Shown one piece after another: positions 1 through 40,682 of a DNA stretch of 40,682 nt. The notes below the pieces were generated by a model that was not told the origin of the DNA, did not search any database, and saw nothing but the letters and a program-made list of their open reading frames with translations. Position numbers and translations under genes: made by a program. Numbering within the stretch: the stretch's first letter is position 1; each line of letters opens with the position of its first letter. The DNA is from an uncultured Verrucomicrobiales bacterium (GTDB lineage Bacteria; Verrucomicrobiota; Verrucomicrobiia; Verrucomicrobiales; Akkermansiaceae), in the NCBI GenBank assembly GCA_937958875.1, contig CALGMJ010000163.1, positions 1 through 40,682 of the forward strand, given 5' to 3'.

Positions 1-155
1 TAGCCGCAGGGGCTGGCATCCGTGCCTTCGCATCTAAAGTCATCGGCCGTTCGGGTAAAGGAGGCAGTGCTGACCGTTGGCAGACCGTTTGGAAAGAGCG
101 TCATACTTGGTTAAAAGGGTATGATGGAATCACACCGGAGGCGAAACGAGCATGA
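1..155 (+). CDS. 3' end of an unidentified gene of the polysaccharide locus (partial)
   Basis: An open frame runs in from the left edge (codons in phase with position 3) and stops at the TGA at 153-155. It gives about 50 C-terminal residues ending KGYDGITPEAKRA. The stop overlaps the next start in an ATGA arrangement, so the two genes are probably translationally coupled. The fragment is basic and rich in Trp and Arg and shows no motif I can assign. By position it is probably another polysaccharide biosynthesis enzyme, for example a glycosyltransferase, but that is inference from context only. Confidence 0.6.
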   Translation, partial: AAGAGIRAFASKVIGRSGKGGSADRWQTVWKERHTWLKGYDGITPEAKRA

Positions 156-1063
156 GTTCACCAAAGGTCAGTGTCGTTATTCCGGCTTATCGGCGCACCG
201 AGTGTGTGCTCTTACTGTTACGTGATCTTTTCGCGCAAGAGGGAGTCGAGTTCGAGGTCATTGTCGTTGACGATTGCTCGCCAGATAAGACTGCCGATGA
301 AATTGCACGAGCCTTTCCAGAGGTGAGGCTTTTTGTGAATGAAGAAAATTCTGGCCCTGCGGTTTCTCGTAGTCGGGGGATTCAGGAAGCGCGTGGGGAA
401 TTGATTATTGGCTTCGATAGTGATGTTTCTCTACCGGACACTCAGTTACTGAAGAAAGCTTGTGAAACCTTTACCCGTCATCCCGAAGTTTCCGGCCTAG
501 CGTTTAGGCCACTGAAGCCAGATGGGAAAGAAGATGATGCTCCTCGTTGGTGGCATCCGGTTGGCATTGAATCTTTTGCGAACCGAAAATTTTATACCTC
601 ATACTTCAGTGGGACAGCTTATGCCTTTCGTCGGCAGGCTGTTTTGGAAGCCGGACTATATCCAGGCTTACTCTATATGCATTATGAAGAAGTCGAGCTG
701 GCATTCAGGTTGCTCGACCAGGGTGGACAGATTCTTTATTGCCCACACCTGACGTGCTTACATCACGCAAACCCAGTTTCGCGACGTAGTGAGATCAAAG
801 TGTTTTATAAACCGCGGAACCAAGTGCTCATCGCACTCAGAAATCTTCCTGTGCTACGAGGTTTGGCCTACGTCATCCCTCGGGTCGCTTATGGTCTTCT
901 GACCTCAGTAAGAGGTGGGCATGTGAAAGACTTTTATCGAGCGATGAAGTCAGCCCTCAAGCTCGCCCCATCTTGTCTAGAGGAACGTGTCGTGATGAAA
1001 GCGGCTACTTGGCAGCGAATCGCTGAAATCAAAAATGGTCTTGAGCCCGTAGCCCGTCCTTGA
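152..1063 (+). CDS. GT2-family glycosyltransferase
   Basis: A 303-residue GT-A fold glycosyltransferase that should transfer a sugar from a nucleotide donor to a growing lipid-linked glycan at the cytoplasmic face. The N-terminus has the family signature VSVVIPAYRR followed by VVDD (D40-D41). The metal-binding DxD-like motif is DSD at residues 89-91. An acidic EEVE segment near residue 175 sits where the family's catalytic base region lies. The length is normal for a soluble GT2 enzyme and no convincing transmembrane helix is present. It overlaps the upstream stop by ATGA and lies 24 nt ahead of a GT4 gene. Donor and acceptor cannot be read from sequence. Confidence 0.9.
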   Translation: MSSPKVSVVIPAYRRTECVLLLLRDLFAQEGVEFEVIVVDDCSPDKTADEIARAFPEVRLFVNEENSGPAVSRSRGIQEARGELIIGFDSDVSLPDTQLLKKACETFTRHPEVSGLAFRPLKPDGKEDDAPRWWHPVGIESFANRKFYTSYFSGTAYAFRRQAVLEAGLYPGLLYMHYEEVELAFRLLDQGGQILYCPHLTCLHHANPVSRRSEIKVFYKPRNQVLIALRNLPVLRGLAYVIPRVAYGLLTSVRGGHVKDFYRAMKSALKLAPSCLEERVVMKAATWQRIAEIKNGLEPVARP

Positions 1064-1087
1064 AGCGAACCTTTATCAATCATTCTC

Positions 1088-2314
1088 ATGCGTGTTCTCC
1101 TTCTAGCTCCCTACTACGATAAAAATGTGCCTGGCGAGAGCTGGTGCACTTTTAAGTGGGTGGAGAAAATCAGTGAACGCTGTGAGGTCACCGTGTTGAC
1201 AAGCCACATCGCCGGGTGGGATGAAGCTGCTTCCCCGACTCGTGCGAAAAAGGTCATCAACTGGACCCATCCTGTCCTTAAAGGAAAGTTTGCCCGGATG
1301 GGCTATGAACTCAAACCGCACTATCTCTTTTTTTACCGGAGAGCGAGACGCTGGCTCAAAGAGCAGATCGCAGCGGGCTTCTCTTTCGATCTCGTACACC
1401 AGATTAACCCCGTGGCGATACGCTATCCTTCTCCTGCGCGAAATCTGGGACTGAATTATCTCACCGGTCCTCATGCGGGGAGCCTGGAGACGCCTCAGGG
1501 ATTTCGAGATGAATGTGAGGATCGTCAGCTCTACCGGCGACTCAGGAAGATGGACCGTTGGCGTATCAAGAATGATCCGACCATGAGGAGTTCTTTAACC
1601 GATGCCCGGGTCGTTCTAGGTGTAGCCCCTTACCTTCAGGAACAGCTCTTTTCAGAGATTGATCTTCAGCGTTATGAAATCATGGCTGAGACTGGGCCTG
1701 AGCTGCTTCAAGTAGGCTCGAAAAAGGTAAGCCCTTCTCACGAACCTTTAAGGCTGGTTTTTGTTGGACGTATCATTCGAACAAAAGGCGTTCTCGATGC
1801 GGTTCGAGCTGTGGCTCTCGCTTCCTCGAAATGTGAAATTACCCTCGATGTCCTTGGAGAGGGAGAGATGTTAGAATGCTGCCAGGCGGAGGCTCGAAAA
1901 TTAGGAGTGGCGCACCTCATCACTTTTCATGGACGAGTATCTCGGACTAAGGTGTATGAGTTTTACCGAAGATCAGATGTCTTTCTGTTTCCAAGTTTTC
2001 GTGAACCTAGTGGAACGGTTGTTTTTGAGGCTCTTGGGTTTGCTCTCCCGCTCATCACTAGCAGCGTAGGTGGTCCGGGATATGTGATTAATGATTCTTG
2101 TGGGATTCGTGTGGAACCATCGTCTCCCGAGAAATTTGCCGCAGGTCTGGCGAAAGGCATTATGAAGTTGGCTCACGATCGAGTGTTACTTCAGCAGATG
2201 TCTGAACAGGCTTTAGTCAGAGTGAAAGAGGTCGCTTGCTGGGATGGCCGGGCAGATCGTCTCATGGAGCTGTATCAGGAGGTTCTTTCCTCTGAACCAG
2301 CATGTTGTAAATAA
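1088..2314 (+). CDS. GT4-family glycosyltransferase
   Basis: A 408-residue GT-B fold glycosyltransferase. It begins MRVLLLAPYYD, the usual first strand of the N-terminal Rossmann domain. The C-terminal donor-binding domain opens with LVFVGRIIRTKG near residue 220 and carries the retaining-enzyme E-x7-E motif as E306-PSGTVVF-E314, followed by a glycine-rich loop. This is the normal layout for GT4 enzymes such as mannosyl- or glucosyltransferases of capsule and LPS loci. No good Shine-Dalgarno precedes the ATG, as for several neighbours. The next gene starts 21 nt downstream, so it is part of the same operon. Sugar specificity is unknown. Confidence 0.9.
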   Translation: MRVLLLAPYYDKNVPGESWCTFKWVEKISERCEVTVLTSHIAGWDEAASPTRAKKVINWTHPVLKGKFARMGYELKPHYLFFYRRARRWLKEQIAAGFSFDLVHQINPVAIRYPSPARNLGLNYLTGPHAGSLETPQGFRDECEDRQLYRRLRKMDRWRIKNDPTMRSSLTDARVVLGVAPYLQEQLFSEIDLQRYEIMAETGPELLQVGSKKVSPSHEPLRLVFVGRIIRTKGVLDAVRAVALASSKCEITLDVLGEGEMLECCQAEARKLGVAHLITFHGRVSRTKVYEFYRRSDVFLFPSFREPSGTVVFEALGFALPLITSSVGGPGYVINDSCGIRVEPSSPEKFAAGLAKGIMKLAHDRVLLQQMSEQALVRVKEVACWDGRADRLMELYQEVLSSEPACCK

Positions 2315-2335
2315 AATCCTTATCTAAGAAAAGAG

Positions 2336-3394
2336 ATGAACCCTTTCTATTGGCGTGGTACGACGAACTTCGGGGATTATTTAAATTCCTGGATCTGGCC
2401 TCGTCTGATTCCCAGCCTACTCGGCGCGGATGATAATATTCGTTTGATTGGAATTGGCTCTCTGCTGAAGGGGAGTCTGAATTACCTTGAGGGAAGTAAA
2501 GTTATTTTTGGGACAGGGAGTGGCTATGGTTCTATTCCTCCTCAGAAAGATTACCAAGATTGGAAGTTCTATTTTGTGCGTGGCCCCATGACAGCAGCGT
2601 GTTTTGAGCAGGATGCGGCCAAGGGAATCGTAGATGGGGCATGGCTGATGGCTTTGCTACCTGAGTTTGAAAAATTTCGTGGAGATAAAAAAGGGGTCGC
2701 CTTTATTCCACACTGGAATACCTCTGAAACTGGAGTGTGGGAAAAGATCTGTCATCAGGCTGGTATGACCTATGTCGATCCTCAGGGAGACCTCATGGAA
2801 ATTCTCAAAACGATTTCAGCGAGCGAACTTGTCATCACAGAATCTCTTCATGGAGCCATCATGGCAGATCTTTTTAGAACACCCTGGATTCCAGTTCGGC
2901 TGACGCCAAAATTTCTCCCTTTTAAATGGGTCGATTGGTTCCAATCGATACAGCTTGAACCCGTCATGAGAGATCTTCCACTTTCTGATCTCTTCGAGTA
3001 TTTCTATAACGGTGCGTCAGTGAGACATCGGAATTATGATCCAGGCCCTTATCCCGTGACGACTTCTGTGACACGTCCCACCGAGGAAGAGACTAAACCG
3101 CAGGGGAGTTTTTACCAGCAGACGGTGAATCTGAAACGCAAACTTCGGGGAGCAAGAGCGACCGCCTTCCAGCTAGGGGGAGGCTTGCGAAATGTGCCAG
3201 GTATCCGTGGATGGAATGAACGGCATCAGGAGAAACTAGTGCAATGTTTTGCTCAAGTCCGAGAGAGCCGTCCTTTCTTAAGCCGTGACCAAGTCCGGGA
3301 TGAAAAAATCGAACAGCTCGCCGAGGTCACAGATCTTCTCAAGAAGGACTATGCATCGGGTCAACTTTTAAATCTTAACTCTTCTTTCTCATGA
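2336..3394 (+). CDS. Polysaccharide pyruvyl transferase family protein
   Basis: A 352-residue protein of the polysaccharide pyruvyl transferase family (the CsaB/WcaK-type fold), members of which add a ketal-linked pyruvate from PEP to sugars. Recognisable segments are the N-terminal NFGDYLN motif, a central FVRGPMTA strand and the ITESLHGAIMADLF motif with its conserved His near residue 180. The last 100 residues are Lys/Arg rich and less conserved. An AAGAAAAGAG ribosome-binding stretch precedes the ATG. The stop overlaps the next start by ATGA (3391-3394). Some family members are not true pyruvyl transferases, so the exact chemistry is inferred. Confidence 0.85.
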   Translation: MNPFYWRGTTNFGDYLNSWIWPRLIPSLLGADDNIRLIGIGSLLKGSLNYLEGSKVIFGTGSGYGSIPPQKDYQDWKFYFVRGPMTAACFEQDAAKGIVDGAWLMALLPEFEKFRGDKKGVAFIPHWNTSETGVWEKICHQAGMTYVDPQGDLMEILKTISASELVITESLHGAIMADLFRTPWIPVRLTPKFLPFKWVDWFQSIQLEPVMRDLPLSDLFEYFYNGASVRHRNYDPGPYPVTTSVTRPTEEETKPQGSFYQQTVNLKRKLRGARATAFQLGGGLRNVPGIRGWNERHQEKLVQCFAQVRESRPFLSRDQVRDEKIEQLAEVTDLLKKDYASGQLLNLNSSFS

Positions 3395-6300
3395 AGCTTC
3401 AAAAAAGAATTATCGTACTTTACGGATTACTCACTTTAATGCCGTGGCTTTGTTTTGGACAAGATCCAGAACTGACGAACTATCGCTCTGGGATTTCGCT
3501 AGTCTGGCAGGGTGAAAAAGGCACGGACTATGTCGAAGAATACCTTTATCACGATAAAGTGATTAGCGATCGTAAGATCGTTTACCTGAAGGCTGGGACG
3601 AAAATATCGATGGCTCATAATGGGCGTAACATTGCGGGTCCCCCAAATGGGGAAGATACTTACCACGGGGTGGGGCTGGATATTGGAGTCATTAAATTTA
3701 AGCCAGACGGCGATCAGCACTGGGAGCTTTATCCTAAGGAGTGGGAGACTTACTCCAGCCCTGTCAGTTTCTCAGAGATGGACTATGGGATCTATGGTGA
3801 TGCTGAAACTCCAGTGGTGGGAAGTGTCGGCTCGGTAGGAGGCCCATTAACCCTGAAGACAAAGGAGACTCATTATCATCGTGGTGTGACGGATGCGATC
3901 GGGGATGAATGGCATACTCTGACTGTTGCAGATGACGACTCTGACTACTCAGGTTCAAGTGAGTTTAAATCTTCGGATGGAAAAATTTTCCACTTTATCG
4001 TCAATCCAAAGGCCCCCGCAATCACTTGGAGAGTTTCTGGGAATGGACAGTTTTACACGACTCCGCCTAGGAAATATTTCATTCCTAGGGTTTATGATCA
4101 GACGACTTATTTTACCTCCGGAAATGGAGCCGGCGTTACGGTTGAAATTCGAGATATTAATGGGAATGAAGTGTTCTATCGTATCGGTTCGGGTGAGTTC
4201 ATCGCTGCTGGAGCGAGCCATGTCACCTTAAGTGAGAGTGCCTTTACGGTAGGTGAAAATGTTCTCCAATATTACTATGCGGGAAACGAAGCCTTCGTTA
4301 AAACCCGTAAGGTGGTGAAAAATCCAGACTATCCCAGTGCTGGAGAAGCCCACGGGGATCGTCTGTGGGGGGATGCGGTTCAGTTTGAAACTGAAGTTAA
4401 ACCGAGGGTGGCTTCCATCTCGCTCTCGACGGCATGGCTGGATAACTGGCGGAAATCTTCTACCTGGAATCGACAACCAGATATCGAAGGTTTTGCCCGC
4501 AAGGGGCATCGGCATCGGCGACAGTGGATGTCGGCTCCAAATGCCTTAGTCGCTCGTTGGGATGGTATGAATGCGAAGAAGAATGGAGCGCCCCGGAGCT
4601 ATATTGACTATGCCAAACTTGGGCTCTTTGAAATACGCTCGATTCTTGATCCCGTGGGTTTAGAGTTGAATCACAGTAATAATCCCATCCCAACGCGGGA
4701 GCTATACTACCGTGGATACTATGATGTGAACGGTTTTTTCGATACCTTGATTTCGTACGACATCATTGCTGGCTATTACCGGAAAGATCAGGGCTACGAG
4801 AATGGTCTCACCCCAATCGAGGATTATTTTATCCGCGATCAATTTGCCGCGACGGTTCATAATAATCACCTTTCACAGGCAGGGTATTTTAGTCCTGGCC
4901 GTGATACCTTTGGCTTTGGAGGGATGTGGGAAACCTCGATGCGGGTGGGCGGAATGATGGCCATGATCATGATGCCATCATACGCCACCGAATACTATGG
5001 CACGAGTGGGCTCGATGGAAACACCGTGGCTCCGCTGGATGCGCCATTTCCAGGGTTAGCAGCCACTTGGAAGAAGATTTTCTTTGATAATGACACTCCG
5101 ACGGCTGGATTTCCTAATGTGCATAAACGATTTGGGATTGAAGAAAATCTCATCGTAGAGGATGGGAACTGGTTCGATAAGAGTGGTTACACCTCGACCA
5201 TTAATTGCGGTCATGTTCTCGGGATTTACGGAAATCTCATTAAGCTTTATGGCCCTGAAGTCGATACCACTCGCTTTGATCGATTTTTGGATCGAGCTGC
5301 AAATCAGACCTTGGTTGGCCTGAAAGATAATCGGCCAGCGAAACGCAGTTTAGCTGCGCTCCAAAATATTTTCTACCCAACGTTCCGAAATGTGGTGAAG
5401 CCACGTATGCTCTCCTTGGCTAACAATAATAGTGAGTCCTTGAATCGTAATCTTCTCCAAGGTGGGCCTCTTTATGTTATCTGGTATGACCATAATCTGC
5501 AGCCTCCAACTTCGGGGGTGGTTCGGACAATTGCCCCGGAATTTTCAGTGGGCGGAGGCGTGTTTTCTTCCGCCCAGACAGTGACGATTTCATCCGCTAC
5601 GCCTGATTCGACCATCTATTATACGCTTGATGGTTCTTCTCCTACGACGAGTTCTCCAGCGTATACTGAGCCGCTCGTGATTTCATCGAATACTACTCTT
5701 CGTGCTTATGCCACGGTTCCCGGATTGCTCGATTCTACCGAGAGAATGGCAGAGTTCATTATCGGAATAAGCCCTCCTTCAGCTCCCGTGATAGGTCCCA
5801 TGGAGGATATCTTTCTCGTGGAAACACCTACCATCACCATGAGTTCGGAAACGCCAGATACTTCGATTTTTTATACCATGGATGGTTCCGTGCCATCCTC
5901 GTCCTCGATGCGATACGAACAACCGTTTCCCTATGCTCAGAATGGAGAAATCCGCGCAGTCGCGGTGAAAGGAGAGGATCCAGGTGTTTCATCTCCTTTT
6001 GTTTCTAAAACGATTCAGTATAATTCGTACTTAACGACCCCGGGGGAATTTATCCCTGCTGTTTTTCCAGAACAGAATGCGCGTTTTACCTTCAGTATTA
6101 CCGCAACTCCAGACGAGCCAGTTTTGAATCAACTTGTAGGGCTCACGGATGCTTATCCATTTGAAGAAATGGCGGCAGGGAACCCTTCCTCGTTTAGTTT
6201 TGGTGATTATGCAGCTATTGTGCGCTTCGCTCCCAGTGGATTGATCGATGCTCGAAATGGGAATGCCTATAATGCTGTGAATCAGCTCAGGTATGCTGCG

Positions 6301-6540
6301 GGTGTCTCTTATGAAATCATTTTCGTCGTCGATTTTGCCAGCAAGACCTACGACGCCTCAATTAATGGTGTGATCATTGCTAAAGATTTCGCCTTTCGAA
6401 AGGCAGGGGTGAATTCTCTCAAATATTTAGTGATCTGGAGCTCAGAAAACAGTGTAGCTTCTCTACAAGTGACGAGTCCTGAGATCTCGCTCACTCCGAG
6501 AGCTCCTCGTGGCCTGAGAAAGCTGCCTGAGCCTGAGTAG
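3391..6540 (+). CDS. Large secreted protein with two chitobiase-type Ig repeats, possible polysaccharide lyase or hydrolase
   Basis: A 1049-residue exported protein. Residues 1-23 form a signal peptide (basic start, hydrophobic core, ending CFGQ). Residues 25-310 are beta-rich and unassigned. Residues 340-700 look helical and resemble the alpha-toroid region of heparinase/alginate-lyase type proteins, including an N-N-H triplet (N491-N492-H493), a typical active-site element of such lyases. Two repeats of the chitobiase/beta-hexosaminidase C-terminal type follow at about 716-790 and 799-880, each with an I-(Y/F)-Y-T-(L/M)-D-G core. A beta-sandwich-like C-terminal region ends the protein. It is embedded in the synthesis operon by ATGA overlap. 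Lyase function is inference; export and the repeats are clear. Confidence 0.75.
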   Translation: MKLQKRIIVLYGLLTLMPWLCFGQDPELTNYRSGISLVWQGEKGTDYVEEYLYHDKVISDRKIVYLKAGTKISMAHNGRNIAGPPNGEDTYHGVGLDIGVIKFKPDGDQHWELYPKEWETYSSPVSFSEMDYGIYGDAETPVVGSVGSVGGPLTLKTKETHYHRGVTDAIGDEWHTLTVADDDSDYSGSSEFKSSDGKIFHFIVNPKAPAITWRVSGNGQFYTTPPRKYFIPRVYDQTTYFTSGNGAGVTVEIRDINGNEVFYRIGSGEFIAAGASHVTLSESAFTVGENVLQYYYAGNEAFVKTRKVVKNPDYPSAGEAHGDRLWGDAVQFETEVKPRVASISLSTAWLDNWRKSSTWNRQPDIEGFARKGHRHRRQWMSAPNALVARWDGMNAKKNGAPRSYIDYAKLGLFEIRSILDPVGLELNHSNNPIPTRELYYRGYYDVNGFFDTLISYDIIAGYYRKDQGYENGLTPIEDYFIRDQFAATVHNNHLSQAGYFSPGRDTFGFGGMWETSMRVGGMMAMIMMPSYATEYYGTSGLDGNTVAPLDAPFPGLAATWKKIFFDNDTPTAGFPNVHKRFGIEENLIVEDGNWFDKSGYTSTINCGHVLGIYGNLIKLYGPEVDTTRFDRFLDRAANQTLVGLKDNRPAKRSLAALQNIFYPTFRNVVKPRMLSLANNNSESLNRNLLQGGPLYVIWYDHNLQPPTSGVVRTIAPEFSVGGGVFSSAQTVTISSATPDSTIYYTLDGSSPTTSSPAYTEPLVISSNTTLRAYATVPGLLDSTERMAEFIIGISPPSAPVIGPMEDIFLVETPTITMSSETPDTSIFYTMDGSVPSSSSMRYEQPFPYAQNGEIRAVAVKGEDPGVSSPFVSKTIQYNSYLTTPGEFIPAVFPEQNARFTFSITATPDEPVLNQLVGLTDAYPFEEMAAGNPSSFSFGDYAAIVRFAPSGLIDARNGNAYNAVNQLRYAAGVSYEIIFVVDFASKTYDASINGVIIAKDFAFRKAGVNSLKYLVIWSSENSVASLQVTSPEISLTPRAPRGLRKLPEPE

Positions 6541-6575
6541 GGAGTGATATTTCTGTCACCATCAATTTTTTAGTG

Positions 6576-7940
6576 ATGTCGACAAATCAAAAAATGCCAT
6601 CAAAGCCTACTAAGATTCTAGTTCTAGGAGCTGCCTACGGAACTGGGAATATGGGGGTGGATGCACTCCTGTCTGGGACGATTGCTTCCGCAGAACATTA
6701 TCAAAATCAGGCCGAAATTCTTCTGCTCGATTATGGGCATGTACCGAAAGAATTTGAAGTTCCATCGGGCCGGGGGAAGCGAGTGGTAAGACTTTTGAAT
6801 CTACGGTTTTCTTGGCGCCTACATTTGAGAAATAATGGCTTTCGCTTGTTAGCGCTGGCAATGGTGATGAAAATCTTGCCCTCATTTTGTCAGAAGCTCA
6901 TTGGTAAGATTCATCCTCTACTTGATGAGATTAGAAGTGCCGATCTTTGTCTCGCTCTCGCTGGAGGGGATAGCTTCAGTGACATCTACGGGATGCGGCG
7001 CCTACTGTATGTCTCTCTACCTCAGTTTCTCGTCGTCGCTTTAGGTCGCCGCTTAGTTCTTCTGCCGCAGACCATTGGTCCTTTCGAGCGGGGGAGTGCA
7101 AAAATGATTGCACGGTGGGTCATGAAAAAGGCATCGCAGGTCTATGCAAGAGACAGCAAGAGCCTAAGTCTCGCTGAAGAACTCTCTAGAGGAGCTGGGC
7201 AGGCTCCTAAGCTTTCGCAAGATATGGCTTTTGCTCTAGTTCCTCAGCCTCTTGAAGGTGGCTTTCCTGAGCTGAAAAATCGTCGCGATTCTAGCCGTCC
7301 TTTGGTCGGGCTGAATGTGAGCGGCTTGCTCTACGGAGGTGGCTACACTGGTCAGAACGAATTTGGAATTTCAGCTGACTATCATGCCTTGATGGAGAGG
7401 GTGATTCGCTATTTTATCGACGGTGAAAATTGCGATGTTCTCCTTATTACGCATGTGACTGGTGCGGAGGAAAATGACACTGACGCCTGCCGGGTCTTGG
7501 CGAAGAAAATGGAACCTGGTCTTCCTGGAGGTTCATTGATCGTTGCTTCACCAGATTATGATCATCGCCAAATTAAGAGCTTAATTGGCCATTGCGAGTT
7601 CATGCTGGGTTCCCGCATGCACGCTACGATTGCGGCTCTTTCTCAGGGGGTGCCAGCGGTGGGTTTAGCTTATAGTCGGAAGTTTATCGGAGTTTATGAG
7701 ACCATCAATGCCGCAGCGCTTGTCGTAGATCTTCGCTCAAAACCCCTCGAACAGGTAATGATTGAGATTAAGAAACTCTATAAGCGTCGCGCTGAGTTTG
7801 CCGAGATTCTCAAGCCCGAAGTTCAGGAGGCAAAAAGGTCTGCGGAGACTCTCTTGGAAGAAATTATGTCTCCTTCAAGAGAAGATAAGTTTGTCGGAAA
7901 GGGACAGCTGTCTTCTTCACAGCTCAGTTCAATGTCCTAA
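6576..7940 (+). CDS. Second polysaccharide pyruvyl transferase family protein (WcaK-like)
   Basis: A 454-residue member of the polysaccharide pyruvyl transferase family, closer to the WcaK type than the gene at 2336. It has the N-terminal GTGNMGVDALL motif, the LALAGGDSFSD strand, LLPQTIGPF, VYARDSKS and the diagnostic GSRMHATIAALSQGVPAVGL segment with its conserved Arg-Met-His. I chose the ATG at 6576 over the GTG at 6573. The roughly 35-residue C-terminal tail is Ser-rich. It begins 35 nt after the secreted-protein gene and lies 18 nt ahead of the polymerase gene. Likely role: pyruvylation of a sugar in the repeat unit, or a related transfer. Confidence 0.87.
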   Translation: MSTNQKMPSKPTKILVLGAAYGTGNMGVDALLSGTIASAEHYQNQAEILLLDYGHVPKEFEVPSGRGKRVVRLLNLRFSWRLHLRNNGFRLLALAMVMKILPSFCQKLIGKIHPLLDEIRSADLCLALAGGDSFSDIYGMRRLLYVSLPQFLVVALGRRLVLLPQTIGPFERGSAKMIARWVMKKASQVYARDSKSLSLAEELSRGAGQAPKLSQDMAFALVPQPLEGGFPELKNRRDSSRPLVGLNVSGLLYGGGYTGQNEFGISADYHALMERVIRYFIDGENCDVLLITHVTGAEENDTDACRVLAKKMEPGLPGGSLIVASPDYDHRQIKSLIGHCEFMLGSRMHATIAALSQGVPAVGLAYSRKFIGVYETINAAALVVDLRSKPLEQVMIEIKKLYKRRAEFAEILKPEVQEAKRSAETLLEEIMSPSREDKFVGKGQLSSSQLSSMS

Positions 7941-7958
7941 ACGAAGAAAGGTAGGCTG

Positions 7959-9260
7959 ATGGAACCCATCCTTCTCATTGTTACTCTTATCTTGCTGGTG
8001 ATGCAGTTTGCTTTGCCTCATCGCTTAGCATTTTTGCCCTTGTTGATTGCCTCTTGCCATCTGGGGAATGTGGAAGTTTTGGGTGATTTTACTCCGGTGC
8101 GTGCTTTGATTGTGGCCGGAGTGGCGCGGGCCATGAGCACGGGAACATTTCAATTTTCATGGTCTCATCCATTGGATCGTCTTTTCGCAATCCTCGCGGT
8201 GATCATTTTGGTCAGCTCCATCGGCCATCAAGAATCTCTCTACAATCCTTATGTGGAAAGAATCGGGCTCGCACTCAATATCCTAGGCAGTTACTTGTAT
8301 GCGCGGGCTTTTGTTTCCACTCCGGAAGAGTATCGCTCGATGTTAATGGCCTTTGCCATCGTCCTGACTCCTCTCTCAGTGTGTCTCGCTGCAGAGCAGG
8401 TTTCTGGGAAGAACCTTTATCATGCCCTTGGCGCTCCGGGGGCAACTGCGGGAACTCGGAATGGGGAATTTCGTGCTCAGGGACCTTTTAATCATTCGAT
8501 TCTTTCGGGCACGGTGGGAGCGACGGCTCTTCCTCTCTTCGCTATTTTCTGGCGTCAAAAGAGAACCTTGGCGGTGGTGGCCATGGGGGCTTGCCTAGTT
8601 GGGGTGATCGCTTCCGGGTCGAGCGGCCCTTTGGTGGCGACGATGGCTTCCTTAGGGTTCTTACTCTTTTGGCGGTGGCGTCACCTGACGCGCACGGTTC
8701 GTCTCACGGTGATTGCTTGTTTGGTGGTGCTGAATTTTGTCATGGCGCGTCCGATTTGGTTTCTTATTGCTCGGATTGATTTAGTGGGAGGGAGTACGGG
8801 GTGGCATCGTTCAAAATTGATCGACTCCGCAATGACTCACCTTAATGAATGGTGGCTTTTCGGGACTGATTATACGCGTCACTGGATGCTGACCGGAGTG
8901 AGTTGGAATCCAAATCACACGGATCTTACGAACTACTATATTCATCTAGGCGTTCTTGGTGGGCTGCCGCTACTCATTTGTTTCATTTTAGTGTTAAGAA
9001 AATGTTTTCGCTTGTTGGGCGAGAAGATGGAGGAGCTTAGTGAGGAAGAATCTGAGGGCGAATTTGTGTTATGGACTGTCGGGGTGGCACTAGTCGCACA
9101 CGCGGTGAGCTTTATCTCGATCTCGTACTTTGGGCAAATGTATGCGCTTTTCTATCTCTTAATCGGAGTAATTCCCGGTTTACTGGAAGCAGAGGCAGAA
9201 GAGTTTGAAGAAGTTTTCGAAGAAGAGGTTATGTATGGAGAAGAGCCTCTGTTGTCTTGA
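7959..9260 (+). CDS. O-antigen polymerase/ligase-like membrane protein (Wzy/WaaL type)
   Basis: A 433-residue polytopic inner-membrane protein with about 10-12 hydrophobic segments. It has the layout of the O-antigen ligase/polymerase superfamily: a run of N-terminal helices, a region around FRAQGPFNHSIL, and a large hydrophilic loop containing NPNHTDLTNYYIHLGVLGG before the last helices. In Wzy and WaaL proteins such loops face the periplasm and carry catalytic Arg/His residues. It probably polymerises lipid-linked repeat units delivered by the Wzx protein at 12494. GAAAGGT lies just upstream of the ATG. The C-terminal 24 residues are unusually Glu-rich (EAEAEEFEEVFEEE) and presumably cytoplasmic. 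Confidence 0.85.
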   Translation: MEPILLIVTLILLVMQFALPHRLAFLPLLIASCHLGNVEVLGDFTPVRALIVAGVARAMSTGTFQFSWSHPLDRLFAILAVIILVSSIGHQESLYNPYVERIGLALNILGSYLYARAFVSTPEEYRSMLMAFAIVLTPLSVCLAAEQVSGKNLYHALGAPGATAGTRNGEFRAQGPFNHSILSGTVGATALPLFAIFWRQKRTLAVVAMGACLVGVIASGSSGPLVATMASLGFLLFWRWRHLTRTVRLTVIACLVVLNFVMARPIWFLIARIDLVGGSTGWHRSKLIDSAMTHLNEWWLFGTDYTRHWMLTGVSWNPNHTDLTNYYIHLGVLGGLPLLICFILVLRKCFRLLGEKMEELSEEESEGEFVLWTVGVALVAHAVSFISISYFGQMYALFYLLIGVIPGLLEAEAEEFEEVFEEEVMYGEEPLLS

Positions 9261-9276
9261 GGAAAGGAGAAAGAGA

Positions 9277-10548
9277 ATGAAGCCGAAATCAATTAAAGAT
9301 GTTCTGAAGTGGCGACTCTGTGTCGGCTGCGGCGCTTGCGCTTACGTCGCAGGGGCGCAAGGGACGATGGTGAATGTTCCCGACTCAGGGCATCGGCCCG
9401 TATTTTCGCCAGACCTTGATGAGGAAACGGAACAGGCATGTTTTTCCGTATGTCCTGCGGCGGGCAGTATTGCGGATGAGGCTCCTGATCCATTAGGGGG
9501 ACGTCAAGAAGGAGTAGGACCAGTTCTCGAGGTCTGGGAAGGGCATGCTGGCGATGAAGCGATTCATTTTTCAGGGTCATCAGGCGGTGCGCTGACAGCC
9601 CTTTCTCTCTACGGGATCGAGAAGGGCGAGATGGGTGGTGTCCTGCATGTGGGAATGGATTCAAAGAGTCCGTTGTTGAATCGAACTCGGATGAGTCGTT
9701 CTCGGGAAGATCTTATGAAAAATGTGGGATCGCGCTACGCTCCTGCTTCTGTCTGTGATCGATTGGCTGAGGTGGAGAAGTCTGAGGCCCCTTGTGTGGT
9801 GGTAGGGCAGCCCTCTGAGATCACGGCGCTGCGAAAGGCCCAAAAGCAAAATTCAGCTCTAGATAAGAATGTGGGAGTAGCGCTTTCGTTCTTCTGTGCG
9901 GGTTCTCCAGCGACTGAAGGCACGGCAGAGCTTCTCCGAAAAAAAGGGATTAATCCGGAAGACGTCGACGGCCTTCGCTATCGCGGTCATGGCTGGCCAG
10001 GGCTCTTTTCGGTTTGGAAGAAAGGTGATGAGACTCCAGCTCTTGAGATGACTTATGCTGACTCCTGGGCGTTCATTCAGTCTTATCGTTCTTGGGGAGT
10101 GCACCTCTGGCCCGATGGCAGTGGCGAATCGGCCGATATTTCTTGTGGAGATCCGTGGTATCGAAAGGTGAAAAAGGGTGAGCCTGGGTCGTCATTGATC
10201 GTCGTGCGGACTGAACGTGGGAAGAAGTTTTTAGAGGGTGCTGTTGCCGCTGGTTATCTTAAAGTGAAGCCATCCAGCTTAGAACGAGTCGTCCTTTCAC
10301 AGCAGAATCTCCTGAAGAAAAAGGGTGCTGCTTGGGGGAGGCTTACTACGATGAAATGTTTTGGCATTCCCACTCCAGATCATGTCGGACAAGGGCTCTG
10401 GAAGATGTGGTGGCGACTCAGTTTTAAAGATAAAATCGGCTCAACTTTTGGCACTGCCCGTCGGCTCTATCGTAAAGGTTATTTGAAACCTGATCATGAG
10501 GTTGTTCAGGAGCCTAAGGAACGTCCCGCTGAATTTTCACCGGCTTAG
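9277..10548 (+). CDS. FrhB-like (coenzyme F420 hydrogenase/dehydrogenase beta-subunit family) iron-sulfur protein
   Basis: A 423-residue protein starting at the ATG preceded by the strongest ribosome-binding site in the operon (GGAAAGGAG, 9261-9269). A start at 9205 in the same frame would overlap the previous gene by 56 nt and is less likely. The N-terminus carries RLCVGCGACAYVAG and, further on, CFSVCPAAG, the Cys pattern of the [4Fe-4S] domain in this family. The rest matches the FrhB flavin-binding domain layout (GGALTALSLYGIEKG, VVVGQPSEITALRK, SFFCAGSPATEGT). Relatives without F420 metabolism are common in capsule and exopolysaccharide loci next to pyruvyl transferases, where their redox role is poorly known. 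Confidence 0.83.
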   Translation: MKPKSIKDVLKWRLCVGCGACAYVAGAQGTMVNVPDSGHRPVFSPDLDEETEQACFSVCPAAGSIADEAPDPLGGRQEGVGPVLEVWEGHAGDEAIHFSGSSGGALTALSLYGIEKGEMGGVLHVGMDSKSPLLNRTRMSRSREDLMKNVGSRYAPASVCDRLAEVEKSEAPCVVVGQPSEITALRKAQKQNSALDKNVGVALSFFCAGSPATEGTAELLRKKGINPEDVDGLRYRGHGWPGLFSVWKKGDETPALEMTYADSWAFIQSYRSWGVHLWPDGSGESADISCGDPWYRKVKKGEPGSSLIVVRTERGKKFLEGAVAAGYLKVKPSSLERVVLSQQNLLKKKGAAWGRLTTMKCFGIPTPDHVGQGLWKMWWRLSFKDKIGSTFGTARRLYRKGYLKPDHEVVQEPKERPAEFSPA

Positions 10549-10549
10549 A

Positions 10550-11401
10550 ATGATGCACGATATTTTAATGATTACCTATAACCGAGCTACCTATACAAAG
10601 CTCGCTCTGGAGAGTCTTTTGAATTCTTGCGACTCTTATATGCGCGTCTGGGTATGGCATAATGGCGATGACGAAGAGACGCTCAAGGTGGTGAAATCGT
10701 TTCAAGATCATCCGAATTTTCACCGCCTCAAACATAGTTCGAAGAATCTCAGACTGAACCCACCGACCAATTGGTTTTGGGAGGAAAGTGATGGTGAATA
10801 TCTGACGAAAGTGGACGATGATTGCCTCTTGCCTGAAGGGTGGGGCGCTAGTCTCCGCGAACTTCATGAAGAAAACCCAGATTTGGGAATCGTAGGGTGT
10901 TGGCGTTTTTATGACGAAGATTTCTACCCTAAGCTGGCCTCCAAAAAAATGATTCAGCTCAGATGCTTAAACCAGCTTATGAGTAATCCGTGGGTGCAAG
11001 GGAGTGGCTATGTCATGAAGAGGAAATGCCTCGAAGACAATGGGGGGAAGCTCGGTGAGAACGAATCGTTCCCAGCATTTTGTATCAGAGCGGCGCTGAA
11101 GGGTTGGAAAAATGGCTGGGCCTATCCTTTCATTCATGAGGAGCATATGGATGATCCGCGATCACCTTATTGTCTGCTGAAGAGTGATGAGGATTTCATG
11201 GCTCAGCGTCCATTAAGTGCGATCAATGATAACGTGGTGACCCTATCTGACTGGGCTAAGCGTGTCCGTTTTATGGCTAAGATCGTCCAGAAAGCTTCAT
11301 CTGATCCCAAGCAGCATACTGGATGGCGTCGTCGTTTACACAACGTGATTCGTCGTACGAAAATTCAGCTCGGGGTAGAGGAAACGTGGCGAAGCCAGTA
11401 G
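10550..11401 (+). CDS. GT2-like (GT-A fold) glycosyltransferase
   Basis: A 283-residue protein with GT-A features: a first strand DILMITYNRATYTKLAL, an HNGDDEET segment in the position of the nucleotide-binding loop, and a DxD motif DDD at residues 89-91 within KVDDDCLLPEGW. The open frame extends 18 codons upstream into the previous gene, but ATG-ATG at 10550-10555 immediately after the upstream stop (TAGA-ATG) is the better start. The C-terminal third is basic and amphipathic (RVRFMAKIVQK, GWRRRLHNVIRRTK), which would suit membrane association. It is followed after 12 nt by a GT4 gene. Sugar specificity cannot be predicted. Confidence 0.83.
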   Translation: MMHDILMITYNRATYTKLALESLLNSCDSYMRVWVWHNGDDEETLKVVKSFQDHPNFHRLKHSSKNLRLNPPTNWFWEESDGEYLTKVDDDCLLPEGWGASLRELHEENPDLGIVGCWRFYDEDFYPKLASKKMIQLRCLNQLMSNPWVQGSGYVMKRKCLEDNGGKLGENESFPAFCIRAALKGWKNGWAYPFIHEEHMDDPRSPYCLLKSDEDFMAQRPLSAINDNVVTLSDWAKRVRFMAKIVQKASSDPKQHTGWRRRLHNVIRRTKIQLGVEETWRSQ

Positions 11402-11413
11402 GAATTTCTGATT

Positions 11414-12472
11414 ATGCTAACAAGTTGTTTTATCCCTTTTAACGAACATAACCCGTATCAGCCCGAGTTAGCGGCGAAGTTGGCGGACTGTCGTTTCTTA
11501 GTTAAGAAACGTCGCATGGTGGGGGGGCTCCTGCGAGATGTGCTGCGAGGAGGTGAGCAAGTAGATATCGTACATCTTCACTGGCTGCCTAGCCTACATT
11601 CAGGATTTCGGGGGGCAATGCAGGTGCGCTTGTTCATGGCGCGTCTGAGATGCTTGCTGCTATTGAGAAAGAAGATCGTGTGGACCGTGCATAATCTTTA
11701 CAGTCACGAATCTAGTAATCAAGAGCGAGAGAAGTGGTTGGTGCGTGAGGTCTTGAAAGTTGCTTCGAAAGTGATCGTTCATACGGCCTCGTCTCGCCGC
11801 CTTTTAGTCGAGGAGTTTGGTGAATGTGCAGAAGGCCAGCTTAAGGTGATTCCCCATGGGAACTACATCGGGGTTTATCCGAATGAGGTCACCCAAGATA
11901 ATGCTCGCTCACAATTAAACCTGCCCCAGTCATCACGAATTCTTTTATTCTTCGGCCACATTCGTCCCTACAAAGGTGTCTCTCAGTTGATTGCGGCCTT
12001 TCGCGAGATTGATGATCCAAATGCGATCTTAGTAATCGCCGGGAAACCTCTCAATGAGTCAATGGCAGAAGAGATTCGCTCATTAGCTGTTGAGGATCCG
12101 CGTATTGTCCTCTTTTTAAAAATGATCCCTGATGAAGAGGCTCAGATTTTTTTGAATGCGGCGGATGTTGTGGTGTTTCCGTATCAACAAATTCTCACTT
12201 CGGGAGCGCTCATTCTCGCCATGTCTTTTGGGAAAGCCTGTCTCGCTCCGCGTTTAGGTGCGATTGCAGAAACAGTGGACGAAAATCAAGGAGGTATTCT
12301 TTATGATGCCGCTGAAGAAATTGGTCTCGAGACCGCGCTTCGAAAAGCGCTCAATGAAGAAGCTGATGTTTCTGCCATGGGCGCTTATAATCTGGAAGCT
12401 GCAGCGCAGTGGGGGTGGGCTGGAATCGCCGAGCAGACAGCGCATGCATATCATGAAGCCTTAGCTGATTAA
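11414..12472 (+). CDS. GT-B fold glycosyltransferase lacking the canonical E-x7-E motif
   Basis: A 352-residue GT-B glycosyltransferase with VDIVHLHWLPSLHSG and IVWTVHNLYSHE in the acceptor domain and ILLFFGHIRPYKG at the start of the donor domain. In place of the E-x7-E motif it has PYQQILTSGALILAMSFGK, so the first Glu is replaced by a Q/I/L stretch and the usual EAM becomes LAM. This SGALxxA variant occurs in a GT4-related subgroup that includes GumI-like enzymes. It lies between a GT2 gene and the flippase gene in the same operon. It is probably a functional transferase with altered donor-phosphate contacts. Confidence 0.83.
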   Translation: MLTSCFIPFNEHNPYQPELAAKLADCRFLVKKRRMVGGLLRDVLRGGEQVDIVHLHWLPSLHSGFRGAMQVRLFMARLRCLLLLRKKIVWTVHNLYSHESSNQEREKWLVREVLKVASKVIVHTASSRRLLVEEFGECAEGQLKVIPHGNYIGVYPNEVTQDNARSQLNLPQSSRILLFFGHIRPYKGVSQLIAAFREIDDPNAILVIAGKPLNESMAEEIRSLAVEDPRIVLFLKMIPDEEAQIFLNAADVVVFPYQQILTSGALILAMSFGKACLAPRLGAIAETVDENQGGILYDAAEEIGLETALRKALNEEADVSAMGAYNLEAAAQWGWAGIAEQTAHAYHEALAD

Positions 12473-12493
12473 GCGGCATAAAGAATCAATGTC

Positions 12494-14008
12494 ATGAGCA
12501 CTCCTACCTCCATCTCTTTAAGTATCGATGCCTACCTGCCACAACAGGTTAGTGCTGAGAATTTAAAGGGGAAATCAATCCGAGGAGCAGCAGTCACTGG
12601 GGTAGGGCAAGTCTCGAAATTTCTGCTGCGTTTTGCTTCCATTGCAGTGCTGGCACGGATGCTAACTCCAAATGATTTTGGCCTCATTGCCATGACTACG
12701 GTCATTACTGGTTTCTTCACTTTATTCAGCGAAGCGGGACTCTCTGCCGCAACGGTGCAGCGGCGGGACTTATCTCATCAACAAGTTTCGACCCTCTTTT
12801 GGATCAATTTAGGCCTAGGAGTTTTACTAGCTCTTCTAGTGGTGGCTCTCTCTCCAGTGGTCGCCTGGTTTTATCAGGATGCTCGCTTAGTGAGTGTGAC
12901 GATGGCTCTCTCTCTGACCTTTATTCTAGCGGGTGCTGGGGTGCAGCATCGTGCTCTTCTTCGTCGGCAGATGCGTTTGTCAGTGCTTGCCGTCATCGAT
13001 ATTCTAGCCACGGTGGTAGGACTCGCGACTGCCATTCTAATGGCTTGGTTCGATTTTGGCTACTGGGCACTCGTTGGCATGTCTCTTGGGATTTCACTGA
13101 CGATGACTCTATCCCTTTGGTTGGTCCTGCCCTGGAAACCGAGTCTTCCTCAACGAGGGGTGGAGGTACGATCTTTGTTAAAATTCGGTGGCGATGTTTT
13201 AACCTTTGATCTCTTAAATTACTTTTCGCGTAATGTTGATTCGATTCTAATTGGGAAATTCATCGGGGCGGCGGCTCTGGGGATCTACAATAAGGCCTAC
13301 AGCTTATTGTTACTTCCGCTCAATCAGATTAACCGGCCTCTGGCTTCGGTAGCCGCTCCTGCTCTGGCACGACAAAGTGAAGAGATGTCACGGTTCAGAG
13401 CTTACTTCCTGAATGCGATGAAAGTTCTCTCTTCGGCAACTCTTCCAATGGTGTTTGCCATGGCACTCTTTGCTGATCAGATCGTATTCATCGTTCTAGG
13501 AGAAGCCTGGATGAAGTGTGCAGACCTCTTTCGCCTCCTAGCGGTAGGGGCTGCCGTGAGGGCGATCACAAATCCGACTGGATGGGTCTTAGTTTCCCTG
13601 GGGCGGACGCGTGAATATCGCATCATGGGCTTGATCACGGCGGGTCTTATTGTAAGCGGATTCTTAGTTGGGATTGGCTATGGCGTGTCTGGAGTCGCGC
13701 TTTCTTATTCTATCGTGATGGGATTGATGCTGATCCCCCTCTGGTGGTATGTCTTGCGTGGAACCGGAATTACCTTGAGGAAAATTTTCGGGGTCATCGC
13801 TCCAGGATTTTTCTCCTGCCTCATGGCCGGAGCTGTTTCATTGAGTTTCGTCGTGTTTTTGGAGAGTCGTGGGGAAGGGCCGCTGGTCACTGGCCTGGTG
13901 GGTGGGAGTGTCTTTGCCGCAGGGTATTCCCTTGTTTTATTGATAGGATTCAGACAGCTGAAATTTTTTCTCAATATTGCGGGAGAGCTTCGACCAACAA
14001 AGAAGTGA
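12494..14008 (+). CDS. Wzx-type polysaccharide flippase (MOP superfamily)
   Basis: A 504-residue integral membrane protein with 12-14 hydrophobic helices. It matches the polysaccharide biosynthesis/export subfamily of the MOP exporters (WzxC/TuaB-like). The first helix region GVGQVSKFLLRFASIAVLARMLTPNDFGLIAMTT is characteristic, as are LFSEAGLSAATVQRRDLS and FSRNVDSILIGKFIGAAALGIYNKAYSL in the middle. The protein should flip undecaprenyl-linked repeat units to the periplasmic face, where the Wzy-like protein at 7959 would polymerise them. About 30 extra hydrophilic residues precede the first helix. No Shine-Dalgarno is evident. Confidence 0.9.
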   Translation: MSTPTSISLSIDAYLPQQVSAENLKGKSIRGAAVTGVGQVSKFLLRFASIAVLARMLTPNDFGLIAMTTVITGFFTLFSEAGLSAATVQRRDLSHQQVSTLFWINLGLGVLLALLVVALSPVVAWFYQDARLVSVTMALSLTFILAGAGVQHRALLRRQMRLSVLAVIDILATVVGLATAILMAWFDFGYWALVGMSLGISLTMTLSLWLVLPWKPSLPQRGVEVRSLLKFGGDVLTFDLLNYFSRNVDSILIGKFIGAAALGIYNKAYSLLLLPLNQINRPLASVAAPALARQSEEMSRFRAYFLNAMKVLSSATLPMVFAMALFADQIVFIVLGEAWMKCADLFRLLAVGAAVRAITNPTGWVLVSLGRTREYRIMGLITAGLIVSGFLVGIGYGVSGVALSYSIVMGLMLIPLWWYVLRGTGITLRKIFGVIAPGFFSCLMAGAVSLSFVVFLESRGEGPLVTGLVGGSVFAAGYSLVLLIGFRQLKFFLNIAGELRPTKK

Positions 14009-14062
14009 TTTCCAGAGGGTGGAGACGAAACATCTCTTGGCCCTCCTTAAGAATTTAAAAAT

Positions 14063-14962
14063 ATGAAAGTATTAGTCGTCATTTTTGGTGGTCTTGATCA
14101 CCAATTTCTCGAAAAATGGGATTGCCAAAATCTGCGTCAGGCAGAGTGGGGAAAGGTGGAGGTTAATGATCTTTGGAATCAGCGGGATGTAGCGACGCAA
14201 ATCACCGCGCAGTTGATCACCGGGAAAACTTGGCGTGAAAATGGGGTCAATCAACGGAAGAAAACTTTCACGGTATGGCGTAATAAAAAGGTTCAATGGT
14301 TTGAAGAAAAGGTCTTACGTGGGATGCGCTGGACCCGTGGAACTCGTCATGCCCTTTATTCTGCTTTACGTTTTACTGATGTGCGCCAGCGAGAGTTTCT
14401 CCATGCGGATTTGACTTGCCCTTGTCTCTTTGATCTCGTGGAAAATAGTAAGGCGGTCTATGTCCCAGCTTATAATCCTGAGCCTAATTGGGCACTTGAT
14501 CGCAATATTTTAGACCCACGTCGTTTTCCTGATCTCGGTGTCGATGGGGCCTTAGATTTACTAGAAAAGAATTACTTCTGGCGCCGTAAGAAGTTCATGA
14601 AGGCTTTAGTCGAGGATGAGCCTTATCAATTATTAGTAGGCCAATTCCAGTATATCGATTCCTCCCAGCACCTCTGGATTTCATATTCAGATCCTGATCG
14701 AATGGATAAAATTGAGGAGGCTTACTGGCGGATGGACGAGTTCGCGGGCGAAATTTTAAAGGAGGCGAAAGGGAAGTATGATCGTGTTCTGTTTATCTCA
14801 GATAATGGAGCGGCTAGGAAAATCGACTATAAGCCGACTCACCATAACCGCCCATTCTATTCGATTAGCGAGCCGCTTGGAATCGAGAAGAAGAATCTAC
14901 GAGACTTCTTTCATCATATTCTCTCTTGGACTCAGGAAAAAACTAACAATCTGAAAAAATGA
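14063..14962 (+). CDS. Alkaline-phosphatase-superfamily hydrolase (sulfatase/phosphodiesterase-like)
   Basis: A 299-residue protein without a signal peptide. It shows the ordered metal-site motifs of the alkaline phosphatase superfamily: FGGLD (D12), a nucleophile region DVATQITAQLITGK (T45 or T48) that matches the T-x-x-A-x-x-x-x-TGK pattern of type I phosphodiesterases, D199-SSQ-H203, S246-D247-N248-G (as in sulfatases) and a final H260-H261-N-R. It is about 150-200 residues shorter than most sulfatases. Its stop overlaps the sulfotransferase start by ATGA, so the two should be co-translated. The substrate could be a sulfate or phosphate ester of the glycan or of a nucleotide intermediate; this is inference. 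Confidence 0.72.
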   Translation: MKVLVVIFGGLDHQFLEKWDCQNLRQAEWGKVEVNDLWNQRDVATQITAQLITGKTWRENGVNQRKKTFTVWRNKKVQWFEEKVLRGMRWTRGTRHALYSALRFTDVRQREFLHADLTCPCLFDLVENSKAVYVPAYNPEPNWALDRNILDPRRFPDLGVDGALDLLEKNYFWRRKKFMKALVEDEPYQLLVGQFQYIDSSQHLWISYSDPDRMDKIEEAYWRMDEFAGEILKEAKGKYDRVLFISDNGAARKIDYKPTHHNRPFYSISEPLGIEKKNLRDFFHHILSWTQEKTNNLKK

Positions 14963-15909
14963 GTGATCTTCCTGTTCTTACCTTTAAAGGAATCGACTAT
15001 CTGAAGCTCTGGCGACGAACCATTCTTCAGGCGAGAAAATTAGTCCCTGTTTCATCTGACGGTCAGCTCAGGATGAGTGATCGCCTTCAGGTGGGACTGA
15101 AAAAAATCGAGCGCCCAGTTTTTATTCTTGGGTGCCCTCGTTCAGGGACAACGTTTCTGGGCAATGTGCTCGGGACACTTCCCGGAGGGAGCTATTATTT
15201 CGAGCCTCAAGCGATGAAGTATTTCACCCGCTTAATTCATGAAGGTAAGGTCACTCAGGCACAGGTGAGGCGTTTTTATCAATGGGGCGCGCGAGCTCTG
15301 CTCACGATGGCTCCGGGAAATGGGAAACGGTTTATCGAAAAAAATCCTAAGCATACTTGGGTGGCAGAGGCTCTTTTAGAGGTTTTCCCAGATGCTCAAT
15401 TTGTCATTCTGACTCGTGATGGTCGTGATGTCGCTCTTTCCTTAAAAGAGAAGCCGTGGCACTTAGCTGAGTCAAGTCAGCTCAATCGGCGAGAGCCTGG
15501 GGGATACCGCTACGGCCCTTATCCTCATTTCTACATCGAGCCAGAGCGGCGTGGTGAATATGAACAGACTTCTGATCTTCATCGATGTATCTGGATTTGG
15601 CGTCAGTATGCCGAAGAGGTGGAACGCCTCAGAAAGGTTATTCCAGAGAAAAATCAATTTCATCTTACCTATGAAGATTTGATTCTTCAGTCTGAACGAA
15701 CGATGGATTCACTCTTGAACTACCTTCGAGAAGATGATCCCGAAGCTCGAGAGGCCGTGATGGGAGCCGTCGCAAAAGCTCACCAGAGCTCAGTTGGCCG
15801 GGGTTCCAAGGCGTTTTCAGAAGATGAAATGATGGTGATCAGAAAAGAGGCCGGCTCTTTACTCGATCAGCTTGGATATCACGAACGTGATGCGCTCGTG
15901 TTGAGCTGA
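14959..15909 (+). CDS. PAPS-dependent sulfotransferase family protein
   Basis: A 316-residue sulfotransferase-family protein. The 5'-phosphosulfate loop is clear as FILGCPRSGTTFL (residues 56-68). The 3'-phosphate motif follows as FVILTRDGRDVALSL around residues 146-160, with the conserved Arg and Ser positions. The start ATG lies inside the upstream stop (ATGA). The family transfers sulfate from PAPS to carbohydrate or other hydroxyl groups, so this gene suggests that the polymer, or a glycolipid intermediate, is sulfated. It is the last gene before a 266-nt gap and probably ends the main assembly operon. Confidence 0.87.
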   Translation: MSDLPVLTFKGIDYLKLWRRTILQARKLVPVSSDGQLRMSDRLQVGLKKIERPVFILGCPRSGTTFLGNVLGTLPGGSYYFEPQAMKYFTRLIHEGKVTQAQVRRFYQWGARALLTMAPGNGKRFIEKNPKHTWVAEALLEVFPDAQFVILTRDGRDVALSLKEKPWHLAESSQLNRREPGGYRYGPYPHFYIEPERRGEYEQTSDLHRCIWIWRQYAEEVERLRKVIPEKNQFHLTYEDLILQSERTMDSLLNYLREDDPEAREAVMGAVAKAHQSSVGRGSKAFSEDEMMVIRKEAGSLLDQLGYHERDALVLS

Positions 15910-15961
15910 TTTGAAAAATTTACATTTTTTGAAATTAAAAATTAATAATGGGTTATCTCAA

Positions 15962-15998
15962 GGCATGACATCTTCTCATGCCCTGAAGAGGCATTTTT
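15962..15998 (+). terminator. Possible weak terminator or alternative-hairpin element
   Basis: GGCATGA (15962-15968) pairs with TCATGCC (15976-15982). The ATGCC of that second arm can instead pair with GGCAT (15990-15994), which is followed by five T residues. The two hairpins share an arm and exclude each other. The second looks like a weak intrinsic terminator after the sulfotransferase gene. The rest of the 15910-16175 gap is AT-rich and holds two weak symmetric sequences (around 16100-16111 and ACGTTG/CAACGT at 16112-16131). I found no convincing promoter for the next gene. Confidence 0.35.
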
Positions 15999-16175
15999 AC
16001 TCATTATCAAAAAAACGATCTGTCCTATTGGTGACCTGACTATTGGAGCCAATTAAATTTCTCTTTTTAAGGGCAGGCATTCGCTTGTTCTAAATTTTTC
16101 GTGATATCATGACGTTGGGTTGGATCAACGTTGTAAGTCACTTGAATAAAACAAAACCCATAAAATCCTCCCAAA

Positions 16176-19100
16176 ATGAATACTGATGTTTCGTGCTCAT
16201 CCCGTAATTTCCGGGAAGCCTACTTAGGACTGATTCGTCTATCGCTTGTGCTATTAAGCAGCGCTCTATTTTTCATTCCACAGCAAGCTCATGCGGCTCC
16301 TCCAACTGGTTTTGCTGTCGAACAATTGATCACAGGTTTACAGCAGCCGATTGCAATGCGCTTTTTACCGGATGAGCGCCTTTTGGTAATTCAGAAGAAG
16401 GGGGTGATTCGAATTGTCGATGTCTTTGATACTCCTACGCCTTCTGAGGTTTACATGAATTTTGCGGATCCGTCGCACCCATCTCGCTTGAATGCTGGGA
16501 ATGAGCGTGGGGTTCTTGATGTCGCGGTAGATCCTGATTTTCCAGCTCAGCCGTATCTCTATTTTCTTTATACTCCTGCATTTGGTCTCAACGGAGAGGC
16601 TCCGAAACTTCGTGTCTCGCGTTATACTCACCTTGAGAATACGGGCTTACTTAGTAGCCGCATGGATGTGAATTCGGAGGTCGTTTTATGGGAGGATACT
16701 CAAGGATATGATTCTTGTTGTCACTTCGGGGGAGGGATCGATTTTGGCCCTGATGGGAATCTTTGGTTTACGACGGGCGATCATTTTCAGGGATCTTATG
16801 CGGCTAGTCCGGCTTTCGCGGGAGGCGGGGTGCATCGCATCGCCAAAGATGGTTCCATTCCAGATGGAAATCCGTTTAAGAATGATACCGGACCGAATGT
16901 GAAATCTTTGGTCGCTTTGGGTTTACGAAATCCCTTCCGCTGTAGTTGGGATCTGGAAGCGAACCGACTCTACATCGGAGAGGTAGGCGGAAATACTCAA
17001 TCGATCGCTTGGGAAGATCTTCACATTATCGATTACGTCCCAGGTGTCGGAGGGGCACCGGGAAGAATCGTCGATGCGGACTTTGGGACCGCGGGAGATG
17101 ATGGAGTGTTTGATTTGATTAATTTTGGCTGGCCTAGTTGTGAAGGTCTTCCTCCGCATGTGAATTTTCCTTCCTGCAATATTGATACGGTGGGAGAGCC
17201 GCTCTTCGCTTATGAGCATACGGGTGACACAGCTGCGATCACAGGTGGTGAGGTTTATCGTAAAAATCAATTTCCACAGGAATTCGAAGGAGCCTATTTC
17301 TATGCTGATTCAACGAGAGATTTCATTCGTTATTTAAAATTTAATTCTGATGGTTCGGTAGCCAGTAATCCGAATCCCGCTCCTTTGAGCCCACTCAGTC
17401 CGGATTTAATGAGCTATCCTTTCGATCTCGATCCGACAGGTCGAATTGTGGATCTCACAGTGGGTCCGGATGGGGCCTTGTATTTCATTAACTTCACGGA
17501 TGCAGGCGGAGCATTCGGGCAGTCAAATCCTACCGTTGCGGGTAGTGTGGGGCGTTATGTTTTTGATGGCGGGAATTCGCGTCCAGTCATTTCCAATTTC
17601 AGTGTCACTCCGGATGAAGGACCTTCTCCTCTCCCGGTGACATTCACTATCGAGGCTCTTGATCCTGAGCTTTCTGCGATGACATATACGCTTTTCTTCG
17701 GAGATGGGCAGACCTCGGGCGCTCCCCAGCCCTTACCACAATCAAGCCCAATTCAGCTTTCGCACAATTATGCTGCGGACGGTGTCTATGAGGCATTGAT
17801 CGATATTTCTGATGGTGAACGTCGTACGACGCAGCGCATTTCGGTCCGAGTAGGAACACCTCCTACGATCCTTACCTTGACTTCAGACAATGATCGTCCT
17901 GGGGCGGATGATACGACCTTTCGTTTTGGAGATACGATTACCTTTGCCGCGACTGCTTCAGATGTTGAAGAAGGGAATCTTGGCGGAGATAGCTTTAGCT
18001 GGGATGTGATTTTTGTGCGCCCGGGGAATGTTCACCCTGCCCTTGGACCAGTGGAAAATCAGGCTTCGATTGATTTCCCAATCCCTTCACAGGGGCAAGG
18101 CTTTCGTGGGCCTGTGTTTTACCGATGCTTCCTCACGGTGACAGACGCGAGCGGGCTTTCGACGACAAGTACGATCGATGTCTTTCCTGAAAAAGCAGAC
18201 ATAAGCTTTGATACCGTGCCGAGTGGAATTGCGGTGCAGGTGGATGGAAATACAGTGGAAGAGACTCCTTTTGTTCTCGATACCCTCGTGAACTTTCCAC
18301 ACGTGATCACCGTGCCTAGCGTGCAATGTCGTGATGGGATCCGCTATGAATTTACGGGTTGGTCAAATGGGGTAAACACTCCCCAGCAGGTGTATCCAGT
18401 GCCGGAAACGAATACATCCTTAGTGGCAAACTACATCGATACGGGAGTTTGTTCTGAGGCCCCGACGAATGGGTTGGTCATGCGCTTAAAAGGTGACACC
18501 GGAGTGGTCATTAACGGGACTGATGTGCTCAGCTGGGCAGATCAATCTGGAAATGGAAACGATGTGATCTCGCTAGGAGAACCTCAGCTGATTTTCGGGG
18601 CGTTGAATGGCCTCAGTGTCGTTCAGTTTGATGGCATTGACGATGCTATGACCAAGACTGGATTTAATAATCTCCCTCTTGGTTCAGATGATCGTTCCGT
18701 CTTTATGCTGGCTCGATTTCTTCAGAATGGAGGAGGAAGTGCCTGGTCTGGGGTGTCCTATGGGCTGGCTCAGAATAATCAAACCTTCGGTCTCACCTTG
18801 ACTCCAGCAGGCTCTCTGGGACTGCAAGGGTGGGGAGGGAATAATGACTTCGAAACAACTCCGAGCATTAATGGAATCGGGCGTTGGTTAAATTACGGGG
18901 TGATTTATTCCGGTCAAAATTTTGCTCAATACGATAATGGCACTCCCGTGGGAACTGGAGCGCATGTTTTCAATACGAGCGAGGGAGGGATCCGAATTGC
19001 GGAGGACCTTAAGGGGAATCGGAATCTGAATATGGAGATTGCCGAAATTCTTGTTTATGACCGGGCGGTCTCAGAAGCGGAGCGACTGCAGATCGAAAGT

Positions 19101-22100
19101 TATTTTGAAGAAACTTACGCTATTGATGTGAGTCGCGGGGCCTTACCTGTTGTTGAAATTTCATCACCTGAAAACAGTAGTGTTTTTGAAGCTGCAAATG
19201 GAGCGGTGACCTTCACTGCGACGGCGAGTGATCAGGAAGATGGTGATCTCACGGCGTCTATCGTATGGAATTCTGATATTGATGGATTTTTAGGAACGGG
19301 AGCTTCCGTGGCTTCCGTCCTTTCTGCCGGGGTTCACCAGATTACCGCTAGTGCGGAAGATTCTGATAATTTGGAAACGGTGGCTGAAATTTTTATCCTT
19401 GTCTCTGATGAAAGTGCGGCGGCTTTAGTGACTGATGGTTTGGTCTTCCAGCTAGAGTCGGACTTAAATGTCGCCTTACAGTCTGGATCTACGGTAGCGG
19501 CATGGTTAGATCAATCTGGCCTCGGTAATGATGTCATTGCCGGTGGTGAGCCCGAGCTCGTTCTTAATGCTACTCCGTCAGGTCTTCCCGCGATTACTTT
19601 CGATGGGGTGGATGATAAGCTGGAGAGGGTTGCCGCGAGTGAACCTATCGGCGGAATTCCTGGTGGTTCTGCTCCTCGGACCATGATGATGGTGGCTCGA
19701 TACGAAAGTGCCTCGGCCTGGGCGGGAGTGACCTATGGAGAAGGTGATAGTAACCGAGCTTTTGGCCTCGCGGTCCGACCTAATGATGGAACCCTAGGAG
19801 TGCAAGGTTGGGGATCAGGGAACGATCTTAGTTCTTCCGAGCCCGGAGTGGGTGCAGGATGGTTAACCCAGTCCGTGGTATACGATGGCGGCATTACACG
19901 TCTTTATCGAGGTGGGTTCGAAATTGCTGACTTTGCTCATTCCTATAATACCTCTTTGAATAAGTTGGTCATTGGGGAGGAAATTAGTGGCCTCGGATCA
20001 GTGGCGATGGATGTGGCGGGGATTTTTATTTACGATCGCGTTTTAACTCCTTCCGAGCGTCTCACGATGGAGAGCTATCTCGCTCAGAAATTTTTAGCAC
20101 CTCAGACAGCAACGGCGGTAACGATTAATCAGCCAGCCGATGGGGAGAGCTTCTTTGAAGAGGGGACGATTCAGTTTGCCGCGACCCTAGGAGCAGATGC
20201 CCCTGCAGGGAGTACACTAGCATGGACGTCCAGTATTGATGGAGATATAGGCGCAGGGGATTTGCTCTCTCTCTCAGATTTGAGCGTAGGACATCACTTA
20301 ATTACGGTGACGGCTTTGAATCAGGGGAGTTTCCTTGGGACGGCAGGTATTTTTATCTCGGTAGAATCGCTCAATCAGAGTCCCCAAGTGGTGATCGGCG
20401 GGCCTGCGGATGCTGCGATGAAGCAATCTGGAGTTCCGATTAACTTTGTCGCAGGAGCGTTCGATGCTGAGGACGGGGTTCTTAGTGGCGCTTTGCAATG
20501 GGAGTCTAATCTTGATGGATCACTGGGAATTGGAACTTCGATCATTCGTCCGCTTTCAGTGGGTCAGCACATCATTACAGCTTCGGTGACAGACTCAGAA
20601 GGTGCGGTAGGGAGCGATTCGATTACCCTCTCGGTATCGAATCCATCACCAGGTGCTCTCGTGACTTCCGGTTTGGTGGTTCATCTCGAGAGTGATGCCA
20701 GTGTCTCCACTCTCCCAGATGGGACGACGGTCTCGGAGTGGATTGACCAATCAGGGCTGGGCAATACCGTGATGGCTGACGGCAGTCCCCAGCTGCTCAC
20801 AAATGGAACTCCATCGGGGCTTCCTGCCATTTCGCTCGATGGAGTGGCGGATAAACTCGAGCGTCTTGACTCTGTGAACTCCATTTCCGGTTTGCCGCTC
20901 GGGAATGATGACCGGACGATGATCATCGTGGCCAAATATAATAGTAGCCAGGCGTGGGGAGGAGTGGCTTATGGCACGGGAGCGGTGAATCAAGCCTTTG
21001 GTGCTGTAGTCCGGCATCCTCTAGGGCAGCTCGTTCTTCAGGGATGGGGAGGTGGAAATGATTTAATCAGTTCGGAATCCGGGATCGGATCTGGCTGGCT
21101 GACGCAATCCGCAGTGCTCGATGGTGGGGAAGGGATTCTCTATAAAGGCAATCAGGAGCTAAAACGATTCACCCACAACTATGCGACCTCATTGACTAAG
21201 CTCGTCATCGGAGAGGAAATTTCTGAGGCTGGGAAAGTTGGGATGGAAATCGCCGCAGTGCTGATTTACGACCGAGTTCTCACCGAGCAGGAACGCACAA
21301 ATGTGTGGGACTATCTGGAGTCAAAATACCTTCGGGTAGAAGATGCTGATTCAGGGCCTGAGTTGACGATCAATGCTCCTGATAATGGTTCGATCTTTGA
21401 TGATAATGAGGTGGTCAATTTCTTCGCGACGGCAAGAAATGTGGGCACTTCAGCGCAGCTCTGCTTACCGCCGATTGATGATGTGTATCTTGAGGACGGC
21501 GATAACCGGAATAATACGAATCTCAGGGTGGAGAATTCTCCGAGTCGAGAGCGCATTACTTACCTCAAATTTGACCTGACCGAGCTTCCAGAGTCTCCTC
21601 TTTCCGCAGTGGCCGCTCTGCGCTTGACTGAGAGCAGTGATACGAGTTCAGGAAATACGATCACGCTGAATATCTATCGGGGAGTGAATGCCAATTGGAC
21701 TCCAGGCGAAAACAATTGGAGTGAGACGACATTAGATGAGGACGATCCGAATCTGCCGCAGAAAGATGGGGCCCCGATTGGAAGTTTTACCGGGGTTATT
21801 TCAGATAACACCATCGTAGAATTTGATCTGGCTTCGGTGGTGACTGCACCTGGAATCTATACCTTTATTATTGAGATGGAGGCTTCTGAGTCGGCCAATG
21901 ATGTTGCCTTCGGCTCTAAAGATGGGGGATTCCAGCCAGCTATTCTCAAGGTCACCTTGCCTCATGCGAGTGATTCGATTCAGTGGACCTCAAGTCTGGA
22001 TGGCCCAATCGGCATCGGTGGGGTGATATCGAAAAGTGATCTTTCACGAGGAACTCATGAAATTCTAGCGGAGCTCGATCTCGGAGGTGATCCGCCCGTT

Positions 22101-23558
22101 GTGTTGAGTGAGCGGATTATCACTACGATCTCTGATCTCCAGTCAGACGGCCTCCCCGTGCAGGGCGGGCTCGTCCTTCACCTGGAGTCTGACATGATGG
22201 TTTCAACCTCTCAAACGTCTGAGGTGACTTCGTGGCTCGATCAATCGGGGCAAGGAAATGATTTATTTGCTGCGGGAGATCCTGAACTCATCAATGGAGA
22301 GACTCCATCTGGGGAAGCCGCCATTCGCTTGGATGGTCTTGGGGATAAATTAGCCCGTATTGCTACGGCGAATCCTATCAATGGTTTCCCGAGTGGGAAT
22401 GATGATCGCAGTATCTTCGCGGTCGTGAACTACCGTGGAGCCAGTGCATGGGCAGGGGCTGCTTTTGGACGGGGCGCTCCGAACGCAGCCTTCGGTGTCG
22501 TCACGAATACGAGTGGGAAACAAACCTTACAAGGATGGGGCAGAGGGAATGATCTTCAATCCTCTGGGCTCACCTTTGATCAAGAATGGATCGTGCAAAG
22601 CGGTGTTCATCATGCTGGCCAGGCCACTCTCTATGGGAATGGAAGCCAGCTAGCGCAGTTTAACCATGTTTATAATACCGTGCTGGATCAGATTGTTCTG
22701 GGAGAAGAAATTTCTGGAGCAGGGTTTGCAGATATGGATGTGGCAGCGGTGCTCATATTTGATCGGGCTCTCTCCTCGACAGAGCGCGCTAGGGTAGAAG
22801 CATACCTTCAGGAAAAGTATCTTCTCACAGAGGAGGAAAATGCAGTGACGGTGGGGAATGCACCTACGGTTCAGCTGAACGAGGTCGGCCCGATTGTGCA
22901 TGAAGCAGGCGCCGTCTTTGTTGATCCTGAGGCTCTCCTCATTGATTCTGAGGATGGCTCTAAAGTGATCGCGGCATCTACTCCACTCGATGTGTTTTCT
23001 CTCGGAGTGCAGACTCTGACCTACGAAGGGGAAGATTCTGATGGGAACTATGCCGTAGCAACCATGAATGTAGAAGTCGTCGACACTACTCCTGCGGAAA
23101 TCGTAGTGCCCTTCAAGGGGCCAATCATCCACATGCTTGGAGAGCCCTTTGTTGATCCTAATGCAACGGCCTTTGATCAGAATGATGGGACGGCGAACCT
23201 CGTTTCATCGACTTCGGTAGATGGAAGTGTGCCTGGGCGTTATGTTCTCACTTATCAGCACACCGACCTCGCGGGAAATCAATCTCCACCAGTTTCCGTG
23301 AGTGTCTTTGTGATCGATTTTAGCCAAGTCCGTATGGTCTTTTCCCGGCCAGTTGATCCAGTGAATCCTGACGACCTCCAGATCTCGTTCCCAACGAGCC
23401 GGAGATTTAGCTACACCGTGCAATACACGACAAATCTTCGCCAGTGGAATTCAGTAGAAACCTATCAAGGGACCGGAGGGTTAATTCATTGTATCCATCC
23501 TGGAGCCTTGAATGAACAACGGCTGCTCTATCGCCTGAGAATTCGGAGAAATCGATAA
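16176..23558 (+). CDS. Giant secreted protein: PQQ-type sugar dehydrogenase domain, four LamG repeats, Ig-like and DNRLRE-type modules
   Basis: A 2460-residue exported protein; the signal peptide ends near AHA (38-40). Residues 45-460 form a six-bladed glucose/sorbosone dehydrogenase propeller. CHFGGGIDFGPDG supplies the likely catalytic His (H183), and GLRNPF (R251), IGEVGGN and NFGWPSCEG follow. A PKD-like domain spans about 470-560. Four LamG/concanavalin-like repeats start at about 766, 1088, 1499 and 1998, each with W-x-DQSG-x-GN and a closing Y-x-E/Q-x-K/Y motif. Ig-like repeats sit between them. A DNRLRE-type carbohydrate-binding-like domain (about 1766-1928) lies inside the last Ig repeat. 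Two DUF5011/HYR-like domains (about 2230-2381) and a short C-terminal module ending LLYRLRIRRNR complete it. Probable cell-surface sugar oxidation and adhesion. Confidence 0.82.
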   Translation: MNTDVSCSSRNFREAYLGLIRLSLVLLSSALFFIPQQAHAAPPTGFAVEQLITGLQQPIAMRFLPDERLLVIQKKGVIRIVDVFDTPTPSEVYMNFADPSHPSRLNAGNERGVLDVAVDPDFPAQPYLYFLYTPAFGLNGEAPKLRVSRYTHLENTGLLSSRMDVNSEVVLWEDTQGYDSCCHFGGGIDFGPDGNLWFTTGDHFQGSYAASPAFAGGGVHRIAKDGSIPDGNPFKNDTGPNVKSLVALGLRNPFRCSWDLEANRLYIGEVGGNTQSIAWEDLHIIDYVPGVGGAPGRIVDADFGTAGDDGVFDLINFGWPSCEGLPPHVNFPSCNIDTVGEPLFAYEHTGDTAAITGGEVYRKNQFPQEFEGAYFYADSTRDFIRYLKFNSDGSVASNPNPAPLSPLSPDLMSYPFDLDPTGRIVDLTVGPDGALYFINFTDAGGAFGQSNPTVAGSVGRYVFDGGNSRPVISNFSVTPDEGPSPLPVTFTIEALDPELSAMTYTLFFGDGQTSGAPQPLPQSSPIQLSHNYAADGVYEALIDISDGERRTTQRISVRVGTPPTILTLTSDNDRPGADDTTFRFGDTITFAATASDVEEGNLGGDSFSWDVIFVRPGNVHPALGPVENQASIDFPIPSQGQGFRGPVFYRCFLTVTDASGLSTTSTIDVFPEKADISFDTVPSGIAVQVDGNTVEETPFVLDTLVNFPHVITVPSVQCRDGIRYEFTGWSNGVNTPQQVYPVPETNTSLVANYIDTGVCSEAPTNGLVMRLKGDTGVVINGTDVLSWADQSGNGNDVISLGEPQLIFGALNGLSVVQFDGIDDAMTKTGFNNLPLGSDDRSVFMLARFLQNGGGSAWSGVSYGLAQNNQTFGLTLTPAGSLGLQGWGGNNDFETTPSINGIGRWLNYGVIYSGQNFAQYDNGTPVGTGAHVFNTSEGGIRIAEDLKGNRNLNMEIAEILVYDRAVSEAERLQIESYFEETYAIDVSRGALPVVEISSPENSSVFEAANGAVTFTATASDQEDGDLTASIVWNSDIDGFLGTGASVASVLSAGVHQITASAEDSDNLETVAEIFILVSDESAAALVTDGLVFQLESDLNVALQSGSTVAAWLDQSGLGNDVIAGGEPELVLNATPSGLPAITFDGVDDKLERVAASEPIGGIPGGSAPRTMMMVARYESASAWAGVTYGEGDSNRAFGLAVRPNDGTLGVQGWGSGNDLSSSEPGVGAGWLTQSVVYDGGITRLYRGGFEIADFAHSYNTSLNKLVIGEEISGLGSVAMDVAGIFIYDRVLTPSERLTMESYLAQKFLAPQTATAVTINQPADGESFFEEGTIQFAATLGADAPAGSTLAWTSSIDGDIGAGDLLSLSDLSVGHHLITVTALNQGSFLGTAGIFISVESLNQSPQVVIGGPADAAMKQSGVPINFVAGAFDAEDGVLSGALQWESNLDGSLGIGTSIIRPLSVGQHIITASVTDSEGAVGSDSITLSVSNPSPGALVTSGLVVHLESDASVSTLPDGTTVSEWIDQSGLGNTVMADGSPQLLTNGTPSGLPAISLDGVADKLERLDSVNSISGLPLGNDDRTMIIVAKYNSSQAWGGVAYGTGAVNQAFGAVVRHPLGQLVLQGWGGGNDLISSESGIGSGWLTQSAVLDGGEGILYKGNQELKRFTHNYATSLTKLVIGEEISEAGKVGMEIAAVLIYDRVLTEQERTNVWDYLESKYLRVEDADSGPELTINAPDNGSIFDDNEVVNFFATARNVGTSAQLCLPPIDDVYLEDGDNRNNTNLRVENSPSRERITYLKFDLTELPESPLSAVAALRLTESSDTSSGNTITLNIYRGVNANWTPGENNWSETTLDEDDPNLPQKDGAPIGSFTGVISDNTIVEFDLASVVTAPGIYTFIIEMEASESANDVAFGSKDGGFQPAILKVTLPHASDSIQWTSSLDGPIGIGGVISKSDLSRGTHEILAELDLGGDPPVVLSERIITTISDLQSDGLPVQGGLVLHLESDMMVSTSQTSEVTSWLDQSGQGNDLFAAGDPELINGETPSGEAAIRLDGLGDKLARIATANPINGFPSGNDDRSIFAVVNYRGASAWAGAAFGRGAPNAAFGVVTNTSGKQTLQGWGRGNDLQSSGLTFDQEWIVQSGVHHAGQATLYGNGSQLAQFNHVYNTVLDQIVLGEEISGAGFADMDVAAVLIFDRALSSTERARVEAYLQEKYLLTEEENAVTVGNAPTVQLNEVGPIVHEAGAVFVDPEALLIDSEDGSKVIAASTPLDVFSLGVQTLTYEGEDSDGNYAVATMNVEVVDTTPAEIVVPFKGPIIHMLGEPFVDPNATAFDQNDGTANLVSSTSVDGSVPGRYVLTYQHTDLAGNQSPPVSVSVFVIDFSQVRMVFSRPVDPVNPDDLQISFPTSRRFSYTVQYTTNLRQWNSVETYQGTGGLIHCIHPGALNEQRLLYRLRIRRNR

Positions 23559-23581
23559 ATCTCCACCACATCATTGTTGTT

Positions 23582-24490
23582 ATGAAATCGTCTTCTGAAA
23601 AAATTGTCATCGTAGGTGCCTTTGGGCGTCTGGGGACTGAACTCAGCTTACACTACGGGAGCCGTGTCCCGGTGGTTCGTCTTGGGCGTAAACAGCTGGA
23701 CTTAGCTGATGAAAGCTCGATTCGGAAAGCTCTGGAACCGCTTGATTTTACACTTCTATTTCTTCCTGCAGCTCAGACCCTGGTTGATCGCTGTGAGGAT
23801 GAAAAAGAGGAGGCCTATCAACTAAATGCTCATGCTCCGGGAATAATTGCCAAGATCTGTACAGAAAAAGGAGCGCGAATGGTTCACTTTAGTACGGATT
23901 TTGTCTTCGATGGAGAGAAAGATAGCCCCTATCATGAGGAGGATGCCACTGATCCCATCAGCGTATATGGAGCATCGAAATTAGCGGGAGAGGAGTTCGT
24001 TCTTGCCGCTTCTTCCGATCATCTAGTGATTCGTCTTTCTTGGCTTTTTGGACCTGCAAAGCCAGGATTTCCAGAATGGATCGTGGAGCAGGCCTGCTCC
24101 GAATATGCGCTAGCATTACCTGCAGAGAAACGGGCATGCCCTAGTTATAGTAGCGATATCGTTTCCCTTTTAGATCCTCTTTTATTCCGACCTCAGGAGA
24201 GTGTCGCGAGTGGTGTTTTTCACCTGAGTAATAACGATGACTGTAGCTGGCAGGAATGGGGGCAGGAATGCCTCGATCTCGCTCACGAGATGGGCCACGC
24301 CCTTAAAACGCACCAGATTTCCGCGACTAGTCTCGATACGATTCAAGCCTTTAAGGCTCTTCGCCCAGTGAATAGTGCGATGAGTTCTACAAAATACACT
24401 CGGGTCACGGGAGTGACTCCTAGAGGGTGGAGAGAGGCCCTTAGAGATCATTTTTTTGTGTCAGCTAAGGCACCTCAGGCTTGCCTTTAA
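23582..24490 (+). CDS. rfbD: dTDP-4-dehydrorhamnose reductase
   Basis: A 302-residue extended SDR enzyme that catalyses the last step of dTDP-L-rhamnose synthesis, NAD(P)H reduction of dTDP-4-dehydro-L-rhamnose. It has an N-terminal nucleotide-binding loop VGAFGRLG (residues 11-18), STDFVFDG and the catalytic YxxxK as Y129-GAS-K133. Length is normal. It is the first of four contiguous rhamnose genes in the order D-B-A-C and starts 23 nt after the giant secreted-protein gene, with no visible promoter of its own. Sequence similarity to RmlD is modest around the C-terminal substrate domain, but the gene context makes the call firm. Confidence 0.88.
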   Translation: MKSSSEKIVIVGAFGRLGTELSLHYGSRVPVVRLGRKQLDLADESSIRKALEPLDFTLLFLPAAQTLVDRCEDEKEEAYQLNAHAPGIIAKICTEKGARMVHFSTDFVFDGEKDSPYHEEDATDPISVYGASKLAGEEFVLAASSDHLVIRLSWLFGPAKPGFPEWIVEQACSEYALALPAEKRACPSYSSDIVSLLDPLLFRPQESVASGVFHLSNNDDCSWQEWGQECLDLAHEMGHALKTHQISATSLDTIQAFKALRPVNSAMSSTKYTRVTGVTPRGWREALRDHFFVSAKAPQACL

Positions 24491-24527
24491 GTAAGAATTT
24501 TTAATCTGTTCCATACATTTATAATCG

Positions 24528-25601
24528 ATGAATATTTTAGTTACTGGAGGTGCCGGATTTATCGGCGCCAATCTTGTTCATTACCTTCTTCGGGATGCTG
24601 AAGAAGATCTCGGTATGAGCGTCAGTAAGGTCGTGAATCTAGATCTGCTGACCTACGCCGGAAATCTATCCAACTTAGTCGATGTGGAAACAGATCCTCG
24701 TCATGTCTTTGTCGCTGGGAGTATCACTGATCGGTCTCTTGTACGACGTCTGCTTGAAGATTACCAAATTGACGCCGTGATGCATCTGGCTGCAGAGTCG
24801 CATGTTGATCGCTCAATTGATGAACCAGACGAATTTATTGAGACAAATGTCGTAGGGACATTTCGCCTTCTCGATGAATTTCGCCGTTATTTGAATGGGA
24901 AAAAGAATCGAGCGGGATATCGCTTTCTCCATGTCTCTACAGATGAGGTCTATGGTTCCCTCGGGCCACATGATGCGGCATTTTCTGAGAAGACCTCTTA
25001 TTCTCCAAATAGTCCGTATAGTGCCTCGAAGGCTGGCAGTGATCATTTAGCACGCGCTTATTTCCATACCTATGAGGTGCCAGTAGTGACGACAAACTGT
25101 TCGAACAACTACGGGCCGTATCAATTCCCAGAGAAGCTTTTGCCGCTCATGATTGGGAGGATTTTAAAAGGTGAAACTTTACCAGTCTATGGAGATGGGA
25201 CCCAGATTCGCGATTGGCTTTATGTCGGAGATCACGTGCGAGGACTCACGATGGCTCTCACGCGAGGAAAGGTAGGGGAAACCTACGTGATCGGAGGGAA
25301 GTGTGAGAAGAAGAATATTGAAGTCGTGCGCCAGCTCATCGATGTGGTCGGTGAGCTTGCCCCAGGGTCTGTCTGGAAGACTCCTGAGGAGATCATTTCT
25401 TTCGTCGCAGATCGGCCAGGGCATGACCTTCGCTATGCCATTGATCCTAGTAAGATCACCACTGAACTAGGTTGGGAGCCGAAAGAGAATTTTTCTTCCG
25501 GACTACGAAAGACCGTTCAGTGGTATTTGGATCACCAAGATTGGGTCTCTTCAATCGAAGATGGCAGTTACCAAGGGCAGCGGCTCGGGGTTTTAGCATA
25601 A
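24528..25601 (+). CDS. rfbB: dTDP-glucose 4,6-dehydratase
   Basis: A 357-residue extended SDR enzyme that converts dTDP-glucose to dTDP-4-dehydro-6-deoxy-glucose with tightly bound NAD. The protein starts MNILVTGGAGFIGANLV (Rossmann GxxGxxG). It contains HLAAESHVDRSID, the active-site STDEVYGSLG with its Asp-Glu pair, the YSASKAGSDHL catalytic Tyr-Lys and NCSNNYGPYQFPEKLLPLMI. All are hallmark RmlB segments and the length is typical. It lies 37 nt after rfbD and 19 nt before rfbA. Confidence 0.95.
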   Translation: MNILVTGGAGFIGANLVHYLLRDAEEDLGMSVSKVVNLDLLTYAGNLSNLVDVETDPRHVFVAGSITDRSLVRRLLEDYQIDAVMHLAAESHVDRSIDEPDEFIETNVVGTFRLLDEFRRYLNGKKNRAGYRFLHVSTDEVYGSLGPHDAAFSEKTSYSPNSPYSASKAGSDHLARAYFHTYEVPVVTTNCSNNYGPYQFPEKLLPLMIGRILKGETLPVYGDGTQIRDWLYVGDHVRGLTMALTRGKVGETYVIGGKCEKKNIEVVRQLIDVVGELAPGSVWKTPEEIISFVADRPGHDLRYAIDPSKITTELGWEPKENFSSGLRKTVQWYLDHQDWVSSIEDGSYQGQRLGVLA

Positions 25602-25620
25602 CAAAAAAAATGATAAATCT

Positions 25621-26532
25621 ATGTCAGTTCTGACCCCAAATCGCCATCATCTCGACCCAGCCTGTCAATCGATCCGGAAAGGGATCATCTTGGCTGGAGG
25701 GACGGGGAGTCGTCTCTTTCCGATGACTCATGTAGTGAGTAAGCAGCTCATTCCTGTCTATGATAAACCGATGATTTATTATCCACTCTCGGTGCTCATG
25801 TTTTCGGGAGTGAGAGAGATTCTTTTGATTTCGACGCCCCATGATTTGCCAAATTTTGAAAACCTTTTAGGAGATGGTTCACAGTGGGGATTATCAATTT
25901 CTTACGCAGAGCAGCCGAAGCCTGAGGGGCTGGCGCAAGCGTTCCTGATTGGGGAGGAATTCCTAGCGGGAGATCCAGTGAGTTTGGTTCTGGGGGATAA
26001 CCTCTTCTACGGCCATGATATTAGCCGGGTCTTTTTAAACGCATCGCGAAGAGTGGATGAGGCCACTATCTTTGGCTACTATACCAAGGATCCTGAGCAA
26101 TATGGAGTGGTTGAATTTGATGCTGAGGGGAAGGTGATTTCACTGGAAGAAAAGCCTTCGATCCCTAAATCAAACTATGCTGTTCCGGGGATTTATTTTT
26201 ATGATCATGAAGTGGTCGAAATTACAAAGACCTTGAATCCATCGAAGAGAGGTGAGCTAGAGATTACCGACCTGAATGCTCGCTATCTGGAGCGCGGAAA
26301 ATTGCGAGTAGAGCTGATGGGTCGAGGGACGACCTGGTTGGATACCGGGACCCCGGATTCTCTGGCAGATGCCACTCAGTTTGTGCAGGTCATTCAAAAG
26401 CGACAAGGTCTCAAGATCGCTTGCCTCGAAGAGATTGCCTATCTGCAAGGGCGGATCAATCGCGAAGAGCTGGATCGACAAATTCAAAAGTATGTGAAGA
26501 CTGATTACGGGAAATATCTTGCCGCGCTTTGA
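25621..26532 (+). CDS. rfbA: Glucose-1-phosphate thymidylyltransferase
   Basis: A 303-residue nucleotidyltransferase that makes dTDP-glucose from dTTP and glucose-1-phosphate, the first step of the rhamnose pathway. The signature is GIILAGGTGSRLFPMT, followed by SKQLIPVYDKPMIYYPLS, then LVLGDNLFYGHD, GVVEFD, SLEEKPSIPKSNYAVPGIYFYD and GTTWLDTGTPDSL. The protein has about 20 extra N-terminal residues compared with E. coli RmlA. An internal start cannot be excluded, but there is no better ATG before the catalytic loop. Only 3 nt separate it from the RmlC-like gene. Confidence 0.95.
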   Translation: MSVLTPNRHHLDPACQSIRKGIILAGGTGSRLFPMTHVVSKQLIPVYDKPMIYYPLSVLMFSGVREILLISTPHDLPNFENLLGDGSQWGLSISYAEQPKPEGLAQAFLIGEEFLAGDPVSLVLGDNLFYGHDISRVFLNASRRVDEATIFGYYTKDPEQYGVVEFDAEGKVISLEEKPSIPKSNYAVPGIYFYDHEVVEITKTLNPSKRGELEITDLNARYLERGKLRVELMGRGTTWLDTGTPDSLADATQFVQVIQKRQGLKIACLEEIAYLQGRINREELDRQIQKYVKTDYGKYLAAL

Positions 26533-26535
26533 GGG

Positions 26536-27285
26536 ATGATTACTAAAAAAACAGATTTAAATCAGTGGAGTGGGCTCAATGAGGCAGCTCGCCAGAAACT
26601 TGAAACTCGTAATTACAGTGAGGGAGATCTTGTTGCTAGAATGGGAGGATCAGGAGTTTCGGCAGGGGAGCTCATCACTCATGAGAAAAGCTTGACCTCG
26701 GGATGGATTCCGGGAGTGGAGGTGTTTTCTCGCCAGGTCTATCAACAGAAAGGTCGGGGATATTTCAGCGAGCTAACCCGGCTTTCAGAAGGGAAACTCC
26801 ATGAACTCGGACTCCAGCCTCAACAATGGGCTTCTGCTTTGATGCACCGTGAATCAGCAAAAGGATTTCACATTCATCCTCCCTACATTCCTGAAGGGGA
26901 AAATCCTGAAAATTGGTTTCAAAAGCAGTTTCTCGATGAGCCGGTGGACTATTCGTTGCGGAACTATGATCGTGAGCAATGGGATGTCATGTTTTTCCTC
27001 ATGGGGCGGTGTGAGATGCTCTTGGTCGATGAACGGAAGGGCATGCCTCGACGGCAAATGCGTTTCACCATTGCTGGAGATAGTCAGCCAGGTCCAGATA
27101 ATGCAGCGGTTGTGATTCCACCGGGTGTAGCTCATGCACTGCGTAGCTTAGGGAATGAAGATCTCATCATGACGTACGGGACTAGCACGACTTTCAATCC
27201 GGAATGGGAAGGGCGGATCGCCAGTGCTATCGAGAGTTATCCTTTGCCTGATGATTGGCAGCACTACCTCCAGCAAGGAGAATGA
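26536..27285 (+). CDS. Divergent RmlC-like cupin, probable dTDP-4-dehydrorhamnose 3,5-epimerase
   Basis: A 249-residue protein in the rfbC slot of the rhamnose operon, 3 nt after rfbA. It is longer than typical RmlC (about 180 residues) and divergent, but the order of motifs fits. GVEVFSRQVYQQKGRGYFSELTR resembles the RmlC start, FHIHPP stands where RmlC has its catalytic His segment, and WDVMFFLMGRCEMLLVDER matches the barrel strand with V-D-x-R. VVIPPGVAHALRSLGNEDLIMTYGTS matches the RmlC P-x-G-x-A-H-x-F region. It probably performs the epimerase step, since rfbA, rfbB and rfbD are all present and no other rfbC is seen. An accessory cupin is the alternative. Confidence 0.72.
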   Translation: MITKKTDLNQWSGLNEAARQKLETRNYSEGDLVARMGGSGVSAGELITHEKSLTSGWIPGVEVFSRQVYQQKGRGYFSELTRLSEGKLHELGLQPQQWASALMHRESAKGFHIHPPYIPEGENPENWFQKQFLDEPVDYSLRNYDREQWDVMFFLMGRCEMLLVDERKGMPRRQMRFTIAGDSQPGPDNAAVVIPPGVAHALRSLGNEDLIMTYGTSTTFNPEWEGRIASAIESYPLPDDWQHYLQQGE

Positions 27286-27361
27286 CATTTTTAACAGCGT
27301 AATGACATTGCTATCGGTTCTTTCCTTTTACGATTTCCGATAGTGATGTCCTTCGATGACT

Positions 27362-27397
27362 GGCCAGCTTTTTTGAAGAAAAGCTGGCCTTTTTTTT
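27362..27397 (+). terminator. Strong intrinsic terminator of the rhamnose operon
   Basis: A perfect 11-bp stem, GGCCAGCTTTT (27362-27372) and AAAAGCTGGCC (27379-27389), encloses a 6-nt loop and is followed at once by eight T residues (27390-27397). It lies 77 nt after the RmlC-like gene. A second, weaker pair CTATCGG/CCGATAG (27311-27317 and 27337-27343) precedes it. Confidence 0.92.
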
Positions 27398-27437
27398 GCA
27401 ATAAATTCCAGAACAACACTCTCTCATTTTTAGATCA

Positions 27438-30134
27438 ATGCTATCTTTAAGTTTTTTTAGACATAAAATTTCACTCTTCTTTCCTCTAAGTTTTTTTACC
27501 CTATGGCCAGCTCTGGTATCCGGGGCTGACCCTGTCACCTTTGCAACTCAAGTGGTCGTCCCTCCGAGTGGAAATGATGGAGTGTCATCTTCAGAAGGAG
27601 CCGATTTTGATCAAGATGGGAGAATCGAGTTTATCAGTGCGGCAACGCAATCTACAAGTGATGCTCATTTCAGACTCTATGACTACGTAGATGGAAGTTT
27701 TGCGGCGATTAATCTCAGACCAGATTCTGAGATCCAGAATCGTCTAGACCGGTTCGGAGGGGATCTTACTCCGGCTGACATTAATAATGATGGTTGGGTG
27801 GATATTGTCGTTCCAGAATCGAGAAATGGAAATGGAGGGGGGAGTGTTTCATGGTTTGAAAATCCCGATGGAGATTTAGATGGAGTGTGGACTGAGCATG
27901 TCATCGCGACTTGGAGTGGGGCTGGCGATGAAGAGGTCATTGCTCATATGTCTGAGATTGATGTGGGTGACATTGATGGTGATGGTCGTCTGGATGTGGT
28001 GACGCGTGATGTCAGTCACGGAGTCTTTATCATGTTACAGAAAACTGATGGAACCGGGTGGAGGCCGCGACGCTTCATCGCAACCAACCCTCGGGAAGGT
28101 CTCGATTTATTTAACCCAGATGGTGATAATGATCTCGATATTATCTTAAATGGAGTCTGGCTCGAGACTCCGAGCGATCCTCTCAGCGGGACGTACCAAG
28201 TTCACTCTTTCGGTGCTGAGTGGTATCCAGATGGGAATTCTTCCGATGAAATTCGTGACTATGCCGTTCAAATCGCGGTAGCGGATTTCAATGGTGACTT
28301 TCGGGAAGATATCGCGATTTCGAATTCGGAGGAGTTGAATAATGCCAATTCAACTGATGATAAGCCGAAGGGGATTCAGGTCTTTCTGGCTCCGGTAGAC
28401 CCGAAAACCGAAAGCTGGACCAGAGTGGTGGTGGAAACAGAGCATTTTTCTTGGCACTCGCTGGAAGTCGCTGATTTCAATGGTGATGGGGCTTTGGATT
28501 TTGTCAGTGCCATTACGACGATCGGGAGAGACAATGCTCCCGCAGAATTAGTCTACTTTTTAAATAATGGGACGGGGACTGAATTTACCAAAGTCGATCT
28601 CTTAGATGCTTCAGTGCCCTTTGTCTATAATGCGACTCTAGGAGATGCGGATGGTGACGGTGATGCCGACCTTTTTGCCCCAGAAGGATTCAGTGATGGG
28701 CCGATTCGTTATTTTGAAAACACTTCACCAGTGATCTCTGTGCCAGACCTTATCGCACCAGAAATGCCCCAGGGGCTGGAAGCCTCCATGGTTTCTTCTT
28801 CGAGAGTTCTCCTTTCATGGTCTGCCGCTAGTGATAATGTAGGGGTAAGTGGGTATCGGGTATTTCAAGATGGGAGCTTTCTTGCTGAAGTGAATGATCT
28901 GTCGTACCTGGTGCTTAACTTGACTCCTGATACTCTGTATCAATTTTCTGTTACCGCGTTTGATCTTGCTGGAAATGAGTCGGAGGAGAGTGATTTGGTG
29001 ATCGTTAGGACTGAATTCGCATCCCCACAGGTGGAGGGGCTCATGGCATATTGGCCTATGGATGAAGGTGAACCGTCTGTGAGCACCATAGATCAGATCG
29101 AAGGTCGGCTCGGGACGTTTTCAGGGGTAGGTGTCAGCTGGGAGAGTGATGGGCGATTCTCACGGGCGTTGCATTTTGATCATGAGACAGCTCGAGTAGA
29201 GGTTCCTTCCTTTGACGTTACCGGAGATCAGCTGACCCTAGCAGCCTGGGTGAGGCTCGATGGAGTCGCAGGCTCTGCCTCGGAAGCACGCTTTCTATCG
29301 AAAGCTACGGGGCCGAACGAGCAGGATCATATTTGGATGCTGGGAAATGATGGCAGTGCTGGCTCAGCCTTGAGATTCCGCCTTAAAACAGGGAATGGGG
29401 GGACGGAGACTTTGGTGAGTCCAGCGGGGCAGTTGTCGCTGAACGAGTGGGTTCATATTGCCGCCAGCTATGATGGAGCTGCGATGAGGCTCTTTAGAAA
29501 TGGGGTTGAAGTAGCAGCAGTTCCAAAATCTGGACCCATCGCGGTTTCGAATGCTGGTGTGGGTTTGGGAAATCAGCCTCAGGGAGCAGGGGAACGAGCC
29601 CTGGATGGAAGTCTGGATGAAGTTAGGATTTACGACACTGCTCTCACTGCGGATCAAATTCAAATGCTCATGCTGGTGCCTCAGCCTGAGCCTGAATTTG
29701 CTCAATGGATCGCTTCCTTTTTAAATGCTGGGGAACTCGCTGACCAAGAGCTGAGCGATCCTGAGGGAGATGCAAATGAGGATGGGGTGGCAAATTTAAT
29801 CGATTTTGCCTTAGGACAAAGTCCTCTGGCTTCAGATCGCTCTTCTTATCCAGAAGTCGAACTCCGGCTGAATGAGTTCGTTTATACTTACCGACGTCTA
29901 CTTGGAGGCATTAGCATTCCAGGTGGACGGTATCGCTATGGTAATTTAGTTTATACTGTGGAGGTTTCCGAGTTTCTTGATGCTGGATCATGGCAAAGCG
30001 GAGCTGGAGTAATCCAACTGGTCGGGGCTCCTGAAGATCAGCTCGATGGGACGGAAAAAGCCTCTGTTCGGGTCTTAGGGGAGATGGCGGAGAGCGAAAC
30101 CATTTTTTTCCGTCTGCGCCTGAACTTAGAGTGA
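27438..30134 (+). CDS. Secreted FG-GAP/VCBS propeller protein with FN3 and LamG domains
   Basis: An 898-residue exported protein. The signal peptide covers about residues 1-30 (ending VSGAD). Residues 40-435 contain integrin-like FG-GAP/VCBS calcium-loop repeats, seen as DFDQDGRIEF, DINNDGWVDIV, DIDGDGRLDVV, DFNGDFREDIA, DFNGDGALDFV and DADGDGDADLF. An FN3 domain (about 445-530) and a LamG/concanavalin-like domain (about 535-750) follow. Near the C-terminus EGDANEDGVANLIDFALGQSP is followed by the module that ends IFFRLRLNLE, shared with other secreted proteins here. It follows the strong terminator, so it must have its own promoter. Probable surface or matrix adhesin binding polysaccharide. 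Confidence 0.85.
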   Translation: MLSLSFFRHKISLFFPLSFFTLWPALVSGADPVTFATQVVVPPSGNDGVSSSEGADFDQDGRIEFISAATQSTSDAHFRLYDYVDGSFAAINLRPDSEIQNRLDRFGGDLTPADINNDGWVDIVVPESRNGNGGGSVSWFENPDGDLDGVWTEHVIATWSGAGDEEVIAHMSEIDVGDIDGDGRLDVVTRDVSHGVFIMLQKTDGTGWRPRRFIATNPREGLDLFNPDGDNDLDIILNGVWLETPSDPLSGTYQVHSFGAEWYPDGNSSDEIRDYAVQIAVADFNGDFREDIAISNSEELNNANSTDDKPKGIQVFLAPVDPKTESWTRVVVETEHFSWHSLEVADFNGDGALDFVSAITTIGRDNAPAELVYFLNNGTGTEFTKVDLLDASVPFVYNATLGDADGDGDADLFAPEGFSDGPIRYFENTSPVISVPDLIAPEMPQGLEASMVSSSRVLLSWSAASDNVGVSGYRVFQDGSFLAEVNDLSYLVLNLTPDTLYQFSVTAFDLAGNESEESDLVIVRTEFASPQVEGLMAYWPMDEGEPSVSTIDQIEGRLGTFSGVGVSWESDGRFSRALHFDHETARVEVPSFDVTGDQLTLAAWVRLDGVAGSASEARFLSKATGPNEQDHIWMLGNDGSAGSALRFRLKTGNGGTETLVSPAGQLSLNEWVHIAASYDGAAMRLFRNGVEVAAVPKSGPIAVSNAGVGLGNQPQGAGERALDGSLDEVRIYDTALTADQIQMLMLVPQPEPEFAQWIASFLNAGELADQELSDPEGDANEDGVANLIDFALGQSPLASDRSSYPEVELRLNEFVYTYRRLLGGISIPGGRYRYGNLVYTVEVSEFLDAGSWQSGAGVIQLVGAPEDQLDGTEKASVRVLGEMAESETIFFRLRLNLE

Positions 30135-30229
30135 ATCTAAAAAAAACTTTAGAGATGTTTCTTATTTCATGCTGTAGGATGGTCCGTTACAAGCGCTCCT
30201 AGAAATCATTCGGTTAATTGTTAATTACT

Positions 30230-30844
30230 ATGAAATATCAACTCGTCAGTATCGCGATCGTATTTTCTGTCTTTCTCGTCAGCTGTGGTGGACCGGTGAA
30301 TTATGATAATTTGGCATCGTCTGAAGTTTCGCTGCCGAGAGGTGCTAATCCTGATGGTATCGAGCGAAAATCTTCTTCTCAACTAGGTGCTGGTGATTTG
30401 ATTCAGCTCACTTACCCAGGGGCGCCGGAATACGATCAAAAACAAAAGATTCGCCTCAATAATCGAGTCAGTTTGCCGCTGGTCGGAGATGTCGTCGCTG
30501 GGGGGAAGGAGGTGAAATTATTTCAGCAAGAGCTTACAAAGCGTTATGCGAAGCACCTGCAAAATCCGAATGTGGTGGTGACTTTAGAAAGCACCGCAGC
30601 GGCGGTTTATGTATCCGGCTATGTCGAGAAACCGCAGAAGATTGCCTTAGATCGGCCTATGACAGCACTGGAGGCGATTATGGAATCAGGCGGATTCAAT
30701 AAGTTCGGTTCTCCTAAAAGGGTGTCAGTGGTGCGGAAAGAGAATGGCACCTACCGGAAATACAATTTAAATTTAGACGCAGCTCTGCAGGGAACGGCGA
30801 AGCCATTTCAGCTCCATTCTAATGATATGGTCTACGTTCGATGA
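30230..30844 (+). CDS. Wza-like polysaccharide export lipoprotein (short form)
   Basis: A 204-residue lipoprotein of the outer-membrane polysaccharide export family. I chose the ATG at 30230; an in-frame TTG at 30218 would only lengthen the pre-sequence. The lipobox is L16-V-S-C19. The Poly_export domain begins LGAGDLIQLTYPGAPE and covers about residues 55-125. One SLBB-type domain follows (AAVYVSGYVEKPQKIALD to about 180). It is about half the length of E. coli Wza and lacks the second SLBB and the C-terminal helix of the outer-membrane barrel. It probably acts as the export component for the polymer made by the upstream locus. No Wzc-type kinase is encoded in this window. Confidence 0.87.
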   Translation: MKYQLVSIAIVFSVFLVSCGGPVNYDNLASSEVSLPRGANPDGIERKSSSQLGAGDLIQLTYPGAPEYDQKQKIRLNNRVSLPLVGDVVAGGKEVKLFQQELTKRYAKHLQNPNVVVTLESTAAAVYVSGYVEKPQKIALDRPMTALEAIMESGGFNKFGSPKRVSVVRKENGTYRKYNLNLDAALQGTAKPFQLHSNDMVYVR

Positions 30845-30936
30845 GTACATTTCATGCAATGGTATTAAACGAAGTGATATCCAATTATCGATGAGGAAAG
30901 ATCGACCATCGTCTAGGACTCATTTTAAATTCAGAG

Positions 30937-30966
30937 TTGCATGATTTTTTGAAACCAAGATAGATA
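30937..30966 (+). promoter_or_regulatory. Possible sigma70-type promoter for the small FN3 protein
   Basis: TTGCAT (30937-30942), an 18-nt spacer and TAGATA (30961-30966) lie just upstream of the ATG at 30979. The leader would be only a few nucleotides long, so the assignment is tentative. Confidence 0.25.
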
Positions 30967-30978
30967 TTCGGTGTAATT

Positions 30979-31581
30979 ATGTTTTTTCCGAATATTTCAT
31001 TAAAATTTAACAAAGATAAAATAGTGTTATCTCGTTTCCTCTTGTCGCTTATCTCTCTTTTCTTCGCTCAAGTGTCTCAGGCTCAGTTCGGTGGGGTGGT
31101 ATTAGCATGGGATCAAAATCCAGAACCTACCATTTCGGGCTATCGGATCTATTTTGGTGTTGAGAGTGGGAGTTATGATCAAGTGATTGATGTGGGTAAT
31201 CAGACTCAAGTTGATTTAAGAAATCTAGCCTTGGATGAAACTTATTTTGCGGTGGTATCCGCTTACGATGAAGTCGGAGTAGAAAGCCCATTATCCAGCG
31301 AGTTAAGTTTTCAGGCTGAGATTCGGGCTCCCATAGAAATTCCAGTCTCGATCTCGGGTTTTGAGATGGAAGTGGAAAATGGAGTTCCTACAATGAAGGT
31401 TGTAGTTAGTGGAGACCTTGGTGCGAGTGTGACCCTTCTAGTTTCAGATGACCTAAAGCAGTGGGACTCGCTGGGTGAGCATATCATTGGTGCGGAGTCA
31501 GCCATGATTTCAGATTCACAATTTGATCACCAGGAAAGCCGTTTTTACCGATTGACGTATCATACGACTCTCAATCGTTAG
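30979..31581 (+). CDS. Small secreted fibronectin type III protein
   Basis: A 200-residue exported protein. The N-terminal 37 residues include a basic start and a hydrophobic stretch (LSRFLLSLISLFFAQVSQA) consistent with a signal peptide. Residues 40-115 form an FN3 domain, with LAWDQNPEPTISGYRIYFG and the YFAVVSAYDEVGVESPLS strand. Residues 125-200 match the C-terminal module seen in other secreted proteins here, with VSDDLKQWDSLGEH and the closing ESRFYRLTYHTT. It has no enzymatic motif. It may be a matrix or surface protein linked to the export lipoprotein upstream, but the role is unknown. Confidence 0.75.
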   Translation: MFFPNISLKFNKDKIVLSRFLLSLISLFFAQVSQAQFGGVVLAWDQNPEPTISGYRIYFGVESGSYDQVIDVGNQTQVDLRNLALDETYFAVVSAYDEVGVESPLSSELSFQAEIRAPIEIPVSISGFEMEVENGVPTMKVVVSGDLGASVTLLVSDDLKQWDSLGEHIIGAESAMISDSQFDHQESRFYRLTYHTTLNR

Positions 31582-31609
31582 CGCGATTACTACGAAAAAC
31601 CCTTCCTCT

Positions 31610-31643
31610 AACCTGCTCTGCCACGCGCAAAGCAGGTTTTTTT
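31610..31643 (+). terminator. Intrinsic terminator between convergent genes
   Basis: AACCTGCT (31610-31617) pairs with AGCAGGTT (31631-31638) around a 13-nt loop, followed by a T-run to 31643. It lies between the + strand FN3 gene and the convergent - strand lipase gene. On the other strand there is no comparable T-run, so it serves mainly the + strand. Confidence 0.8.
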
Positions 31644-31677
31644 GTTTTAACGGAAGGCTGGGGCCATTCTGATAACC

Positions 31678-33117
31678 CTATTTCTTTGGCTCGATGAGGA
31701 GTTGGTAGAGGAGGTTGTTCGTGAAAGTTGGGCTGGTGGTGAGGTCGAGATGTTGTTCGGGGAGGAAGGTGACTTTATGGAATTTGATGGGGGAGTTGAG
31801 ACGGATACCTTTGCTCGGATGATTCGCTGGGTTTTCATCAGCGAGAGCGCTGGAGCGAAGGACGGCGCTATCGCCAGGGGTGTAGTCATTATCGATTTTC
31901 TTGCCAGAAATGGGGTCGAGTTTGATTTGGCGGGGAGTATTGATGGCATCGCCAGCGATGAGGGAGATGCGGAGGTGAGAGGGTGGTGTTGCCGGGCGAT
32001 CGAGAGAGCGTTGAAATTGGTGCGCTTTATGCAGGCGCTGGCGAAGGTGTGCTTTTACGAGGGCTGTTCGTTCTTCAGGAGATATATGGGGAATGAGATT
32101 TGGGAGAATATCGTTTTGGCTCGGATTTAAAATTCCCCACTGGGCCTGTTCCCACAGGGCGGAATCGTAGAGATCGAGCGGGTGGTCATCAGCAAGGTTC
32201 AGAACAGGTTCATGCCTAGTGCGAGGCATAAGTTCGAACATCGAGGGGAAGGTGGCGAGGATGGCCGGAGGGAATTTAGGAAGGTTTACGGAGAGGAGGC
32301 GGCGCTGCCAGTCGGGGATAAAGTTCTGACCATGGCAGAGGTCATTGAAGGCGAGTAAGCTGCCAGAATTTGGAGTGCCGACCATGATGAGTTGGTCGAT
32401 GTTCTTTGCTCCCGCCCAGTTGAGCCTTGGGAGTGAGCCGTCGCGAGGCAAGTCTTGAGGGCCGTGACGCAGGTAGTAGCGGGCGAGTAGACCGCCCATG
32501 GAATGGGCTACGATGTCGAACTTAATGTTACGACGTTCTTTTCCGTGGATTTTACGTGATTGCTCCTGAATGTAGCGCTTTTTTTCCTGAATGAAACGGT
32601 GGAGGTTTTTAGCATTAGTCGCATTTGAAAGTCGCCAGTCGTAAGAGAATTGGAAGCAGGTGAAGTGGCGTTTCCCCCAGTCGACTTCTTTACTGCCCAT
32701 TTCTTGATCGAGGTAGCCGCCTACGCCGAGAGTGCTGAGGATGCCGGCATAGGCCTGTTGTTGTAGGGGGACTCCGAGGGCACGAAAGCGTAGGGTGGAG
32801 AGTGCTCCGTTCGGAATCCCTCGTACTTCCCGAGAGCTGCCGTGAAGAGGGAGTGCGATGAGGGGGAGGTTCTCGGGTTTTGAAAGGTCGACAAACTGCC
32901 CGTCATAAATGCCCCAGATTGATTTCTGGGTCACCGGGTCGATGAGCTTAGAACCGAGGATGCCGGGGATGACAATGACGGGATTGATCTCGGTGCTATC
33001 GCTCTGAGCGGCAGCTCCGTAGATGCGATTAAGGTCTGCGGTCTTGTTCTTTTCGCTCTGTGTGCAGCTGGTACACAGCAATGCCAGCAGGCTCAGAATT
33101 AAGAGAGATGCTGGCAT
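31678..33117 (-). CDS. LCAT-family alpha/beta-hydrolase lipoprotein (lipase/acyltransferase)
   Basis: A 479-residue protein with a lipoprotein-type N-terminus; the Cys18 in CTSC is the likely lipidated residue. Residues 46-56 (PVIVIPGILGS) carry the oxyanion-hole strand of the lecithin:cholesterol acyltransferase family. The nucleophile elbow is AHSMGG with S206. The acid residue is probably the Asp in TPGDSAVL, and the catalytic His is in LPEQHLDLT near the C-terminus, so the triad is complete in order. It lies 21 nt downstream of the flavoprotein-iron-sulfur gene and is probably co-transcribed. Likely role: hydrolysis or acyl transfer on phospholipids or other esters in the periplasm. Confidence 0.83.
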   Translation of the reverse strand: MPASLLILSLLALLCTSCTQSEKNKTADLNRIYGAAAQSDSTEINPVIVIPGILGSKLIDPVTQKSIWGIYDGQFVDLSKPENLPLIALPLHGSSREVRGIPNGALSTLRFRALGVPLQQQAYAGILSTLGVGGYLDQEMGSKEVDWGKRHFTCFQFSYDWRLSNATNAKNLHRFIQEKKRYIQEQSRKIHGKERRNIKFDIVAHSMGGLLARYYLRHGPQDLPRDGSLPRLNWAGAKNIDQLIMVGTPNSGSLLAFNDLCHGQNFIPDWQRRLLSVNLPKFPPAILATFPSMFELMPRTRHEPVLNLADDHPLDLYDSALWEQAQWGILNPSQNDILPNLIPHISPEERTALVKAHLRQRLHKAHQFQRSLDRPATPPSHLRISLIAGDAINTPRQIKLDPISGKKIDNDYTPGDSAVLRSSALADENPANHPSKGIRLNSPIKFHKVTFLPEQHLDLTTSPTFTNNLLYQLLIEPKK

Positions 33118-33138
33118 TGTCGTGAGAATGCTAAAATT

Positions 33139-35424
33139 TTATTTAGAGGACTCTTTTTTCCGTTGTTCAGCGAGTTGAACGATGGAAGCAGGGAGGGTAT
33201 CAAAAATGGGCTTAGGCTCTGGACCTGAACTCAAGCGACCGAAATTAAGAACTCCAGTAGGACACTGCTGGACACAGGCAGAGCAGCGCACACACTCAGG
33301 ATCTTCCATCGGTTTGCCTTTATTGGCGAAGTTCATGATGTCGATGCCCTGGTGGCAAACGGAGGTGCAGACATTGCAGGAGATACATTTGTCCTTATCG
33401 GCAAAGATTCGGAATTTTCCAAAGGCTCGCTGGTAGATCTGCATGAGGGCGGCGAGAGGGCAGGCGAAGCGGCACCAGACCCGGCCAGAGAGGTGGAAGT
33501 AGAAGGAGACGCCAATCACTCCGGCCCAGATGAGATCGACAAAGTAGCTGTAGTTGAAAAATGGGAGACCATCGTCACTGAGCGGGCCACCGTAGAGAAG
33601 GTATTTGAGTGCTTTTTGCCACAAGCTCCCCTCATAAATCCACCCCATAATCTGGAGGCCCAGCAGGGCAAGAGCGAACCATAGGAAAACCTGGCCGACC
33701 ATATTGAGTTTCGTCCAGAAGGGGCCGTGCGGCATTTTCTGGCGATGCGCGTCACCCATGGTTTCGGCGAGAGCACCACAAGAGCAGATCCAGCCGCAGT
33801 AGGCGCCCTTTCCCCAGCGTCTTACGATGAGTGGGATGATCACAAAAGTTTGGATGATGCTAAGTACGAGCCAGCCGATCATAGGCTGGTCGGTGAAAAC
33901 GTTAAAGACAAAGAGGGGCCAGGCGAGGACGAAGCCGAAGGCACGCCAATAGGCGCGGCTATGTCCTGTGTCATCGTATTTCTCAAAAAAGAGGTCGGCA
34001 AAGCCAGACAGGGGTGCTCCATCTGCGAAGAGGCCATTGGTCCCCATCCATGGTAGGATGATGTAGGGAAGAATGAAAAGCGGGATCCACTGAACGAGAT
34101 TCAGGGTGATGGTCTGGCGTTTCACGTATGGTGTCTTACGTCGTTTAATTCGACGAATCCCGAAGATGAGAACGCAGAGACAGTAGGCGAGAGAGTAATA
34201 AAAGCCACGATCTCCGGCGGCGTTCTTGATGGAGGTGAAAAGATGGTTTGGTCCAAAGCTCGGTAATAGCTGGACGAGTCCATTCGGATCGAGTCCGAGG
34301 ACCGGAATGTCATTAAAGAGATTCTTCTTCCAGTGGTAGACCCAGAGCCCGACGAGGAGGCCGATGACGAGAGTGACCCACCAGCGGGTATTGCGATCGT
34401 TTGCAATATTGAGCCCAGAGCGACGGAAGAAATCGAGAGGTGCTTCACGACCTAAGGCTGCGAGCACGGCGTCATTTTTCAGAGACTCTTCTTCGCCATT
34501 CTTATGCTTCAGGGTGATTTCATCCTCTGTGATTTTGCTCGGGTTGGTATCGAGCTTGAGAGTAATCGCTCCGTTCTCGGCAAGGGCTTGCACTCTGGCG
34601 ATGTTCTCTGGCTTGGGGCGATTGAACTCGGGCTTTCGATAGGAAATGGTGACCCGGGCACCTTCTTCGGCTAGAGCAATTGCGGCTTCCGCAGCACTGT
34701 CGCCACCACCTACGACGATGATGTCTTTGTTTTTAAAGGTTTTTGGATCGTGTAGACGGTTTGAGACCTTCCCTAGGTCTTCACCGGGGATCCCCATTTT
34801 CCGGTAGTTTCCACTGCGGCCGATGGCGACGATACAGCGTAGCGCTTTTGTCGTTTTCTTCTCCTTACCTGTGTGATGCAGGAGGACGAGGTTTCCTTTC
34901 TTTTCGACATGGTCGATCATGCCTTCGGTGGATTCCACGCCCGCTTCAGAGACCTGACGTTTCATGTCTTCCAGAAGCTTTTCCTTCACATCGACGTCGC
35001 CTTCGTAGGTGATTCCTCCGGCGGGCTTGAGGTCGGTAGGGTAGGTGAAAATTGGTTTGGCTTTGGGGAAGTTAGCAACGGTAGAAAAGGCCTGACTGCT
35101 TTCATAGAGGACATAGCTGAGACCAGCTTTCTTAGCCTCCATCGCGGCAGAAAATCCCGAGACTCCTCCACCGATGATGGCGATGTCTACGGTATCATCT
35201 TCCTTTTCATCTCTAGCAGTAGGGAAGTCACTCTCAGCAAGAATAGCCTGAATAGCTTTGGCTCCTGTATCTGAAGAAAATTTGAGAAGGGGGATCCCTG
35301 TAAGGTCTCCTACGATGCGGATACCATCGACATTGGTTTGCCCGTGTTCGCCCACCTCTGGGAGTTTTTCGACAGTGCCGGCGGGCCATTTTCCATGCAG
35401 CCAGTGGTAGTATTTTTTGATCAT
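33139..35424 (-). CDS. FAD/NAD(P)H oxidoreductase fused to a NosR/CcoG-like membrane [4Fe-4S] domain
   Basis: A 761-residue fusion. Residues 82-340 form a thioredoxin-reductase-like flavoprotein: FAD loop IIGGGVSGFSAA (83-94) and NAD(P)H loop VVGGGDSAAEAA (237-248). No redox CxxC is present. The FAD-closing G-D motif that usually ends this fold appears instead at the N-terminus (DGIRIVGDLTGIP, 33-45). Residues 348-650 hold about six hydrophobic segments with CGWICSCG (543-550) and WCRFACP (650-656), as in NapH/NosR/CcoG proteins. Two ferredoxin-type motifs follow: C680/C683/C686/C690 and C711/C714/C717/C721. It should pass electrons from NAD(P)H through flavin and clusters to a membrane or periplasmic acceptor. 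It follows the headless TetR gene by 60 nt. Confidence 0.83.
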   Translation of the reverse strand: MIKKYYHWLHGKWPAGTVEKLPEVGEHGQTNVDGIRIVGDLTGIPLLKFSSDTGAKAIQAILAESDFPTARDEKEDDTVDIAIIGGGVSGFSAAMEAKKAGLSYVLYESSQAFSTVANFPKAKPIFTYPTDLKPAGGITYEGDVDVKEKLLEDMKRQVSEAGVESTEGMIDHVEKKGNLVLLHHTGKEKKTTKALRCIVAIGRSGNYRKMGIPGEDLGKVSNRLHDPKTFKNKDIIVVGGGDSAAEAAIALAEEGARVTISYRKPEFNRPKPENIARVQALAENGAITLKLDTNPSKITEDEITLKHKNGEEESLKNDAVLAALGREAPLDFFRRSGLNIANDRNTRWWVTLVIGLLVGLWVYHWKKNLFNDIPVLGLDPNGLVQLLPSFGPNHLFTSIKNAAGDRGFYYSLAYCLCVLIFGIRRIKRRKTPYVKRQTITLNLVQWIPLFILPYIILPWMGTNGLFADGAPLSGFADLFFEKYDDTGHSRAYWRAFGFVLAWPLFVFNVFTDQPMIGWLVLSIIQTFVIIPLIVRRWGKGAYCGWICSCGALAETMGDAHRQKMPHGPFWTKLNMVGQVFLWFALALLGLQIMGWIYEGSLWQKALKYLLYGGPLSDDGLPFFNYSYFVDLIWAGVIGVSFYFHLSGRVWCRFACPLAALMQIYQRAFGKFRIFADKDKCISCNVCTSVCHQGIDIMNFANKGKPMEDPECVRCSACVQQCPTGVLNFGRLSSGPEPKPIFDTLPASIVQLAEQRKKESSK

Positions 35425-35484
35425 GGGAGTGGAAATTAAGATGAGTTTTCTTTTTAAACTGGTTTCACGGTGAACACGAACTCT

Positions 35485-35982
35485 TTAGCGTGAGGGGTGC
35501 GCGGATTCTTTTAAGGCAAGTTCCGTTTGGAGTATCTGCTGGACCATTTCGAGAGCTCGTTCAACGGGCCAAGTGTCGCGTAAGTTTTGGCATTCTGTAG
35601 TCGCTCCGGAATAGAGGAGGAAAAGGTGTTCTCCAGTGAGCTCTGCGCGGCAGGGGGTGGTGATCTCAGCGCTAAGGGTGATTAGGAAATTACGAATAAA
35701 TTTCTTATGATTGATCACTTGCTGAACGATTTCAGCGTTAGTTCCGTAGCTGGCAAATAAAGCGTTGGTGTAGGGGCAGCCTTGAAATTGATTTCTCTCT
35801 AGGAAGGTTTGCAGATCCTGAAAGTATTGTATCATCTTAGCGGTGGCATCTTGGCGAGTCTCAGCGAGGATGGATGCATGCCGGGCGACTGACGCCTTAT
35901 GGATTTCTTGAAGTTCGGTTGCGCTCGTCTTTTTGCTAAGGGAGCAGGCCTCGCTATGAAGTGGGGTGTTTGGGGAGGTCAT
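35485..35982 (-). CDS. TetR-type ligand-binding domain protein without a DNA-binding domain
   Basis: A 165-residue paralogue of the TetR regulator just upstream. From about residue 40 it aligns with the second half of that protein: both have QGCPYTN or RGCPYTN, then LFLLYSGATTE-QNL and WPV at matching positions. The first 30 residues (Ser/Thr rich) do not resemble the helix-turn-helix. An in-frame TAA at 35989-35991 prevents an upstream start, and the 79-nt gap to the TetR gene holds a promoter and operator, so the DNA-binding part is absent. It may heterodimerise with the full TetR as an antagonist, or bind a ligand alone. Calling it a decayed gene is the alternative, but the frame is intact. 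Confidence 0.77.
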   Translation of the reverse strand: MTSPNTPLHSEACSLSKKTSATELQEIHKASVARHASILAETRQDATAKMIQYFQDLQTFLERNQFQGCPYTNALFASYGTNAEIVQQVINHKKFIRNFLITLSAEITTPCRAELTGEHLFLLYSGATTECQNLRDTWPVERALEMVQQILQTELALKESAHPSR

Positions 35983-36009
35983 CGATTTTTAGGAGTGACG
36001 TCAGTAAAA

Positions 36010-36025
36010 GGTAGACTGGTCTGTC
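36010..36025. promoter_or_regulatory. TetR operator B, in front of the headless TetR gene
   Basis: GGTAGACTGGTCTGTC matches 13 of 16 positions of the perfect palindrome at 40328-40343, with one half-site intact. The adjoining TTATTCCGGCGAA on the + strand is also nearly identical to the sequence next to that site. It sits 27 nt upstream of the start codon at 35982. Confidence 0.7.
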
Positions 36026-36053
36026 TTATTCCGGCGAAGTGGAAAAATGTCGA
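36025..36053 (-). promoter_or_regulatory. Promoter overlapping operator B
   Basis: On the - strand TCGACA (36053-36048) and AATAAG (36030-36025) are separated by 17 nt, and operator B follows directly. The same AATAAG with CCGG in front occurs at the YHS promoter with an 18-nt spacer, which supports both assignments. Confidence 0.5.
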
Positions 36054-36061
36054 TTTTTTGA

Positions 36062-36646
36062 TTAAGAAGATTCGCCATCGAGAGCATTTTGCCAGAGGTC
36101 TTTACAGGTTTCGAGAGCAGCTTTGACTGGCCAGAGTTGCTGGAGGTTTTGGCTTTCAGTGGTCGCTCCTGAATAGAGTAGAAAGAGACGGTCTCCTAGT
36201 TGGTTTGCCTTCTTTGTCGATGAGAATTCTCGTTTGGTGAGCTGGCGAAAGAATTTACGAACGGAGTCCTTATGTTGGTGGACCTGAGCGATAAGGCTAG
36301 TTTCCTCATCGGATAGAACTGCGGCGGTATTGGTATATGGGCAGCCACGGTAGTGGTTGTTTTTGAGATGTTTTTCCAAGTCTCGGAAATACTTTGTGAG
36401 AATCTGTAAGGCTGGAGTCTCAGCGTCGATGAGCTTCTCCCGGCTCTTCTCTGAGGCATCATGGATCCGGTTAAGCCAGGCCTCGCCGAGTTTTTCTTTC
36501 GACTTAAAGTTCGTATAAAAGGTGGCTTTGGCAGTTTTGGATTTTTCGATGATCTCATTGATACCGACTTCCTTGTAGCCGTGTCGGTGAAAGAGTTCCG
36601 CTGCGACGCTGAGAATACGATCTCGGGCTGAGGACTTCGGTTTCAT
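36062..36646 (-). CDS. TetR/AcrR-family transcriptional regulator
   Basis: A 194-residue one-component repressor. Residues about 8-55 form the TetR helix-turn-helix: RDRILSVAAELFHRHGYKEV, then INEIIEKSKTAKATFYTNFKSKE. The ligand domain contains RGCPYTN (Cys near 104) and LFLLYSGATTESQNL. The conserved Cys in the G-C-P-Y-T-N motif could sense electrophiles or aldehydes, which is inference. Operators are visible immediately upstream of its own start (36654-36669), in front of the headless paralogue and in front of the YHS gene. It therefore probably represses itself and the YHS/ThDP-enzyme/aldehyde dehydrogenase operon. It lies 67 nt after the aldehyde dehydrogenase stop. Confidence 0.9.
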   Translation of the reverse strand: MKPKSSARDRILSVAAELFHRHGYKEVGINEIIEKSKTAKATFYTNFKSKEKLGEAWLNRIHDASEKSREKLIDAETPALQILTKYFRDLEKHLKNNHYRGCPYTNTAAVLSDEETSLIAQVHQHKDSVRKFFRQLTKREFSSTKKANQLGDRLFLLYSGATTESQNLQQLWPVKAALETCKDLWQNALDGESS

Positions 36647-36653
36647 GATAGCG

Positions 36654-36669
36654 AACAGACTGATCTGTA
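36654..36669. promoter_or_regulatory. TetR operator A, autoregulatory
   Basis: AACAGACTGATCTGTA contains ACAGACTGATCTGT, which matches 12 of 14 bases of the core of the perfect site at 40328-40343. It ends 7 nt before the tetR start codon and overlaps the expected -10 region, so binding would block initiation. Confidence 0.65.
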
Positions 36670-36684
36670 TGCTTTTTCTGTCAA
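36656..36684 (-). promoter_or_regulatory. tetR promoter with consensus -35
   Basis: A perfect TTGACA lies on the - strand at 36684-36679. The -10 position at 17-nt spacing falls at 36661-36656 inside operator A, where the sequence (AGTCTG) is a poor match. The -35 is clear and the -10 is not. Confidence 0.4.
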
Positions 36685-36713
36685 GAGGGAGCTTGGCTAG
36701 GAAATTTAGCTTT

Positions 36714-38147
36714 TTAGCTTTGTGGGTCTCGAATGATGAGGTTTCGAATTTCAGTCATATCTTCCATGGCGAAGCGGATGCCCTCGCGGCCTAGGCCGCT
36801 ATCTTTGACTCCGCCGTAGGGCATGTGATCAACTCGCCAGGATGGGACATCTCCGATGACCACTCCTCCGACATCAAGAGTATCCCATGCTTGGTGGATT
36901 TTATAGATATCACGAGTGAAGATCCCGGCCTGAAGGCCAAATTTTGAATCGTTAACCTGCGCGAGGGCTTCATCGAACTCGGAAAACTGGCTCAAGATAG
37001 CGACGGGGCCAAAGGCTTCTTCAGTTTGGAGTTTTGACATCTTAGAAACGTTTTCGAGAAGAGAGGCATCTAGCATGGCTCCGTCTCTTGTTCCGCCGGT
37101 AAGAAGGGTAGCTCCTTCTGAAATGGCTTCCTGAATCCAATTGTCGAGCCGGAGTGCTTCGCTTTCTGCGATCATGGGGCCGATGAAAGTGTCTTCTAAG
37201 GCGGGGTTTCCTTTTTTTAGTTTCTGGGTGGCGGAGATGAGGCGGTCTCGGGTTTCCTGATAGCGGCTTTTGTGAATGATAATACGCTGCACTCCGATAC
37301 AGCTCTGGCCGGACTGATAGAATGCGCCGAAGATGATACGTTCGATGGCGTCATCGAGATCGGTATCATGGTCGATGATGACAGCAGCATTCCCTCCGAG
37401 TTCAAGTACGACCTTTTTCTTGCCTGCTCTAGCTTTTAATTGCCAACCGACGTCTGGTGATCCGGTAAAGCTGAGGAGCTTGAGTCGTTCATCAGTGGTG
37501 AAGAGATCTGCTCCATTACGGCTGCAGGGGAGAATGGAGAAGGCTCCTTCCGGGAGGTCTGTTTCGGCGAGTGTTTCTCCGATGATAAGTGCGCCAATAG
37601 GGGTGCGGCTGGCTGGCTTCAGGATGAAGGGGCAGCCGACAGCGAGAGCGGGAGCGATCTTATGAGCGGCGAGATTAAGGGGGAAATTAAAGGGCGAGAT
37701 GAAGGAGACGGGACCGATTGGGACTCGTTTCCACATGCCGCGATAGCCTCGGGCACGTTCGGAAATCTGAAGTTCCTGAAGCTCTCCATGTAGGCGGGTG
37801 GATTCCTCAGCTGCGATACGAAAGGTGTCGATGAGGCGGGTGACTTCACCGCGGCTATCTTTGATGGGTTTTCCAGCTTCGATGCAGAGGGCTTGAGCGA
37901 GTTCCTCCGCACGTTCGGTGAAGCGAGTCACGCAGTGGTTTAGAATGGATTGCCTTTCGTATGGTTTCAGCTGAGCCATAGGGGAGCTGGCGATTTCCGC
38001 CGCAGAGATGGCACGATCGATAGTAGCGCGATCGGCAAGGGCGACTCGGGTGGCGACTTCTCCAGTGAATTTGTCCGTGACTTCGAGGTCATGGTTGGGT
38101 TCCAGCGCCTGGTTAGCGAGGTAGTATGGATAGCTGGGCTGAAGCAT
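36714..38147 (-). CDS. NAD(P)-dependent aldehyde dehydrogenase
   Basis: A 477-residue aldehyde dehydrogenase superfamily enzyme. The co-substrate region contains GPVSFISPFNFPLNLAAHKIAPALAVGCP and ILKPASRTP. LSFTGSPDVG and LELGGNAAVI carry the general-base Glu, and FYQSGQSCIGVQRI holds the catalytic Cys. EEAFGPVAIL, FGLQAGIFT and MPYGGVKDSGLGREG close the fold as expected. The length is normal. It starts 12 nt after the stop of the ThDP enzyme, so the two are co-transcribed. The aldehyde may come from the ThDP enzyme or from outside. The subfamily resembles lactaldehyde/glyceraldehyde-3-phosphate-type dehydrogenases, but the substrate is not determined. Confidence 0.92.
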   Translation of the reverse strand: MLQPSYPYYLANQALEPNHDLEVTDKFTGEVATRVALADRATIDRAISAAEIASSPMAQLKPYERQSILNHCVTRFTERAEELAQALCIEAGKPIKDSRGEVTRLIDTFRIAAEESTRLHGELQELQISERARGYRGMWKRVPIGPVSFISPFNFPLNLAAHKIAPALAVGCPFILKPASRTPIGALIIGETLAETDLPEGAFSILPCSRNGADLFTTDERLKLLSFTGSPDVGWQLKARAGKKKVVLELGGNAAVIIDHDTDLDDAIERIIFGAFYQSGQSCIGVQRIIIHKSRYQETRDRLISATQKLKKGNPALEDTFIGPMIAESEALRLDNWIQEAISEGATLLTGGTRDGAMLDASLLENVSKMSKLQTEEAFGPVAILSQFSEFDEALAQVNDSKFGLQAGIFTRDIYKIHQAWDTLDVGGVVIGDVPSWRVDHMPYGGVKDSGLGREGIRFAMEDMTEIRNLIIRDPQS

Positions 38148-38159
38148 GAGAATGTGGGG

Positions 38160-39800
38160 TTAGAGGGCAGCGCTGCGCTCCGGGAGTTCGATGTTTAAAA
38201 TGCGGTCATTTTCAGAATAGTCGACTGGGACTTCGATGACGTGGATGCCTCCTTTTTCCTGGCAATTTTGAATGAGTGGAGCGAGATCTCCGGTGGTGGT
38301 GAGGCGGTGGCCGGTGGCCCCGTAGCTATCAGCATAGGTTTTGAAATCTGGATTCGTAAAATCGAGCCCAAAGGAGTCGAAGCGCATGTTTTCCTGCTTC
38401 CACTTGATCATGCCATAAGCGTTATCATTAAGAATGAGAACGACAAGGTCGAGCTCGAGGCGGACTGCGGTTTCGAGCTCCTGTGAGTTCATCATGAAGC
38501 CTCCATCTCCGCACACTGCAATGACTGGTTTTTCGGGGAAGACGATCTTGGCTGCGATGGCTGAAGGGAGGCCCGCGCCCATGGTTGCGAGTGCGTTATC
38601 GAGGAGGATGGAGTTTGGGCAATAGGCCTGATAGTTACGGGCGAACCAGATTTTATAGACGCCATTGTCTAAAGCTACGATGCTCTCAGCGGGCATGATC
38701 TTACGGACTTCTGAGACAAGATGCTGGGGATAGACTGGGAAGCGAGTGTCATCCTTTCCTTCTGCGAGGTGGGCCTGCATGGCCTCACGAGTCTTCATAA
38801 ACCAGCTGAAATCCCAGTGATCTTGTGGACGCAGGGCTTCGTTGAGCTGCCAGAGGCTATTGGCGATATCGCCTACCAATTCGACTTGAGGGAAATAAAC
38901 TGGATCTACGATGGCGGAGTTAAAATTTACATGGATGACCTTAGTTGCTCCTTTTTTCATGAAGAAAGGCGGTTTCTCAACAACATCATGGCCCACATTG
39001 ATGATGACATCTGCTTTCTCGATCGCTCGGTGAATGAAGTCATTTGACGATAAGGAAGCATTGCCGAGAAAGAGAGGGTGACGCTCATCGATGACTCCTT
39101 TTCCCATCTGGGTAGTGATGAAAGGAATGCCCTGTTTATCAACGAAGGAGCGGAGCTGTTTTGCGGTGAGTTTCCGGTTTGAGCCAGCAGCAATGACGAG
39201 GAGTGGGTGCTGCGCCTGTTGTAGTAGTTTCACTGCCTCCGAGATTGATTTGTGCTCGGTGAGAGGGCGGCGGACCATGCTTGCAGAGAGGGGTTCGCTA
39301 TCGGTATCTTCTGCGGCGATATCCTCTGGTAATTCGAGGTGGGTGGCGCCTGGTTTTTCTTCGGAAGCTCGGCGGAAGGCTTCTCGGACATGGGTGGGGA
39401 TGTTGTCTGCGCTGACGATTTGATGCGTGTATTTCGTAATGGGGCGCATCATATCGACCACATCGATAATTTGAAATTGGCCCTGCTTACTCCGGCGGAT
39501 CGGTTTCTGCCCAGTGAGCATGAGCATGGGCATCCCACCGAGCTGGGCATAAGCAGCTGGGGTGACAAGGTTCGTTGCACCAGGTCCGAGAGTGGAAAGA
39601 CAGACTCCGACTTCTCCGGTGAGTCGTCCGATGGTGGCGGCCATGAAACCGGCTGCCTGTTCGTGTCGGGTGAGGATTAGCTCGATGGATGAGCGAGAGA
39701 GTGAATCAAGAAAGTCGAGATTCTCCTCGCCTGGTATTCCGAAGATGTAGCGGACGCCTTCTTTTTCGAGGGAGCGGACGAAGAGATCTGATGCTTTCAT
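38160..39800 (-). CDS. Acetolactate-synthase-like ThDP-dependent enzyme (catabolic type)
   Basis: A 546-residue ThDP enzyme. The N-terminal PYR domain has GIPGEENLDFLDSL and the catalytic Glu in TRHEQAAGFMA, then GPGATNLVT and MLMLTGQKP. The C-terminal PP domain has the ThDP/Mg motif GDGGFMMNSQELETAVRL, ending LNDNAYGMIKWKQ. The order and length match acetolactate-synthase large-subunit-like proteins of the catabolic AlsS group. No small regulatory subunit gene is adjacent, and no isoleucine/valine biosynthesis genes are in the window. It starts 27 nt after the YHS gene and precedes aldehyde dehydrogenase by 12 nt. Other 2-oxo-acid decarboxylases or carboligases with the same fold cannot be excluded. 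Confidence 0.87.
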   Translation of the reverse strand: MKASDLFVRSLEKEGVRYIFGIPGEENLDFLDSLSRSSIELILTRHEQAAGFMAATIGRLTGEVGVCLSTLGPGATNLVTPAAYAQLGGMPMLMLTGQKPIRRSKQGQFQIIDVVDMMRPITKYTHQIVSADNIPTHVREAFRRASEEKPGATHLELPEDIAAEDTDSEPLSASMVRRPLTEHKSISEAVKLLQQAQHPLLVIAAGSNRKLTAKQLRSFVDKQGIPFITTQMGKGVIDERHPLFLGNASLSSNDFIHRAIEKADVIINVGHDVVEKPPFFMKKGATKVIHVNFNSAIVDPVYFPQVELVGDIANSLWQLNEALRPQDHWDFSWFMKTREAMQAHLAEGKDDTRFPVYPQHLVSEVRKIMPAESIVALDNGVYKIWFARNYQAYCPNSILLDNALATMGAGLPSAIAAKIVFPEKPVIAVCGDGGFMMNSQELETAVRLELDLVVLILNDNAYGMIKWKQENMRFDSFGLDFTNPDFKTYADSYGATGHRLTTTGDLAPLIQNCQEKGGIHVIEVPVDYSENDRILNIELPERSAAL

Positions 39801-39827
39801 GACTTGTGCAGGTGATGAGTGAGGAAA

Positions 39828-40265
39828 TTACTTCGAAAGGGTCTTCCAGTTTTGGTCTGCGAGGGCGACGTTACTATCGAAATCTTGAGCGAATTTTTTG
39901 GCAAATTTCCGGTTTACCTGCAGTAGGAGACGGCCCTTGTGAATGCTGTAGACCTTTGGGTTAATGGAGATGAGTTTTCCCTTAGAGACGCCGAAGGCGC
40001 AGTAACCACCGTAAGCTGGGGTGTATTTTTTGGGGTTCTTCTTAAAGGCGCTCAGGTTCTGGGCAGAAGAGAATCGGTAGGTCGCGCCTTGATGGTTTGT
40101 GGAGAATTCGGCCTTTCCCTTGGTTGGCTTACTTTGGGTGAAATAGGCGACAGGGTCGTAACCTTTGATCGCGAGGCCTTGCTTATTGGTATTGACCGGA
40201 GCTGCGGTAGCTAGGGTGCAGGCAAGAGCTACGAAGATGGTGAGGGTTGTGAGGAATTTTTTCAT
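39828..40265 (-). CDS. Secreted YHS-domain protein
   Basis: A 145-residue protein with a signal peptide (MKKFLTTLTIFVALACTLATAA). The mature part is a single YHS-domain protein: GLAIKGYDPVAYF, then GATYRFSSAQNLSAFKKNPKKY and YGGYCAFGVSKG. The family occurs next to metal- and redox-related proteins and often carries one or two Cys; here one Cys remains in YGGYCAFG. It is the first gene of the probable YHS / ThDP enzyme / aldehyde dehydrogenase operon. Its promoter holds the best TetR operator of the window. The biochemical role is not known; periplasmic metal or ligand binding is a guess. Confidence 0.87.
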   Translation of the reverse strand: MKKFLTTLTIFVALACTLATAAPVNTNKQGLAIKGYDPVAYFTQSKPTKGKAEFSTNHQGATYRFSSAQNLSAFKKNPKKYTPAYGGYCAFGVSKGKLISINPKVYSIHKGRLLLQVNRKFAKKFAQDFDSNVALADQNWKTLSK

Positions 40266-40271
40266 CTATCT

Positions 40272-40366
40272 GGAATGGTGATTCTTTTGTGAACCAGTTT
40301 ATTGATGTGCTGGTTGTATTTCGTTAGAGACAGACCGGTCTGTCTTATTCCGGTGAATCACCATTC
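40272..40366. repeat. Perfect 13-bp inverted repeat bracketing the YHS promoter and operator
   Basis: GGAATGGTGATTC (40272-40284) and GAATCACCATTCC (40354-40366) are exact reverse complements 69 nt apart. One arm is in the spacer between -35 and -10 of the promoter, the other lies 6 nt before the YHS start codon. Between them are the operator and a 6-bp hairpin (AACCAG 40292-40297 and CTGGTT 40310-40315). Confidence 0.85.
40328..40343. promoter_or_regulatory. TetR operator C, perfect 16-bp palindrome
   Basis: GACAGACCGGTCTGTC is its own reverse complement over all 16 bases. Two related copies occur at 36010-36025 and 36654-36669 near the TetR genes. It lies directly downstream of the probable -10 of the YHS promoter, covering the transcription start. 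Confidence 0.85.
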
Positions 40367-40372
40367 CTGTCA
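40343..40372 (-). promoter_or_regulatory. Promoter of the YHS operon
   Basis: On the - strand a perfect TTGACA (40372-40367), an 18-nt spacer and AATAAG (40348-40343). The -10 is not close to consensus, but CCGGAATAAG followed by the operator is shared with the promoter at 36025-36053. Confidence 0.55.
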
Positions 40373-40387
40373 AAAAGAGAGGGGCAT

Positions 40388-40682
40388 TTAAGGGTTTTCT
40401 ATGACCTCGAGGCGGTAGAATTGCCTTCCCTGTGTAGGGTTTAGGGGAACTGTTTGAATGTTGAAGCCATCCGCGGAGATGCTGTTCAGAGGCTGGAGGT
40501 CGTTCGAGGGGCTGAAGAGTTTGAGGTCTGAAGAGCGAGAGATTTGAAAATTCAAATCAGTGGGCTGAGTACTTTGTCGGAAGTTGAGTTGTCCTTCTGG
40601 ATCAATGGTGAGGAGGTCAGCTTCGTAGTTATTCGGATCCATCGGGTTCGTAGCCTGAGCATATTCGATGAAGTTTGAAATC
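40388..40682 (-). CDS. C-terminal part of a secreted verrucomicrobial-type protein (5' end outside the window)
   Basis: The frame is open through the right edge; the ATG at 40642 is internal and not a credible start. About 98 C-terminal residues are visible. They begin ISNFIEYAQATNPMDPNN, the N-x-x-E-Y-A segment that in related proteins follows a calcium-binding-like GD-x-D-x-DG stretch. They continue with a strand containing SRSSDLKLFSP and finish RQFYRLEVIENP. This matches the C-terminal module of the proteins at 16176, 27438 and 30979. The full protein is probably a large exported enzyme or adhesin. It lies 122 nt ahead of the YHS gene on the same strand. Confidence 0.7.
   Translation of the reverse strand, partial: ISNFIEYAQATNPMDPNNYEADLLTIDPEGQLNFRQSTQPTDLNFQISRSSDLKLFSPSNDLQPLNSISADGFNIQTVPLNPTQGRQFYRLEVIENP

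Follow-up and report, generated by a model that had tools for sequence, protein, structure and literature searches.

A TetR-type sensor domain lacking the DNA-binding head, encoded beside an intact TetR in an uncultured Verrucomicrobiales bacterium

Introduction

TetR proteins, defined by their DNA-binding head, make up one of the largest families of bacterial regulators. The closest described counterparts of a regulator deprived of such a head belong to the LuxR family. TrlR of Agrobacterium is a truncated TraR for which inactive heterodimers have been reported (PMC3907764; PMC11655674), and in the CerN/CerM pair of Cereibacter sphaeroides, a LuxR homologue lacking the helix-turn-helix (HTH) is described as antagonizing its intact homologue (PMC11655674). 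Among complete TetR proteins, Cys106 of NemR has been tied to the bleach response, according to a review (PMC7464077), and the NemR homologue AltR is reported to need Cys100 (PMC13178969). No description of TetR proteins devoid of their head was found in the open-access papers that we searched.

Here we analyze a 40,682-nucleotide stretch of DNA from an uncultured Verrucomicrobiales bacterium (the window), in which a headless TetR gene lies downstream of an intact tetR (Table 1). The genome of the window is designated G000, and three other genomes found to encode the same protein are designated G001, G027 and G266.

Loss of the DNA-binding head

The two genes are separated by 79 nt (35983-36061). 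Both open frames, of 165 and 194 residues, are intact, as the initial annotation had stated, and the ligand-domain blocks that it had pointed out (GCPYTN, LFLLYSGATTE and WPV) are common to the two proteins. A search of the own genome aligned the headless protein with residues 51-189 of the full TetR at 40% identity (E 2.4e-24). The Pfam family TetR_N matches the full TetR (E 9.8e-13), and no match to it was found in the headless protein of the window at E up to 0.1, nor in the other three headless proteins, read from an upstream start or from the previous stop, at E up to 1. Likewise, inspection by eye of 330 nt 5' of each of the four headless genes, in three frames, revealed no HTH. A hidden frameshift or a missed start is ruled out by the in-frame stop, the Pfam searches and the HTH-free other frames; the head is truly missing.

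Table 1. Features of the locus, of its presumed targets and of relatives with an eroded head. Positions are those of the window unless a locus is named.
Feature	Position	Strand	Remarks
FAD/4Fe-4S oxidoreductase	33139..35424	-	G001 also has one downstream of the headless gene
Headless TetR, 165 aa	35485..35982	-	Modelled as effector/dimerization domain only (alpha4-alpha9); residues 1-20 of low confidence and helix-free
In-frame TAA stop	35989..35991	-	6 nt 5' of the headless ATG
Putative 27-nt promoter/operator element, headless gene	36005..36031	-	Differs from the pattern at 3 positions; operator core at 36011-36024, ACAGACCAGTCTAC
Intact TetR	36062..36646	-	Match to TetR_N above cut-off; C domain with weak similarity to TetR_C_13_2
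Operator ACAGATCAGTCTGT 5' of intact tetR	36655..36668	-	Putative autoregulation
Aldehyde dehydrogenase	36714..38147	-	Gene 3 of the presumed YHS operon
Acetolactate synthase large subunit	38160..39800	-	NF006187/PRK08322, above cut-off
YHS domain-containing (seleno)protein family member	39828..40265	-	First gene of the presumed operon; NF041384, above cut-off
27-nt element before the YHS gene	40324..40350	-	Exact; core 40330-40343, ACAGACCGGTCTGT, perfect palindrome
Eroded-head TetR relative	L042:1300-1881
Eroded-head TetR relative	L043:1456-2016	-
Eroded-head TetR relative	L046:1456-2022	-

The remaining domain resembles the C-terminal part of TetR proteins. The best Pfam C-domain matches of both window proteins were to TetR_C_13 and TetR_C_13_2 (14.9 and 18.3 bits, against a gathering cut-off of 27); with TetR_C_13 (PF16925/PF21993), scores of 14.7 and 14.9 bits did not reach that cut-off, and the other headless proteins scored between 15.1 and 21.6 bits. 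An AlphaFold2 model built with 42 sequences (mean pLDDT 91) contains six helices, at residues 21-40, 46-63, 70-78, 83-105, 110-134 and 138-161, which we read as alpha4 to alpha9 of TetR; the blocks 1-10 and 11-20 have pLDDT values of 52 and 61. The top Foldseek matches of the model are of the TetR type, among them SCO4454 (TM 0.71, with a probability of 1.00 for the best match) and NemR (TM 0.66), with a best E value of 5.9e-3 and none below 0.001. As modelled, the headless protein thus has the C-terminal effector-binding and dimerization fold of TetR (alpha4-alpha9).

A conserved sensor core

Sixteen residues, namely G68, C69, P70, N73, H92, K93, R97, F99, F121, Y124, G126, E130, Q132, N133, W138 and P139, are present in all four headless proteins and in at least 28 of 32 intact relatives, and C69 is invariant throughout (4/4 and 32/32). 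Three positions, invariant among the 32 intact proteins, have changed. W23 is replaced by E and T74 by A in all four headless proteins, the former change being less certain as a gap faces the N-terminus of the headless proteins there, and R67 is replaced by Q, K or S in three of them, G001 keeping the arginine. These positions might relay the signal to the head. C69 aligns with the cysteine of the GC motif of NemR, which is Cys106 by count once two extra chain residues are subtracted, and, counted on the same alignment, Lys175 of NemR falls on Gln132 of the headless protein. At an alpha4 position where 29 of the 32 intact proteins have a cysteine, the intact TetRs of the window and of G001 (L007:812-1384) have a glycine; all four headless proteins have a cysteine aligned there.

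Distribution and selective constraint

A first search of 58 genomes, the own included, returned the same headless protein in G001, which belongs to the same genus (54% identity), and in G027, from another genus (50%). A profile of these three sequences then yielded a fourth, in G266, from a third genus. At the scale of the family, the profile matched 16 of 260 genomes at E up to 1e-6, and scores above 200 bits were confined to the four with a headless protein; samples of the order (386 genomes) and of the phylum (387 genomes), which overlap that of the family, gave no further match above 200 bits. N-terminal parts were inspected for those matches whose loci had been retrieved. These amount to 54 distinct frames, of which four are headless, three have an eroded head and 47 have a recognizable HTH. 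One scan for viral relatives of the headless protein found none. A search of plasmids gave four weak matches (26-31% identity), three of them annotated as TetR/AcrR regulators; for the fourth, the distributed gene table lists no gene in the stretch.

Codon-position identities across the six pairs of headless genes are 0.58-0.63 at position 1, 0.67-0.74 at position 2 and 0.31-0.42 at position 3, with dN between 0.42 and 0.54 and dS above 2 in three pairs and saturated in the three others. These values indicate purifying selection on the headless gene, including the copies of G027 and G266. Divergence of the headless gene between the window and G001 is nevertheless faster than that of three other genes: its dN is 0.44, against 0.32 for the intact tetR, 0.27 for the lipase-like gene and 0.12 for the oxidoreductase gene. 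The initial annotation had raised recent decay of a full-length second TetR and neutral codon evolution as outcomes that would refute its reading: the relatives have the same headless form, and the conservation of position 2 far above position 3 contradicts neutrality.

Origin of the headless clade

Maximum likelihood applied to 130 columns of 54 C domains groups the four headless proteins in a single clade (100/97) and the two neighboring intact TetRs in another (98/95), and the rows nearest the headless clade are intact proteins of other genomes, with moderate branch support (93/92, 96/67). Neither a tree holding the headless proteins together with the neighboring intact TetRs (p-AU 0.314) nor one holding them with the eroded-head group (p-AU 0.355) was rejected by the AU test. 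The neighbor as closest paralogue is thus absent from the best tree yet compatible with the AU test, and the deeper branching order of the tree is not firm. Recent local duplication of the adjacent tetR is not favored, since all headless proteins group in one clade across three genera. Whatever the deeper order, either the head was lost before the copies of the three genera diverged, or the gene moved between genera.

The three relatives with an eroded head, one match each in 3 of the 260 family genomes (G162, G262 and G234), form a clade of their own (100/100). Their recognition helix lacks A37, K38, A39, F41 and Y42, all present in 31 of 31 intact proteins, and in the recognition-helix region 1 of 14 positions is invariant among the three relatives, versus 47 of 112 in alpha5-alpha9. 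For the G262 protein, the sole one folded, an HTH-like head is still predicted (pLDDT 96.8). No operator was found before the two eroded-head genes tested. Judging from the recognition helix, this group may have lost DNA binding.

Operators and the 27-nt element

Operators were compared upstream of 42 of the 54 frames by means of a consensus, ACAGACnnGTCTGT, written after some of these loci had been seen. All 32 intact relatives have this palindrome, with at most one mismatch, beginning 22-70 nt ahead of their start. With at most two mismatches it precedes three of the four headless genes, G266 having five mismatches; two eroded-head genes show four to five, and the other four genes, a more distant intact group, zero to two. 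Only 9 of 2100 shuffled controls had two mismatches or fewer. The initial annotation had placed both a promoter and an operator in the 79-nt gap: the comparison across genomes bears out the operator, whereas a sigma-70 scan of 35380-36760 detected no promoter in the gap, so that the promoter of the headless gene is only inferred to lie there.

The exact palindromic core ACAGAYNNRTCTGT occurs at four sites in G000: before tetR, before the YHS gene of the window (40330), before a second YHS gene on contig C132 and inside an open frame on contig C189. The last was rejected as an operator given its position and the lack of a fitting gene, as was an exact 12-mer inside a gene on contig C124. A lax scan of the window alone, at three mismatches, found no excess (14 sites versus 13.7 expected). 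At one mismatch, per strand, the core and its reversed control occur 18 and 10 times in G000, 13 and 6 in G001, 18 and 11 in G027, and 18 and 22 in G266; the core alone, with at least one mismatch, is hardly above background and is weak evidence.

A 27-nt pattern, written from five sites already seen and then sought with at most three mismatches in the four draft genomes, returned those five sites and no other, and its reversed control none. The sites precede the headless genes of G027 (no mismatch), G001 (one) and the window (three), and the two YHS genes of G000 (zero and three); the element was not found in G266, and the extension of the core to 27 nt is missing upstream of both tetR genes (window and G001). 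The presence of the element at headless and YHS genes and the lack of its extension at tetR point to a headless promoter of the kind found at a target of the regulon and not at tetR itself. From these sites, the headless gene probably belongs to the regulon of the intact TetR.

The second YHS-domain gene (L142:2254-2751), whose operator (L142:2214) begins 40 nt before its likely start, is predicted to be a distant member of the same regulon. The other headless genomes showed no conserved link between TetR and YHS genes: in the stretches examined, no operator within two mismatches accompanies the YHS matches of G001 (one, weak) and G266 (two), and G027 gave no YHS match. In another metagenome-assembled genome, GSL.Bin15 (L065:2631-3221), an intact TetR of the same group lies near a gene that we read as YHS-type, preceded by an operator-like site (L065:4605, two mismatches), an arrangement that hints at independent support for the link. 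Nothing on point was found on a YHS-TetR link in the open-access papers searched.

Genomic context and partner presence

Gene order varies around the headless gene. Naming genes by our own reading of their translations, G001 presumably has cstA, tetR, headless, gdhA, maeB, FAD/Fe-S oxidoreductase and lipase, and G027 a transposase, headless, gdhA and maeB; in the window, the headless gene is followed by the oxidoreductase and lipase as in G001, and gdhA lies elsewhere in the genome (contig C235). The transposase-like gene upstream of the headless gene in G027 (L030:72-1364, minus strand) may have displaced a tetR. In G266, a long gene (7311-8759, minus strand) that we take, from its translation, to be sigma-factor-like is followed after 32 nt by the headless gene (L058:6763-7278, minus strand), which lacks an operator and may have been re-wired.

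When searched with a profile extending over the head, G266 (93% complete) showed no close intact TetR of the clade; the best of its full-length matches (C7:10877) falls in a distant one. None was found either in G027, whose headless gene has the exact 27-nt element; as this genome is 72% complete and keeps the element, an intact TetR was likely missed there, leaving G266 as the sole fair case of absence.

Possible roles of the headless protein

Four readings of the locus can be weighed. First, the headless protein could be a free-standing effector-binding feedback protein, a role that we tentatively favor, by a narrow margin, over that of a heterodimerizing anti-repressor. The intact TetR would repress the headless gene, both YHS genes of G000 and also itself; one of the YHS genes would be the first of an operon that also encodes acetolactate synthase and aldehyde dehydrogenase. 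TetR would be released by an effector, which might be an oxidant or a reactive electrophile sensed in the vicinity of Cys69, and the headless protein would then be made. The latter, folded as a homodimer with its sensor pocket kept, would bind or react with the same effector while making no contact with DNA, thereby buffering the signal so that TetR could re-close its genes, in a negative feedback. In genomes that lost the repressor, the headless protein would persist as an effector-binding protein. That the effector is an electrophile is our guess from the cysteine, the aldehyde dehydrogenase and the best NCBIfam match, the acrylate regulator AcuR, which lies far below cut-off (51.7 versus 247 bits). 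We favor this first reading because of the retained sensor core, the survival of the protein in G266 where no partner was found, and the eroded group; against it, the headless trait is carried by four sequences only, and the gene diverges faster between the window and G001 than the three others compared.

Second, and also tentatively, the headless protein may act as the dominant-negative partner that the initial annotation had suggested and pair with the intact TetR through alpha8 and alpha9, yielding one-headed dimers that cannot hold the palindrome. With the headless gene repressed by TetR, the outcome would be a positive feedback and a sharper and longer induction. Such an anti-repressor is consistent with the operator before three of the four headless genes, the adjacency to an intact tetR in the window and G001, and a common origin with the neighbor, which the AU test did not reject, and it has LuxR-family precedents in TrlR and CerN as far as the cited accounts describe them. 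Alpha8 is part of the dimer interface of TetR proteins. Part of the sensor core lies on this helix, so the conservation of the core fits heterodimers equally well, and alpha8 identity between headless and intact proteins (56.5%) is close to that among intact proteins (58.8%). However, alpha9 is less alike (27.5% versus 40.0%), and over alpha8-alpha9 the two own pairs (44.0%) match no better than the two cross pairs (43.0%); co-adaptation of the two same-genome pairs was sought and not seen. Moreover, orphans hardly differ from paired headless proteins (42.5% versus 43.5%), and G266 keeps the protein with neither a close intact TetR nor an operator.

Third, the freed domain might have acquired a role unrelated to TetR and bind another protein or metabolite, for example in the service of the glutamate dehydrogenase and malic-enzyme-like genes found 3' of it in G001 and G027, or of the sigma-factor-like gene 5' of it in G266, where the operator is missing. 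We consider this unlikely: the glutamate dehydrogenase gene lies elsewhere in G000, so that the neighbor is not constant, and the 27-nt element in three genomes favors a TetR-linked role. Finally, a decaying TetR pseudogene, which would suit the missing HTH, the rarity of the family and a divergence faster than that of the neighbors, is highly improbable: the orthologues, four in all and from three genera, are intact, their codon positions are strongly constrained and they share a promoter element.

Extending the feedback reading to both groups, the sensor domain of TetR may have been freed once or twice, through loss of the whole head and through erosion of the recognition helix, to give a stand-alone, repressor-controlled "satellite" that handles the effector in a feedback, a generalization that we regard as possible and hold with more doubt.

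Comparison with known systems

NemR, which is among the best structural matches of the headless protein and whose GC-motif cysteine aligns with that of the GCP motif, and its homologue AltR are described in the cited accounts as thiol-based TetR repressors, autoregulated from an inverted repeat. Unlike the headless protein, both have an HTH, and Lys175, the partner of Cys106 in NemR, falls by count on Gln132 here. As for truncated regulators tied to a regulon, they are known; a TetR-family "satellite" was not found described in the open-access papers searched. If such a satellite exists here, a one-component switch would gain a tunable feedback through duplication and loss of the head, and the headless/tetR pair would offer a two-gene system in which effector buffering can be tested against heterodimeric anti-repression.

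CerN, as reported, resembles the headless protein in being an HTH-less homologue beside an intact one, and differs in belonging to the LuxR family. The likeness to TrlR, within the published accounts cited above, extends further: both are relatives of a regulator that lack the DNA-binding domain, keep the signal and dimerization domain and are inducible, inducibility being predicted here. TrlR, however, is a LuxR-family protein that acts on an activator through inactive heterodimers, whereas here the family is TetR, the partner a presumed repressor and the heterodimer hypothetical. In its missing head and intact frame, and in a capacity to dimerize suggested by the modelled fold, the headless protein fits with the truncated antagonists of the TrlR type.
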